DNA of 64,000 nucleotides from an uncultured Erythrobacter sp. (GTDB lineage Bacteria; Pseudomonadota; Alphaproteobacteria; Sphingomonadales; Sphingomonadaceae), in NCBI GenBank assembly GCA_913055155.1, contig CAJXJR010000003.1:186001-250000 (forward strand), in the 5' to 3' direction. Position 1 is the first letter of the stretch; every line of letters begins with the position of its first letter. A program made the translations under genes and the position numbers. This document shows positions 1 to 64,000 of the stretch, one piece after another. Under the pieces are notes generated by a model. The model saw only the letters and a program-made list of their open reading frames with translations, was not told where the DNA came from and did no database searches.

Positions 1-1430
1 TCGTCGAACCGCTGCGCTTCGCCAAGGGCATCCTGGCTGTTGCGCTCGGCAAGGTAGCTGGCCAGCTGGCGCCCGACCACGCGGAGCAGGTCGAAGTCCT
101 CCCAGTCCAGCCGCCGCGCCACTGTGGGCCGGGCCAGCACCACGACGCCCACCAGCCGCTCGTAATGCAGCAGCGGCACCAGCGCCCAGGATCGTTCGTC
201 CTCCACCAGCCACTCCGGCGTGGCGACTGCGGGCACCTGCTCGGCATCGCCGGCGCGAAGGTCATCGAGGTCGACGATGAACTGGTTTTCGGCCAGGAAC
301 CTTGCCCCCAGCGCATCGATCGCTTCGGCGGGCACGTCGATACCCGGCCATTGCCAGCGCGCCTCCAGCGCAAGGCCACCCTCTTCGCGCGGAGTCAGCA
401 GCAGGCCTGCCGGGCTGTCGGTAATGTCTGCCACCGCCTGCACCGCGCGTTCCGGCAGCGGCGGCGCCTGCGGCCCGGCTCGACCGATGGTATCGGTAAA
501 ACGCAGCCATTCGGCGCGGTAGTCATAGCGGTGCTGGAACAGGTTCTTCGACAGCGTCACGCGCAGCCAGCCGCGCAGCTTTTTCGATGGCAGCACCGTC
601 AGCGCAACCACGCTGGCAAGCAGCACGAACCCGGTCTGCAACATGCGCCCGTAGTCGCTGCCAAGGTAAGCAAGGCCCTGTGCCACCACCACCATCACCA
701 CCAGGTAGGCGCCGATCAGCAGCAGCGAGAACGACTGGAATGTGAAGCTGCGCGAAGGGCTGAAACGCAATTCGCTTTCGTTGCGCACCAGGCCCATGGC
801 CAGCAGCACCACTGCCACCGCCAGCGCCACGCTGCGCAGGTGGATCAGCAGTTCGGGCATGGCATCGCCCAGATAGGCGACGGTGTAGAGGTTCAGGTCA
901 TACAGCCACAGCACCGCCAAGGCCGTGGCCGGCCACCGCAGGCCCTGCCGCGCCTGTGCTGCGGCGCCTGCGTAGAGGTTGTGCACCAGCACCAGCGCGC
1001 CGATGCAGAACAGCAGGCGGAAGGTGATGGCAAAGCGCAGCACCAGCAGTTCCGCCTCTGCCGATCCGCCATAGCGCAGAAGCACTGCAATGAAGGCGAA
1101 CTGCAGCAGTTCGACAAAGCCAAGCGCGAAGACCACCGGGCGAATGGGCCGCATCGACTTGTCGCGATCGTCGTGCCCGAACAGGCGGTATAGCATCCAC
1201 AGCCATGCGAGGTTACTGGCGATCGAGAAGATGCCGGTAGCGACATTTTCCGCCCCAAGGCCGATGATGGAAAAGGCCCATAGCGCCGAAACGAACAGCG
1301 CCGCAGCCGCGGCATTGACTGCCGGGCCCTGCGCGCGCTGGCTGGTCGCCAGCCACAGGGCCAGTGCCACCGCGCCGCAAGCGGTTACCAGGAATGCCAG
1401 GTAACTGGCGATATCCCAGAACGTGGTCAT
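1..1430 (-). CDS. prsK: XrtA/PEP-CTERM system histidine kinase PrsK (partial, runs off window start)
   Basis: Not in the ORF track because it is open at the edge. Reverse-strand translation from 1430 gives [36 protein letters not shown]..., then a multi-TM N-terminus and a GAF-like region. Start overlaps the stop... start junction of the neighbouring sugar transferase gene (TAATG). Confidence 0.8.
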   Translation of the reverse strand, partial: MTTFWDIASYLAFLVTACGAVALALWLATSQRAQGPAVNAAAAALFVSALWAFSIIGLGAENVATGIFSIASNLAWLWMLYRLFGHDDRDKSMRPIRPVVFALGFVELLQFAFIAVLLRYGGSAEAELLVLRFAITFRLLFCIGALVLVHNLYAGAAAQARQGLRWPATALAVLWLYDLNLYTVAYLGDAMPELLIHLRSVALAVAVVLLAMGLVRNESELRFSPSRSFTFQSFSLLLIGAYLVVMVVVAQGLAYLGSDYGRMLQTGFVLLASVVALTVLPSKKLRGWLRVTLSKNLFQHRYDYRAEWLRFTDTIGRAGPQAPPLPERAVQAVADITDSPAGLLLTPREEGGLALEARWQWPGIDVPAEAIDALGARFLAENQFIVDLDDLRAGDAEQVPAVATPEWLVEDERSWALVPLLHYERLVGVVVLARPTVARRLDWEDFDLLRVVGRQLASYLAERNSQDALGEAQRFD

Positions 1431-2815
1431 TACCGCGCCCCTTCCGGCCACAGCACCACGCGTAGCGTCTGCAGCATGATCAGCAGGTCAAGGAAGGGCG
1501 TGTAGTTCTTGGCGTAGTAGAGATTGTATTCCAGCTTGTGGCGGGAATCCTCGATGCTGGCGCCATAGGGATAGTTGATCTGCGCCCAGCCGGTGATGCC
1601 CGGCTTCACCATGTGTCGTTCGGCGTAGAAGGGCAGCTTGTCCTCCAGGTCGTCGACAAAGGTGGGCACTTCGGGGCGCGGGCCGACGAAGCTCATGTGA
1701 CCGCACAGCACGGTCCACACCTGCGGCAATTCGTCGATCCGCACCTTGCGGATGAAGGCGCCGACGCGAGTGATGCGCGGATCGTTCTTTTCCGCCCACT
1801 TGGCCCCGTCCTTCTCCGCATCGGTGCACATGCTACGCAGCTTGATGAGTTCGAAGGTCTGGCCGTAGAGGCCCACGCGCTTCTGGCGGAAGAAGGCCGG
1901 CCCCCTGCTTTCCAGTTTCACGATCACGGCAAACAACGCAATCACCGGGAAGGTGAGCAGCAACAGCAGGCCGCTGGCGACTATGTCGAAAACCCGCTTG
2001 GCGAACGAAGAGATCGCGCGGCCCGAGGAGAACCCGTCGGAAAAGATCAGCCAGCTGGGGTTGAGCGTGTCGAGATCGACACGGCCGGTTTCACGCTCCA
2101 TGAAGCTGGAGAACTCGTTGACGTGAACCCCTGCCGTCTTCACCCGCAGTAGGTCTTTCAAAGGCAGCGAGTTGCGCCGTTCTTCCAGCGCCAGCACCAC
2201 TTCGGTAGCGCCCAGCCCGGTCACGTGGCCGGAAAGGTCGGCAATGGCAGAGCGTTGCACCGCACCCGGCACCAGGTCGGCCGATTCCGTCATGCTGACA
2301 AAGCCGACGATGGTGAAGCCGCTGCCTTCCTTTTCCGAAAGGTCCTTCAGCCGCTGCGCCCGCGCGCCGGCGCCCAGCACCAGGATACGGCGACGAAAGG
2401 CCGAGGTGCCCAGCAGCCCGCCCACGAGCATGCGGTTTAGCACCAGCAGTACGGCTGCCAGCGCCATCGCGTAGAGCAGGATGGAGCGCCAGTAGGTGTG
2501 CCCCGGCAGCAGGAAGTCGAGGAGCGCAAGCGCCAGGATCGTCAGGCTGATCGCCACAAGCAGTCGGGCGCAGGCAAAGCGGAGCGAACGCAGCGCTTCG
2601 GATCCGTAGACGCCCACCGCGATCATAGCTGCCAGCGTGGTGACGGCATAGCCGACCAGCGGGCCAAGCCGCGAGGCCATGTCGCCTGCCTCAGCATCGA
2701 TCTGGCTGACGCGCAGGTTCCAGGCCAGGTCGGCCGCGATGAACAGCAACACGAAATCCAGCGCACCCAGCAACAGCACCGCGTGGGGAATGTAGTGTTT
2801 GAAGAGACGGACCAT
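1430..2815 (-). CDS. TIGR03013-like XrtA/PEP-CTERM sugar transferase (polyprenyl glycosylphosphotransferase)
   Basis: N-terminal TM helices and a C-terminal bacterial sugar transferase domain ([57 protein letters not shown]). Confidence 0.88.
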
Positions 2816-3058
2816 TGCGCCAACCGTTCAACGCCGGAGGGATTTCCGGCTATGGCCTCGGTTAACGGCGAGGTGTGAAATGTCGGTAAACTTTACACCC
2901 GAAAGCCACAGCAAGGCGCTGAAACAAGGATTCCTGCGCGATTGCGCGGTACTGCCAAAGTGGTGCAGACCCTCGCAAAACCTCTAGAATCACGGATAAC
3001 CGCGAATTAACCACGTCCCGGTCGGAGCGATTAACGGATCTGCGGTAAGGCGCGCAGC

Positions 3059-3568
3059 ATGGCGAAGCTTTCCAAGCCCCCTGTACCGGTCAAGATGTAC
3101 AAGCACTTCGCTGCCGTCACGATCGTGATGACGGCGGCAATTGCCATGTTCGCCGATGAGGACCAGCGCGCCGTGGCCGAGGCCAGGGAGCCACGCATGG
3201 TGGCGCAGACGGAGCGCTCGAATACCACACCCGCTTTTGGTGAAGCCCGGCTGGTGCGGGCCGAAGCAGAGGTGCAGGGATCGTTCGGCAGCGAAGGCGA
3301 CGATGGCTTTGGCCAGCCGATGCTGGAAACGGGCGGGGATAACCGTTCGTCCATCGCCCGCCGCGCAGTCAGTAACAGCCGACAGGCGCTGCCCAACATG
3401 ACGCCGGAAGAAGTGGCCGCGCTTAGCCAGGAAGAATACGAACGCCTGCTTGAACTGTATGCCGCCGCCGGTGTGATCGAGGACATCGACCGCAGCGCAC
3501 AGATGAGCGAAGTGGAAGCCGCGTCTGCCCGCCGCTCGGGCCACTTTGGCGCGGGTAGCGACAGCTGA
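3059..3568 (+). CDS. hypothetical protein, single N-terminal TM then low-complexity region
   Basis: Open ORF of 169 aa, MAKLSKPPVPVKMYKHFAAVTIVMTAAIAMFA...; overlapping minus-strand ORFs have less protein-like composition. Confidence 0.6.
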   Translation: MAKLSKPPVPVKMYKHFAAVTIVMTAAIAMFADEDQRAVAEAREPRMVAQTERSNTTPAFGEARLVRAEAEVQGSFGSEGDDGFGQPMLETGGDNRSSIARRAVSNSRQALPNMTPEEVAALSQEEYERLLELYAAAGVIEDIDRSAQMSEVEAASARRSGHFGAGSDS

Positions 3569-3586
3569 GCTGCCTCCCTTCGCCGG

Positions 3587-5437
3587 CTACATTCCGTAAG
3601 TCACCACCAGCAGGAAACTGAGTGTGGTCACCATTATCAGCACCAGCGGCACGCCGGTGCGCAGGTAGTCTGCGAAGGAGTAGTTCCCCTCCGCCATGAT
3701 GAGCATGTTGGTCTGGTAGGCGATAGGCGTGGCATAACACAGGTTACAGCCGAACAGCACGGCCAGGATCAGCGGTTCCTGCGGCAGGCCCAGCTGGCTG
3801 GCGATGTTGAACGCAATCGGCGTGCCCACCGTGGCCGCCGTCGCGTTGGAGGCAAAGTTGGTCAGCAGCGTGACGAACAGCATGATCGCGGCCAGCACGC
3901 CTGCCGCAGGCAGGTATTGCAGGCCCATCGCCAGCAATTCGCCCAGCCAGGCCGCGGCCCCGCTATCGAGGATGATGCGCCCGATGGCGATGGAGGCGGC
4001 GACCAGCACGATTACCTTTCCGGAAAGCGCCCTGCCCACCCGGTCGAACTTCACGCAGCCGGTCACGAACATCAGGATCGCGCCTGCCAGCGCCGAGATC
4101 GCGATCGGCATCTTTAGCAGGTAGAACCCTTCGCTGCCGAACCACGGAATGCCGACCGAGGCCAGCGCCACCGCGCCGAACATGATAAGGGCGGCAATCG
4201 TCGCTTTGGACCGGCGCGGCACGTCCTTGCCGCCTTCCAGCTGCAACAGGCTGTCACCCGATGCAAAGGCTTGCAGGCCGTCGGGCAACCCGGTCACCAG
4301 CAGCACGTCACCTTCGGCAAAGCGGATATCGCTGCTGCCCGGTTCTGACGCACCGATCGGTCGCTGCGGCCGGTGGATGCCAAGCACGGCAACGCCGTAG
4401 TGATCGGCAATGCCGGATCCGGGCAAGGTACGGCCAAGGATGCGGCTGTCCGCCGTCACCACCATTTCCACCACCTGGATATCCTCGCCGATCGCGCGCG
4501 AACGGCGGGCGATGCGGTCGATCACCCAGCTTGGCGCGACTTCGCTGCGGAACACCCGCATAACTTCTTCCAGGCCCTGGTGCGTGCCCGAAATCAGCAG
4601 GCGCTGGCCCACTTCGAAGGCGCCGACAGGACGTTCCTCGAACCGGAACTCGTCAGGCAGACGCTCGACGATCTCGTCGAAATGCTTGCCTGCCAGGTCG
4701 CTGTTGGGAGTGACACGAAGACGGGCGTAGAACCGGCGTTCCTGCTTTTCGTCGTCAGTTGAATTATCGGGCAGCAGCCGCGGCATTACCAGCCACAGGT
4801 AGGGAAAGGCTACCAGGGCGGCCATCAGCACGATCGGCGTATAGTGGAACACCGACATCTGCGGCATGCCGAGGTCGCGCGCGATGCCGACAACCAGCAG
4901 GTTGGTGGAGGTGCCGATGGTGGTCGCCATGCCGCCGATCAGGACGGCGGCGTTGAGCGGGATCAGCGTCTTCGAAGCCGGCATCGCCCCGCGCTGCGCC
5001 AGGGCCACGAAGATCGGCAGCAGCAGCACCAGCACGGGCGTATCGTTGACGATCATCGACAGCACCAGCGCCAGCAGCAGCGAAACCAGCAAGCCGAGTT
5101 GCAGGTTGATCTTCCACACCCGCTCCAGCGCGCGCGCGGCAGGCTCCAGCGCGCCGGTAACCACCAGTCCGCGGCCCATGATCATCAGAGCGCAGATGGT
5201 AATCAGCGCGTAGTGGCCAAACCCGCCGAAGGCCAGCACCAACCCGTCGGTCGGCTGAGTATGCGGCAGCGGATAGAAATACAGGAACACCGCGATGATC
5301 GCGATGGTCAGCAGCGAGATGATCTCGGTCGACACGCGCCCACGGGCAAAGGCGATGAACACGCCCAGCGTCAGCACCATTGCGGCGATGGCATGGAAGG
5401 AGGGGACTTCGATCACGGTCGAGGTGACAAATCCCAA
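3587..5437 (-). CDS. SLC13/DASS family permease with TrkA-C domains
   Basis: 616 aa, many TM segments, two central RCK_C-like soluble repeats, motifs such as NDTPVLVLLLPI, IGTSTNLLV and TNFASNATAA. Confidence 0.85.
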   Translation of the reverse strand: MGFVTSTVIEVPSFHAIAAMVLTLGVFIAFARGRVSTEIISLLTIAIIAVFLYFYPLPHTQPTDGLVLAFGGFGHYALITICALMIMGRGLVVTGALEPAARALERVWKINLQLGLLVSLLLALVLSMIVNDTPVLVLLLPIFVALAQRGAMPASKTLIPLNAAVLIGGMATTIGTSTNLLVVGIARDLGMPQMSVFHYTPIVLMAALVAFPYLWLVMPRLLPDNSTDDEKQERRFYARLRVTPNSDLAGKHFDEIVERLPDEFRFEERPVGAFEVGQRLLISGTHQGLEEVMRVFRSEVAPSWVIDRIARRSRAIGEDIQVVEMVVTADSRILGRTLPGSGIADHYGVAVLGIHRPQRPIGASEPGSSDIRFAEGDVLLVTGLPDGLQAFASGDSLLQLEGGKDVPRRSKATIAALIMFGAVALASVGIPWFGSEGFYLLKMPIAISALAGAILMFVTGCVKFDRVGRALSGKVIVLVAASIAIGRIILDSGAAAWLGELLAMGLQYLPAAGVLAAIMLFVTLLTNFASNATAATVGTPIAFNIASQLGLPQEPLILAVLFGCNLCYATPIAYQTNMLIMAEGNYSFADYLRTGVPLVLIMVTTLSFLLVVTYGM

Positions 5438-5502
5438 AGGCTTGCGGCAAGATCAAGCGAATTTCGCCTTTTTCGCCTGACATCTAAACTTGCTTGCCTG
5501 CC

Positions 5503-5587
5503 TGGTACCTCCGGCCGGACTCGAACCGGCACTTCCGAAGAAACTCGATTTTGAGTCGAGCGCGTCTACCAATTCCGCCACGGAGGC
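5503..5587 (-). tRNA. tRNA-Leu(CAA), CCA encoded
   Basis: Reverse complement GCCTCCGTGGCGGAATTGGTAGACGCGCTCGACTCAAAATCGAGTTTCTTCGGAAGTGCCGGTTCGAGTCCGGCCGGAGGTACCA; anticodon loop CTCAAAA. Confidence 0.95.
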
Positions 5588-5614
5588 CCCTTGGGCAGGA
5601 CAGCGCGCTTAGCG

Positions 5615-6433
5615 TTACTTGAGCGCGGCGGCAATCTGCTTGTGCAGGCGTGAGTGCATCTGGTCGTTGCCGGCGATCACCTGCTTGTCGCAAATCGGCT
5701 GCGAACGACCGCGATAGTCGGAGACGAAGCCACCCGCTTCGCGCACCAGCAGGCAGCCCGCAGCGGTATCCCATGGCGACAGGTCGCTTTCCCAAAACCC
5801 GTCGTAGCGCCCGGCAGCAACCCAGGCGAGATCGAGCGCGGCAGAACCGAAGCGGCGAATGCCCGCCACTTTCGGGCCCACGGCACCGAAAATGCGCGCC
5901 CATTCGGCGAAGTCGCCATGGCCCTGGTACGGCGTCCCCGTGGCAATCAGCGCTTCGTCCAGGTGGCGGCGGCCGGATACGCGCAGGCGCCCGTCGTGCA
6001 GCCATGCGCCGCGCGTCTTTTCTGCCCAGAAGGTCTCGTCGGTAATCGGCTGGTAGATGACCGCGGCGGTCACATCGCCCCAGTCGTCGCTGCCCAGCTT
6101 GCGCTCCTGCACGGCGATGCTGATCGCGAAATGCGGAATGCCGTGAAGGAAGTTGCTGGTGCCATCGAGCGGATCGATGATGAAGCGCGGCTGCCCTTCC
6201 TCGCCCTCGATCTCGCCCGCTTCTTCCAGCAGGAAGCCCCAGCCCGGACGCGCGACCTTTAGCTCGTCCCACAGGATGCGTTCGGCTGCCTGGTCCGCCT
6301 TGGAAACGAAGTCGCTCGGGCCCTTGCGGCTGACCTGCAAGTGCTCGACTTCACCGAAATCGCGGCGCAACCGGCCACCCGCCTTGCGAGCAGCCTTTTC
6401 CATCACGCGGATAAGACCTGAAATTGCAGCCAT
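5615..6433 (-). CDS. suhB: inositol monophosphatase family protein
   Basis: 272 aa with DPLDGTSNFLHGIPHFAISIAV and WDTAAGCLLVREAGG motifs. Confidence 0.88.
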   Translation of the reverse strand: MAAISGLIRVMEKAARKAGGRLRRDFGEVEHLQVSRKGPSDFVSKADQAAERILWDELKVARPGWGFLLEEAGEIEGEEGQPRFIIDPLDGTSNFLHGIPHFAISIAVQERKLGSDDWGDVTAAVIYQPITDETFWAEKTRGAWLHDGRLRVSGRRHLDEALIATGTPYQGHGDFAEWARIFGAVGPKVAGIRRFGSAALDLAWVAAGRYDGFWESDLSPWDTAAGCLLVREAGGFVSDYRGRSQPICDKQVIAGNDQMHSRLHKQIAAALK

Positions 6434-6439
6434 GTGCGT

Positions 6440-7003
6440 TTAGCCAGCCTTCCCGACGTAGGACTGTTCGTAGACATCCACGATGATGCGCGTGCCGCTT
6501 TCGATGTGCGGCGGCACCATGATGCGCACGCCATTGTCGAGCACCGCGGGCTTGTAGCTGGAAGAGGCAGTCTGCCCCTTCACCACGGCATCGGCCTCGA
6601 CGATCTCGGCTTCCACCTGCTGCGGCAGCTGCACGCTGATGGGCTTTTCCTCCCACAGCTCAAGCGAGACCTGCATGCCGTCCTGCAGGAATGGGCGTGC
6701 ATCACCCAGGAGGTCGCTCGGCAGGTTGATCTGTTCGTAGGTGTCGGTGTCCATGAATACCAGCATGTCGCCATCTTCATACAGGAACTGGTAGTCCTTG
6801 GTATCGAGGCGCACCTTCTCCACCGTGTCGGCGCTGCGGAAGCGGACGTTGGTCTTGCGGCCGTCGATCAGGTTCTTCATCTCGACCTGCATGTAGGCCC
6901 CGCCCTTGCCCGGCTGGGTGTGCTGGATCTTGGCGACTTTCCAGATGCCGCCTTCATATTCGATGATGTTGCCGGGACGGATGTCCACGCCGCTGATTTT
7001 CAT
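6440..7003 (-). CDS. efp: elongation factor P
   Basis: [45 protein letters not shown]...; full-length EF-P with the PGKGGA loop. Confidence 0.97.
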
Positions 7004-7133
7004 TGCTACTCGCCTCGAGTGTTTTCGGGATTGCGCCGCGCCCTACCCGCAAGCGCGCGCGGCGGCAAGCCAAGAGGATATGCCGGGTCGATGTTCATGA
7101 CGCGCTAAGCGGCAGCTGCTATGGGCACAGGCC

Positions 7134-7499
7134 ATGAACCGCATCACGATTTCCCTCGCGCTCGCCGCATCCCTCCCGGTTGCAGCCGCCCTTGCCGCGC
7201 CCGCCCTTGCCCAGGGCCAGATCGGCACCATCGAACGCGGCGCCTACCTTTGCGAACTGCCGGGCGATGCCGCCGGTGCAGTGGGCATTCCCCAGCCGGA
7301 GGAAAGCTTCACCATCGAAAGCGCCTCGCGCTATTCCTCACCACAGGGCGATGGCACCTACCTGCGCCGTGGCAATCGCCTGACCATGACCAGCGGGCCG
7401 CGCAACGGCGACAGCTACGAAGTGGTAGGGCGCGGTTTCCTGCGCAAGATCGTGAACGGCGAAGTCAGCCGCCTGCGCTGCGTGCGGCAGGCGAGCTAG
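7134..7499 (+). CDS. hypothetical exported protein
   Basis: 121 aa with signal peptide MNRITISLALAASLPVAAALAAPALAQ. Confidence 0.6.
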   Translation: MNRITISLALAASLPVAAALAAPALAQGQIGTIERGAYLCELPGDAAGAVGIPQPEESFTIESASRYSSPQGDGTYLRRGNRLTMTSGPRNGDSYEVVGRGFLRKIVNGEVSRLRCVRQAS

Positions 7500-7506
7500 C
7501 GGCGGG

Positions 7507-8184
7507 TCAACCCCGCTCGCGCACCAGCAGCGGATAGGGATTGACCGACGTCGCCGGTTCCCACCACTCGGCGTTGGGCGTGGTGCGCATCACTTCGAAA
7601 TGCAGATGCGGTTCGTCGGGCTCGGCATTACCGGTCGTGCCGACAGTGCCCAGCCGTTGCCCGCGCCGCACCTGCTGGCCTTCGTTCAGCCCAGGCGCAT
7701 ATTCATCCAGGTGGGCATAGTAGTAGATCGTCCGGCGGTCTTCCGAGCGGATGAAGATGGTTTTGCCACCCGCATCGGAGCGGAACATGCGCTCCAGCGT
7801 GCCCGGCGCCGAGGCAACGACGCTGGTCCCTGCCTCCGCCGGGATATCCAGCGCCTCGTGCAGGCGCGTGCCGCCGCCGCGTTCGTCGCTGAAGGTGTCG
7901 ACCAGGTCGGTGGCAGACAGGCCCATCACGGGGATCACCAGCGTTGCCGTCTCTTCCGCTGGCGGGGTGGAGACATTGTCGCGGTTGCCGACCGGTTCGT
8001 CTTCGGCGGTTTCCGCCTCGGCAGAGGCTTCCGGTGCCGGGGCCCGGTTGGCGGCAATCTCGGCTTCGATCGCCTCGTTCTCCGCCCGGTCGAGCACGAA
8101 AGCGCCTGTGACGATCCAGCCCGCCGAAACAAGCGTGGCAGTGACTGCGGCGACTTGCACCTTCTCGACGAATGCGGATGCCAT
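7507..8184 (-). CDS. M23 family metallopeptidase
   Basis: LHEALDIPAEAGTSVVASAPGTL ... GNAEPDEPHLHFEVMR; start taken at internal Met MASAFVEKVQ. Confidence 0.85.
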   Translation of the reverse strand: MASAFVEKVQVAAVTATLVSAGWIVTGAFVLDRAENEAIEAEIAANRAPAPEASAEAETAEDEPVGNRDNVSTPPAEETATLVIPVMGLSATDLVDTFSDERGGGTRLHEALDIPAEAGTSVVASAPGTLERMFRSDAGGKTIFIRSEDRRTIYYYAHLDEYAPGLNEGQQVRRGQRLGTVGTTGNAEPDEPHLHFEVMRTTPNAEWWEPATSVNPYPLLVRERG

Positions 8185-8231
8185 GGTCAGGGATGATACC
8201 GAAAGCCGGGAAGAGCGCAATCGCCCAAGGG

Positions 8232-8864
8232 TCAGCCAGCGTCGGTGATGGCCTTTGCAAAAGCCTGGATCGCTGCCACCTCGTCACCACCCCACACCGC
8301 GTGCGAAACGGCCAGGAAGTCAGCGCCGGCCTGCACCAGCGGGCCGCAGTTGGACGGGGTGATACCGCCTATGGCGACACAGGGAATCTCGAACAGCGAA
8401 CTCCACCACTGCAGGATCTCCGGTTCGGGCCGATGCTCGCTGGCCTTGGTCTCGCTGGGGAAGAAGGCACCGAAGGCAACATAATCCGCGCCTGCCTCGC
8501 CCGCTTCCATCGCCAGGTGGCGGCTGGCGTGGCAGGTAACGCCGATCTGCATCTCGCGTCCCAGCTCCTCGCGCGCCTCGCGCACGTCCCCATCGGACTG
8601 ACCAAGGTGTACGCCGTCCGCCTTCAGTCGCTTCACCAGCGGCACGCTGTCGTTGACGATAAAGCCCACGTCGCGCGCCGCGCAGACTTCCTGCAGCGGC
8701 GCAGCCAGCCGAGCGGCTTCATGCTGGTCCACGTCCTTAAGGCGGAACTGGAAGGCCGTGGCCAACCCCTCGCCCGCCGCCAGCGCGCGGTCCAGCCGGT
8801 CGGGAAAGTCGCCGCCGACATCGAGCGGCGAAATCAGGTACAGTTGGCAATCGGGTGCGTTCAT
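8232..8864 (-). CDS. thiE: thiamine phosphate synthase (ThiE/TenI family)
   Basis: TIM-barrel signature: FIVNDSVPLVKRLKADGVHLGQSDGDVREAR, YVAFGAFFPSETK, VAIGGITPSNCGPLVQAGADFLAVSHAVW. Confidence 0.82.
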   Translation of the reverse strand: MNAPDCQLYLISPLDVGGDFPDRLDRALAAGEGLATAFQFRLKDVDQHEAARLAAPLQEVCAARDVGFIVNDSVPLVKRLKADGVHLGQSDGDVREAREELGREMQIGVTCHASRHLAMEAGEAGADYVAFGAFFPSETKASEHRPEPEILQWWSSLFEIPCVAIGGITPSNCGPLVQAGADFLAVSHAVWGGDEVAAIQAFAKAITDAG

Positions 8865-8899
8865 GCCAGCGCCATTAGCAAGGGGTTATCGACGCGCAA

Positions 8900-9310
8900 A
8901 TGCTTATCCGCTCCATCATCGTCCTTGGCCTTGGCGGGCTGGCCGTGTCCTGCACCATACCCGCAAGCAGCGAAACAGACTGCGGTGGCACGCCGTGCGC
9001 CGCGATCGGCGAACCTTTCGAAAGCGGTGAAGCGACGATCACCGCTCTCGAAGTGCTGGAAGATAGCCGTTGCCCGGTCGGTGCGCAGTGTATCCAGGCA
9101 GGCGATGTGCGCATCCGCGCGCTGGTAAGCCGCGGTCAACGCGAGCGGGAAATCGAACTGACGACCGGTGAACCGGCGGAAATCGTCTCTGGCACGCTGA
9201 CCTTCACGCAGGCCTGGCCGGAGATGTCGCTTGAAACCCCGATCGAGGATCCGCAAGCCTATCGCTTCAATTTCAGCTGGGTCCCGCACATGCTGAACCG
9301 GTTGGACTAG
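8900..9310 (+). CDS. hypothetical lipoprotein
   Basis: 136 aa, hydrophobic leader ending LAVSC (lipobox-like), contains EDSRCPVGAQCIQAGDV. Confidence 0.6.
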   Translation: MLIRSIIVLGLGGLAVSCTIPASSETDCGGTPCAAIGEPFESGEATITALEVLEDSRCPVGAQCIQAGDVRIRALVSRGQREREIELTTGEPAEIVSGTLTFTQAWPEMSLETPIEDPQAYRFNFSWVPHMLNRLD

Positions 9311-10194
9311 GCGACCGAAGCCGCCGCGATCCTGTCGATGGCCTTGCCCAGCGCGGCGTCGAATTCTGCATCGCTCTGCTGCGCGCGCAGGTCTTGCAGC
9401 AGGGCGCGGCTGAAGCTGGCAATCATGCCGTGGTTCTTCGCCAGTTCCTCGCAGGCTTCGTCAGTCGAATAGCCGCCCGACAGCGCGACGACGCTCAGCA
9501 CCTTGGGGTGCTCGACCAGCTCCTTGTAAAGGTTGGGCTTCACCGGGATCGACAGCTTCAGCATCACCTTGCGATCGTCGGCAAGCTTGTCGAGGTTCTT
9601 CAAGATCTCGGCCTTGAGGATCTCCTCGCCGTCGGCGCGGTCGGCCGCCTTGATGTCGTACTCCGGTTCCAGGATCGGCATCAGGCCGGCATCGATCACG
9701 CGGTTGCCGACTTCGAACTGCTGCGCGACGATATCGGCAATTCCCTTGGGATTGGCGGACTTGATGACGGAGCGTTCCTTGGTGCCGAACATGCCCTTCG
9801 CCACCGACTTTTCCAGCAGCGCATCGAGCTTGGTCAGCGGCTCCATCAGCTGCACGCCGTTCTCTTCATCGGCCAAACCCTGGTCGACCTTGATGAAAGG
9901 CACCACGCCGCGTTCCTTCAGCGCGTCAGCCGTGGGCTTGCCGTCGACTTCGCCATCCATCGTCTTCTCGAACAGGATTGCACCGATAACCTTGCCATTG
10001 GCGAAGCTTGGCGAGGTGATGACGCGGCTGCGCATCTCGTGGATCTTCGCGAACATCTCGTCTTCGCCGTTCCACTCGTCCTCGCTGACGCCGTAACCGG
10101 CCAGCGCCTTGGGCGTGGAGCCGCCCGACTGGTCAAGTGCGGCGATAAAGCCTTGTCCTGCGGCGATCTTGGCGGTCATTTCCTCGGTGGTCAT
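9307..10194 (-). CDS. fda: class I fructose-bisphosphate aldolase
   Basis: AALDQSGGSTPKALAGYGV ... VMLKLSIPVKPNLYKEL ... VALSGGYS; bacterial class I FBA. Confidence 0.88.
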   Translation of the reverse strand: MTTEEMTAKIAAGQGFIAALDQSGGSTPKALAGYGVSEDEWNGEDEMFAKIHEMRSRVITSPSFANGKVIGAILFEKTMDGEVDGKPTADALKERGVVPFIKVDQGLADEENGVQLMEPLTKLDALLEKSVAKGMFGTKERSVIKSANPKGIADIVAQQFEVGNRVIDAGLMPILEPEYDIKAADRADGEEILKAEILKNLDKLADDRKVMLKLSIPVKPNLYKELVEHPKVLSVVALSGGYSTDEACEELAKNHGMIASFSRALLQDLRAQQSDAEFDAALGKAIDRIAAASVA

Positions 10195-10344
10195 GCGGAA
10201 GCTCCTCAGTTCCGGATTGGTTTGCCGAGGCTCCTATGCGGCGCTGCGGCGCAAGGCAAGTTGGGGTAACACATCCGTGCACAAGCACTGACGGGCAGAG
10301 CCCGCAAGCCCGACGAACACCCTGTAGGAAAGCGAAAATCCGCG

Positions 10345-10986
10345 TCAGGCGGGCTTTTTCATCGCCGGGATCAGGTTGATCGCGATCGATATCCGCGTGC
10401 CCTCGCCGTGGAACGGGCGCACCGCGTGCTGCAGCCAGCTGGGGAACATCACGATCATGCCCGTCTTCGGGCGGAACGAGACTTCGCTGGGCATCGCCTG
10501 TCCGCTGCCATCGAGCAACCGCAGGTCGGGCGCGGTCATGCGGATCATCGGCATGCGCGGGTCGAGCAATTGCAGTTCCCCGCCCAGCGCCGGATCGTCA
10601 TCGCCCGCATAGCCATCGTCGAGATAGGCAACGGCAGACCAGAAACTGCCCGGATGGGTGTGATACTGGTTGGCATTGCCCTTGGCGGAAACATTGGCCC
10701 ACATCTCCGGAATCCAGCCGAACCGGCTTTCCTGCGGGCTGCGCACGTCGACGGTCTGCGCATCGGCCATCGTCATCGCCTTGTAGGCGAGCGCGCGCGC
10801 CGCTTCCCCGCCCCAGTCCACCATCTGGGTGTTGGAATGCCAGCCGCCGATATTGCTGATCGTCACGCCGCCCGCATCGCGCGCCATTTCCGCTTCCACC
10901 GCTTCGCGCAGCATGGCGATGCCCGCCTCGCTTTGCAGCCGGTCGACGACGAAAGGCGTGGGAAAGAGGTTGTTCGCCTGGCTCAT
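10345..10986 (-). CDS. TIGR02466-like putative 2OG-Fe(II) oxygenase
   Basis: HTHPGSFWSAVAYLDDGY ... MIVMFPSWLQHAVRPFHGEGTRISIAINL. Confidence 0.75.
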   Translation of the reverse strand: MSQANNLFPTPFVVDRLQSEAGIAMLREAVEAEMARDAGGVTISNIGGWHSNTQMVDWGGEAARALAYKAMTMADAQTVDVRSPQESRFGWIPEMWANVSAKGNANQYHTHPGSFWSAVAYLDDGYAGDDDPALGGELQLLDPRMPMIRMTAPDLRLLDGSGQAMPSEVSFRPKTGMIVMFPSWLQHAVRPFHGEGTRISIAINLIPAMKKPA

Positions 10987-11480
10987 GACGCAGCGATGAT
11001 AGTGCCAAGGTCGGGGAAGTCGATACGCAGGTTGGGCAGCATCCGGCCGCCAACCAGCTTGTCCTTCACCGCGCCGGGCACACCACCCAGCCGACGGTAA
11101 AAGGCAATCGCGCGCGTGTTGGTGGTGAGCACGTCGAGATAGAGGCTGGAACGCCCGCGTGCCCGAAAGCGCCGTGCAGCTTCCGCCATCAGCGCAAGAC
11201 CGATGCCTGCGGACCGGTGTTGCGGCAGCACATGCAGGGTGTTGACCCAGGCCGGCTCGCCATCCCAGGCGAGGATGAAGCCGACGGGTTCGTCCGCTTC
11301 TGCAAGCAGCAGCAGGTCGCCCGCGCCCAACGCCAGCCCGGACCAGTGGCGCGTCATGTTGGCATCGACGGCGGCAAGGTAATCCGGCGCGATGACATCG
11401 GCGTAGCTGTCGCGCCAGCTGGCGGCGTGCAGCTTTGCGATGGCCTGCCGGTCTGCATCACCGGCGGGGCGGATCGTCAC
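10983..11480 (-). CDS. GNAT family N-acetyltransferase
   Basis: VLPQHRSAGIGLALMAEAARRF, LDVLTTNTRAIAFYRRLGG. GTG start at 11480 overlaps the pgk stop as GTGA. Confidence 0.8.
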   Translation of the reverse strand: MTIRPAGDADRQAIAKLHAASWRDSYADVIAPDYLAAVDANMTRHWSGLALGAGDLLLLAEADEPVGFILAWDGEPAWVNTLHVLPQHRSAGIGLALMAEAARRFRARGRSSLYLDVLTTNTRAIAFYRRLGGVPGAVKDKLVGGRMLPNLRIDFPDLGTIIAAS

Positions 11481-12679
11481 GCAGACAGGGCCGCGACGCC
11501 GGGCAGTTCCTTGCCTTCCATCCATTCGAGGAAGGCCCCGCCTGCGGTGGAGACATAGGTAACTTCGTCGGCAACACCGGCATGGGCCAGCGCGGCAACG
11601 GTATCGCCCCCGCCTGCGACCGAGACCAGCGAGCCATCCTGCGTCAGCGCGGCAGCGGTCTTTGCCAGCGCCACGGTCGCTTCGTCGAACGGCGGGGTTT
11701 CAAAGGCGCCCAGCGGGCCGTTCCACACCAGCGTGGCGCAGGTCTTGAGCACGTCGCCCAGCGCCTCGACTGCCTGCGGGCCCACGTCGAGGATCATCTC
11801 GTCAGCGGCTACTTCATGCACGTTGCAGGTGCGCAAGCTTGGCGGATTGGCGGCAAATTCCTTCGCCACCACCACGTCGTACGGCAAGTGGATCGTGCAT
11901 CCGGCTTCGTCCGCTGCATCCATGATGGCGCGCGCGGTATCGGTCAGGTCGTGCTCGCACAGGCTCTTGCCCACGTCCACGCCATTGGCGGCGAGGAAGG
12001 TGTTGGCCATGCCGCCGCCGATAATCAGGTGCTGCACCTTGGTGACAAGGTGTTCCAGCACCGCCAGCTTGGTGGAGACCTTGGCCCCGCCCACCACGGC
12101 GGCAACCGGTGGCTTGGGATTGCCCAGCGCCGCGTCGAGCGCTTTCAGTTCCTTCTCCATCGCCCGGCCAGCATAGGCGGGCAGCAGGTGCGCCAGGCCT
12201 TCGGTGGTGGCGTGCGCGCGGTGCGCGGCGGAGAAGGCCTCGTTGACGTAGAAATCGCCGTTGGCGGCGATGGCCTTGGCAAAGGCCGGGTCGTTGGCCT
12301 CCTCACCCGGCCAGAACCGGGTGTTTTCCATCAGGCCGATATCGCCGGGGCCGAGAATGTCGATCGCCTGCGCGGCGACAGGCCCGGCGATTTCGGGGAT
12401 GAACATGATTTCCTTGTCCATCACCTCTTCCACCGCGCCCAGCACTTCGCTCAGGCTCAGGGTGGAGTGGCGCTCGCCCTTGGGGCGCCCGAAATGCGCC
12501 AGCAACAGCACCTTGGCGCCGCGATCGCTGAGTTCCAGGATCGTCGGCGCCACGGCGCGGGCACGGGTGAGATCGGTCGCACGGCCATCGGCCATCGGCA
12601 GGTTGAGATCGACGCGGACCAGCGCGCGCTGGCCGGTCAGGTCCTGCGGCAGATCGTCGAGGGTCTTGAACGCACCCAT
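11477..12679 (-). CDS. pgk: phosphoglycerate kinase
   Basis: RVDLNLPM, LLAHFGRPKGER, GGAKVSTKLAVLEHL, VAGGGDTVAAL; start at MGAFKTLDDL. Confidence 0.96.
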   Translation of the reverse strand: MGAFKTLDDLPQDLTGQRALVRVDLNLPMADGRATDLTRARAVAPTILELSDRGAKVLLLAHFGRPKGERHSTLSLSEVLGAVEEVMDKEIMFIPEIAGPVAAQAIDILGPGDIGLMENTRFWPGEEANDPAFAKAIAANGDFYVNEAFSAAHRAHATTEGLAHLLPAYAGRAMEKELKALDAALGNPKPPVAAVVGGAKVSTKLAVLEHLVTKVQHLIIGGGMANTFLAANGVDVGKSLCEHDLTDTARAIMDAADEAGCTIHLPYDVVVAKEFAANPPSLRTCNVHEVAADEMILDVGPQAVEALGDVLKTCATLVWNGPLGAFETPPFDEATVALAKTAAALTQDGSLVSVAGGGDTVAALAHAGVADEVTYVSTAGGAFLEWMEGKELPGVAALSA

Positions 12680-12690
12680 GCCAGCCTCCC

Positions 12691-13698
12691 CTAGAGGAAC
12701 TTCGCCATCACGCCCGCAGTGTCGATCATGCGGTTGGAGAAGCCCCATTCGTTGTCGTACCAGCTGACCACGCGGGCCAGCTTGCCTTCCATCACCGAGG
12801 TTTCCAGGCTGTCGATGGTGGAACTGGCCGGGTAGTGGTTGAAGTCCGAGCTGACGAGCGGCTTGTCCGTATAGTCGAGCACGCCCTTCATCTTGCCTTC
12901 CGCGGCCGCCTTCAGCGCCTCGTTCAGTTCTTCGGCGCTCGTGTCGCGACCAGGCTGGAACACCAGGTCAACCAGCGACACGTTCGGCGTCGGCACGCGG
13001 ACCGAGGAGCCGTCGAGCTTGCCGGCCAGTTCGGGCAGCACCAGGCCCACCGCGCGGGCAGCACCCGTCGTCGTCGGGATCATGTTCTGCGCCCCGCCAC
13101 GCGCACGGCGCAGGTCGCTATGCATCTGGTCCAGCATGCGCTGGTCGTTGGTGTAGGAATGGATCGTGGTCATGAAGCCACGCTCGATTCCCACGGTTTC
13201 GTGCAGCACCTTGGCCATCGGCGACAGGCAGTTGGTGGTGCAGCTGGCGTTGGAAACGATCACGTCGTCAGCCGTCAGCACGTCGTGGTTCACGCCGTAG
13301 ACGACCGTTGCCGAAACGCCCTTGGCCGGGGCCGAAATCAGCACGCGCTTGGCGCCGGCATCAAGGTGCGGCTTGGCGGCATCGTGGCTCTGGAAGAAGC
13401 CGGTGCATTCCAGCACGATATCCACGCCCATTTCGCCGTGCGGCAGCTTGCCCGGATCGCGCTCGCTGGTGACGGCGATGGACTTGCCATTCACCACCAG
13501 GTTGTTGCCGTCGACCTCCACCGTGCCGGGGAAACGGCCGTGGGTGCTGTCGAAACCGAACAGCAGGGCATTGGCGTTCACGTCCGCGAGGTCGTTGATC
13601 GCAACGAGTTCGAAATCGTGGTCGTCACGTTCCAGGAGGGCGCGCGCGACAAGCCGCCCGATACGTCCGAAACCGTTGATCGAAACCTTGTTCGCCAT
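12691..13698 (-). CDS. gap: glyceraldehyde-3-phosphate dehydrogenase, type I
   Basis: [19 protein letters not shown] ... [18 protein letters not shown] ... [12 protein letters not shown]. Confidence 0.97.
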
Positions 13699-13713
13699 GG
13701 TAGAAACTCCTGC

Positions 13714-15696
13714 TTAGTCGTTCAATTTACTGATAATCTGGGGCACGATGGCATCGGGAGTCAGGCCAAACTTCTTGAACAGCTCGCCTGCCGGGGCCGA
13801 AGCGCCGAAGCGGTCGATGCCGAAGTTCAGGCCATCGGTGCCGGTGTAGCGTTCCCAGCCGAAGGTGGTGCCGGCCTCCACGCTGACCTTCAGCGCATCG
13901 GCGGGCAGCAAGTCGGCCTTGTAGGCAGCGTCCTGCTCGTCGAACAGTTCGGTGCAGACCATGGAGACCACGTCGGTGCCCACCCCTTCCTTCTCCAGAC
14001 GCTCGGCACAGTCCAGCGCCAGCGACACTTCGCTGCCGGTCGCCATCAGCACCACGCGGCGCTTGTTGCCGGCGCGCTTCAGGCGATAACCGCCCTTGGA
14101 ACACATGTCCGTCTCGTCGGGCGCGTTGCGCACCTGCGGCAGGCCCTGGCGGCTGAGCGCGATGATCGACGGGCGATCCTTCTGCGCCAGTGCAACCTGC
14201 CAGCATTCCGCGGTTTCCACCCGGTCTGCCGGGCGCATCACCAGCACGCCGGGCATGGCGCGCAGGCTCTGCAAGTGCTCGATCGGCTGGTGGGTAGGAC
14301 CGTCTTCGCCGAGGCCGATGGAATCGTGCGTCATCACGTAGATCACGCGCTGTTCCTGCAGTGCCGACAGGCGGATTGCGCCGCGGGCATAGTCGGTGAA
14401 CACCAGGAAGGTGCCGCCATAGGGGATCACGCCGCCGTGCAGCGCCATGCCGTTCATCGCCGCCGACATGCCGAATTCGCGAATGCCGTAATAGACATAG
14501 CGGCCAGCATAGTCGTCTGCCGTGAACGGCGTGGTGGCCGCCGTCTTGGTGTTGTTCGAACCGGTCAGGTCGGCGCTGCCGCCGATCATTTCCGGCACTT
14601 GCGCGGTGAGCACGTCGAGGGCGTTCTCGCTGGCCTTGCGAGTCGCGAGCTTTTCCGGGCTTTCCAGCCACTTGGCCAGCGTCTTTGCCGCCTTGTCTCC
14701 GGCCGGCAGGTCTCCCGCCATGCGGCGCGTGAACTCGGCCTTGTCGCTCGATGCCTCCAGGCGCGCCTGCCACTCGGCGCGGGCTGCCGCGCCGCGGGTA
14801 CCGGTGGCCAGCCAGTTGGCGCGGATATCCTCGGGCACTTCGAAGGGCGGATAATCCCAGCCCAGCGTCTTGCGCGCGGCGGCCACTTCATCCTCGCCCA
14901 GCGGCGAGCCGTGGGTGGCGCTGGTGCCCTGCTTGTTGGGCGCGCCCTTGCCAATGATCGTGGTGCAGCGCACCAGCGTGGGGCGGCTGTCGTCGGCCAG
15001 CGCCTCGTCCAGTGCGCGACGGATATCCGCAGGGTCGTGGCCATGACAGCCCACCACCTGCCAGCCAGTCGCCTGATAGCGCGCAGGCACGTCTTCCGAG
15101 GAGGACAGCGAGACCTTGCCGTCGATGGTGATGTCGTTGTCGTCCCACAGCACGATCAGCTTGCCCAGCTTAAGGTGGCCGGCAAGGCCGATGGCTTCGT
15201 GGTTGATGCCTTCCATCAGGCAGCCGTCACCCGCGACCACCCAGGTACGGTGGTCGACCAGGTCATCGCCGAACACCGCGTTCAGGTGACGCTCCGCCAT
15301 CGCCATGCCCACGGCCATCGCCAGGCCCTGCCCCAGCGGGCCGGTGGTGGCCTCCACGCCGGGGATCAGGAAGTTTTCCGGGTGTCCCGCGCAAGGGCTG
15401 CCCAGCTGGCGGAAGTTCCGGATATCGTCCAGCGTGGGCGAGTCGTAGCCGGACAGGTGCAGCAGCGAATAGAGCAGCATCGAACCGTGGCCCGCGCTCA
15501 GCACGAAGCGGTCGCGGTCTGCCCAGTCGGGCGCCTTGGGGTCGAACTTCAGGTAGTCGTTCCACAGCACGGTGGCGACATCGGCCATGCCCATCGGCAT
15601 GCCGGGGTGGCCTGAATTCGCAGCCTGCACCGCGTCCATCGACAGGGCGCGGATGGCATTGGCCATGTTGGTGTAACGGGCGGTGTCGTCGCTCAT
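13714..15696 (-). CDS. tkt: transketolase
   Basis: 660 aa; AANSGHPGMPMGMADVATVLW, GDGCLMEGINHEAIGLAGHL, THDSIGLGEDGPTHQPIEHL. Confidence 0.96.
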   Translation of the reverse strand: MSDDTARYTNMANAIRALSMDAVQAANSGHPGMPMGMADVATVLWNDYLKFDPKAPDWADRDRFVLSAGHGSMLLYSLLHLSGYDSPTLDDIRNFRQLGSPCAGHPENFLIPGVEATTGPLGQGLAMAVGMAMAERHLNAVFGDDLVDHRTWVVAGDGCLMEGINHEAIGLAGHLKLGKLIVLWDDNDITIDGKVSLSSSEDVPARYQATGWQVVGCHGHDPADIRRALDEALADDSRPTLVRCTTIIGKGAPNKQGTSATHGSPLGEDEVAAARKTLGWDYPPFEVPEDIRANWLATGTRGAAARAEWQARLEASSDKAEFTRRMAGDLPAGDKAAKTLAKWLESPEKLATRKASENALDVLTAQVPEMIGGSADLTGSNNTKTAATTPFTADDYAGRYVYYGIREFGMSAAMNGMALHGGVIPYGGTFLVFTDYARGAIRLSALQEQRVIYVMTHDSIGLGEDGPTHQPIEHLQSLRAMPGVLVMRPADRVETAECWQVALAQKDRPSIIALSRQGLPQVRNAPDETDMCSKGGYRLKRAGNKRRVVLMATGSEVSLALDCAERLEKEGVGTDVVSMVCTELFDEQDAAYKADLLPADALKVSVEAGTTFGWERYTGTDGLNFGIDRFGASAPAGELFKKFGLTPDAIVPQIISKLND

Positions 15697-15902
15697 GCGT
15701 TTGAGCCTCCTCGCGAGGGTGCCGCCTCCAAAGCGGCGATTCGGTTGCGCGCTGTGTGGTGGCGACGGCGTGGAAGGTCAAGCAAGACCCCCTTGAGATC
15801 GCACAAGCGGCAATTCACCCGGGTGCCATCTGGCCGAGAGTTATTCACAGCTCGCCGCTCCATATGCTTGCCGACGCGGGCTTTGCAGCTAATTCTGAAT
15901 GG

Positions 15903-16088
15903 ATGGAAGGGGACCGCATCGCGAGGGCGCTGGCCCGCATAGAAGCCGCCTCGGCCCGGATCGAGGCTGCGGCTGCCCATGGCGCGCCCGCCGATGCTAC
16001 ACTCCAGGCCCGCTACGACAGGCTGCGGAGCGAAGCCGAACACGCGCTGGCAGAGGTCGACGCGCTGATCAAGGCACTGGAATCATGA
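15903..16088 (+). CDS. hypothetical protein upstream of zapA
   Basis: Short coiled-coil-like protein MEGDRIARALARIEAASARIEAAAAH...; overlaps the zapA start (ATGA). Exact start uncertain. Confidence 0.6.
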   Translation: MEGDRIARALARIEAASARIEAAAAHGAPADATLQARYDRLRSEAEHALAEVDALIKALES

Positions 16089-16399
16089 GCAACGTGACGC
16101 TGGAAATCGCCGGTCGCCGCTACACCATCGCCTGCGCGCCAGGGGAAGAAGAGCATATCGAGGGGCTCGGCGCCTCGATCGATGCCAAGCTGCGCCAGCT
16201 CGACAGCCTGAACGGCCAGTCGCCAGAGCGAATCCTGCTCTACGCCTCGCTATTGCTGGCAGACGAACTGCACGAGGCGAAATCGTCACCGCCGCCGTTT
16301 GCGGAGCCGGATAGCGCACACGCCGAAACGCTCGAAAAAATGGCCGATCGGCTGGAAAGCCTTGCGGAGCGGCTTGAGAGTGGCGCTGCCAGCACCTAA
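16085..16399 (+). CDS. zapA: cell division protein ZapA
   Basis: MSNVTLEIAGRRYTIACAPGEEEHIEGLGASIDAKLRQL ... RILLYASLLLADEL; followed by 6S RNA and fau. Confidence 0.88.
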   Translation: MSNVTLEIAGRRYTIACAPGEEEHIEGLGASIDAKLRQLDSLNGQSPERILLYASLLLADELHEAKSSPPPFAEPDSAHAETLEKMADRLESLAERLESGAAST

Positions 16400-16402
16400 G
16401 TG

Positions 16403-16583
16403 AGGCTTGGCGGGACTGCCCGGCACGAGCCAGGTGTGAAAATCCCTGAGGCTATAAGCAATCCAAGGGAGCTGTCCCTACTGCGTTCACGGGTTCGTCC
16501 CAAGGGCGCGGATATATGGCGCCCACCTGACGTTGAGGCGTCAGAGGATTTCCCGGCAAACGACCCATGGTGGTTCCGCCACA
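16403..16583 (+). ncRNA. ssrS: 6S RNA
   Basis: Position between zapA and fau, the conserved 6S location. Closing stem TTGGCGGGAC.../...GGTTCCGCCA brackets a region with a central bubble (AATCCCTGAGGC...). Ends approximate. Confidence 0.8.
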
Positions 16584-16590
16584 CCTGTAT

Positions 16591-16695
16591 GATGCGCTAC
16601 CGCTGCACTACTTGAGCGCGGTGGATGATGCGCTACCGCTGCGCTACTTGAGCGCGGTATGTATTGCGCCACCGCTACGCTACTTGAGCGCGGTG
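16591..16695 (+). repeat. three tandem copies of a 36-bp-period hairpin-forming repeat
   Basis: Copies start at 16591, 16627 and 16663: GATGCGCTACCGCTGCACTACTTGAGCGCGGTG / GATGCGCTACCGCTGCGCTACTTGAGCGCGGTA / ATTGCGCCACCGCTACGCTACTTGAGCGCGGTG. Confidence 0.95.
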
Positions 16696-16712
16696 TTGAG
16701 GCAGGAGCGATT

Positions 16713-17297
16713 GTGACCGACATTTCCCAACAGAAAGCCGCGATCCGCAAGCAACTGCGCAAGGCCCGGCGCGAACATGCAGCTGCCCTGCCGAAGGAAG
16801 TGAGCGCGCTGGTGTTTCGCGCCCCGCCCGCCCCGGTGCTCGAACTGGTGCCCGCAGGCGCAACCATCGGCCTGTACCGCGCGGACACAGGCGAAGCGCC
16901 CGTCCGCAGCTATGCCCGCCATTTCATGGAGGCAGGCCACCCCATCGCCCTGCCCCGGATCACCACGCTGGCCGAGCCGATGACCTTCCACCTCCACACC
17001 GATCCCTATGGCGAGAGCGACCTGGTCGAAGGGCCGATGGGCCTGATGCAGCCGGCCGCCGAGGCGCAGATCGTCGAGCCCCAGGTGCTGTTCATGCCGC
17101 TGGTGGGTTTTACCGAGCGCGGCGAGCGCATCGGCCAGGGCGGCGGCTTCTACGATCGCTGGCTGGCCGCCCATCCCGACACGCTGGCCGTGGGCATGGC
17201 CTGGGACGTGCAGAAGGTGGACGAACTGCCGGTGGAAGACCACGACATGCCGCTGGCTGCCATCATCACCCCCACCCGAATCTACGGACCGTTCTGA
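16713..17297 (+). CDS. fau: 5-formyltetrahydrofolate cyclo-ligase
   Basis: GERIGQGGGFYDRWLA signature, location after 6S RNA; GTG start VTDISQQKAAIRKQLRKARRE preferred over the repeat-derived upstream ATG. Confidence 0.88.
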   Translation: MTDISQQKAAIRKQLRKARREHAAALPKEVSALVFRAPPAPVLELVPAGATIGLYRADTGEAPVRSYARHFMEAGHPIALPRITTLAEPMTFHLHTDPYGESDLVEGPMGLMQPAAEAQIVEPQVLFMPLVGFTERGERIGQGGGFYDRWLAAHPDTLAVGMAWDVQKVDELPVEDHDMPLAAIITPTRIYGPF

Positions 17298-17536
17298 TGC
17301 GCACCGAACCCACCTGGAGAATCCCTGTCGGCATCCTGGGGCTGATTTTCGGCCTGCTGGTCTATGGTGCGGTGATCGCGCGCTATGCCCCCGGCATCAT
17401 CGGCAGCTGGCCGGTGTGGGCACAGACCGTGGTCTACGTGGTGCTGGGCGTCATCTGGCTGCTGCCGCTCAAGCGCTTCCTGATCTGGATGGACACCGGG
17501 CGCACTTCACCCCCGGATCGAAACGACCAAAACTGA
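17297..17536 (+). CDS. DUF2842 domain-containing small membrane protein
   Basis: 79 aa with two TM segments: MRTEPTWRIPVGILGLIFGLLVYGAVIARYAPGIIGSWPVWAQTVVYVVLGVIWLLPLKRFLIWM. Confidence 0.75.
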   Translation: MRTEPTWRIPVGILGLIFGLLVYGAVIARYAPGIIGSWPVWAQTVVYVVLGVIWLLPLKRFLIWMDTGRTSPPDRNDQN

Positions 17537-17550
17537 GAGGAAGTCCCAAG

Positions 17551-17627
17551 TGGCGCGAGTGACGGGACTCGAACCCGCGACCCTCGGCGTGACAGGCCGA
17601 TACTCTAACCAACTGAGCTACACCCGC
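17551..17627 (-). tRNA. tRNA-Asp(GTC), CCA encoded
   Basis: Reverse complement GCGGGTGTAGCTCAGTTGGTTAGAGTATCGGCCTGTCACGCCGAGGGTCGCGGGTTCGAGTCCCGTCACTCGCGCCA. Confidence 0.95.
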
Positions 17628-17735
17628 GCATCTAAGCGGCTCTAGCGCCTCTTGGGAGCCGCGCATCTAGTGGAGGGTCTCACCCCTGTCAACACACCAG
17701 AAGCGGCTTTTTGAACTATCTTCAAAATGCCCGGT

Positions 17736-19013
17736 TTACCCGGCCAGAATCGTGGCCGGAGCCTCGATCAGCTTCTTCACTTCCTGCACGAACGCGGCGG
17801 CATCGTAGCCGTCCACCACGCGGTGATCGCAAGAGATCGAAATGTTCATCAGCTTGCGTTTCTCGATCCGTTCCTGCCCGTCCGCCCCGGTCACGAACAT
17901 GGGCCGTTCGACGATGCGATTCGGGCCGATGATGGCGACTTCAGGGCGATTGATGACGGGCGTCGTCGCCACCCCGCCCAGCGGACCGAGCGACGTGATC
18001 GTCAGGGTGGAGCCGGACAGTTCTTCAGATTTCGCGCTACCATTGCGCGCCGCTTCGGCCAGGCGGGTAATCTCGCGCGCCAGCTGCCACAGGTTCTTGC
18101 CCTGCGCATCGCGAATCACCGGCACCATCAGGCCATTGTCGGTCATGGTCGCCATGCCCAGGTGAACGCTGCCGTGGCGGGTGACCACCTTGGCCTCGTC
18201 ATCGAAACGGGCGTTGATCATCGGGAAGTTGGGCAGCGCCTTGCAGATCGCGCTGATAAGCAGCGGCAGCATGGTAAGCTTGGGTCGGTCTCCCCGATTC
18301 TCGTTAAGCTGCGCCCGCGTGCGCTCCAGCTCGGTAACGTCGCATTCCTCGACATAGGTGAAATGCGGGATGTTGCGTTTCGCAGCCTGCATGTTCTCGG
18401 CAATCCGCTTGCGCAGGCCGATCACCTTGATCGTCTCGTCAGCGCGGGCAGGCGCGGCGGCGGCGAAACCGCCGGTGTAGCTGATGAAGGCGTCGAGATC
18501 GGCGTGGCGGATACGGCCATCCTCGGCGGGCTTCACCTGGGCAAGATCGATGCCAAGGTCTTTGGCGCGCTTGCGCACGGCGGGGGAAGCGAGAACCTTG
18601 GTAGCAGCGGGAGCGGGCGCGGGAGCAGGAGCCGGTGAAGGCTCGCTCGCTGGTTCAGGCTCGGGCTCGGGCTCAGGTTTGGGTTCAGGTGCGGACTCCG
18701 GCGCTGGTTCGGCTTCGGGCGCAGCTTCCGCCGCCGCCTCGTTCTCCTCCAGCACCTCGTCGGGCACTTCGCCTTCGACTTCGATCACCACCAGCATGCC
18801 GCCGATGGCCACGGTGTCGCCAACCTCGCCGGCGACTTCCAGCACCTTGCCCGCCACCGGGCTTTCCATTTCCACCGTCGCCTTGTCGGTCATCATGTCG
18901 GCCAGCTGGCCGTCTTCCTCGACCATGTCTCCCGGCTTCACGTGCCAGGCGACGATCTCGGCCTCGGCAATGCCTTCGCCGATATCGGGCAGGTTGAAGG
19001 TGAACTTGGCCAT
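17736..19013 (-). CDS. bkdB: branched-chain alpha-keto acid dehydrogenase E2 (lipoamide acyltransferase)
   Basis: Lipoyl domain (MTDKATVEMESPVAGKV), E3-binding domain, catalytic DHRVVDGYDAAAFVQ. Confidence 0.88.
   Translation of the reverse strand: MAKFTFNLPDIGEGIAEAEIVAWHVKPGDMVEEDGQLADMMTDKATVEMESPVAGKVLEVAGEVGDTVAIGGMLVVIEVEGEVPDEVLEENEAAAEAAPEAEPAPESAPEPKPEPEPEPEPASEPSPAPAPAPAPAATKVLASPAVRKRAKDLGIDLAQVKPAEDGRIRHADLDAFISYTGGFAAAAPARADETIKVIGLRKRIAENMQAAKRNIPHFTYVEECDVTELERTRAQLNENRGDRPKLTMLPLLISAICKALPNFPMINARFDDEAKVVTRHGSVHLGMATMTDNGLMVPVIRDAQGKNLWQLAREITRLAEAARNGSAKSEELSGSTLTITSLGPLGGVATTPVINRPEVAIIGPNRIVERPMFVTGADGQERIEKRKLMNISISCDHRVVDGYDAAAFVQEVKKLIEAPATILAG
18610..18735 (-). repeat. 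low-complexity Pro/Glu/Ala interdomain linker of E2
   Basis: Encodes EPAPESAPEPKPEPEPEPEPASEPSPAPAPAPAPA; hexamer-like GGCTCG/GGTTCA repetition in DNA. Confidence 0.8.
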
Positions 19014-19017
19014 GGCC

Positions 19018-20076
19018 TTACGCCTCCAGCAATTTGTCGATGGCCTCGCCGATGCGGACGGGGCCGGGGAAGTAGGCCCACTCAAGGCTGTGCGGATAGG
19101 GGGTATCGAAGCCGGTGACGCGCTCGATCGGCGCCTCCAGGTGGTAGAAGCAGCGTTCCTGCACCAGTGCCGACAGTTCCGAACCGAAGCCGGAGGTGCG
19201 AGTTGCCTCGTGCACGATCAGGCATTTGCCGGTCTTCTCCACCGAGGCCTCGATCGCCTCGATATCCAGCGGCACCAGCGTGCGCAGGTCGAGGATCTCT
19301 GCATCCACGCCCTTTTCGCGCGCGACGCTCTCTACCACGTGGACCATGGTGCCGTAGGCCAGGATGGTCAGCGCCTCGCCCTCGCGCACCGTGCGCGCCT
19401 TGCCCAGCGGGATCTTGTAGTAATCGGTCGGCACCTGCGCCTGCGGAAAGCCTTTCCAGCTCTTGGCGGGCTTGTCGTAGTACCCGTCGAACGGGCCATT
19501 ATAGATGCGCTTGGGCTCGAAGAAGATGACCGGGTCATTGTCCTCGATGCAGGAAATCAGCAGGCCCTTGGCATCGTAGGGGGTGGACGGCACCACCGTC
19601 TTCAGGCCGCTGACGTGGGTGAAGATCGATTCCGGGCTCTGCGAGTGGGTCTGCCCGCCGAAGATGCCGCCGCCAAAGGGGCTGCGTACCGTCATGGGTG
19701 CGATGAATTCCGCCGCCGAGCGATAGCGCAGGCGCGCCGCTTCGCTCACCAGCTGGTCGAGACCGGGGTAGATATAGTCGGCGAACTGGATTTCGGGCAC
19801 CGGGCGCAGGCCATAGGCCCCCATCCCCACCGCCACGCCGATGATACCGCATTCGGAAATCGGCGTGTCGAACACGCGGGTCTTGCCGTACTTTTCCTGC
19901 AACCCGGCGGTGCAACGGAACACCCCGCCGAAATAGCCGATGTCCTCGCCCAGCAGGATCACGTCGGGGTCGCGTTCCAGCATGATATCGAGCGCGGAAT
20001 TGATCGCCTCGATCATGTTCATCTCGCGCACGTCGCCAGTGCTTTCAGTCGCGACTTCGGAAGCCATCTGGTTCAT
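19018..20076 (-). CDS. bkdA2: branched-chain alpha-keto acid dehydrogenase E1 beta
   Basis: MNMIEAINSALDIMLERDPDVILLGEDIGYFGGVFRCTAGLQEKYG; E1-beta transketolase fold. Confidence 0.9.
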   Translation of the reverse strand: MNQMASEVATESTGDVREMNMIEAINSALDIMLERDPDVILLGEDIGYFGGVFRCTAGLQEKYGKTRVFDTPISECGIIGVAVGMGAYGLRPVPEIQFADYIYPGLDQLVSEAARLRYRSAAEFIAPMTVRSPFGGGIFGGQTHSQSPESIFTHVSGLKTVVPSTPYDAKGLLISCIEDNDPVIFFEPKRIYNGPFDGYYDKPAKSWKGFPQAQVPTDYYKIPLGKARTVREGEALTILAYGTMVHVVESVAREKGVDAEILDLRTLVPLDIEAIEASVEKTGKCLIVHEATRTSGFGSELSALVQERCFYHLEAPIERVTGFDTPYPHSLEWAYFPGPVRIGEAIDKLLEA

Positions 20077-21365
20077 TCCGCCGGGTCTCCCGGAAACTTG
20101 ATCCGCCGTTCGCGGATCGCCTGTTCGGCCTGCTCGCGCAGGTGCCAGGGCAGCTCCTCGAACACGTCTTCGAACATGGTGTGGAACGGGTGGTGCAGGC
20201 CGTGGCCGAGGATGCCGTTCTTCTCGGCCTCCTTCATCGCGGCGCGCACCTGCGCATCCAGCTCGTCGTCCATCACCTCATGCTGTTCCTTGGACCATTC
20301 GCCCAGCGCGATGAGGTGGCGCTTAAGCCGCGTGACGGGATCGCCCAGCGGCCACTCCTCGCGCTCCTCGGCGGAGCGGTAGGCGCTGGGGTCGTCGGAC
20401 GTGGAGTGCCCCTCGGCGCGGTAGGTGAAGTGTTCGATCAAGGTCGGCCCGGCATTGGCGCGGGCGCGGTCGGCAGCCCAACGTTCGGCGGCGAACACGG
20501 CCAGCGGATCGTTGCCGTCCACCCGCAGGCCCGCCATGCCATAGCCGATGGCGCGCGCGGCGAAGGTGGCGCGCTCTGCCCCGGCAAAGCCCGAGAACGA
20601 GGAAATCGCCCACTGGTTGTTGATGACGTTGAAGATCACCGGCGCCTGGTAGACCGTGGCGAAGGTGAGCGCGGAGTGAAAGTCGCCTTCCGCCGTGCTG
20701 CCCTCGCCCACCCATGTCGCGGCGATGCGCGAATCACCCTTGCTGGCGCTGGCCATGGCAAACCCGGTCGCCTGCGGCAGCTGCGTGGCCAAGTTGCCGG
20801 AGATGGAGAAGAAGTTCAGCCGCTTCGAGCAGTACATGATCGGCAGCTGGCGGCCCTTCAGCTTGTCCGCCTTGTTGGAATAGATCTGGTTGATCATTTC
20901 CACCGGCTCGTACCCGCGGGCGATCAGGCAGCCCTGCTGGCGATAGCTGGGGAAGATCATGTCGTCCCCGTCCAGCGCGTGGGTGGCGCAGACGCTGGTC
21001 GCCTCCTCACCGGTGCACTTCATGTAGAAGCTGGTCTTGCCCTGCCGCTGGGCGCGGTACATGCGATTATCGAAGGCGCGCACCAGCGCCATTTCGCGCA
21101 GCATCTTGCGCAGCGTGTCGGCATCGAGGCGCGGGTCCCACGGTCCGTGCGCCTGGTGATCGTCGCCCAGCACGCGGATCAGGTCGTTGCACAGCGGGAA
21201 GGTTTCCTTCGCCTCGCAAGCCTCGTCCGGGCGCGGCTGCCGGCCGGGTTCGGGAATGTCGAGGTCGCTGAAATCGACCGTGTCGCCGGGGCGATAGCGC
21301 GGTTCGGGCACGTGCAAGGCAAGCCTGGGGCGGTTACTGCCCGTCTCGTCTGTGGCTCTGGCCAT
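20073..21365 (-). CDS. bkdA1: branched-chain alpha-keto acid dehydrogenase E1 alpha
   Basis: TPP E1 alpha: GEEATSVCATHALDGDDMIFPSYRQQG ... WVGEGSTAEGDFHSALTFA; overlaps E1 beta by ATGA. Confidence 0.9.
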   Translation of the reverse strand: MARATDETGSNRPRLALHVPEPRYRPGDTVDFSDLDIPEPGRQPRPDEACEAKETFPLCNDLIRVLGDDHQAHGPWDPRLDADTLRKMLREMALVRAFDNRMYRAQRQGKTSFYMKCTGEEATSVCATHALDGDDMIFPSYRQQGCLIARGYEPVEMINQIYSNKADKLKGRQLPIMYCSKRLNFFSISGNLATQLPQATGFAMASASKGDSRIAATWVGEGSTAEGDFHSALTFATVYQAPVIFNVINNQWAISSFSGFAGAERATFAARAIGYGMAGLRVDGNDPLAVFAAERWAADRARANAGPTLIEHFTYRAEGHSTSDDPSAYRSAEEREEWPLGDPVTRLKRHLIALGEWSKEQHEVMDDELDAQVRAAMKEAEKNGILGHGLHHPFHTMFEDVFEELPWHLREQAEQAIRERRIKFPGDPAE

Positions 21366-21409
21366 GACCTGCTCCCAAATGTGCGGTTAGATTATTCCAA
21401 TCAGGCGGA

Positions 21410-21438
21410 ATTATATTAGTTACATCTGTAACGGTCAA
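21410..21438 (-). promoter_or_regulatory. near-consensus sigma70-type promoter with palindrome in spacer, upstream of bkd operon
   Basis: Minus strand TTGACC-GTTACAGATGTAACTAA(17)-TATAAT; palindrome GTTACATCTGTAAC at 21419-21432. Confidence 0.75.
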
Positions 21439-21459
21439 TCCGCCCTAGCACAGGAATAG

Positions 21460-22407
21460 TCAAACAGCCACGGGTGCGCGCAGGACTCCTTGCGGTTCGT
21501 AATCAACCACCTCGAAATCCTCGAAACGGTATTCGAAAATTGTCGGCGGCACCCTTTTGAGAACAAGTTTCGGCGCGCCCGCGGGTTCCCGTTTCAGCTG
21601 CTGTTCCACCAGTGCGGTGTGGTTGAGGTACAAATGGGTGTCGCCGCCGCTCCACACCAGCTCGCCCGGCTGCATGCCCACCTGGGCTGCCATCATCCGC
21701 GTCAGCAGCGACGCACCGAACAGGTTGAACGGCAGGCCCAGCGCCACGTCGCAGCTGCGCTGGTACAGCAGGCAGTTCAGCCGCGCGCCCTCCCCTTCGC
21801 CCATCACATGGAACTGGTAGGTCTTGTGGCACGGCGGCAAGGCCATCCGGTCAAGCTCGGCCACGTTCCACCCTTCGATGATATGGCGGCGGCTGCCCGG
21901 ATTGCTCTTCAGGCTTTCCACCACCTGCGCCACCTGGTTGATGCCGGGGCCTTTCGTATACTTGCCGTCCGGTCCGTACCGGTAAGTGGGCCAGTCGACC
22001 CATTGCTTGCCGTAGACCGGGCCCAGGTCGCCCCAGTTCGCCGCAAAGGCCTCGTCTTCGACAATCCGCTGCTCGAAGTCTTCCTGGCTGATGTCCTCAC
22101 CGCTCGCCTGGCGGTATTTCGCCAGCGGCCAGTCGGACCAGATCGTCACCCCAACCTGCAACAGCGGGCGGATGTTGGTGTCGCCAGTCAGGAACCACAG
22201 CATCTCCTTCGCTGCGGCCTTCCAGTACACGCGCTTGGTGGTCAGCAGCGGCACCCGGTCATCGGCAAGGTCGAAGCGCAGCATGGTGCCGAAAACGGAA
22301 CGCGTGCCAACGCCCGTGCGGTCCATGCGCTCGTCCCCGTGCTCCCAGATATGGCGCATGAGGTCGAGATATTGCCATTCGGGGTGGCGCTGCGGAATCG
22401 TTGTCAT
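21460..22407 (-). CDS. thyA: thymidylate synthase
   Basis: DRTGVGTRSVFGTMLRFDL, ALPPCHKTYQFHV, RSCDVALGLPFNL, GGDTHLYLNH. Confidence 0.96.
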   Translation of the reverse strand: MTTIPQRHPEWQYLDLMRHIWEHGDERMDRTGVGTRSVFGTMLRFDLADDRVPLLTTKRVYWKAAAKEMLWFLTGDTNIRPLLQVGVTIWSDWPLAKYRQASGEDISQEDFEQRIVEDEAFAANWGDLGPVYGKQWVDWPTYRYGPDGKYTKGPGINQVAQVVESLKSNPGSRRHIIEGWNVAELDRMALPPCHKTYQFHVMGEGEGARLNCLLYQRSCDVALGLPFNLFGASLLTRMMAAQVGMQPGELVWSGGDTHLYLNHTALVEQQLKREPAGAPKLVLKRVPPTIFEYRFEDFEVVDYEPQGVLRAPVAV

Positions 22408-22446
22408 GCCTTGTTCGCTACCACCGGGGGCGGCGCAAGGCCAAGA

Positions 22447-23442
22447 TCACACGCCGTGATATTCCCGATACCATTCGACGAAGCGCGGCAGACCCTCGGC
22501 AATGGTGGTGGTGGGCGTGTAGCCAAGGTCGCGGCTGATCGCGTCGATATCGGCATAGGTGCGCACCACGTCGCCCGCCTGCATCGGCTGCCAGTCGATC
22601 TGCGCCTTCACGCCGCAGGCCTCCTCGATAATGGCGATGAGATCGGTCAGCTTCTCAGAGCGGTGGTTGCCGATGTTGTAGAGCGCATGCGGCTTGGTGG
22701 AGCCACCCGCCTTCACGTTGCCATCGTCGGCCGGGGCATTGTCCAGCACCGCCAGTACGCCAGCTATGATATCGTCGATGTGGGTGAAATCGCGCCACAT
22801 CTCTCCCTTGTGAAACACCGGGATCGGTTCGCCCGCCAGGATCTTGCGGGTGAAGATCCAGTAGGCCATGTCGGGCCGGCCCCAGGGGCCGTAGACGGTG
22901 AAGAACCGCAGGCCTGTCAGCGGAAAACGGTAGAGATGGGCATAGCTTTCGCTCAGCAGTTCGTCCGCGCGCTTGGTGGCGGCATAGAGGCTGACGGGGT
23001 AGTCGACCCGGTCGTCCACGCTGAACGGCACCTTGTCATTGCCGCCGTAGACGCTGGAGGAACTGGCATAGACCATGTGCTCCACTTCGCGGTGGCGCGC
23101 GATCTCCAGCATGTTGGCATGGCCGACGAGGTTGGACTGCACATAGGCCGCCGGGTTCTCCAGCGAATAGCGCACCCCCGCTTGCGCGCCGAGATGCACG
23201 ATGCGATCGATCTTCACGCCATCCAGCGCCGATTCGAGCGCGCCCATGTCGGCAAAGTCGAGCTTGTGGAAGGTGAAGTCCCCGCCCTGCTCTTCCAGGC
23301 GCTGCAGCCGCGCTGCCTTCAAGGCTGGATCGTAGTAGTCGTTGCAGTTGTCGATCCCGATCACGCGGTCATCGCGCGCCAGCAACCGTTCGGCCAGCGC
23401 CGCGCCGATAAATCCTGCCACTCCGGTGACCAGAACCTGCAT
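22447..23442 (-). CDS. NAD-dependent epimerase (UDP-glucuronate 4-epimerase-like)
   Basis: MQVLVTGVAGFIGAALAERLLARDD ... HLGAQAGVRYSLENPAAYVQSN ... SSSVYG; extended SDR. Confidence 0.88.
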   Translation of the reverse strand: MQVLVTGVAGFIGAALAERLLARDDRVIGIDNCNDYYDPALKAARLQRLEEQGGDFTFHKLDFADMGALESALDGVKIDRIVHLGAQAGVRYSLENPAAYVQSNLVGHANMLEIARHREVEHMVYASSSSVYGGNDKVPFSVDDRVDYPVSLYAATKRADELLSESYAHLYRFPLTGLRFFTVYGPWGRPDMAYWIFTRKILAGEPIPVFHKGEMWRDFTHIDDIIAGVLAVLDNAPADDGNVKAGGSTKPHALYNIGNHRSEKLTDLIAIIEEACGVKAQIDWQPMQAGDVVRTYADIDAISRDLGYTPTTTIAEGLPRFVEWYREYHGV

Positions 23443-23525
23443 TCGAACTACCCCCTTCGGCACCAGCGCCACATGGCCAGCCTAGTGGCAGGGCCTTACC
23501 CTTTTCGCAATGCGCGAAACCGGCA

Positions 23526-23545
23526 TCCTTCGACAATGCTCAGGA
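23526..23545. repeat. candidate REP-like element (single copy in window)
   Basis: TCCTTCGACAATGCTCAGGA with TCCT/AGGA termini in an intergenic gap; resembles CCTTCGACAAGCTCAGGAC-type intergenic repeats I associate with Sphingomonadales genomes. Confidence 0.45.
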
Positions 23546-23622
23546 CAGGCTTGCCAGCGCGAAACACTGTCCCTATAGGGCCGCCTCTGCCTCGCGGGGG
23601 TTAACCCCTCGCAAGCACCGGT

Positions 23623-23699
23623 CGGGGAGTAGCTCAGCCTGGTAGAGCACTGTCTTCGGGAGGCAGGGGCCGGAGGTTCGAATCCTCTCTCCCCGACCA
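23623..23699 (+). tRNA. tRNA-Pro(CGG), CCA encoded
   Basis: CGGGGAGTAGCTCAGCCTGGTAGAGCACTGTCTTCGGGAGGCAGGGGCCGGAGGTTCGAATCCTCTCTCCCCGACCA. Confidence 0.95.
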
Positions 23700-23807
23700 T
23701 TTTTCTCACAACCCGGGTGATCGTTGGGCATCGTATTGCCCACCCCCCTTGTAATCGAGCCGTAACATCGCCATTGGGGCAACGCTGCTGGTGACAAACG
23801 GAAATCG

Positions 23808-25283
23808 ATGAATTTCACCCATCCCTTTTTGAACGGTGACGGTGACGACAAGTTGCACGAAGAGTGCGGCGTGTTCGGCATCATCGGCGCCCCCGATGCC
23901 TCTGCTGCATGCGCGCTGGGGCTGCACGCCCTGCAGCATCGCGGGCAGGAAGCTGTCGGCATCACCAGTTTCGACGGCACCGATTTCTTCACGCGTCGCG
24001 GGCTTGGCCACGTGGCGGAGAATTTCTCGACCGCCGAATCGCTGGCCGAACTGCCGGGCCACATGGCCGGCGGGCACGTGCGCTATTCCACCACCGGTGG
24101 ATCGGGCATGCGCAACGTGCAGCCGCTGTATGCCGACCTTGCCAGCGGCGGGTTTGCGGTGGCGCACAACGGCAATATCTCCAACGCCATGGCGCTGAAG
24201 CAGGAACTGGTCGCCAAGGGCGCGATCTTCCAGTCGACCAGCGATACCGAGGTCATCATCCACCTGGTGGCCACCAGCCGCTATCCCACCATGCTCGACA
24301 AGCTGGTGGATGCGCTGCGGCTGGTCGAAGGCGCCTATGCGCTGATCGTGATGACGCCGCGCGGCATGGCGGCCTGCCGCGATCCGATGGGCATCCGCCC
24401 GCTGGTGATGGGCAAGCTGGGCGATGCCGTGGTCTTCGCCAGCGAAACCGTGGCGCTGGACGTTGTCGGCGCCGAATTCACCCGCCAGGTGGACCCCGGC
24501 GAATTCATCGAGGTGGATTTCGACGGCACGATCCGCTCGCACCGCCCGTTTGGCGAGACCAAGCCGCGCCCGTGCATTTTCGAGCACGTCTATTTCAGCC
24601 GGCCCGATTCGATCTTCAACAAGCGCAGCGTCTACGAAAGCCGCAAGAACATCGGCGCCGAACTGGCGCGCGAAGCGCCGTGCGAGGCAGACCTGGTGGT
24701 TCCGGTGCCCGACAGCGGCGTGCCCGCGGCCATCGGCTATGCCCAGGAAAGCGGCATTCCGTTCGAGCTGGGCATTATCCGCTCGCACTATGTCGGGCGC
24801 ACCTTCATCCAGCCATCGGATGGCGCACGCCATGCCGGCGTGAAGCGCAAGCACAACGCCAACCGCCTGCTGGTGGAAGGCAAGCGGATCGTGCTGATCG
24901 ACGATTCGATCGTGCGCGGCACCACCAGCCTCAAGATCGTGCAGATGATGCGCGATGCCGGCGCCAAGGAAGTGCATTTCCGCGTCGCCAGCCCGCCCAC
25001 CGGCCACGGCTGCTATTACGGCGTGGATACACCCGAACGATCCAAGCTGCTGGCGGGCCGGATGGACCTGGCGGCCATGCGCGAATTCATCCAGGCCGAC
25101 AGCCTCGCCTTCGTCTCGATCGACGGCCTTTATCGCGCCGTGGGGCTGGAAGGCCGCGACAATTCCTGCCCGCAGTATTGCGACGCCTGCTTTACCGGCG
25201 AATATCCCACGCCGCTGACCGACCTTGCCGGCAAGAAGGCAGACGACGCGCAGCTGACACTTCCTGTCAACAAGGTTGCCTGA
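23808..25283 (+). CDS. purF: amidophosphoribosyltransferase
   Basis: ECGVFGIIGAPDASAACALGLHALQHRGQEAVGI ... IVLIDDSIVRGTTSLKIVQMMRDAGAKEVHFRVASPP. Confidence 0.96.
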   Translation: MNFTHPFLNGDGDDKLHEECGVFGIIGAPDASAACALGLHALQHRGQEAVGITSFDGTDFFTRRGLGHVAENFSTAESLAELPGHMAGGHVRYSTTGGSGMRNVQPLYADLASGGFAVAHNGNISNAMALKQELVAKGAIFQSTSDTEVIIHLVATSRYPTMLDKLVDALRLVEGAYALIVMTPRGMAACRDPMGIRPLVMGKLGDAVVFASETVALDVVGAEFTRQVDPGEFIEVDFDGTIRSHRPFGETKPRPCIFEHVYFSRPDSIFNKRSVYESRKNIGAELAREAPCEADLVVPVPDSGVPAAIGYAQESGIPFELGIIRSHYVGRTFIQPSDGARHAGVKRKHNANRLLVEGKRIVLIDDSIVRGTTSLKIVQMMRDAGAKEVHFRVASPPTGHGCYYGVDTPERSKLLAGRMDLAAMREFIQADSLAFVSIDGLYRAVGLEGRDNSCPQYCDACFTGEYPTPLTDLAGKKADDAQLTLPVNKVA

Positions 25284-26015
25284 ATGACTGACAATTCGGA
25301 ACAAAAGCCGCTTGCAGGCAAGATCGCGCTTGTCACCGGCGCCAGTCGCGGCATCGGTGCCGCCACCGCGAAGGCCCTAGCTGCCAAGGGCGCCCACGTG
25401 GTGCTGGTGGCGCGCAAGGTGAAGGACCTCGAAGAGGTCGAGGATGCCATTCACGATGCCGGCGGCACCTCCACCATCGCCCCGCTCGACCTGACCGACG
25501 GCGAAAGCATCGGCCGCTTGGCGCAGGCCATTGCCGAGCGCTGGGACAGGCTGGATATCCTGGTCATCTGCGCGGCGCAGCTGCCCACCCTGACCCCCGT
25601 CACCCAGATCGACGGCAAGCAGTTCAACCAGGCGCTGACGCTCAACGTGCTCGCCACGCAGGCGCTGCTGGCGGCTTTCGATGCCCTGCTGAAGCGATCG
25701 GAAAACGGGCGGATCATCGGCCTCACCAGCTCCGTCGGCGCCAACCCGCGCGCGTTCTGGGGCGCATATGGCTCCACCAAGGCGGCCTTCGACAACCTGC
25801 TGGAAACGCACGGGCGCGAGATCGAGCGGATCTCCGAAACGCGCGTCGCCGTCGTCGATCCCGGTGCCACCCGCACCGACATGCGCGCCCGCGCCTACCC
25901 CGGTGAAGACCCCGATTCGGTGAAGCCGCCCAGCGTCGTGGCCGATCACATCGTGCAGATGCTGGTCGACGATTTCCCCAATTTGTGCCGCGAACGAGTG
26001 GAAACGCCGCGTTAA
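25284..26015 (+). CDS. SDR family NAD(P)-dependent oxidoreductase
   Basis: LAGKIALVTGASRGIGAATAKALAAKGAHVVLVARK; YGSTKAAFDNL. Confidence 0.88.
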   Translation: MTDNSEQKPLAGKIALVTGASRGIGAATAKALAAKGAHVVLVARKVKDLEEVEDAIHDAGGTSTIAPLDLTDGESIGRLAQAIAERWDRLDILVICAAQLPTLTPVTQIDGKQFNQALTLNVLATQALLAAFDALLKRSENGRIIGLTSSVGANPRAFWGAYGSTKAAFDNLLETHGREIERISETRVAVVDPGATRTDMRARAYPGEDPDSVKPPSVVADHIVQMLVDDFPNLCRERVETPR

Positions 26016-26118
26016 CCAGTCACGTTAGGCCGCGTTTAACGCTGCATGGACATTCTGCGCAAAGCAAACGGCCCAAAGGGCCAGGTTGGGGAACCGCAGA
26101 ACACGGGAATTTGCTGCA

Positions 26119-26466
26119 ATGACCATGCAGAACACCAAGGGCCGTTACGATATTGCCGCACAGGAAGATCGTAGCGCACCGCGCACCAAGATCATGATCC
26201 CCGCCCAATTGCGGGGTTCGGGCATGCGTGCCTTCCAGACGGTGGTGAACGACCTGTCGCTGTCGGGCTTCTCCGCCACGGCACTGAACCGTATGCACCC
26301 CGGTTCGGTGTGCTGGCTGACGCTGCCGGGGCTCGAATCGCTGCAGGCCGAAGTGGTGTGGTGGGAAAACGGCATGGCCGGTTGCGCCTTCACCAACCTG
26401 CTTTCGCCCATCGTGCACGACAACATCCTGGCCCGCTATCGCGGCGACGGCACCTATCGCGGCTAA
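26119..26466 (+). CDS. PilZ domain protein
   Basis: RSAPRTKIMIPAQLRGSGMRAFQTVVNDLSLSGFSATALNRMHPGSVCWLTLPGLESLQAEVVWWENGMAGCAF. Confidence 0.8.
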   Translation: MTMQNTKGRYDIAAQEDRSAPRTKIMIPAQLRGSGMRAFQTVVNDLSLSGFSATALNRMHPGSVCWLTLPGLESLQAEVVWWENGMAGCAFTNLLSPIVHDNILARYRGDGTYRG

Positions 26467-26492
26467 GCTTCGCTGACAGGGGACTTGGGAAA

Positions 26493-26513
26493 GGGCGCTG
26501 CGGCGCCCTTTTT
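26493..26513 (+). terminator. Rho-independent terminator after PilZ gene
   Basis: GGGCGC-TGCG-GCGCCC followed by TTTTT. Confidence 0.85.
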
Positions 26514-26523
26514 CGTGCGCGTT

Positions 26524-27327
26524 CTAACCCAGCCAGTGGCGACGGTTGGCAGGATCGCGCAGCTTCAGCACAACCGCCGCAATCACCAGCAGGCCGGACA
26601 GCATGGTTGCATAGGCGATGACTGGCGCGGCCTGCCCACCCTGGGCGTAGATCGCCAGCAAGGCCCACAGGAATACCGCGGCGTAGATCGGGTTTCCCCG
26701 CCCGCGCCACGCGGCCACCGCCACGATGATGCCGCCCACCACCGTCACGGCGGCAGCCAGCATGGCGTTCGCGCCACCGGCATCGACGCCGTAATAGGTC
26801 AAGGTGGCAGCGATGTTGACGATGCTGGCAGCCGTCAGCCACGCCGCCAGTGCGCTGAGCGGCAGCACCACCAGCCAGCGCTCGCCCCGCGTGAAGCCTC
26901 TCTGCGTGCCCACCAGGATGCGGTAGACCGTCATCAGGCAAGCCAAAGCCGTCAGGATGATCGCCACCGAGATCGCCGTCAGGGCGTAGAACTGGGTGTA
27001 GACCGCCCACATGCCGATCGCGGCAAATGCGCCTGCCACGGGCCAGCCGATCCGGCCCAGCAAGGCACTGTCGCGCTGGGCTGGCAGGGCCTGGTACACG
27101 GCGAACAGGAACGACCCGGCAAACAGCGGGCCCCAGATGGCAAAGGCCCAGCCAGACGGCGTCAGCAAGGTGCGCGTAGCGTCCGAGCGTTCCTGGATCG
27201 GATCGCCAAGACCCAGGCTGGGCAGGAACGTCGCGCCGATCTCCAGCACCATCGCCAGGATCACGACCACGCGTTGCGGTGTGCTGCGCGATGCAGGGGC
27301 GTGCGGTGTTGCAGTCCGAGTTGCCAT
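26524..27327 (-). CDS. multi-TM membrane protein (TspO/tryptophan-rich sensory protein-like, tentative)
   Basis: 267 aa with about 8 TM segments; PSGWAFAIWGPLFAGSFLFAVYQ. Confidence 0.6.
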   Translation of the reverse strand: MATRTATPHAPASRSTPQRVVVILAMVLEIGATFLPSLGLGDPIQERSDATRTLLTPSGWAFAIWGPLFAGSFLFAVYQALPAQRDSALLGRIGWPVAGAFAAIGMWAVYTQFYALTAISVAIILTALACLMTVYRILVGTQRGFTRGERWLVVLPLSALAAWLTAASIVNIAATLTYYGVDAGGANAMLAAAVTVVGGIIVAVAAWRGRGNPIYAAVFLWALLAIYAQGGQAAPVIAYATMLSGLLVIAAVVLKLRDPANRRHWLG

Positions 27328-27365
27328 GGAACGCTAACGACGCCAGTTCGCCACGGTTCCCGCCC

Positions 27366-30300
27366 TCAGTTCCCCAAGGGGCGCACGTCGCCAGCGCGCG
27401 TGCCCAGCGGCGGCAACGGTTGCGGTACCAACGGCGTAATCGGTTCTGCCGCGATCCGTTGCTCCAGCAGCGCAATCGCCGCCTGCAACTGTGCATCGGT
27501 GCCCTGGAAGCGGGCGTGCGGCATGTTCTCCACCTCGTAATCGGGCGCAATGCCGTGGCCTTCGACGATCCAGCGGCCGTCGATGGCATATTGCGCGTTC
27601 TCGGCAATGCGCACCGCACCGTTATCGACCAGCCGGTTGCGATCGGACAGCCAGATGCCCGCCCCGGCCGTGCGCGTGCCCACCAGCGGCGCGAGGCCCA
27701 GCGACTTGATACCGGCAGCAAAGGTCTCGCCATCGGAATAGGTGCGTTCGTCGATCAGCACGGCCACGTGCCCGCGATAGGCGTTCTGCATGTTGGTGAT
27801 GGCAACGCCGGTGCCGTCCGGATTGGTCCAGAAGGCCCACGGCTGGCGCATCAGCATGCCGATGATGATCGAATCGATATTGCCGCCATTGTTGTTACGC
27901 ACGTCGATGATCAGCCCGTCCTTGTCGAGCTGGGCAAAATAGTCGCGGGCGAAGCTGGCGACATCGCCCGAACCCATCGCGCGCAGGTGCAGGTAGCCGA
28001 TATCGCCGCCCGACATCTGCTGCGTTGCGGCGCGGTTGCCTTCGACGAAGTCGTAGTAGCTGGCCATGCGCACGCCATCGAAGGTCATCGGCTCGACAAT
28101 GGCGCTGACCGGGGTGCGACCGCGCGCAAGGTCAAGCCGCACCTGCTGCCCGGCCTTGGATGCCAGCGCCAGGCGCAGGTCCGCAAGCGAGGCGACCGGG
28201 CGCCCATCCACGCGCTGGATCACGTCACCCACCTGCACGTCCACGCCGGGACGGCGCAGCGGCGGGCGTGTGGCGACAAGGTCGTCTTCCGCCATGTAGA
28301 TCGAATCGATGCGCAGGCCGCCTGCCACCGGCGTGTAGCGCGCACCCAGGAAAGCCATCTGGCTGTTCTCGGTATCCTCCGGCAAGTCACCGGGGCGCAC
28401 CTGGCTGTGCAGGATGCCCAGTTGCGAAGCCATCAGGCCCAGCACGGTATTGAGTTCTGCCCGATGGCCGATCCGGCCCAGCAGCGGCTCTACCTGCGCG
28501 CGCACGTCGTTCCAGTCGACCCCGCGCAGCGCCGGATCGTAGGCGAAATCGCGGTGCATGCGCCATGCGTCCACGAACATCTGGTGCCACTCGGCCACCG
28601 GGTCGATGGCGGGGTGCCAGTCGGAAAGGCGCACGCGGGCCGGCGCCATCTCGTCGGGCTTCTTGGCAGCTGCAGGCACCAGCGAAATCGTGGGGTCGCC
28701 GCCGCTGCCGGTAATCAGCATCGCGGTCTCGCCATCGGCGGACAGTCCGAAGCCCATCACGTTCTCGGCGAAAGTCTCTTCCTCCGGATCGCGCCGATCG
28801 ATCTTGATCGAGACCAGCGTATCGCCGCGCATGGTGTAAAGGAAATCGTCGGTCGCCAGCAGGCCGTTCTCCACACCGGGATCGGTGGGCAGCTTGTACA
28901 GCCGCTGCGCCAGCCCTTCGAGCACGACGTTGGCAGGGCCGGTCTCTTCGGCCTCCTCGCCGCCCGCACCGGAGCCGCCGCCCTGCTCCTCCCCGTCGTC
29001 GCCCGTCTGCGTCAGCTCGTTCTCTTCGGTGAAGCGGAACCCGGCCTCCGGATCGAGCTGCAGCGCGTAGAGTTCGCCGCGGTTCGGGAAGTCCACACCC
29101 ATGTTGCGATCGCCCCACGGGCTGCCCGGCGAGGGATCGAAATTGCGGTTGGAGATGAAATAGAGCCACGCGCCGTCATGCGCGAAGGCAGGCGCATAGT
29201 CGTGATACTTGCCAGAGGTGGCCATGACCCGCTCACCCGAGGCGACATTCTGCACCCAGATATCGGCGGTGTTGCCGTTGTTGCGACGCGAAGCTTCGGA
29301 ATAGGCGATGTAGGCACCGTCGGGCGAGAAGGTGACATCGCGGAAGGCCGAGTCGTCGCCCGTGTCGTTTTCGGCCAGCAGGGTGATGCGCCCGGTGGCA
29401 ACGTCCACGCGCTGCAGCCGCGCCTCCTTGTCCCACACCACCAGCGAATTGCCATCGGGCGACACCGCGAAAGACCAGATGTGCGCATCATACCCGCGCG
29501 TGATCGCCACGGGCTCGCCAGAGCCATCGGCGGGCATGGCATAGACATCGCCCTGCTCCCCTTGGTCCAGCACCAGGAACACATGCTCGCCATCGGGGCC
29601 TTCCACGGCTTCGCGGGCACGCGCGTCCAGTGGGATCGCCAGTTCCACGCGGCGCCGTTCGCCGGTCGCGCCCAGTGCCGCCCGTCCGCGCGCGGTCACG
29701 GCCACGGCCTCACCCGAAGGCGAAATCCGCGCCTGCTCGATCAGGCTCAGCGGATTTTCCAGCGCGCGCACGCGGGCCTGTTCGCGGTCGGTGACGATAT
29801 CCAGCGCCAGCGTCTGCATGGTGCCGCCACCAGTGGAGAAAACGTGGATGTCCGCGCCGTTCTGCAGGAACACCTCGCCGCCATCCATGCTGGCCTGCAG
29901 CACCGGGAACGGCAGTTCGGGCGAATCCTGTCGCACCCCGCTGCCATCCTCGGCCACGGACCACACGGCATCGGCGCCGCTCTTGTCGGAAATGAAGTAG
30001 ATGCGCCCGCCATGGGCCATCGGCATACGGATCGGAGCGCCGAAGTCGGCCAGCAGCTGCGTCGCCTCTTCATTGCTGCCCATCGTCCAGCGCCACAGCT
30101 GCGCCATGCCGCCGCCGCGATAGAGCACGGCGTTGTCGCTGGAGCGCGCACGCAGGCCCCGGCGGCTGAAGAACAGCGTGCCGTCCTGGCCGAAGGTGGC
30201 GTCGTTGGCGCGCCACAGCGGGATCGGCGTCGCCTCGCCGCCGCTGGGGTCGACAGTGTAGAGGATCTCTGTCTGCCCCGCCCCTTGCAGGCTGTTGGCA

Positions 30301-30662
30301 AAGATAACCCGGCCATCGGGCGTCCAGCCCACTGTGCGCACGCTGCCGCCCTGGAAGGTCAGCCGCAGCGGCGATCCGCCGGCCACGGGCATGACGTAGA
30401 CATCGCGCGGACTGTCATAGCTGGCGGTGAAGGCCACCATGCTGCCATCGGGCGACACGACCGGATCTGTCTCCTCCTGCTCGTGGTTGGTCAGCCGTAT
30501 GGCCGATCCCCCAGATCGCGCCGCGCGCCACAGGTCGCCTTCGCTGGCGAACACCAGCACGTCGCCACGCGCCGCCGGGTACTGGTAGAAACCCTCCTCT
30601 GCCAGCGCAGGCACGGCGGTGGAGGCGAGCAGGACGGCGGCGATTGCGGTAAGGCGCTTCAT
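27366..30662 (-). CDS. S41 family peptidase, tricorn-protease-like (beta-propeller + PDZ + S41)
   Basis: Signal peptide MKRLTAIAAVLLASTAVPALA; WD40-like propeller repeats; PDZ; LIIDVRNNNGGNIDSIIIGML and ERTYSDGETFAAGIKSLGLA. Confidence 0.85.
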   Translation of the reverse strand: MKRLTAIAAVLLASTAVPALAEEGFYQYPAARGDVLVFASEGDLWRAARSGGSAIRLTNHEQEETDPVVSPDGSMVAFTASYDSPRDVYVMPVAGGSPLRLTFQGGSVRTVGWTPDGRVIFANSLQGAGQTEILYTVDPSGGEATPIPLWRANDATFGQDGTLFFSRRGLRARSSDNAVLYRGGGMAQLWRWTMGSNEEATQLLADFGAPIRMPMAHGGRIYFISDKSGADAVWSVAEDGSGVRQDSPELPFPVLQASMDGGEVFLQNGADIHVFSTGGGTMQTLALDIVTDREQARVRALENPLSLIEQARISPSGEAVAVTARGRAALGATGERRRVELAIPLDARAREAVEGPDGEHVFLVLDQGEQGDVYAMPADGSGEPVAITRGYDAHIWSFAVSPDGNSLVVWDKEARLQRVDVATGRITLLAENDTGDDSAFRDVTFSPDGAYIAYSEASRRNNGNTADIWVQNVASGERVMATSGKYHDYAPAFAHDGAWLYFISNRNFDPSPGSPWGDRNMGVDFPNRGELYALQLDPEAGFRFTEENELTQTGDDGEEQGGGSGAGGEEAEETGPANVVLEGLAQRLYKLPTDPGVENGLLATDDFLYTMRGDTLVSIKIDRRDPEEETFAENVMGFGLSADGETAMLITGSGGDPTISLVPAAAKKPDEMAPARVRLSDWHPAIDPVAEWHQMFVDAWRMHRDFAYDPALRGVDWNDVRAQVEPLLGRIGHRAELNTVLGLMASQLGILHSQVRPGDLPEDTENSQMAFLGARYTPVAGGLRIDSIYMAEDDLVATRPPLRRPGVDVQVGDVIQRVDGRPVASLADLRLALASKAGQQVRLDLARGRTPVSAIVEPMTFDGVRMASYYDFVEGNRAATQQMSGGDIGYLHLRAMGSGDVASFARDYFAQLDKDGLIIDVRNNNGGNIDSIIIGMLMRQPWAFWTNPDGTGVAITNMQNAYRGHVAVLIDERTYSDGETFAAGIKSLGLAPLVGTRTAGAGIWLSDRNRLVDNGAVRIAENAQYAIDGRWIVEGHGIAPDYEVENMPHARFQGTDAQLQAAIALLEQRIAAEPITPLVPQPLPPLGTRAGDVRPLGN

Positions 30663-30787
30663 CGTTAGAATGTCTCCAGATCGGGAAACCGGGACAATGA
30701 CCAGCCGCGACTGGTTGCGCAAGATACAAGATCGCGCGCACGAGACTGTTCTGCGAACAGCTGATGTTGCCAGACCAATGCCCCGGC

Positions 30788-32029
30788 TCAGTTCGCCATC
30801 GGCTCCGCAGGTTCGCCGCCATAGACGCCGGTCTCGCCCCGGCGCGCATCGACGGCAGCCTGCACCGCGGCGTAGAACCGGTTGCGCTCCAGCCCCTCGC
30901 CCCCGCCACCGGTGGAATTGCGCCAGTTGGAATGGGTGGCGATCACCAGGTCGCGCACCGGATCGATGAAGATGCCCTGCCCGTAAAGGCCGCTGGCGGC
31001 ATAGGCGCCGCCCGGATAGGTCCACCACTGGTAAGCATAGCCGCGATCGAAGCGCCCGGTTTCGAAGGCGGGGGTAGTTGCCTCCTCGAACCAGCCTTCG
31101 GGCACCACATGCTCCCCCCCGGCCATGCCGCCGCCCATGGCGAAAAGGCCGAACCGCGCCATGTCCCGGGTGCTGGCCTGGATGCAGCAGCCGGAAATCT
31201 CGCTGCCGCTGTTGGACAGCAGCCAGGTGGCATCCTGCTCCATCCCGAACGGTGCCCACACCTTTTCGGAAAGGTAATCCGCCAGGTTCTTGCCCGTGGC
31301 ATTGCGCACCAGCACGCCGATCAGGTTGGTTTCCCCGGTGTTGTAAAGCCAGCGCGTGCCCGGCTCCGCCTCGCGCGGGAGCTGGCGCATGTAATCGACC
31401 AGCGAATCGACGCCTTCCTCGGTAGAGACGTGTTCATTGAACTGCGCGACGTCGCTCTGCGGGTCGAAATAGTCCTCGTTCCACTTCACGCCGCTGCTCA
31501 TCGTCAACAACTGGCGGATCGTCACCCCGTCGTAGCCGGAGCCAGCCAGTTCGGGAATGTACTTGGTCACCGGGTCGTCGACGCTGTCGATATAGCCATC
31601 GGCAATCGCGGCCCCCACCAGCGTGGAGGTAAAGCTCTTTGCGGCAGAGAAACTGGTCCACTTGCCCTCGGCGCTGAAATCGAGGCCATAGCGTTCCAAC
31701 ACCACCTCGCCATCGTAAACCACCACCACCCCGGCGGCGTTCTGCTCTTCCATGAAGGCGTCCATGTCGAAATCGCCCAGGTCCAGCGGCTGGCCATCCG
31801 GCAATGGATAGGTCGCTTCACCAGCCTCGATCACGCGCGCCTGCGCCAGCGCGGGGAAGCGGTCCATGGCGCGGAAGGCTGCGGTGCGCGTTTCCTCCGG
31901 CCAGAACAGCACGTCGCGATCTGTCGGCATGTTGGCCAGGACATCGCGCTGGTCCTGATCCAGCGACAGCCAGAACGCGCCGCCGATGATCGCCAGCAAG
32001 GCTATGATGCCGAGAATCCATTTCTTCAT
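30788..32029 (-). CDS. serine hydrolase, beta-lactamase/class C-like family
   Basis: SFSAAKSFTSTLVGAAIADGYI (SxxK), YNTGETN; start at MKKWILGIIALLAIIGG. Confidence 0.82.
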   Translation of the reverse strand: MKKWILGIIALLAIIGGAFWLSLDQDQRDVLANMPTDRDVLFWPEETRTAAFRAMDRFPALAQARVIEAGEATYPLPDGQPLDLGDFDMDAFMEEQNAAGVVVVYDGEVVLERYGLDFSAEGKWTSFSAAKSFTSTLVGAAIADGYIDSVDDPVTKYIPELAGSGYDGVTIRQLLTMSSGVKWNEDYFDPQSDVAQFNEHVSTEEGVDSLVDYMRQLPREAEPGTRWLYNTGETNLIGVLVRNATGKNLADYLSEKVWAPFGMEQDATWLLSNSGSEISGCCIQASTRDMARFGLFAMGGGMAGGEHVVPEGWFEEATTPAFETGRFDRGYAYQWWTYPGGAYAASGLYGQGIFIDPVRDLVIATHSNWRNSTGGGGEGLERNRFYAAVQAAVDARRGETGVYGGEPAEPMAN

Positions 32030-33264
32030 GTGCTTTCCTTCACCAGGGTCACCTGGCTGACGGTGATCCCGCCGCCACGAAACCCGCCTTCGCAATACAT
32101 CAGGTAGAACCGCCAGAGGTCACGGAACCGCGTGTCGAACCCGGCGGGCAGGCGCCCGGCCTCACAGGCGGCATTGAACCGCTCGCGCCAGCACTTCAGC
32201 GTTTCGGCGTAGTCCTCGCCGAAATCGTGCTGGTCGGTCCACGCCAGCCCGCGCTCTTCGGCCAGGCGCCGGAACTCGCTGGCGCGGATCAGCATGCCGC
32301 CGGGAAAGACATAGGCCTGGATGAAATCGGCGCTGGCGGCATAGGCATCGAAGATCGGCTCGGCGATGGCGATATACTGGATCGCCGCGCGCCCACCCGG
32401 CTTAAGGTTGCGCGCCACGCAATCCATGAAATCCGGCCAGTATTCGCGCCCCAGCGCCTCCACCATCTCGACGCTGACGATGGCATCGAACTGCCTCGCC
32501 ATGTCGCGGTAGTCGCGCTTTTCGAAGCTGGGCCCGGCATTGCGTTCGCGCGCCCATTCCAGCTGGCTGTCGGAAATGCTGATGGCGGTAACGTCATGCC
32601 CTTGCCCAGCCAGGTGCGCGGCAAGCGAGCCCCAGCCGCAGCCGATCTCCAGCACGCTGTGCGCGTCCCCGATCCGCTGCGACAGCGCCTGCCACTTGCG
32701 CCTCTGCGCCGCTTCCAGCCCGTCGTCGCCGAAGTCCAGGGCACTGGAATAGGTCATCGTCGGGTCCAGCCAACTGGCATAGAAATCGTTGCCGAGGTCG
32801 TAATGCGCGTGGATGTTCTTTTCCGCACCTTCGCGGGTGTTGCGCTTCAGCGCGTGGGCGGCCTTCGCCAGCCATCGCCACGGCCCCTTGGCCCGCGCGG
32901 TATCGCCCAGCGACACGGCATTTGCCATGAAGAGCGCGAACAGCGGCACCGGATCGGGGCTGGACCACTCGCCCGCTTCCCATGCCTGGTACCAGCCGAC
33001 CGAACCGCCCGTGGCCAGCCGCAGCAATGCACGCCAGTCGTGCAGCGCCACCTCGCATTCGAAGCCGGGCGCATTGCCGCCCAGCGTCCGCTTGCTGCCA
33101 TCGGGCAAGGTCGCGTGGATCGCCCCGCTGGCAAGCCCTTTGTCGATGCGATCGAGAATACCCTTGACGGCAGGCACGAACAGGCGCGCCAGCAGACCGG
33201 GTTTCGACCCGAACCGCCGGCCGCTTTCCAGCAATATCTCTCCGCGTGCGTGACCCGCCTCCAT
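32026..33264 (-). CDS. cyclopropane-fatty-acyl-phospholipid synthase-like methyltransferase
   Basis: HYDLGNDFYASWLDPTMTYSSALDFGDDGLEAAQRRKW ... VLEIGCGWGSLAAHLAGQGHDVTAISIS. Confidence 0.9.
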   Translation of the reverse strand: MEAGHARGEILLESGRRFGSKPGLLARLFVPAVKGILDRIDKGLASGAIHATLPDGSKRTLGGNAPGFECEVALHDWRALLRLATGGSVGWYQAWEAGEWSSPDPVPLFALFMANAVSLGDTARAKGPWRWLAKAAHALKRNTREGAEKNIHAHYDLGNDFYASWLDPTMTYSSALDFGDDGLEAAQRRKWQALSQRIGDAHSVLEIGCGWGSLAAHLAGQGHDVTAISISDSQLEWARERNAGPSFEKRDYRDMARQFDAIVSVEMVEALGREYWPDFMDCVARNLKPGGRAAIQYIAIAEPIFDAYAASADFIQAYVFPGGMLIRASEFRRLAEERGLAWTDQHDFGEDYAETLKCWRERFNAACEAGRLPAGFDTRFRDLWRFYLMYCEGGFRGGGITVSQVTLVKEST

Positions 33265-33319
33265 GCGCCGCGTTATGACGCTGCGAGGTCAGCTTCTCAA
33301 GGCGTGTTTACACAGGTGT

Positions 33320-34711
33320 TTATTCCTTGGACGCACGGTAGGTCTCCAGCGCCCGTTCACGCGCTTCCTTGTGCCCGATCAGCTTGGCCGGATAGGCCGA
33401 CGGCTTGCAGCCGTGCGCTTCGGGATCGTGCACGTAGGGGTCGTCCAGCTCCGCCAGTTCGGGCACCCAGGTGCGGATATAGTCGCCGGCGTGGAACTTC
33501 TCGCTCTGACTCAGCGGGGCCATGATGCGCACGAACATGTTGGAGTCGACGCCCGTGCCGCTGACCCATTGCCAGTTGGTGCCGTTGCTGGCGTAGTCGG
33601 CATCGACCAGCGTATCCCAGAACCAGTGCTCGCCATGGCGCCAGTCGATCAGCAGGTGCTTGACCAGGAAACTGGCGGCAATCATGCGTACGCGGTTGTG
33701 CATCCAGCCGGTTGCCCACAGCTGGCGCATCCCGGCATCGACGATGGGGTATCCGGTGCGCCCTCTTTGCCAGGCTTCCAGCTCCTCCTGGATGCGGTGG
33801 CCGCGGTTGGGATTGCGCCAGAAGCTTTCGTCGTATCCGTCGCGATAGGGTTCCTGCGTGTAGCCGGGAAATTCGCAGATCAGGTTCTGTGCATAGTCGC
33901 GCCACACCAGTTCGGCCTTGAACATGCGCGCACCCCCGCCGGGTCGAGAGCCGATGCGGTCCCACAGCATGCGCGGGGAAACCTCGCCGAAATGCAGGTG
34001 CGGGGAAAGGCGACTGGTGGCGTCTTCGGCTGGCAGGTTGCGATCGTCAGAGTAGTCCGCGATCACATCGAGGAAGGCATCGAACCGGTCCATCGCCGCA
34101 GCGGTGCCGTGCAGGCCGGACCAGTAATCGCGCATGTCGCCTGCCCAGTCGGGCTTAGTCGGCAGCAGGTCCAGGTCTTCCAGCGACAGGCTGCCCGGCC
34201 ACGTATCCGGGCTGGAAAGGCTCGGTTCGGGAAGGATGTCGAAGCCGTCGATGGCTTCGAACATGGCGTTCTTGAACGGGGTGAAGATCTTGTACGGGCT
34301 ACCCGACCCCGTCGTCACGGCGCCCGGCGGCAGCAGGTAATTGCCGTCGTGCAATTGCAGGCTGAGCCGTTCTTTCAGCTTGCCTTGCGCGCGGCGCCAC
34401 CATGGCTCGTAATGGCGCAGGGCATGTACCGCTTTCGCGCCCGTCTCTTCCGCCAGCCTGCACAGTTCCTCCACCACGTCGCCGCGCCGGATAACCAGCT
34501 GCGAATGGTGGCGGGCAAGGTCTGCCTGCAAGGCTTCCAGCGCGTGATGCAGCCACCAGCGGCTGGCCCCGCCCATCCGGCGGTCACCGGGTGTCTCGTC
34601 GTCAAGGATGTAGACCGGGATGACAGGCCCGGCCTGTGAAGCGGCGGTGAAAGCGGCCTGGTCGGCCAGGCGCAGGTCGCGCCGCAACCAGACGATTTGT
34701 GGTTCGGACAA
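33320..34711 (-). CDS. phrB: deoxyribodipyrimidine photolyase
   Basis: WLRRDLRLADQAAF ... GRTGYPIVDAGMRQLWATGWMHNRVRMIAASFLVKHLLIDWRHGEHWFWDTLVDADYASNGTNWQWVSGTG. Confidence 0.95.
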   Translation of the reverse strand: MSEPQIVWLRRDLRLADQAAFTAASQAGPVIPVYILDDETPGDRRMGGASRWWLHHALEALQADLARHHSQLVIRRGDVVEELCRLAEETGAKAVHALRHYEPWWRRAQGKLKERLSLQLHDGNYLLPPGAVTTGSGSPYKIFTPFKNAMFEAIDGFDILPEPSLSSPDTWPGSLSLEDLDLLPTKPDWAGDMRDYWSGLHGTAAAMDRFDAFLDVIADYSDDRNLPAEDATSRLSPHLHFGEVSPRMLWDRIGSRPGGGARMFKAELVWRDYAQNLICEFPGYTQEPYRDGYDESFWRNPNRGHRIQEELEAWQRGRTGYPIVDAGMRQLWATGWMHNRVRMIAASFLVKHLLIDWRHGEHWFWDTLVDADYASNGTNWQWVSGTGVDSNMFVRIMAPLSQSEKFHAGDYIRTWVPELAELDDPYVHDPEAHGCKPSAYPAKLIGHKEARERALETYRASKE

Positions 34712-34741
34712 TTTACGTTTCCCTTCGTGCGGGCAACGCTA

Positions 34742-35650
34742 TCAGTTTCCGCCCGGTTCCGAACACAGACCATCGGGCAGGTCAACGCTGAAGCGCCCGT
34801 CGCGCACGCCGTAATAGCGCGCATCGCTCAGCTGCCAGCGGCCGTCCTCCAGCCGGTCGAGCACCGGCGCGCGGCTCCAGAACAGGAAGGCATCGACCTG
34901 GCTGCTCTGCGCCCTGGCGGCCTCCAGGTCGCAAGCGGAAATCGGGCGATTGCCCACCCGTTCGCCATCGATGAAGAAGCCGCCTGCCCCGCCTACGCCG
35001 ATGGACTCGCGTTCCCAGAAGGCCAGCGGCGGAGGCGAGGAAATGGTTTCGAGGAAGGCCGCGTTGTCGGCCCGGTCCTTCATCGAGATCGCGTAATTGG
35101 CGACGAGGTAGAGACCGCACAGGCCCAGCGTGGTGCGCGCCGCCGCGCGCCAGTCGCCCCCGCGCTTCTCGCGCCGCAGGGAAAGCCACAGGCCTACACC
35201 CATTACCACCCACAGCCACACGTCGATGATGAACAGCACGTCGCCATAGAACCAGCGGCTGGAAAACGGCTCCAGCAGGCGGATGCCGTAGACGTTCAGC
35301 CAGTCGAGCGCCGGGTGCGTGAGGCACCCGATCAGCGAAAGCCCATAGAGCCAGCCGAAATGCACGGGCAGCCGCTTGTCCGGCCGCTTGCCGCGCCGCG
35401 CCTGCCAGCGGTCCCAGCCATACAGCAGCCCGGCCAGCACCAGCGGCAACACCAGCAAGGCGATCGGCCCGTGGGTGATGCCGCGACGGAAGGCGAGGTG
35501 TTCCACCCCTTCCAGCCAGAAGAAACATGTGGCGTCCACATCGGGCAGGTTCGCGCCGATGATCAACGCCGGCATGGCGAGCCCGGTCTTGCGCTTCAGC
35601 CCGGCCTGCCCGATCAGCGCGCCGGTAAGCGAATGTGTGAGATTATCCAT
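34742..35650 (-). CDS. metal-dependent hydrolase, YdjM-type membrane protein
   Basis: MDNLTHSLTGALIGQAGLKRKTGLAMPALIIGANLPDVDATCFF ... RRGITHGPIALLVLPL. Confidence 0.82.
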   Translation of the reverse strand: MDNLTHSLTGALIGQAGLKRKTGLAMPALIIGANLPDVDATCFFWLEGVEHLAFRRGITHGPIALLVLPLVLAGLLYGWDRWQARRGKRPDKRLPVHFGWLYGLSLIGCLTHPALDWLNVYGIRLLEPFSSRWFYGDVLFIIDVWLWVVMGVGLWLSLRREKRGGDWRAAARTTLGLCGLYLVANYAISMKDRADNAAFLETISSPPPLAFWERESIGVGGAGGFFIDGERVGNRPISACDLEAARAQSSQVDAFLFWSRAPVLDRLEDGRWQLSDARYYGVRDGRFSVDLPDGLCSEPGGN

Positions 35651-35736
35651 CGCGCACAGACCATAGTGCGCCCCTTTCAAAGCACTAGCCCCACGATCCC
35701 CTTTATCGGCAACATGCTTGCGGCTAGTCAGGGCGC

Positions 35737-37062
35737 ATGACGGGGACTTACGACGAGGCGGATTACCTATCGACCGCGCCGCGTGGCACGCGCGTGCGTC
35801 CGGCATGGTTGCGCCTGGGCGTGCCGATCGTACTGATCGTCGCCGTGACTGGCGGCATTGCTGCGGCCATCGGGCTGACCACACAGGAGTTGTACCAGGC
35901 CTAAGCGGAGGTGGAGCTGATCACGCCCGAAGGGTTTGCCGATGATGCCACCATCCCCCTGCCCGCCGAACGCATCGCTGCCGCGCGGTCCTCTGCCGTG
36001 GCGACGCAAGCGGTGACACAGGCCGGCCTGCTGGACAAACCCCGGTTCCTCGCCGCCCACCCCTCGCTCGACAGCGCGGAGCTGGACCTGGCCGAAAAGC
36101 GCGTGCGCGCCGCCTCCATCCTGCTTTCGGGCATGAATACGCAGATCGACGAAGGCGGCAGCTTTGCCACCATCAGCTATCGCTCTGCCGATCCGGCACT
36201 GGCTGCCGACATTGCCGATGCGCTGGCGATGGCCTTCCTGCCTGTCGATGCAGAGCGGGTGGCCGGCGCGATGGGCGATACCCGCGCCGAGCTGGAAGAA
36301 CTGGTAGCGCAAGTGCGCAGCGAGCTGGAAGAAGCAGAGCGCGCCCTGGCAGAGGGCCTGGGCGAAGCGGATATCGTCGCCCTGCCCGCGCCCGAGGCGG
36401 ACCTTGTCGGCTAAAGCGGCCTCACCGGCGAAGACGCCTTGAGCGCACAGGCCCGCGAGGCCCTGGAATCGCAGCTGATCCTGGTGCGTGCACGCCTTGC
36501 CGGCGTGGAAGCCGCCATCGCCAGCGGCGCAATCGACACCACCAACCCGTTGATCGCACAGTTGCAAGCCAATCGCACCGAACTGGAAGACGAATACCAG
36601 CGCGTGATCGCCCAGTTTCGAGAGGATTACCCGGCAGCGCGCGACCTGCGCGAGCGGATCGACGTGATCGATGCCCAGCTGACGCGCGAGGAACTGCGCG
36701 TGGCAGAGGATCGCGCGGCAGAGGCCGAGCAGTTGCGGATCCAGGAAGCCGATATCCGCGCGCAGATCGAAGCGCTGGGCTTTGAAGTCGCCTCGCGCGG
36801 GACGGCTGGCCTGGCGCTGGACGACGTGCAGCAGGACGTACTGGCCAAGCGTGAGCTCTACAGCCTGCTGCTCGCCCGGCTGGCCACGGCGGAACAGACC
36901 GAACTGCCCACCACCGCGCGCGTGATCGCCGCCGCCGTGCCGCCCACGCGGCCCGTGGTGCCCGACTGGTGGCTGTTGCTGGGCGTGGCCGCAGGCGTGG
37001 CGCTGCTGCTGTCGATCGCGCTGGTGGTGGTGGACCTGCGCAAGCGCAGGAACGCTTACTGA
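35737..37062 (+). pseudogene. Wzz/GumC-like chain-length determinant protein interrupted by two in-frame TAA codons
   Basis: ATG 35737 to stop 37062 is one frame: N-terminal TM, coiled-coil periplasmic region, C-terminal TM plus basic tail (WWLLLGVAAGVALLLSIALVVVDLRKRRNAY). TAA at 35902-35904 and 36412-36414, both in frame. Confidence 0.75.
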
Positions 37063-37072
37063 GGCGGCCGGC

Positions 37073-38389
37073 CTACTTTGCGCCGTGCCCGGTCAGCACC
37101 ACCCGGGCGGTGCGCATCAGGATCAGGAAATCCAGCCAGTACGAGAAGTTCTTGATGTAATAGAAATCGTACTGAAGCTTGTGTTCGATGTCCGCCAGCT
37201 CGGTCACATGGCCCTGGTTCACCTGGGCCCATCCGGTGATCCCCGGGCGCACGATGTGGCGGTAATCGTAGAAGGGGATTTCCTTCTGGTACCAGTTGCC
37301 CAGTTCCAGCGCTTCGGGACGCGGGCCGATCCAGCTCACGTGGCCCAACAGGATGTTGAACATCTGCGGCAGTTCGTCGATCCGCGTGCGGCGCAGGAAT
37401 GCCCCCAGCTTGGTGATGCACGGATCGTTCTCGCCGGTCATGGCGGCGGCGCGGCGGTCTTCCATGCAATGGGCCGGGTCCTCGCAGCGCATGGTGCGGA
37501 ACTTCATGACCTTGAACGGGCGCCCGCGAAAGCCCACGCGTTCCTGCCGGAACAGTGCCGGGCCCGGTGAATCCAGCTTCACCAGCACCGCCACAACGAT
37601 CAAGGGAACGATCAGCAGCGGCAGCAACACCAGCACCACGGCCCCGTCGAACAGGCGTTTCAGCCGCATGAAGGTCATGTTCGGCAGCAGCGAACCGAAA
37701 CTGTTTTCAGAAAGGTGTTCGACCCACACCTTGCCTGTCGCCGCTTCGTAGACCTGTTTGAAGTGGAACACCGGCACGCCTTCCAGCGCGGCATTGGCCA
37801 GCAGGCGTTCCCAGCTGTCATCCAGATCGGCGTGCAGGTCTGCCACTATTATCGCCCCTTCGTGGCCCGGCAGCGCAGGGGTATCCAGCTCGTGGACGAT
37901 CAGCCTGACATTGGCGAGGCGGCGGATGCGCCCGCCGGGCACGGCGTAAAAGATCGAGCGGTCGGCCTTCGTGGCCAGGCTCATCACCCCGATGTAGACC
38001 ATCATGGAAGCGACGAAGTTGATCAGCAAGACCTGGTTCGAATAGTCGAAACGGAAAGCGAGAATGGCAAGGGCCACTGCGCCGAAACTGGCGATGAAGG
38101 TGGGCAGGATCGCGCCCAGCTGCTTTACGCCGGGATAGATGTTCACGCGGCGGGCGAAGAAAATGCGTGCCACCAGTGCGATGATCGAGGCCACGATGGA
38201 ATTCTGCGTGGTGGGGTTCTCGAAGGCGGAAAGCTTCGCCCCGAAATAGAGGAACGGCGGGACTATGCTGCCAAGCAGCACGCAGGACAAAACCTGCACC
38301 GCGAAGGAGCGATAAATGCTCCGCCCCCATGGACCAGTTCTGATGGAGCTGCCATCAGCATGACCAGTCGCACCTCTTTCCCTTATCAA
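37073..38389 (-). CDS. sugar transferase (undecaprenyl-phosphate glycosylphosphotransferase)
   Basis: N-terminal TMs; RLFDGAVVLVLLPLLIVPL ... RTRIDELPQMFNILLGHVSWIGPRPEALELG. Confidence 0.88.
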   Translation of the reverse strand: MIRERGATGHADGSSIRTGPWGRSIYRSFAVQVLSCVLLGSIVPPFLYFGAKLSAFENPTTQNSIVASIIALVARIFFARRVNIYPGVKQLGAILPTFIASFGAVALAILAFRFDYSNQVLLINFVASMMVYIGVMSLATKADRSIFYAVPGGRIRRLANVRLIVHELDTPALPGHEGAIIVADLHADLDDSWERLLANAALEGVPVFHFKQVYEAATGKVWVEHLSENSFGSLLPNMTFMRLKRLFDGAVVLVLLPLLIVPLIVVAVLVKLDSPGPALFRQERVGFRGRPFKVMKFRTMRCEDPAHCMEDRRAAAMTGENDPCITKLGAFLRRTRIDELPQMFNILLGHVSWIGPRPEALELGNWYQKEIPFYDYRHIVRPGITGWAQVNQGHVTELADIEHKLQYDFYYIKNFSYWLDFLILMRTARVVLTGHGAK

Positions 38390-38476
38390 GTAGGGGCTTA
38401 CAGCAAAAACTTACAAGAGTCCCCTGACAATTGCCTCTCCCCTTGGGCTTGCCAGCCAGCCAGCGCAAGGGAACCG

Positions 38477-39541
38477 CTAGACCGGATCCGAGGCGGTTCC
38501 GCTGACCGTCCAGGTCTGACCCTTGGCCAGCAGGTGGGCCAGGCTGGTGTCCTTGCCTTCGCTGGCGCGGGCCTTTTCCTCAACCACGGCAGCTTCGTAT
38601 GTCGGTGCGGGAGCGTCGTAGATCACGCCCAGCGGCATGGGGAATTCACCAAAGGGCAGTTCCACCAGCATGTGCGCGATCACGCGGTTTGCGGCATCGT
38701 GCACCTGTACGCCGGCTGCCTGCCAGTCGCCATCGACTACGTCGACCACTTCGAACGCCAGCGTTTGCGGATTGAGCTTCAGGCCCTTTACGCCGCCGGT
38801 TTTCTCGCTGCCGAACAGCATGGGTTCGCCATGCGCCAGCCACAGCTGCTGCTGCTCGGCGCCCTTGGGCTTGGCGAAATCGTCGAACACGTCCTTGTTG
38901 TAGACGATGCAGTTCTGGAAGATCTCGATGAAGGCCGCACCCTTGTGGGCGTGGGCCGCCTTCAGCACGTCGGGCAGGTGCTTCGACACGTCAATGCCGC
39001 GCCCGACAAACCGCGCGCCGCTGCCCAGCGCGAAGGCGCAGGGGTTGGCCGGATGGTCGACCGAGCCGAGCGGCGTCGAGGGCGAGCGCGTGTGCTCGCG
39101 GCTGGTGGGCGAATACTGTCCCTTGGTCAGGCCGTAAATCTCGTTGTTGAACAGCATGATCTGCATGTTCACGTTCCGTCGCAGCACGTGCATCAGGTGG
39201 TTGCCGCCGATCGACAGGCCGTCGCCGTCACCCGTCACCAGCCAGATATCGAGATCGGGATTGGCCAGCTTGATGCCCGTGGCAAAGGCCGGCGCGCGCC
39301 CGTGGATGGTGTGGAAGCCGTAGCTTTCGATGTAGTACGGGAAACGGCTGGAGCAGCCGATGCCGGACACGAACACGGTATTTTTCGGATCCGCACCCAC
39401 CTGCGGCAGCGTGCGCTGCACGGCCTTCAGGATGGCATAGTCCCCGCAACCCGGGCACCAGCGCACTTCCTGGTCGGTTTCCCAGTCCTTCAGCGTCGTT
39501 TTGATTTTCGTAGGGGCGTTCACAGCTAGCTCCGCGTTCAA
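38477..39541 (-). CDS. korB: 2-oxoacid:ferredoxin oxidoreductase subunit beta
   Basis: RWCPGCGDYAILKAVQRTLPQVG ... FVSGIGCSSRFPYY ... GDGDGLSIGGNHLMHVLRRN; TTG start overlapping the upstream small ORF, or internal GTG at codon 7. Confidence 0.9.
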   Translation of the reverse strand: MNAELAVNAPTKIKTTLKDWETDQEVRWCPGCGDYAILKAVQRTLPQVGADPKNTVFVSGIGCSSRFPYYIESYGFHTIHGRAPAFATGIKLANPDLDIWLVTGDGDGLSIGGNHLMHVLRRNVNMQIMLFNNEIYGLTKGQYSPTSREHTRSPSTPLGSVDHPANPCAFALGSGARFVGRGIDVSKHLPDVLKAAHAHKGAAFIEIFQNCIVYNKDVFDDFAKPKGAEQQQLWLAHGEPMLFGSEKTGGVKGLKLNPQTLAFEVVDVVDGDWQAAGVQVHDAANRVIAHMLVELPFGEFPMPLGVIYDAPAPTYEAAVVEEKARASEGKDTSLAHLLAKGQTWTVSGTASDPV

Positions 39542-39651
39542 CTCATCAATACGAAACCGATGGCCAGGTTCACCGCCAGGACAAATCCGACGACGAACAG
39601 CATCAGTTTCATGAAACGGGCGAACCCGCTCTTCTGGGGCACGAAGGTCAC
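39538..39651 (-). CDS. 37-aa predicted single-TM microprotein between korA and korB
   Basis: GTG start at 39651 overlaps the korA stop (GTGA); TGA at 39540-39538 overlaps the korB TTG (TTGA). Translation (M)TFVPQKSGFARFMKLMLFVVGFVLAVNLAIGFVLMS. Absent from the ORF track, which appears to omit ORFs this short. Confidence 0.65.
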   Translation of the reverse strand: MTFVPQKSGFARFMKLMLFVVGFVLAVNLAIGFVLMS

Positions 39652-41507
39652 GACAACCGTTCCCCGATCGCCGCTTCCAGCTCGTCGATATAGAATGGTT
39701 GGCCGCTGGTCTTGGTCAGGCTTTCGGCATCGATGCAGAACTGGTCGCGCAGAACGGTCTTGAACTGGCCGGTATTCATTTCCGGCACCAGCACCTTGTC
39801 AAAGCGGCTCAGCAACTCGCCAAGGTTGCCGGGCAGCGGCCAGATGTGGCGCACGTGCACGTGGCTGACCTTTGCGCCCTTCTCGATCCAGCGGTTCACC
39901 GCCTGCTTGATCGGGCCATAGGTGCTGCCCCAGCCCACCACGACCAGTTCGCCCTCGTCGTCGCCCCAGGCCACATCCTGGTCGGGCACGTCGACGCCCA
40001 GCACCTTGTCGCGGCGCAGGTCGGTCATCTTCTGGTGGTTGGCCGGATCGTAGGAGATATTGCCCGTCAGCGCGTCCTTTTCGATCCCGCCGATGCGGTG
40101 CATCAGGCCGGGCGTACCGGGCTTCACCCAAGGCCGAGCGCCCTTGTCGTCGCGCTTGTAGGGCAGGAACTGCTCGCCTTCGGGCAGGCTGTCCATGAAG
40201 GATACCGGGAACGGCTCGTAAGCTGCCGGATCGGGCACCTTCCACGGCTCTGCAGCATTGGCGATATAGCCATCGGTCAGCAGCATGACGGGGGTCATGT
40301 ACTGCGTGGCAATGCGACAAGCCTCGATGGCAACGTCGAACGCGTCTGCCGGGCTGCGCGCGGCGATCACCGGCATGGGGGCATCGCCGTTGCGGCCATA
40401 AACGGCCTGGTAGAGGTCGCTCTGCTCGGTCTTGGTAGGCAGCCCGGTCGAGGGCCCGCCGCGCTGGCTGTTCACGATCACCAGCGGCAGTTCCACCATG
40501 ATGGCAAGGCCCATCGCCTCTGTCTTCAGCGCGATGCCGGGGCCGGATGAACTGGTGACCCCCAGTTGGCCCGCATAGCTGGCGCCGAGGGCGGAACAGA
40601 TCGCGGCGATCTCGTCTTCAGCCTGAAAGGTGGTGACGCCGAATTCCTTCAGCCGCGCCAGGTGGTGCAGGATGGCCGATGCGGGCGTGATCGGATAGCC
40701 GCCGAAGAACATCGGCAGGTCCGCCAGCTGCGCGCCTGCTACCAGCCCCAGCGAAACGCTCTCCGCCCCGGTGATGGTGCGATAGAGCCCCGGATCGGTG
40801 GGCATCGGCGGCATGTGCACCTGCTTCAGCGGGCCGGAAAGCTCCGCCGTCTCGCCATAGGCATGGCCGGCATCGAGCGCGGCGATATTGGCATTGGCAA
40901 TATCGGGGTTCTTGCGGAACTTCTGCTTCAGCCAGTCGTGGATCGGTTCTCGCGGGCGATCGAACATCCACAGCGCCAGCCCCAGCGTCCACATGTTCTT
41001 GGATCGCAACGCGTCCTTGTTGCCAAGGCCGAAGTCCTTCACTGCCTCGATCGTGCGTTCGGAAATGTCGAAGGCCAGCAGGTCGTATTTGGCCAAGCTG
41101 CCGTCTTCCAGCGGGTTCGTCTCGTAGTGCGCCTTTTCCAGGTTGCGCTTGGTGAAAGCGCCGCTGTCGGCGATGATCAGGCCGCCAGGCTTGAGCGATT
41201 CAAGGTTCACCTTCAGCGCCGCCGGGTTCATCGCCACCAGCACGTCGGGAGCATCGCCCGCGGTGTTGATCTGGCGGCTGCCGAAATTGATCTGGAAAGC
41301 CGAAACGCCGAACAGCGTGCCCTGCGGTGCGCGGATTTCGGCGGGGAAATCGGGGAAAGTCGCAAGGTCGTTGCCCGCCAGCGCGGTGGACAGGGTGAAC
41401 TGCCCGCCAGTCAGCTGCATGCCGTCGCCGCTGTCACCGGCGAAGCGGACCACCATCGAGTCCGTAACTTCGGTTTCGGGCCGTTCGTCGACCGTCTGTG
41501 TCGCCAT
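39648..41507 (-). CDS. korA: 2-oxoacid:acceptor oxidoreductase subunit alpha
   Basis: RFAGDSGDGMQLTGGQFTLS ... GYPITPASAILHHLARL ... SSGPGIALKTEAMGLA. Confidence 0.92.
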   Translation of the reverse strand: MATQTVDERPETEVTDSMVVRFAGDSGDGMQLTGGQFTLSTALAGNDLATFPDFPAEIRAPQGTLFGVSAFQINFGSRQINTAGDAPDVLVAMNPAALKVNLESLKPGGLIIADSGAFTKRNLEKAHYETNPLEDGSLAKYDLLAFDISERTIEAVKDFGLGNKDALRSKNMWTLGLALWMFDRPREPIHDWLKQKFRKNPDIANANIAALDAGHAYGETAELSGPLKQVHMPPMPTDPGLYRTITGAESVSLGLVAGAQLADLPMFFGGYPITPASAILHHLARLKEFGVTTFQAEDEIAAICSALGASYAGQLGVTSSSGPGIALKTEAMGLAIMVELPLVIVNSQRGGPSTGLPTKTEQSDLYQAVYGRNGDAPMPVIAARSPADAFDVAIEACRIATQYMTPVMLLTDGYIANAAEPWKVPDPAAYEPFPVSFMDSLPEGEQFLPYKRDDKGARPWVKPGTPGLMHRIGGIEKDALTGNISYDPANHQKMTDLRRDKVLGVDVPDQDVAWGDDEGELVVVGWGSTYGPIKQAVNRWIEKGAKVSHVHVRHIWPLPGNLGELLSRFDKVLVPEMNTGQFKTVLRDQFCIDAESLTKTSGQPFYIDELEAAIGERLS

Positions 41508-41639
41508 GTAATAGTCTTCCTGCGGCTCAAACTAGCGTGAGGCGCGCCCTACGTTCCTGCTGCGGGCAAGACAATCAAGTTTTTCTGTCCGGCTCGCAAT
41601 AGCTGGCATTCGCCTCTCCACCATCCTAGATCACCCGCC

Positions 41640-42122
41640 ATGACCAGACCCGATCGCCTAGACTACCGCCCGTGCGTCGGCACGATGATGATCAACCGCC
41701 TTGGCGAAGTGTTCGTCGGCAAGCGCATCGACAACAAGGAAGGCGACTGGTGGCAGATGCCGCAAGGCGGCGTGGACGACGGCGAGGACCTGGACGAAGC
41801 CATGCTGCGCGAACTGGGCGAGGAGACGGGCGTCGCCCCGCACCAACTGGAGATCGTGCACCGGCTGGAGGAAGAGCTCTACTACGACCTGCCGAAAGAG
41901 CTGCAGGGCAAGCTGTGGAAGGGCAAGTACAAGGGCCAGCGACAGGCGTGGTACCTCGTCCGCTTTACCGGCGAGGATAGCGATATCGACCTCGACGCGC
42001 ACAAGCACCCCGAATTCTGCGAGTGGAAGTGGGTCGATCCCGACCTGCTGCCCGAGCTGATCGTGCCCTTCAAGCGCGAGGTTTACGAGACGGTGGTGGC
42101 AGGGCTCAAACCCCACATCTGA
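41640..42122 (+). CDS. rppH: RNA pyrophosphohydrolase (Nudix)
   Basis: YRPCVGTMMINRLGEVFVGKRID, WQMPQGGVDDGEDLDEAMLRELGEETG (Nudix box). Confidence 0.93.
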   Translation: MTRPDRLDYRPCVGTMMINRLGEVFVGKRIDNKEGDWWQMPQGGVDDGEDLDEAMLRELGEETGVAPHQLEIVHRLEEELYYDLPKELQGKLWKGKYKGQRQAWYLVRFTGEDSDIDLDAHKHPEFCEWKWVDPDLLPELIVPFKREVYETVVAGLKPHI

Positions 42123-42132
42123 CCTTCGAACC

Positions 42133-42630
42133 TCAGTTTTGCGCCACGTCTTCGTCGGGCGTTACCGCTTCGGCGGTCATCACCGGCGGGCCACGGTCGA
42201 TGGCGGCAGACAGCTGCACGGTCTCGACACAGGTCTCTCCGCACAGGCTCTGCAGGCGCTCAAGGTTCTCGCGCGCCGCGGTCAGCGCGCCCTTTTCCAC
42301 CAGCGCCTCACCCTCACCCGTGATCGCGGCGAGGTTTTCCGGATCGCGCTCCTGCGCTTCGCGGTAATAGTGGATGGCCTTGCCCTGCAGCCCTTCGGCG
42401 CGAGCGGTGTTGGCCAGCTCAAGGTAAACCTCGGTATAGCCGGGATCCACCGCCAGCGCGGCTTCGAAAGCATCGACCGCGCCCTGCGTGTCACCCATGT
42501 CCAGCGCCATGCGGCCTTCGGCAACCAGCGCCTGCGCCCGTGGATCGGCCTCGTACCCACCTGCGTGCCCGATACTGGCCGTCACGGCGAGCGCGAGTGA
42601 CAGGGCGGCGGCGGCAGGTCCGAAACGCAT
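42133..42630 (-). CDS. TPR-containing exported protein
   Basis: Signal peptide MRFGPAAAALSLALAVTASIGHAG then TPR-like helices. Confidence 0.75.
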   Translation of the reverse strand: MRFGPAAAALSLALAVTASIGHAGGYEADPRAQALVAEGRMALDMGDTQGAVDAFEAALAVDPGYTEVYLELANTARAEGLQGKAIHYYREAQERDPENLAAITGEGEALVEKGALTAARENLERLQSLCGETCVETVQLSAAIDRGPPVMTAEAVTPDEDVAQN

Positions 42631-42690
42631 GGCGTACTCCTTGAGCATGGACGGGTAAGATGTGCGGTAAGCGTCCATCACTAACGAGTA

Positions 42691-43872
42691 TTAACACGCC
42701 TTGGCTAAACGTGCGATGAAAAATCCGTCCGTTCCGTCGCGGGACGGGGTCAGGCGCACACCGGCACCGCGCGGCGCGCCAAGCGGCAGGTCGAGACTTT
42801 CCGCTTTCCAGTCAGCATGTTGCGCCAGGAAGTGCTGCACTTGCCCGGCCCCCTCTTCGTCCAGCAGCGAGCAGGTGACATAGGTGAGCGACCCGCCGGG
42901 TTTCACGAGGCTAGCCGCCACGTCCAGCAGCCTTGCTTGTAGCTCGGTCAGGCGTTTCAGCTCCGCCTCGGACAACCGCCAGCGCGCTTCCGGGTTGCGG
43001 CGCCAGGTGCCGGTGCCCGAACACGGCGCATCCACCAGCACGCGGTCCGCCTCCCCCAGCCAAGCGGCCAGGGCTTCGGCTTCCTTACCCGGATCCAGCA
43101 GTACTTCGGCAGCAACACGCGCCCCGGCACGTTCGGTACGCGGGCCAAGCTGCGACAGGCGGCGACGATCGGTATCGGCAGCGACCAGCGTGCCCTCGTT
43201 CCCCATGGCGGCTGCCAGCGCCAGGGTCTTGCCCCCTGCCCCGGCGCACAGGTCGATTACGCATTCTCCCGGCTGCGCGCCCACGGCATGGCAAGCGATC
43301 TGGCTGCCCAGGTCCTGCACTTCGATCAGGCCCTGTTCGTAGGCCTCCCAGCCGCTCACCTGCGTGCCTGAGGGGAAACGCAGCGCGCCCGGCAGCGCGA
43401 GCTCTTCACCCGCAACCGGCAAATCCGCTAAATCTCCAGCGACCTTCAGCCTGTTGATCCGCGTATCCAGCGGCGCGCGCGACAGCAGCGCTTCGGCTTC
43501 GTCCTGCGAAATGTCCGATGCGATCAGGCGGTCTTCCAGCCATTCAGGTGCAATGCCGCCTTCGGCAGGCTCTTCTCCGGGTGCAATGCGCGCCGGGCCA
43601 TAGCCTTCGCCGGTGAACAGCGCGCGCAGGTCCGGCTGTTCCTCCGCCAGCCCCAGCATGGCGGCACGGCCGTTGGCGGGCACCGGGCCGCAGGCGCGGA
43701 TGGCATCGTAGACATGGGTACGAATGGCGCGCTTGTCCTTCGATCCGGCAAAGCGATGCGCCTTGAACCAGTCGGCCACCAGCCGGTCTGCCGGCGGGCC
43801 GCTGGTGCGCGCAGCCTCGATCACCCGGTCAAGGATCTCGATAGCCGCCTGGATGCGGGCTGCAGGGGTCAT
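42691..43872 (-). CDS. RsmB/NOP-family RNA (cytosine-5) methyltransferase
   Basis: EVQDLGSQIACHAVGAQPGECVIDLCAGAGGKTLALAAAMGNEG ... VDAPCSGTGTWRRNPEARW. Confidence 0.9.
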   Translation of the reverse strand: MTPAARIQAAIEILDRVIEAARTSGPPADRLVADWFKAHRFAGSKDKRAIRTHVYDAIRACGPVPANGRAAMLGLAEEQPDLRALFTGEGYGPARIAPGEEPAEGGIAPEWLEDRLIASDISQDEAEALLSRAPLDTRINRLKVAGDLADLPVAGEELALPGALRFPSGTQVSGWEAYEQGLIEVQDLGSQIACHAVGAQPGECVIDLCAGAGGKTLALAAAMGNEGTLVAADTDRRRLSQLGPRTERAGARVAAEVLLDPGKEAEALAAWLGEADRVLVDAPCSGTGTWRRNPEARWRLSEAELKRLTELQARLLDVAASLVKPGGSLTYVTCSLLDEEGAGQVQHFLAQHADWKAESLDLPLGAPRGAGVRLTPSRDGTDGFFIARLAKAC

Positions 43873-44067
43873 CTACTCACCATCATGGAACGCGTACCGC
43901 CCCCTTTTGAAAAACGCGGAAAAGTCGAATTTTACCCGCAAAACAATATCTTGATCGTGAATCCCCGAAGGCGAGGTGTAACCTTTCGCAAACCGGCGAA
44001 GTCGGCAGGAGAGAGTCTGTCGCATATCCGGCACGCTAGGCCCACCCTGCAAGGTAGGAAAGCAAGC

Positions 44068-44298
44068 CTAGCGCGCGGGGTGATAGACCTCGATCGCCGG
44101 TTCGTGTTCCAGGCAGCGCCAGGCAAATTCGCGCTCGCGGCTGCCCTGCCGATAGGATTCGATCTCCGCCCCGCGCGCCTCGCATTCCTCGCGACCGATG
44201 AACAACCGCGTTTCCACGTGCATGGAGCCTGCCGGATCGTCGGCGTTCCAGCTCATCAGCACCAGCAGGAAAGGGACGTAGATCTCGACCACGTCCAC
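44068..44298 (-). CDS. hypothetical protein immediately downstream of guaB
   Basis: 76 aa, GTG start one base after the guaB stop codon. Confidence 0.5.
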   Translation of the reverse strand: MDVVEIYVPFLLVLMSWNADDPAGSMHVETRLFIGREECEARGAEIESYRQGSREREFAWRCLEHEPAIEVYHPAR

Positions 44299-44299
44299 C

Positions 44300-46281
<1,982 letters not shown>

Positions 46282-47096
46282 TTCGCGCCGGTAATGTTCT
46301 GCGCCACGTCGCGGCACAGGAACACCGCCAGCGCGCCCACGTCTTCGGGCTGGGCGAACTTCTTGCTCGGCTGGCGTTCCAGTAGCACCTCGTTGATCAC
46401 CTGTTCGCGGGTCATGTTCCGGCTTTTCATCGTGTCGGGGATCTGGGCTTCCACCAGCGGGGTCCACACGTAGCCGGGTGAAATGCAGTTGGCGGTGATG
46501 TTCTGCTCGGCCAGTTCCAGCGCAATGGTCTTGGTCAGGCCCGCAATGCCGTGCTTCGCGCTGACATAGGCCGCCTTGTAGGGGCTGGCCGTGGTCGAGT
46601 GCGCGGATGCCGTGTTGATGATGCGGCCCCAGCCCGCCTGCTTCATGTGCGGCACGGCCAGGCGGCAGGTGTGGAACGCGGCGGACAGGTTCAGGGCGAT
46701 GATCTTGTCCCACTTGTCGACCGGGAACTCCTCCACCGGGGCAACGTGCTGCATGCCGGCGTTGTTGACGAGCACGTCCACCCCGCCCGCATCTGCCATC
46801 ATCGCCTCGATCGCGGCAACGTCGGTCAGGTCCGCGCCGGAGTGCGTGGCGCCCAGTTCCTCGCACAGCGCCGCAATCTCGTCCGCGTCGCCAAAGCCGT
46901 TCAGCACCACCTGCGCGCCCTCGGCATGCAGGGCGCGGGCAATGGCCAGGCCGATGCCAGAGGTCGATCCGGTGACGAGCGCGCGCTTTCCTTCGAGGAA
47001 CATTCGATTCTCCATGTGACTGATTTCGCGCTAGGGTGGTACTCACATGGCGGCTATGGTCCAGCCAATTCTGCGATTTTCGGGAGGGCGCGCGCA

Positions 47097-47969
47097 GTGA
47101 GACTCAATCCGTTCGACACCAGCAAGATCCAAGTCGGCACCACCGGCGGGCGCGGCAGGCCGCGCGTGGGCCGCGCCGGCGGGCTGGGCTGCGGCACCAT
47201 CGTGATCGCGGCGCTGGGGTACTTCGTCTTCGGGCTGGATCCGATGGAAACCGCCGCCACCGTCGAAGGGATGCAGCAGGGCCAGCAGCAGACGCAAAGC
47301 GCACCCGTGGGCGGGGAGGACGAGGCCGCGATCTGCAATTCCAACCAGTACGCGCAGGAAAGCTGCAATGCGCTCTATTCGCTGAACCAGACGTGGGAGG
47401 CGCGTTTCCAGGAGGCAGGCCTTGGCAGCGCCTTCCGCCAGCCGACCCTGCGCTTTGCCACCGAACGCCAGTTCAACACCGGCTGCGGCGCGGGCTCTGT
47501 CGGCATGGGGCCGTTCTACTGCCCGGCGGACGAGACCATGTATATCGACGTAGGGTTCTACGACCAGCTGGCGCGCATGGCGGGCGAAGGCGGCGATTTT
47601 GCGCGATTATACGTTGTGGCGCACGAATATGCGCACCATGTACAGACCATCACCGGCGTTTCGGACCAGATCCGCAGCGCCCAGGCGCAGAACCCGCGCC
47701 TGCAGAACCAGCTGCAAGTGCGCATGGAACTGCATGCCGATTGCTACGCCGGGGTCTGGGCGGGCCGCAATCGCAACGCCATCGAGCCGGGCGACATGGA
47801 AGAAGGCATGAATGCCGCCGCCGCGATCGGGGACGACACGCTGACGGGTGGACGCGTGAGCAGCGAAAACTTCACCCACGGCACCAGCCGCCAGCGCATG
47901 GACGCACTGCGGCTGGGCATGGAGACAGCCGATGACAACCAATGCGATGCAGCCTACCTGCGCATCTGA
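47097..47969 (+). CDS. YpfJ-type neutral zinc metallopeptidase
   Basis: GTG start giving MRLNPFDTSKIQVGTTGGRG; FYCPADETMYIDVGFYDQL, VVAHEYAHHVQ. Confidence 0.87.
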   Translation: MRLNPFDTSKIQVGTTGGRGRPRVGRAGGLGCGTIVIAALGYFVFGLDPMETAATVEGMQQGQQQTQSAPVGGEDEAAICNSNQYAQESCNALYSLNQTWEARFQEAGLGSAFRQPTLRFATERQFNTGCGAGSVGMGPFYCPADETMYIDVGFYDQLARMAGEGGDFARLYVVAHEYAHHVQTITGVSDQIRSAQAQNPRLQNQLQVRMELHADCYAGVWAGRNRNAIEPGDMEEGMNAAAAIGDDTLTGGRVSSENFTHGTSRQRMDALRLGMETADDNQCDAAYLRI

Positions 47970-48576
47970 GCTGAAGGCGCTGGCGATCGCCCTGCCGCTG
48001 CTGGCGCTGGCGACGCCCGCGCTGGCGCAGGAAGACGTGACCGACACCACCCCCAGCGTCGGCGATGTCGCGCTCACGCCCTTGTCCGACCTGAACCTGC
48101 GGCGCGACCCGATCCCGCCGATCCTGCTCTGGGCGCAGGAAAACCCCTATGCCAACGACGGGATGGAAACGTGCGAGAACATCCGCGTCGGCATCGGTGA
48201 CCTCGACGCGGTGCTGGGCGACGATATCGACGCCCAGACCGAAGAGGAAAAGCGCCTGAGCGTTACCGGCGTGGCGCAAAGCGCGGTGGGCATGTTCATT
48301 CCCTTTCGCGGCATCATCCGCGAGATTTCGGGCGCCAATTCCCACGAGTACGAATTCCGCCAGGCGATTGCCGCCGGGCTGATGCGCCGCGCCTACCTGA
48401 AAGGCCTGGGCGAAGCGCGCGGCTGCCCCTATCCGGCGCGGCCCATGCCCGATGCCATGCAGGCGGCGCTGCACAACGGTGAACCGCTGGTTCCGGCAGA
48501 GCCCGAAGTGCAGGTGGTGACAGCGCAAGACGGGACGCGATTTGTCTCGCGCCCCGTCGTGCAATCGACAGACTAG
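47932..48576 (+). CDS. hypothetical exported protein
   Basis: 214 aa with signal peptide; start overlaps the end of the metallopeptidase gene. Confidence 0.65.
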   Translation: MTTNAMQPTCASELKALAIALPLLALATPALAQEDVTDTTPSVGDVALTPLSDLNLRRDPIPPILLWAQENPYANDGMETCENIRVGIGDLDAVLGDDIDAQTEEEKRLSVTGVAQSAVGMFIPFRGIIREISGANSHEYEFRQAIAAGLMRRAYLKGLGEARGCPYPARPMPDAMQAALHNGEPLVPAEPEVQVVTAQDGTRFVSRPVVQSTD

Positions 48577-48583
48577 CCGGCAA

Positions 48584-50359
48584 TCAGGCGCGAACCGCGC
48601 TGTCCTCGCAGTCGGCATCGGCCGCCGGGGCCGCAGCCGGAGCAGCGGCAGGAACCGGCGGCACGGGCGCCACGGCCTGCACGCGGATGGGCGAGACCAT
48701 GCGGCCCTGCCAGCGCATGGCGACAGCCGAGGCGCGTGCATTGGGCGCCAGCGCGGCGCGGCCTTCCCGCTTGGCTTGCACACGGTGCTGCAACTGGCGC
48801 TGGTTGGCGCTCAGCCGTTCCAGCGAACGTTCGAGCGAGCGGAGGATTTCCTGGCGCAGGTTTTCCGGGATGTCGGGATCGTTGGCGATCTCGTCACGCG
48901 CCTCGCGCAGCCCCTCGGCAGCTTCGGCACGGATCGCGGCGCGGCAGATCACCATGGCGCGGCGACCGTCGTCCAGCTCCTGCTCGACCACGGTGTCATC
49001 GCCATTGCAGTCGATCTCCAGGTTGTGCAGGCCAGCCTCGCTGTCGGACATGACGATGCGATGATGCTCCATCCCGGCGAGCGCTTCCTCGCTGGCGGCC
49101 ATGGCGATTTCGATGGCGGTCTCGATTGTGCCATCGATATGTTCGAACTCGCGCTCCAGCTCGGCCATCATCTGCTCGATCTCGGCTTCGCTCATGCCTT
49201 CCGCATCGCCGCGACGGACGCGGCGCTGGATCACCCGGCGCTCGCCATCCTCTTCCTCGATATGGACGAAGACCTGTTCGTCGGGATCGACGGTTTCGAT
49301 GGCTGGCGCAGCTGGCGCTTCCGGTGCTTGCGGGGCGGCCGGGGCCAGCGGCGCCGCGGGCGGCTGCGGGGCCACTGGCGGTTCAGGCGGCAGCGGGGCT
49401 TCCCCTTGCGCATAGGAAATCGATGCGGTCAGCGGCAACGCCAGCGCGGTGGTGGTGATGGCAAGAATGCCAAGCCGGCGGCGGCCGGACGATACTTCGG
49501 ACATGGTGAGGCTCCTCAAACGGTGGATTATGGACTTCTCGCCCAGCACCGGACAGGCCATCGGAGCAGCCATCGCCAGGTGATCGCCTGCGGCAAAGCC
49601 TGCAATCACCTCGGCATAGGCAGCCCGTTCGGACCACGCACGACCGGCGACAACGCGCGCATCGCACGCTGCCTCCTGGTCCCTGCGCATCGCTCGCCAG
49701 CCCCACCAGGCGAGCGGATTGAACCAGTGCAGAGCCAACAGCGGCTGGGCCGCGATGTTGGCAACGAGATCGTAGCCGCGATGGTGCGCAAGCTCGTGCG
49801 CAATCGCCATGTCGCGGGCCTGTATGTCGTGGTGCGCCATGAAGGCGGGCGGCAGCGCCACCACCTTGTCGGCAATGCCGAAGGCGACGGGACCGGACAC
49901 GGCCGGCGTTTCCACCAGCCGCACATTATCGGCCTCGCCCACCGGAATGGCCTCTGCCAGCAGGTCCCGGCGCATCGCCACGTATTCGCGCACCCGCCAG
50001 CCCAGGAAGACCAGCGCGCCGACGATCCAGATCGGCAGCAGCAGGTCGGTAACGGCAATGCCCACTTCGGGCGTCATGGCCGCAGCAGGCGCGGCGGCAG
50101 CGCTTTCCGCCGGGTCGGAAATGATCACCAACAGCGGCTGCGCGGCAGCTTCGGCCACGGCCTCGGGCTCTGCCGGGGCCATCCAGGCAGGCAGCACGAT
50201 CGGCGGCATGATGAAGCGCAGGAAGGGCAGCGCCCACAGGGCATAGGCCACCTGCGGCCCGCACCAGCGCGAAACCGGGCGGCGCAGCAACAGCACCAGC
50301 GCAATCAGCAGGCCGGTGTAGATGAAGGTGTCGACCAACCAGTCCCCGAAACCAGTCAT
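48584..50359 (-). CDS. M56 (BlaR1-like) membrane metallopeptidase without an obvious penicillin-binding sensor
   Basis: MTGFGDWLVDTFIYTGLLIALVLLLRRPVSRW ... MAIAHELAHHRGYDLVANIAAQPLLALHWFNPLAWWGWRAMRRDQEAACDARV; C-terminal Pro/Ala-rich then Glu-rich helical region. Confidence 0.85.
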   Translation of the reverse strand: MTGFGDWLVDTFIYTGLLIALVLLLRRPVSRWCGPQVAYALWALPFLRFIMPPIVLPAWMAPAEPEAVAEAAAQPLLVIISDPAESAAAAPAAAMTPEVGIAVTDLLLPIWIVGALVFLGWRVREYVAMRRDLLAEAIPVGEADNVRLVETPAVSGPVAFGIADKVVALPPAFMAHHDIQARDMAIAHELAHHRGYDLVANIAAQPLLALHWFNPLAWWGWRAMRRDQEAACDARVVAGRAWSERAAYAEVIAGFAAGDHLAMAAPMACPVLGEKSIIHRLRSLTMSEVSSGRRRLGILAITTTALALPLTASISYAQGEAPLPPEPPVAPQPPAAPLAPAAPQAPEAPAAPAIETVDPDEQVFVHIEEEDGERRVIQRRVRRGDAEGMSEAEIEQMMAELEREFEHIDGTIETAIEIAMAASEEALAGMEHHRIVMSDSEAGLHNLEIDCNGDDTVVEQELDDGRRAMVICRAAIRAEAAEGLREARDEIANDPDIPENLRQEILRSLERSLERLSANQRQLQHRVQAKREGRAALAPNARASAVAMRWQGRMVSPIRVQAVAPVPPVPAAAPAAAPAADADCEDSAVRA

Positions 50360-50769
50360 TTCTTCATCTCCCGCAGCAGGCGCTCGATCTCGGCGATATC
50401 GTCGGGCGTCAATGCCTCGGCCTGCGCCAAATGCGCGAACAGCGGCGCGGCACGGCCGCCGAACAGGCGTTCGACCAGCCGCTTGCTCTCCGTCCCGACA
50501 TAGGCGGACCGGGCAATCAGCGGGGTGTAGAGATAGCGGCGACCGTCGGGCTGGGTTTCCAGCGCACCCTTCTGCACCAGGCGCGACAGCAGGGTCTTGA
50601 CCGTGGGGATGGACCAGCCGCGCTGCTTGCACACGGCCTCGCACACGTCGGCGGCGGTCTGCGGGCTGCGTTGCCACAGCACCTCCATCACCGCGTGTTC
50701 GGCTTCGCTGATACGCTCGGCACCCTGGCCGGGGCCCTCGTCACGTGCGGCGTCGGTCTTCGTAGCCAT
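50356..50769 (-). CDS. blaI: BlaI/MecI/CopY family transcriptional repressor
   Basis: ISEAEHAVMEVLWQRSPQTAADVCEAVCKQRGWSIPTVKTLLSRLVQKGALE; ATGA overlap with the M56 gene. Confidence 0.92.
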   Translation of the reverse strand: MATKTDAARDEGPGQGAERISEAEHAVMEVLWQRSPQTAADVCEAVCKQRGWSIPTVKTLLSRLVQKGALETQPDGRRYLYTPLIARSAYVGTESKRLVERLFGGRAAPLFAHLAQAEALTPDDIAEIERLLREMKK

Positions 50770-50787
50770 TGCGTCCTCCCTGAACGA

Positions 50788-50822
50788 CTACATGTGTAGC
50801 CATTACGATTACGCCTGTAATC
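50788..50822 (-). promoter_or_regulatory. two BlaI-type operators upstream of blaI
   Basis: CTACATGTGTAG (50788-50799) and GATTACGCCTGTAATC (50807-50822), centres 21 bp apart. Confidence 0.7.
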
Positions 50823-50900
50823 TGAACGCCTTCTGAATGCAAGTTTCCGATGGAACTTTCTCCACCAGCCGCGCGCCCCTGTGGCTTTCGCGAATTTGGT

Positions 50901-50926
50901 GTAACCTTGCGGCGGGAAAGGACGAA
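50901..50926 (+). promoter_or_regulatory. candidate SigF-type ECF autoregulatory promoter
   Basis: GTAACC-N16-CGAA immediately before the ECF sigma gene. Confidence 0.65.
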
Positions 50927-50955
50927 TGGACGATCAGGCGAATTCTCGAGGCGAC

Positions 50956-51465
50956 ATGCTCGACCAACTGATGGCAGCAGCCCGCGCCGGGGATTTGGCG
51001 GCCTATCGGCAATTCCTGGCCGAGGCCGCGCAGCGTATCCGCGCCAGGCTGGCCCGCAAGATCGGCGCAGACAGCGAACTGGAGGACCTGGTGCAGGAAT
51101 GCCTGATCGCCATTCATGAAAAGCGCCACACGCTCGACCCCGATCGGCCGGTGGCGCCGTGGATGAATGCGATCGCGCAGTACAAGCTGATCGACCACTG
51201 GCGAAAGCGCGGTCGCAGCCCCATCGATCTCGACGACGAGGCCGACATGGCCGTGCCCGCCGATACTCTGGCCAAGGCCGATATCGAGACGCTGCTGGGC
51301 AAGCTGCCCCCGGCGCAGGCAGAGGCGATCCGCATGACCCATATCGAAGGCCTGACCAATCGCGAGGCGAGCGAGAAGATCGGCATTGGCGTTTCGGCGA
51401 TGAAGCTGCGCGTCCATCGCGGGATGCAGCGGCTGAAGGAACTGGCGGACGAAGACGGATCATGA
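50956..51465 (+). CDS. ECF-type RNA polymerase sigma factor (ORF extends back to 50926)
   Basis: LARKIGADSELEDLVQECLIAIHEKRHTLDPDRPVAPWMNAIAQYKLIDHWRKRGR ... LPPAQAEAIRMTHIEGLTNREASEKIGIGVSAMKLRVHRGMQRL; GAGG ribosome-binding site before ATG at 50956. Confidence 0.88.
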   Translation: MLDQLMAAARAGDLAAYRQFLAEAAQRIRARLARKIGADSELEDLVQECLIAIHEKRHTLDPDRPVAPWMNAIAQYKLIDHWRKRGRSPIDLDDEADMAVPADTLAKADIETLLGKLPPAQAEAIRMTHIEGLTNREASEKIGIGVSAMKLRVHRGMQRLKELADEDGS

Positions 51466-52088
51466 GCGAGACCGATAACCTTATCGACCAACTGGCGCAG
51501 GACGGCGCAGTGCCCCCTGCCAATGCCTTGCCACGCTTTGTCATGCCGCTGGCGGGCGTGATTGCACTATGTGCGCTAGGGGTGGCGCTGGCGCTGGACG
51601 GGGCCTTTGCCTCGGTGCAGCAGAACGGCCTCAACGGCATTGTCGTCAAATGGGGCTTTTCGCTCGCGCTGCTGCTGCTCAGCGCCTTTGCCTTGTGGGC
51701 GATCGGCAAGCCCGGCACGCGCACCGGCGGCGCCATGGTGGCGCTGGCCGTGCCCTTCGCCCTGGTCGCCGCGCTGCTGGTGCTGGACCTGCTGGTGGCC
51801 GAAGCGATCTTCCCCGGCGAGACCTGGCGGGAATGCCTTGCCGCCATGGGGATCATGAGCCCGGTTGCCTTCGTCGGCGCCATCGTGGCCACACGCTGGC
51901 TGGCTCCCACCGACCTGCCCCGTGCCGGCCTTGCGGCGGGCCTATTCGGCGGGGCCGTTGCGATGACGGCCTATGCGCCTTACTGCACGCAGCATGGCAT
52001 GCTCTACATGGCAGTGTTCTGCTGCCTTCCCATCCTCGCCATGGCGGCCCTTGGCTGGCTGCTCGGACCGCGCCTGCTGCGCTGGTAA
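51462..52088 (+). CDS. NrsF (DUF1109) family anti-sigma membrane protein
   Basis: Six TM segments, ATGA-coupled to the sigma gene; MSETDNLIDQLAQDGAVPPANAL...APYCTQHGMLYMAVFCCLPILAMAALGW. Confidence 0.85.
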   Translation: MSETDNLIDQLAQDGAVPPANALPRFVMPLAGVIALCALGVALALDGAFASVQQNGLNGIVVKWGFSLALLLLSAFALWAIGKPGTRTGGAMVALAVPFALVAALLVLDLLVAEAIFPGETWRECLAAMGIMSPVAFVGAIVATRWLAPTDLPRAGLAAGLFGGAVAMTAYAPYCTQHGMLYMAVFCCLPILAMAALGWLLGPRLLRW

Positions 52089-52100
52089 GGACCTGCGCGC

Positions 52101-53276
52101 ATGAGGGACCGGCACGATTATTCCGTGCGGCGCCTGTCGGACTGCCACAAGATCGCGGACTTTCGCGAGCTGGCGCGGCGGCGGCTGCCCTTCCCCGTGT
52201 TCAACTATATCGACGGCGCGGCGGACGACGAGGCGACGAAAGACCGCAACACCGCCGCCTTTGCCGATGTGGACCTGTTGCCCGACGTGCTGGTGGGGGC
52301 GGACAGGCTGGACCTTTCCACCACCATCATGGGCCGCGAAACCGCCATGCCGCTGATGCTCAGCCCCACGGCGCTGCAACGCATATTCCATTGGCAGGGG
52401 GAGCGGGCGGTGGCCGCCGTGGCGGAGCGCCATAACCTTTGGTTCGGCATCTCCAGCCTCTCCACCGTCAGCATCGAGGAAGTGGGCACGCGCTGGCGCG
52501 GGCCCAAGATGCTGCAATACTACTACCACAAGGATCGCGGCCTCAACGCGGCGCTGGTGGAACGCGCACAGGCGGCGAAGTTCGATGCCGTCACGCTGAC
52601 GGTCGATACCGTGGTCTCCGGCAATCGCGAGCGGTGCAAGCGCACCGGCTTCACCACCCCGCCCCGGTTCACGCCGTCCAACATGCTGAGCTATGCCATG
52701 CACCCGGCCTGGGCGCTGAATTTCCTGTTTCGCGAGAAGTTCGACCTGCCCAACCTTTCCACACACGTGGCAGCAGGCAGCGGGCAGGCGATTTCGATCC
52801 AGGACTATTTCGACTCGATGCTCGACCCCAGCCTGAACTGGCAAGCGGCGGAGCAGCTGCGCGACGACTGGGGCGGCAAGTTCTGCCTGAAGGGCATCAT
52901 GTCCGTGGGCGATGCCCGGCGCGCTGCCGACATGGGCGTGGATGCGATCATGATCTCCAACCACGGCGGGCGGCAGCTGGATGGCGGGCGCGCGCCGTTC
53001 GACCAGCTGGCCGAGATCGTCGATGCCGTGGGCGACAGGGTGGAAGTGATCCTCGATGGCGGCGTGATGCGCGGCAGCCACGTGGTGAAGGCGCTGAGCA
53101 TGGGCGCGAAGGCCGCCAGCGGAGGCCGGCTCTACCTCTACGCGCTGGCTGCAGCCGGAGAAGCGGGCGCGGAGCGCGCAGTGCGCATCCTGAGCGACGA
53201 AATCACCCGCGCGATGCACCTGATGGGCAAGACCGACCCGGCAGAGCTTTCGCGCGACAACCTGCGTTTCAGATAG
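52101..53276 (+). CDS. lldD: alpha-hydroxy-acid oxidizing protein (L-lactate dehydrogenase LldD-like)
   Basis: FRELARRRLPFPVFNYIDGAADDEAT ... MISNHGGRQLDGGRAPFDQLAEIV. Confidence 0.88.
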   Translation: MRDRHDYSVRRLSDCHKIADFRELARRRLPFPVFNYIDGAADDEATKDRNTAAFADVDLLPDVLVGADRLDLSTTIMGRETAMPLMLSPTALQRIFHWQGERAVAAVAERHNLWFGISSLSTVSIEEVGTRWRGPKMLQYYYHKDRGLNAALVERAQAAKFDAVTLTVDTVVSGNRERCKRTGFTTPPRFTPSNMLSYAMHPAWALNFLFREKFDLPNLSTHVAAGSGQAISIQDYFDSMLDPSLNWQAAEQLRDDWGGKFCLKGIMSVGDARRAADMGVDAIMISNHGGRQLDGGRAPFDQLAEIVDAVGDRVEVILDGGVMRGSHVVKALSMGAKAASGGRLYLYALAAAGEAGAERAVRILSDEITRAMHLMGKTDPAELSRDNLRFR

Positions 53277-53281
53277 CAGAA

Positions 53282-53309
53282 GGGCCGAGCCCGAAAACGG
53301 ACCCGGCCC
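53282..53309 (-). terminator. terminator-like hairpin in the lldD/creD convergent gap
   Basis: Minus strand GGGCCGGGTCCG-TTTT-CGGGCTCGGCCC forms a 12-bp stem with two G-U pairs; only a weak T run follows. Confidence 0.6.
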
Positions 53310-53333
53310 CCCTTGCAACGCCTGATGGGGGGA

Positions 53334-54743
53334 TCAGGCGATGGGTTCTGCTTCTGCGTCCTCGCTCTTGCGCACGGCAGACCAGTCCACCTTGCGGGTG
53401 GCGAACATGATCCCCGCCAGCGCGGCGAACAGCAGCAGCGAACCGATCAGCAGCGAGTAGGTCTCTGCATTCAGCAGCACGTAGAGCACGCCGTAGAGCG
53501 CTGCGAGCATCAGGCCGATGAACCCGGCCCTGCGCCACGTGCCCAGCACGGCGGCGTTATAGGCGGTCAGCAAGCCGATGATCGCGGCAGCGGCCACAAG
53601 GTAGGCGAGCGAGAAGCCGATCACCTCGGCAAAGGCCAGCAGCATGACGAAGAACAGCACCAGCCCCGCGCCGGTGAGCAAGTACTCCGCCGCCGCCACG
53701 CGCGCGCCGCCGACAATGTCGAACATCAGCAGCGTGGCGAAGGTAAAGCCGATGAACAGGAAACCGTATTTCACCGCCCGGTCCACCTGGCTGTAGAGGT
53801 CGACCGGGTCGACGAGGCCGATGGAAACCGCCTGCGTCGGCGTGGCAGAGGCGACGCGCACGGATTCGATTTCCGGATAGCTGGAATTGACCGGCGCGAC
53901 CGGGCCCGCGGGCTGGTCGGACACGGAGAGCAATTGCTGCCCCAGCGCCAGGTTGGTGATGCCCGCATAGGTGGCGGTAAAGCCTTCGGACGAGATCTCG
54001 CGTTCGTCAGGCAGGAAACCACCGGTAAAGCTGGGGTGCGGCCAGGGCGAAGTAACGTGCCATTCGGTCTCGCCACCGCGCGGGATCATCGACAGCGAAT
54101 GGCTGCCGCGCAGGCCATAGCTCCACGTCACTTCCAGCGGTGCCTCTGCCGTCCACTCGGCAACCGGGGCGGAAAAGCCGCGCCCGGAAGTGGCAAGCGG
54201 GCCGTTGCCGGGGTTGAGCTCCACTTGCGTGCCGCCAACCACCACACGCGCGCTGTCGGTAAGGCCGCGCGGGTCGGAAATGCCAAAGCGCAGTTCGGCT
54301 TGCGCCAGCAGCAAGTCCTCGCGGTCAATATCCAGCCGTCCCAGTTCATCCGTCAGGGCAAAGCTGGCCGTTCCCTGCATCTCGCCCGAATAGACGACAC
54401 TTTCGTAGATCGCGTAGGCCTTGCGGTCGGGATCGAGCGCGGTTTCGATATTCTGCGCGAGCGGGGAGACGAACAGCTCGCGGCGCACTTGCCGTCGCCG
54501 CTCGGTTACCACGCCGTCGACCGTTTCGGCCTCGACGCTTTCGGCCATGAAGGGGATCACCAGCACCGGCCCGGTCACGGTCTGCGCCCCGCCCCAGCCT
54601 TGCGTGATCTGCGCCTGCGCCTGCTGTGACTGGTTTTCGCGGTCGTAGACCAGCGCATAGACCATCAGCAGCGGCACGATCAGCACCCCTGCGACAAGAC
54701 CGGCCAGCAGAAGCTTCATGCCGGGGCTTCGTTCACGTTTCAT
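53334..54743 (-). CDS. creD: cell envelope integrity protein CreD
   Basis: MKRERSPGMKLLLAGLVAGVLIVPLLMVYALVYDRENQSQQAQAQITQGWGGAQTVTGPVLVIPF ... YLLTGAGLVLFFVMLLAFAEVIGF. Confidence 0.9.
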   Translation of the reverse strand: MKRERSPGMKLLLAGLVAGVLIVPLLMVYALVYDRENQSQQAQAQITQGWGGAQTVTGPVLVIPFMAESVEAETVDGVVTERRRQVRRELFVSPLAQNIETALDPDRKAYAIYESVVYSGEMQGTASFALTDELGRLDIDREDLLLAQAELRFGISDPRGLTDSARVVVGGTQVELNPGNGPLATSGRGFSAPVAEWTAEAPLEVTWSYGLRGSHSLSMIPRGGETEWHVTSPWPHPSFTGGFLPDEREISSEGFTATYAGITNLALGQQLLSVSDQPAGPVAPVNSSYPEIESVRVASATPTQAVSIGLVDPVDLYSQVDRAVKYGFLFIGFTFATLLMFDIVGGARVAAAEYLLTGAGLVLFFVMLLAFAEVIGFSLAYLVAAAAIIGLLTAYNAAVLGTWRRAGFIGLMLAALYGVLYVLLNAETYSLLIGSLLLFAALAGIMFATRKVDWSAVRKSEDAEAEPIA

Positions 54744-54859
54744 CGCTTGATTCTCCCTCATAGACTGCGACGAATCGTGCATTGCGAGCGACGAACTGAA
54801 TGTTCTGTGAACTCTCAGAGCCGTTGATGCGCATTTCATCGGCGTGCAGGATGCTCGCC

Positions 54860-55531
54860 ATGCTGAAACGATTCGCAATCCCACGAATTGGGGGTGCCGC
54901 GCTGCTGGCGCTCTCGCTCACCACGCCGCTGGCCGCGCAGGACGAAGGCGAAGCCGCCCAGCCCGAGCAGGCCTACGCCACGACCGACGTCGTGCTGCAA
55001 ACCACCATGGGCGAGATCGTGATCGCGCTGGAGACCGAGCGCGCGCCGATCACCGCGGGCAATTTCCTGCGCTACGTGGAGGAAGATCGCTTCGACGGCA
55101 CCGTCTTCTACCGCGCCATGCACATGGACTGGGGCGACCAGCCCAACGGCCTGATCCAGGGCGGCACCCAGTGGGACCCGGAGCGCATTTTGCCCGGCAT
55201 CGAACACGAACCGACGACGCTGACCGGCCTCAGCCACACGCGCGGCGCATTGTCGATGGCAATGGGTGAACCGGGCACGGCGAACGGCGATTTCTCGATC
55301 ATGCTGGGCGACCAGACCGGGCTGGATGCCAATCCCGAAAGCGACGATCCGGTGTGGCAGAACGGCTATGCCGTGTTCGGCTATGTCATCGACGGCATGG
55401 ACGTGGTCGAAGCGATCCACGCCGCCCCTATCGATCCGGAAAAGGGCGAAGGCTGGATGCAGGGCCAGATGCTGGCCGACCCGGTCGAAATCGTCGAAGC
55501 GCGCGTGGTCGAGGAAACTGCGGACGAGTAG
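54860..55531 (+). CDS. cyclophilin-type peptidylprolyl isomerase
   Basis: VVLQTTMGEIVIALETERAPITAGNFLRYVEEDRFDGTVFYRAMH; signal peptide. Confidence 0.9.
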   Translation: MLKRFAIPRIGGAALLALSLTTPLAAQDEGEAAQPEQAYATTDVVLQTTMGEIVIALETERAPITAGNFLRYVEEDRFDGTVFYRAMHMDWGDQPNGLIQGGTQWDPERILPGIEHEPTTLTGLSHTRGALSMAMGEPGTANGDFSIMLGDQTGLDANPESDDPVWQNGYAVFGYVIDGMDVVEAIHAAPIDPEKGEGWMQGQMLADPVEIVEARVVEETADE

Positions 55532-55534
55532 CGG

Positions 55535-56851
55535 TCAGTCCCGCTCGGGCCTCTCCGCTGCCAGTCGGCTCATCAGGATCGCCGTGCGCTGCGCCTGCCG
55601 GGTAAAACTGCGCAGGTCCACCGTCTCGCCAACGGCATGGCTGCCCGATCCATCCGGCCCCATGCCCGCCAGCCCATCGGCATAAGGCGCGACGAAGCTG
55701 ATATCGGCGGCACCACGGCGAGCGGGCGGGAAAATGCCCATTTCCTCCAGCCCCATGTCTGCGTTGATCGCGTTCAGGCGCGCGAACAGCGCCATGTTGC
55801 CTTCGCTGGGCGACATGGGCGGATAGCGGAAGGCAAATTCGATTTCCGCATCGGTGCCGGGCAGGTTGTCATCGACAATGGCCTGCATGGCAGCGGCAAT
55901 GCGGTCGGTCTGCTCCTGTGAGATCGTGCGCAAGTCCCCTCGCGCCACCGCAGTGGAGGGGATGATATTGGTCTTGCCCACCGCAGCGGCGCCAAGGCGG
56001 TCTTCGGCCAGTTCCGCCGGCGTACCGCCCGCCATGAAACCGACGTTGTAGGTGAGGTTCTCCTCCGGCAGTTCCTCGCGAAAGGTGTCGAGGATGCGTG
56101 CCATCTCGTAGATCGCACCATAGCCTGCACGCTCGCCAAACACACCCGAGGAATGGCCGGTGCGGCCGGTGGTCGTCAGCGTCCAGCTGTTCGACGAACG
56201 CCGCGCAACCACGCCCATGTCGCGCCCGTCCTGCACCGACAGCCCCTCGAAACCCAGCGCCACGTCGGCCCATTGGCCTGCTGCGACAAGGTCTGCACGC
56301 GCCTGCTCTATCGGGTTGCCGACGTCTTCCTCGTCCCCCGTCAACGCGACCACGATGTTGGCGCCGTCCAGCGTGCCCGCCGCCTGCATGGCGTTGAGGG
56401 CGGAGAGGATGACCACGATCCCGCCCTTGTCGTCCACCACGCCCGGGCCGGTGGCAGTGTCGCCGTCACGAACGAACTGCTGGAACGGCGATGCCGGTTC
56501 GAAGACCGTGTCGATATGGCCGATCAGCAGCATGCGGGTGCTGGCGGGATCGCCGTGGCGCGTCGCAAACAGGTGCCCGGCGCGCCCGACGTGATCCTGA
56601 TCGATCCATTCGACTTCGAAGCCAAGCGCCTCGAACTGCGGCACCAGCATCTGCCCCACTTCGCGCACGCCCTCGTGGTTGTGGGTGCCCGAATTGATGT
56701 TGGTCATCGCCTCCAGCAAGGCGACATCGCTGTCGAACCCGGCCTCCACTGTCTCGATCATCACCTGTTCGGCAGGCGAAAGCTGGGCGACCGCGGGCGA
56801 CGCCACGCTTGCGGCAAGCAAACCTGCCAGCGCGGCGTGCCTGACCGGCAT
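55535..56851 (-). CDS. M20 family peptidase, exported
   Basis: MLLIGHIDTVFEP, GPGVVDDKGGIVVILSALNAM, LTGDEEDVGNP; start overlaps the sdhA stop. Confidence 0.87.
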   Translation of the reverse strand: MPVRHAALAGLLAASVASPAVAQLSPAEQVMIETVEAGFDSDVALLEAMTNINSGTHNHEGVREVGQMLVPQFEALGFEVEWIDQDHVGRAGHLFATRHGDPASTRMLLIGHIDTVFEPASPFQQFVRDGDTATGPGVVDDKGGIVVILSALNAMQAAGTLDGANIVVALTGDEEDVGNPIEQARADLVAAGQWADVALGFEGLSVQDGRDMGVVARRSSNSWTLTTTGRTGHSSGVFGERAGYGAIYEMARILDTFREELPEENLTYNVGFMAGGTPAELAEDRLGAAAVGKTNIIPSTAVARGDLRTISQEQTDRIAAAMQAIVDDNLPGTDAEIEFAFRYPPMSPSEGNMALFARLNAINADMGLEEMGIFPPARRGAADISFVAPYADGLAGMGPDGSGSHAVGETVDLRSFTRQAQRTAILMSRLAAERPERD

Positions 56852-58698
56852 CAATAGACGCGCTTCTTCGGCTTGATGTATTCGGCGTCGTCGGTGAGCG
56901 TGTATTCGTGCACCGGGCGGTAATCGATCTTCACCGAACCGTCCTTGCCGCCCCAGCCTTCGAACCAGGCAGCGGTGTGCTTCATCCAGTTCTCGTCGTC
57001 GCGGCCGTTGGTTTCTTCGTTGAAGTAATCCTCGTTCACGTGCGCGCCGCGGCATTCCTTGCGGTTGGCGGCGGAATGCATGGTGACGGCGGCCTGGCCG
57101 ATGAGGTTGTCCAGTTCCAGCGTCTCGACCAGGTCCGAGTTCCAGATCAGCGAGCGGTCGCTGACCTTGATGTCGTTCATCCGGGCGTAGATGTCGGTGA
57201 GCTGCGACTTGCCTTCCTCCAGCAGCTCGTCGCTGCGGAACACGGCGGCGTGCTTCGACATGCACTGCTGCATTTCGGTGCGGATCGAGGCGGTCGAGGA
57301 ATCGCCGTCGGCGTGGCGGAAGTGGTCGAGCCGCGAAAGCGCCAGGTCGGCGCTGTCGGCGGGCAGTTCGTCATGGCTCTGGCCGGGCTTGATGGTGTCG
57401 CGCAGGCGGTGGCCCGCCGCACGGCCGAACACCACCAGGTCGGTGAGCGAGTTGGAGCCGAGACGGTTCGCCCCGTGCACCGAGACGCAGGCCGCCTCGC
57501 CCACGGCAAACAGGCCGGGCACCACGGTTTCCGGATCGCCATCGGGCCCGATGGTCACCACTTCGCCGTGATAGTTCGTGGGGATACCGCCCATGTTGTA
57601 GTGCACGGTGGGCACCACCGGCAGCGGCTGGCGGGTCAGGTCTACCCCGGCAAAGATCTTGCCGCTTTCGGTAATGCCCGGCAGGCGCTGCGCCAGCACG
57701 TTCGGGTCGATGTGGTCTAGGTGCAGGAAGATGTGGTCCTTGTTCGGGCCCACGCCGCGCCCTTCGCGGATCTCGATCGCCATCGAGCGCGAGACGACGT
57801 CACGGCTGGCAAGGTCCTTCGCCGAAGGGGCATAGCGTTCCATGAACCGCTCGCCTTCGGAGTTGGTCAGGTAACCGCCTTCGCCGCGCGCGCCCTCGGT
57901 AATCAGCACGCCTGCGCCATAGATGCCGGTGGGGTGGAACTGCACGAATTCCATGTCCTGCAGCGGCAGGCCGGCACGCAGCACCATGCCGCCGCCGTCA
58001 CCGGTGCAAGTGTGGGCGCTGGTGCAGGTAAAGTAGGTGCGGCCATAGCCGCCAGTCGCCAGCACCACGGCGTGGCTGCGGAAACGGTGGATCGAGCCAT
58101 CGTCAAGGCACATGGCGATCACGCCGACGCACTTGCCGTCCTTCATGATCAGGTCGATGGCGAAGTATTCGATGTAGAAATCCGCCGCGTACTTCAGGCT
58201 CTGCTGGTACAGCGTGTGCAGCAGCGCGTGGCCGGTGCGGTCGGCGGCAGCGCAGGTGCGCTGCACCGGCGGGCCTTCGCCCATGTTCTGCATGTGGCCG
58301 CCGAAGGGACGCTGGTAGATCGTGCCCTCCTCGTTACGGCTGAAGGGCATGCCTGCGTGTTCCAGTTCCAGGATCGTGTCGGGCGCCTCGCGCACCAGGT
58401 ATTCGATGGCGTCCTGGTCACCCAGCCAGTCGGCACCCTTCACGGTGTCGTACATGTGCCACTGCCAGTGGTCGGGCGTGTTGTTGCCCAGCGCGGCAGC
58501 CACGCCGCCTTGCGCTGCCACGGTGTGGCTGCGGGTGGGGAACACCTTGGTGATGTTGGCGGTCTTCAGCCCGGCCTCTGCCGCGCCCATGGTGGCGCGC
58601 AGGCCGGAACCGCCGGCCCCCACCACCACCACGTCATAGGTGTGGTCGATGATCGGGTAGGCGCGACCGTTGATTTCGAAAGTCTCTTTGCGGGCCAT
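56851..58698 (-). CDS. sdhA: succinate dehydrogenase flavoprotein subunit
   Basis: [52 protein letters not shown]. Confidence 0.97.
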
Positions 58699-59087
58699 CA
58701 GGCGGCTCCTCCGGAGAAGACAAGGCGAGCAAGGCAGAAGAGGCCGAAGGCGGCGCCTGCGAAGCTGGCAATATTCAGAAGCAGGATGGCACCGAACTTG
58801 GTGCCGCTTTCGTGCAGGTAATCCTCGATCAGCACCTGCAGGCCCAGGCGGGCATGCCAGAAGGTGGAGATAACCAGCAGCGCCACCATGAAGGCGGGCA
58901 GCGGCGAGGACAGCCAGCCTGCGACGCTGGCGTAGGAATAGTCGCCCAGCAGCGCCAGCGAAATGCCCAGGAACACCATGGTGACAAGATTGCCGACCGC
59001 GGTGAAGCGCTGCATCAGCCAGTGATGCGGGCCCTCGTGTGCCGAACCAAGGCCGCGTACCCGGCCGATCGAAGTTCCGTTACCCAT
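58698..59087 (-). CDS. sdhD: succinate dehydrogenase hydrophobic membrane anchor subunit
   Basis: 129 aa with TMs, starts at the sdhA upstream boundary; [22 protein letters not shown]. Confidence 0.9.
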
Positions 59088-59099
59088 TCTTGCCTCCCC

Positions 59100-59480
59100 T
59101 CAAGCCAGCAGGATGAAGGCCCAGAAGGCCACGGTGAGCACGATCCCTGCGACCATCGAGATCACGGAGAAGGTGCGATTGGTGTTCAGTTCGTACCCCG
59201 CGCCGATATCCAGCACGAAGTGGCGCAGCCCAGAGGACATATGGGTGAAACAGGCCCAGGTCAGGCCCACCAGCACCACCATGCCATACCAGCTGGAAGC
59301 ATGGGTATGGAACGTCTCGTAAGCGTCCGGCCCGCCGGCCAGCGCGCCCAGCCACCAAAGCAGCACGCCGAGGCCGACGATCGCCATCCCGTCACCGGAG
59401 ATGCGGTGCAGGATGGATACCGTCATGTGCGGTCCCCATTTCCAGATTTGCAGGTGCGGTGAAAGCGGGCGGTTGTCCAT
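59100..59480 (-). CDS. sdhC: succinate dehydrogenase cytochrome b556 subunit
   Basis: MDNRPLSPHLQIWKWGPHMTVSILHRISGDGMAI ... CFTHMSSGLRHFVLDIGAGYEL. Confidence 0.93.
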   Translation of the reverse strand: MDNRPLSPHLQIWKWGPHMTVSILHRISGDGMAIVGLGVLLWWLGALAGGPDAYETFHTHASSWYGMVVLVGLTWACFTHMSSGLRHFVLDIGAGYELNTNRTFSVISMVAGIVLTVAFWAFILLA

Positions 59481-59625
59481 GGCATGTCCCGTTGGTTGCG
59501 AATGTGGGCCCCATCTAGCGCATGTGGCGCGCGAGACAAGCGGCCCTTGGCCCATATCGCCCATTTGCCGAGCCACTTGCGGACAGTCTTTCCCCCTGCC
59601 CCGCCCATCGCTATGACCGGCGCCC

Positions 59626-60336
59626 ATGACCAATATTCTTGTTACAGGCAGCAGCAGGGGCATCGGCCAGGCAATTGCCGACCAGTTGGCAGAGCGCGGC
59701 TGCAACGTCATGGGCCATGCCACCCGCGCCATCGATTCGCGCACCATCGCCGCCGATTTCGCCGACCCGCCTGCCCCGCAGATGCTGTGGGAAGAGGCGC
59801 TGCACCGCCTCGACGGGCGGATCGACGTGCTGGTGAACAATGCCGGGCTGTTCGAACAGATCCCGCTGCACGCCAGCGACATCGAGTGGCTGGATCGCTG
59901 GGAAGACACACTGCGCATCAACCTGACGGCCGCCGCCCAGCTCAGCCGCTTTGCCGTGCGCCACTGGCAGGAACGCGGCTCTGCCGGGCGGATCGTGCAC
60001 ATTGCCAGCCGCGCGGCCTATCGTGGCGATTCGCCGGCGCACTGGCACTATGCGGCAGCCAAGGGCGGCATGGTGGCCATGCACAAGACCATCGCCCGCG
60101 GCTATGCCGCCGAAGGCATCCTGTCCTTCGCCATCACCCCCGGCTTTACCGATACCGCCATGGCGGGCGACTACCTGGAAAGCCGCGGCGGCGAAGGGCT
60201 GCTGGCCGATATCCCGCTGGGCCGCGTGGCCGAACCGGAAGAGATCGCCGATATCGCCGTGTTCTGCTCGCTCGACGCCCCGCCCAGCATGACCGGCGCG
60301 GTGATCGACGCCAACGGCGCCAGCTATGTCCGGTAG
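59626..60336 (+). CDS. SDR family oxidoreductase
   Basis: NILVTGSSRGIGQAIADQLAERGCNVMGHAT ... YAAAKGGMVAMHKTIARGYA. Confidence 0.87.
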   Translation: MTNILVTGSSRGIGQAIADQLAERGCNVMGHATRAIDSRTIAADFADPPAPQMLWEEALHRLDGRIDVLVNNAGLFEQIPLHASDIEWLDRWEDTLRINLTAAAQLSRFAVRHWQERGSAGRIVHIASRAAYRGDSPAHWHYAAAKGGMVAMHKTIARGYAAEGILSFAITPGFTDTAMAGDYLESRGGEGLLADIPLGRVAEPEEIADIAVFCSLDAPPSMTGAVIDANGASYVR

Positions 60337-61267
60337 GATCCTCGCCGTCCTGGCGAGCCTTTGCCTTGCTGCCTGCGTCGCCCCGCAACCCCCGGTACCG
60401 CGCGCCAGCACCGGCGTACTGGATGCAGCGCGCGCCAGCGCCGGTGACGGCTCTGCCTGGGCCGAAGCTTGCGAGGACTGGGACGACTGGGACAAGCGCG
60501 CCCCGGCCTTCCACGTGTTCGGCGATACCTATCACGTGGGCACTTGCGGCATTTCCGCGATCCTGATCGCGGGGGCAGACGGCCATGTGCTGATCGACAG
60601 CGGCACCCGCAATGGCGCGCGCGTGGTGCTCAGCAATATCCGCACGCTGGGCTTCCAGCCGGAAAACGTGCGCGTCGTGCTGACCAGTCACGAGCATTTC
60701 GACCATGTCGGCGGCTTGTGGTGGGTGCAGGAAAACAGCGGCGCGCGCATCCTCACCTCGCCGCAAGCACTGGACGTGATCGAAAGCGGCGAAGCCGATG
60801 CGGCAGACCCGCAAGCCGGCATGCACGATCCCATGCACCCGATCGCCCGCCACATGGTCAGCGCCATCGAGCCGGGTGAACCGGTGACGCTGCTGGGGCG
60901 CGAATTCCTGCCCGTCGCCACGCCCGGCCACACCCCCGGAGCGCTGACGTGGCAGTGGCAGGACTGCGAAGGCGCGGAATGCCGCAGCGTGGTCTATGCC
61001 GACAGCCTCTCTGCCGTCAGCAGCGACGACTATCGTTTCTCCGACCATCCCGACTACGTGCAGGCCTATCGCGACGGGCTGGCGCGGCTCGCCGCGCTCG
61101 ATTGCGACGTGCTGCTCACCCCGCACCCTTCGGCCAGCCACATGCGCGACAAGCTGCTGGCGGGCGACCTTGCCGGCGGCATGACCTGCGCGGCCTATGC
61201 GGCAGACCGGCTTGCCCGGCTGGAGCAGCGGCTGGAGCAGGAGGCCCAGGGAGGTATCGGCCAATGA
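60326..61267 (+). CDS. subclass B3 metallo-beta-lactamase, predicted lipoprotein
   Basis: Lipobox LAAC; zinc motifs SHEHFDH, GHTPGALTW, LLTPHPS; B3-typical YADSLSAVSSDDYRF. Confidence 0.88.
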   Translation: MSGRILAVLASLCLAACVAPQPPVPRASTGVLDAARASAGDGSAWAEACEDWDDWDKRAPAFHVFGDTYHVGTCGISAILIAGADGHVLIDSGTRNGARVVLSNIRTLGFQPENVRVVLTSHEHFDHVGGLWWVQENSGARILTSPQALDVIESGEADAADPQAGMHDPMHPIARHMVSAIEPGEPVTLLGREFLPVATPGHTPGALTWQWQDCEGAECRSVVYADSLSAVSSDDYRFSDHPDYVQAYRDGLARLAALDCDVLLTPHPSASHMRDKLLAGDLAGGMTCAAYAADRLARLEQRLEQEAQGGIGQ

Positions 61268-62169
61268 GCTGGAAACTGACTGCCGTTACCACCAAGGAAG
61301 CCGTAGAAGCCGCGCTGGAACGGCGCGAGATGACCATCGGCTGGGACGAGAATATCGTCCTCACCGGGTTCGAGGTCGATCCCGAAGAGGCCGATACCTG
61401 GCGCCTCGAAGCCTACACGCCGGGCAAGCCGACCGACGACGAACGCGCCGCCCTGCACGCGCTGTTCGACGATCCGGTGCCGCCGATCCTTGCCGAGGAA
61501 CTGCCCGAAGTCGACTGGGTGGCCGAAAGCCAAAAGGGCGTCGACCCGATCCGTGCCGGCCGCTTTCGCGTGCGCACGCCTGATCATGATGCGCTGGGCG
61601 ACCCCGCCCTGACCGAATTCGTGATCCCCGCCGCGCAGGCTTTCGGCACCGGCCAGCATGAAACCACGGCGGGCTGCCTGGAAATGCTCGACGTGATGCA
61701 CCGGCAAGGCCTGCGACCGCACAATGTCGCGGATATCGGCACCGGCACCGGGCTGCTGGCCTTTGCTGCGCTGGACCTGTGGCCACTGGCCAAGGCAGTG
61801 GCCAGCGATATCGATCCGGTCTGCGGCCCGGCTGTGGTCAGCAATTGCGCGCTGAACCATGTGCCGCTGGGCACCGATCGCGGCCAGCTGGCCATGGTGA
61901 TTGCCGATGGCATGGACGACCCCGCCTTGCAGGCGCGCGCGCCGTTCGACCTGCTGATCGCCAATATCCTGGCCGGTCCGCTGATCGACATGGCGCACGA
62001 TTTCGCCGAGGCCGTGGCGCCGCGTGGCAGCATCCTGCTGGCGGGCCTGCTGGAAGTGCAGGAACAGGCCGTTCGCTCGGCCTATCGCAAGGCGGGCTTC
62101 CGCCTGCACCGCCGCATCGTCAACGGCGACTGGAGTATCCTGTGGCTGCGGCATCGCTTTCAGGGCTGA
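61264..62169 (+). CDS. prmA: ribosomal protein L11 methyltransferase
   Basis: FGTGQHETTAGCLEMLD ... VADIGTGTGLLAFAALDL ... DLLIANILAGPLIDMA. Confidence 0.93.
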   Translation: MSWKLTAVTTKEAVEAALERREMTIGWDENIVLTGFEVDPEEADTWRLEAYTPGKPTDDERAALHALFDDPVPPILAEELPEVDWVAESQKGVDPIRAGRFRVRTPDHDALGDPALTEFVIPAAQAFGTGQHETTAGCLEMLDVMHRQGLRPHNVADIGTGTGLLAFAALDLWPLAKAVASDIDPVCGPAVVSNCALNHVPLGTDRGQLAMVIADGMDDPALQARAPFDLLIANILAGPLIDMAHDFAEAVAPRGSILLAGLLEVQEQAVRSAYRKAGFRLHRRIVNGDWSILWLRHRFQG

Positions 62170-62876
62170 TGCGCCGCCTGCTGCGCGGCCTGCTGGCGCT
62201 GCTCGCCGCGCTGGCCTTGCTGGTGGTCGGCTATCCGCTGGCGGCATGGGTCGGCAGCTCGATCCCGGCGAACGAGGCGGTCGATCTCGCCGGGGAAGAG
62301 ACCGTCCAGATCATGGTCGAAACCAATGGCACCCACACCAGCATCGTGGTGCCCGTCGTCACTGCCACCAAGGACTGGCGCGAAACCTTTCCCAGCGCCG
62401 CCGTGCCACGCCCCGATGGCCGGATGCCTACGCACCTTGCCATCGGCTGGGGAGAGCGCGAGGTGTTCCTGAACGTGCCCACATGGGGCGACCTGAAAGC
62501 CAGCACGGCCTTGCGCATCGCCACGGTGGGCGGAGAACCGCTGATGCGCGTGAGCCATTACGTGCGCCCGGCACCCGGCCCGCACCATCGACCGCTGGAG
62601 GTCTCGACCACGCAATATGCCCGGCTGGTCACCGCGATAGAGAGCGCGCTGCCCGAAGTCGCGCCGGGAGAAACACGCGAGATCCTGAAAGGCACCTTTG
62701 TCGACGATGCCTATTACGATGCCGTCGGCAGCTACACCCTGGCCAACACCTGCAACACCTGGGTGGGCGACAGGCTGGCCGAAGCGGGCGTGGAAATGGG
62801 TCGCTGGACCCCCTTTGCCGGCGGGGTAATGAAATGGATTCCACAGCCACCAGCGCCCGCATCGGGCGCGTCCTGA
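62169..62876 (+). CDS. TIGR02117/DUF2459 family protein
   Basis: ETNGTHTSIVVPV ... HLAIGWGEREVFLNVPTWGDL ... ANTCNTWVGDRLAEAGVEMGRWTPFAGGVM. Confidence 0.82.
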   Translation: MRRLLRGLLALLAALALLVVGYPLAAWVGSSIPANEAVDLAGEETVQIMVETNGTHTSIVVPVVTATKDWRETFPSAAVPRPDGRMPTHLAIGWGEREVFLNVPTWGDLKASTALRIATVGGEPLMRVSHYVRPAPGPHHRPLEVSTTQYARLVTAIESALPEVAPGETREILKGTFVDDAYYDAVGSYTLANTCNTWVGDRLAEAGVEMGRWTPFAGGVMKWIPQPPAPASGAS

Positions 62877-62896
62877 TGGTTAATTCCGGTGTAAAG

Positions 62897-62914
62897 AATC
62901 GCGACATCGCGATT
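62897..62914. promoter_or_regulatory. 18-bp palindrome upstream of PilZ gene
   Basis: AATCGCGA-CA-TCGCGATT, perfect 8-bp arms. Confidence 0.6.
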
Positions 62915-62970
62915 GCTGCCTTGCGCGATTTGTCATACCAATGTGTCAGAGGGGATCGCAGTCGGGGGGA

Positions 62971-63312
62971 ATGCGCATGGCAGAACGCGGCGCAGAACGA
63001 CATGATATCTCGATTATCGGCAAGCTTCGCACCGGCACGGGCAAGCGCGACGTAACCATCGTCGACCTGTCAGACCGCGGGTGCCGCATTTTCGATCGCA
63101 TGGGCTATCTCTCGCCCGGTCTCTCGGTGACGATAAAGATCGGGCCCATCGGCCCCATCGACGCAACGGTGCGCTGGCAGGACCAGCCCTATGCCGGGAT
63201 CCGGTTCGACAATCCGCTTTACCCCGCCGTGCTGGACCACATCCGCACGCATTTCGACCTGCGCGATCTGGGCAAGGGCGAGATCGACAATCCGGGCGAG
63301 GCGGACGTCTAG
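62971..63312 (+). CDS. PilZ domain protein
   Basis: RMAERGAERHDISIIGKLRTGTGKRDVTIVDLSDRGCRIFDRMGYLSPGLSVTIKIGPIGPIDATVRWQDQPYAGIRFDNPL. Confidence 0.82.
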   Translation: MRMAERGAERHDISIIGKLRTGTGKRDVTIVDLSDRGCRIFDRMGYLSPGLSVTIKIGPIGPIDATVRWQDQPYAGIRFDNPLYPAVLDHIRTHFDLRDLGKGEIDNPGEADV

Positions 63313-63315
63313 TAT

Positions 63316-64000
<685 letters not shown>

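Follow-up and report, generated by a model that had tools for sequence, protein, structure and literature searches.

A single forward reading frame, 441 codons from an ATG to a terminal TGA, was identified between a YdjM-family membrane protein gene and a sugar transferase gene in the 64,000-nucleotide stretch of uncultured Erythrobacter sp. DNA that was analyzed (the window; features in Table 1). Translation confirmed what the initial annotation had described: one frame was kept throughout without a frameshift, and TAA interrupted it exactly twice, at codons 56 and 226. The same two TAA codons were present in the copy of this frame in the whole-genome sequence (contig C3). The neighboring sugar transferase, which had been recognized as such, was found to be an intact exopolysaccharide polyprenyl glycosylphosphotransferase. 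On the other side, the listed start of the YdjM-family open reading frame (GTG 35884) overlapped the interrupted frame. Since most relatives aligned to this open reading frame only from an internal residue, its true start is probably an ATG near 35660, which would not overlap the interrupted frame. A search for promoter-like sites revealed none beyond chance.

Table 1. Features of the interrupted co-polymerase-like locus, in window positions
Feature	Position	Strand	Evidence
Probable pseudogene of a polysaccharide co-polymerase (Wzz / Wzc N-terminal part / EpsF-like chain-length determinant)	35737..37062	+	Translation, orthologues, weak family matches, fold
In-frame TAA, codon 56, directly past the first predicted transmembrane helix	35902..35904	+	Translation, orthologue alignment, orthologue model
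In-frame TAA, codon 226, within a 9-nt (three-codon) segment	36412..36414	+	Orthologue alignment, orthologue model
Short direct repeat CGGC-TAAAG-CGGC around the lineage-specific segment	36408..36420	+	Sequence
YdjM-family membrane protein, neighbor	34742..35884	-	Family match, alignments of relatives
Exopolysaccharide polyprenyl glycosylphosphotransferase, intact neighbor	37073..38389	-	Family matches

Full-length orthologues without stops were detected in 7 of the 39 other genomes of the same genus that were searched, with 55-69% identity, and their hosts included Aurantiacibacter odishensis and A. zhengii, so that Aurantiacibacter is the most likely source genus of the window. All seven aligned with the frame from end to end with short gaps only, which bore out the earlier impression that the frame, apart from the stops, is normal coding sequence from start to end. 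The gene order was common to all carriers as far as their contigs extended, and consisted of photolyase, the YdjM-family protein, the co-polymerase-like gene, the sugar transferase, two oxidoreductase subunits and RsmB/F. The orthologues were thus intact in the relatives, and the disabling changes were found in this genome only. A literature search on this co-polymerase-like gene returned nothing.

The family assignment of the frame was evaluated from profile matches and from a structural model of an intact orthologue. The match of the frame to the GNVR family was weak (20.6 bits against a cut-off of 27.7). The orthologues matched TIGR03017, TIGR01005 and TIGR03007, all below the curated NCBIfam cut-offs, and their EpsF match reached 53.1 against a cut-off of 422.75. 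Because neither the gene nor its orthologues scored above the cut-off of any curated family, the gene was filed as co-polymerase-like and not as EpsF or Wzz. Its sequence profile matched Wzc chains. In the model of the intact orthologue, which was of moderate confidence (mean pLDDT 69.8), a helix at 23-48 was followed by strands and helices, long helices and a helix at 407-435. A predicted transmembrane helix at each terminus enclosed an alpha/beta and long-helix periplasmic domain, the layout that had been read from the interrupted sequence itself. The best fold matches of the model were Wzc (E 3.5e-9), WzzE (2.9e-5), and KpsE and FepE (about 1e-4 to 1e-3), with low TM-scores (0.2-0.5), so that the overall helix arrangement of solved co-polymerases was not reproduced.

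Fold and family matches together point to a polysaccharide co-polymerase-like protein without a kinase domain, which probably took part in determining how long surface sugar chains become. The ancestral gene would have encoded a two-helix inner-membrane co-polymerase that set chain length together with a polysaccharide polymerase. The predicted succession of helix, alpha/beta domain, long helices and C-terminal helix is shared with Wzz/WzzE, with the N-terminal part of Wzc, and with EpsF and the XrtA-associated chain-length determinants. It differs from Wzz, Wzc and EpsF in that the orthologues scored well under every curated NCBIfam cut-off and in that a kinase domain is absent. In contrast to polysaccharide co-polymerase systems, the neighbors at this locus were not polysaccharide genes, with the exception of the sugar transferase.

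The origin of the two stops was compared with the seven orthologues. It had been noted that both TAA codons are one C-to-T step from CAA (Gln), which is true of the letters. However, codon 56 was occupied in the relatives by Glu (GAA or GAG), Asn or His and in none by Gln, and codon 226 had no orthologous residue, since the 9-nt segment that contains it was missing in all seven. C-to-T changes of Gln codons as the source of both stops were rejected on this alignment. As codon 56 was never Gln and the segment at codon 226 was absent from the relatives, the two stops are best explained by different routes, a substitution at codon 56 and a small in-frame insertion at codon 226. The similarity of the two contexts pointed out in the initial annotation holds for the 11-mers, but no common origin was seen, one stop lying in conserved sequence and the other in a segment unique to this genome. 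In the orthologue model, the region of codon 226 was a linker of variable length between helices, modeled with low confidence, and the CGGC-bracketed segment resembles a small insertion of the slippage type. In this lineage, the stop at codon 56 would have come from a single base change and the one at codon 226 from a separate event, an insertion of 9 nt that kept the frame; either stop alone would have been sufficient to break the gene.

Selection on the gene was estimated with a codon model fitted on an eight-gene tree (this gene and the seven orthologues). The omega (dN/dS) of the branch leading to the interrupted gene was 0.134 (profile about 0.08-0.22) against a background of 0.122, with a likelihood ratio of 0.12 for the difference, and omega = 1 was rejected for this branch (LR 37.6). 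For codons 57-441 alone the branch omega was 0.133 and omega = 1 was again rejected (LR 33.3). Downstream of each stop, values of 0.169 (codons 57-225) and 0.105 (codons 227-441) were obtained, and omega = 1 was rejected in both parts. At positions that do not vary among the other seven genes, 7 of 128 were changed, a count that fell inside the range of the intact genes and showed no excess. Over most of the branch, relaxed selection was seen neither in omega, nor in the codon parts, nor at the invariant sites. The branch omega resembled the background and stayed well below 1, both overall and past the stops, which indicated that the break is recent; no rise would be expected if the loss was very recent. 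Assuming omega 1 for a dead gene, the fit would allow no more than about 11% of the branch to be neutral. By our own reckoning, it takes about 3% of neutral divergence for one more nonsense substitution to be expected, and two nonsense hits within the neutral time are plausibly allowed by this upper bound of about 11%, though not required.

The presence of the gene across the genus was also evaluated. In two genomes, G030 and G033, the YdjM gene directly adjoined the sugar transferase: both neighbors were kept, the co-polymerase-like gene was cleanly absent, and no remnant of it was detectable by searches between them. In a tree of the two neighboring proteins, these genomes were sisters inside the clade of carriers (enclosing clade 97%, inner nodes weak at 51-56%), and the outer lineages carried the gene at the same place. 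Because the two are nested among carriers and the outer lineages have the gene, its absence is most simply explained by deletion. The genome analyzed here also holds two other intact co-polymerase genes. One encodes a Wzc-type co-polymerase with a kinase domain and belongs to an exopolysaccharide cluster that has a sugar transferase of its own; the other is EpsF-like. Given the deletion in relatives and the two other co-polymerase genes here, the loss of the co-polymerase-like gene is tolerated, and it is repeated in the genus.

These results suggested, with a probability of roughly 0.87, that the frame is a recently inactivated pseudogene of an accessory co-polymerase-like gene. Translation would end just past the first membrane helix and leave a short remnant without the periplasmic domain. 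The loss would be tolerated, the gene being accessory and deleted in other lineages and two further co-polymerase genes being present. Among the explanations offered initially, a very recent double inactivation beside a sugar transferase is therefore the best supported, although not by two alike C-to-T changes of Gln codons. Like recent nonsense pseudogenes of bacteria, the gene has intact orthologues in relatives, stops in one lineage only and deletions elsewhere; unlike the typical ones, it acquired two stops before any frameshift, and it is otherwise ordinary. For such a history, a pair of nonsense hits unaccompanied by a frameshift or by signs of relaxed selection is slightly tidy.

The sole alternative of weight is an error of assembly or consensus, by which the gene would be intact in the organism and one or both TAA codons would be artefacts. 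In its favor, the dN/dS of the branch is what a functional gene would show, and the assembly is a draft in 21 contigs. One gene would nevertheless have to carry two unrelated errors, one a substitution and the other an insertion of 9 nt in frame; the frameshift that usually marks such errors is absent, no comparable interruption was found in the roughly 500 kb scanned, and the genome was scored as 100% complete with 0.12% contamination. This explanation is accordingly regarded as unlikely.

Less probable still is programmed or suppressor-mediated ochre readthrough giving a low level of full-length protein. The kept frame and the purifying selection downstream of both stops agree with it, but recency of the break explains that selection equally well, and as the relatives lack the stops there is no conserved recoding. 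A covariance search found no tRNA with a UUA anticodon among 43 tRNA genes, all with ordinary anticodons, in a set that may be incomplete (Ile-GAT, for example, was not found). A missing release factor was ruled out, RF1 (prfA) and a second member of the release-factor family being present. A coding-potential (codon-usage) scan for coding that continues across stops covered about 500 kb of this genome and was of limited sensitivity, the codon-56 stop falling under its thresholds. The stop at 36412 ranked first by a wide margin and was the only strong case; no comparable interruption appeared elsewhere in the scanned sequence and none with TAA. Three other weak hits (TAG, TGA, TGA) had little coding signal just past the stop and look like neighboring genes sharing one frame. 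TAA normally ends the adjoining photolyase and RsmB/F genes. Neither the wholesale reassignment of TAA that the initial annotation had judged unlikely nor the readthrough that it had offered gained support. That both ochre codons are still read through to a working protein, so that the downstream selection is current, is correspondingly very improbable. Equally improbable are separate shorter proteins made from internal starts, for which GTG 35911 and TTG 36439 exist, since the pieces would be missing at least one of the two membrane helices predicted to flank the periplasmic part and no relative in the alignment is organized so.

Recent inactivation gives a clear snapshot of gene decay: seven relatives keep this accessory gene whole, two others have lost it by deletion, and here it has only just been broken. 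Its significance is modest, as for an ordinary case of decay. It also cautions that normal dN/dS across stops in an open frame does not alone suggest recoding.

Two further co-polymerase genes were observed in the genus. Genome G061 carried at the same place a co-polymerase open frame of 420 codons (L104:2754-4013) with 35-40% identity, which may be a rapidly evolving orthologue or else a replacement gene. In G029 (C3:262000-272000, match 266518-267669), a Wzc-type co-polymerase gene of about 744 codons contained a single in-frame TAG (..EEKST*LQESF..). Judged from the sequence, this is a separate nonsense event, which makes it a second co-polymerase gene of the genus broken in this way.
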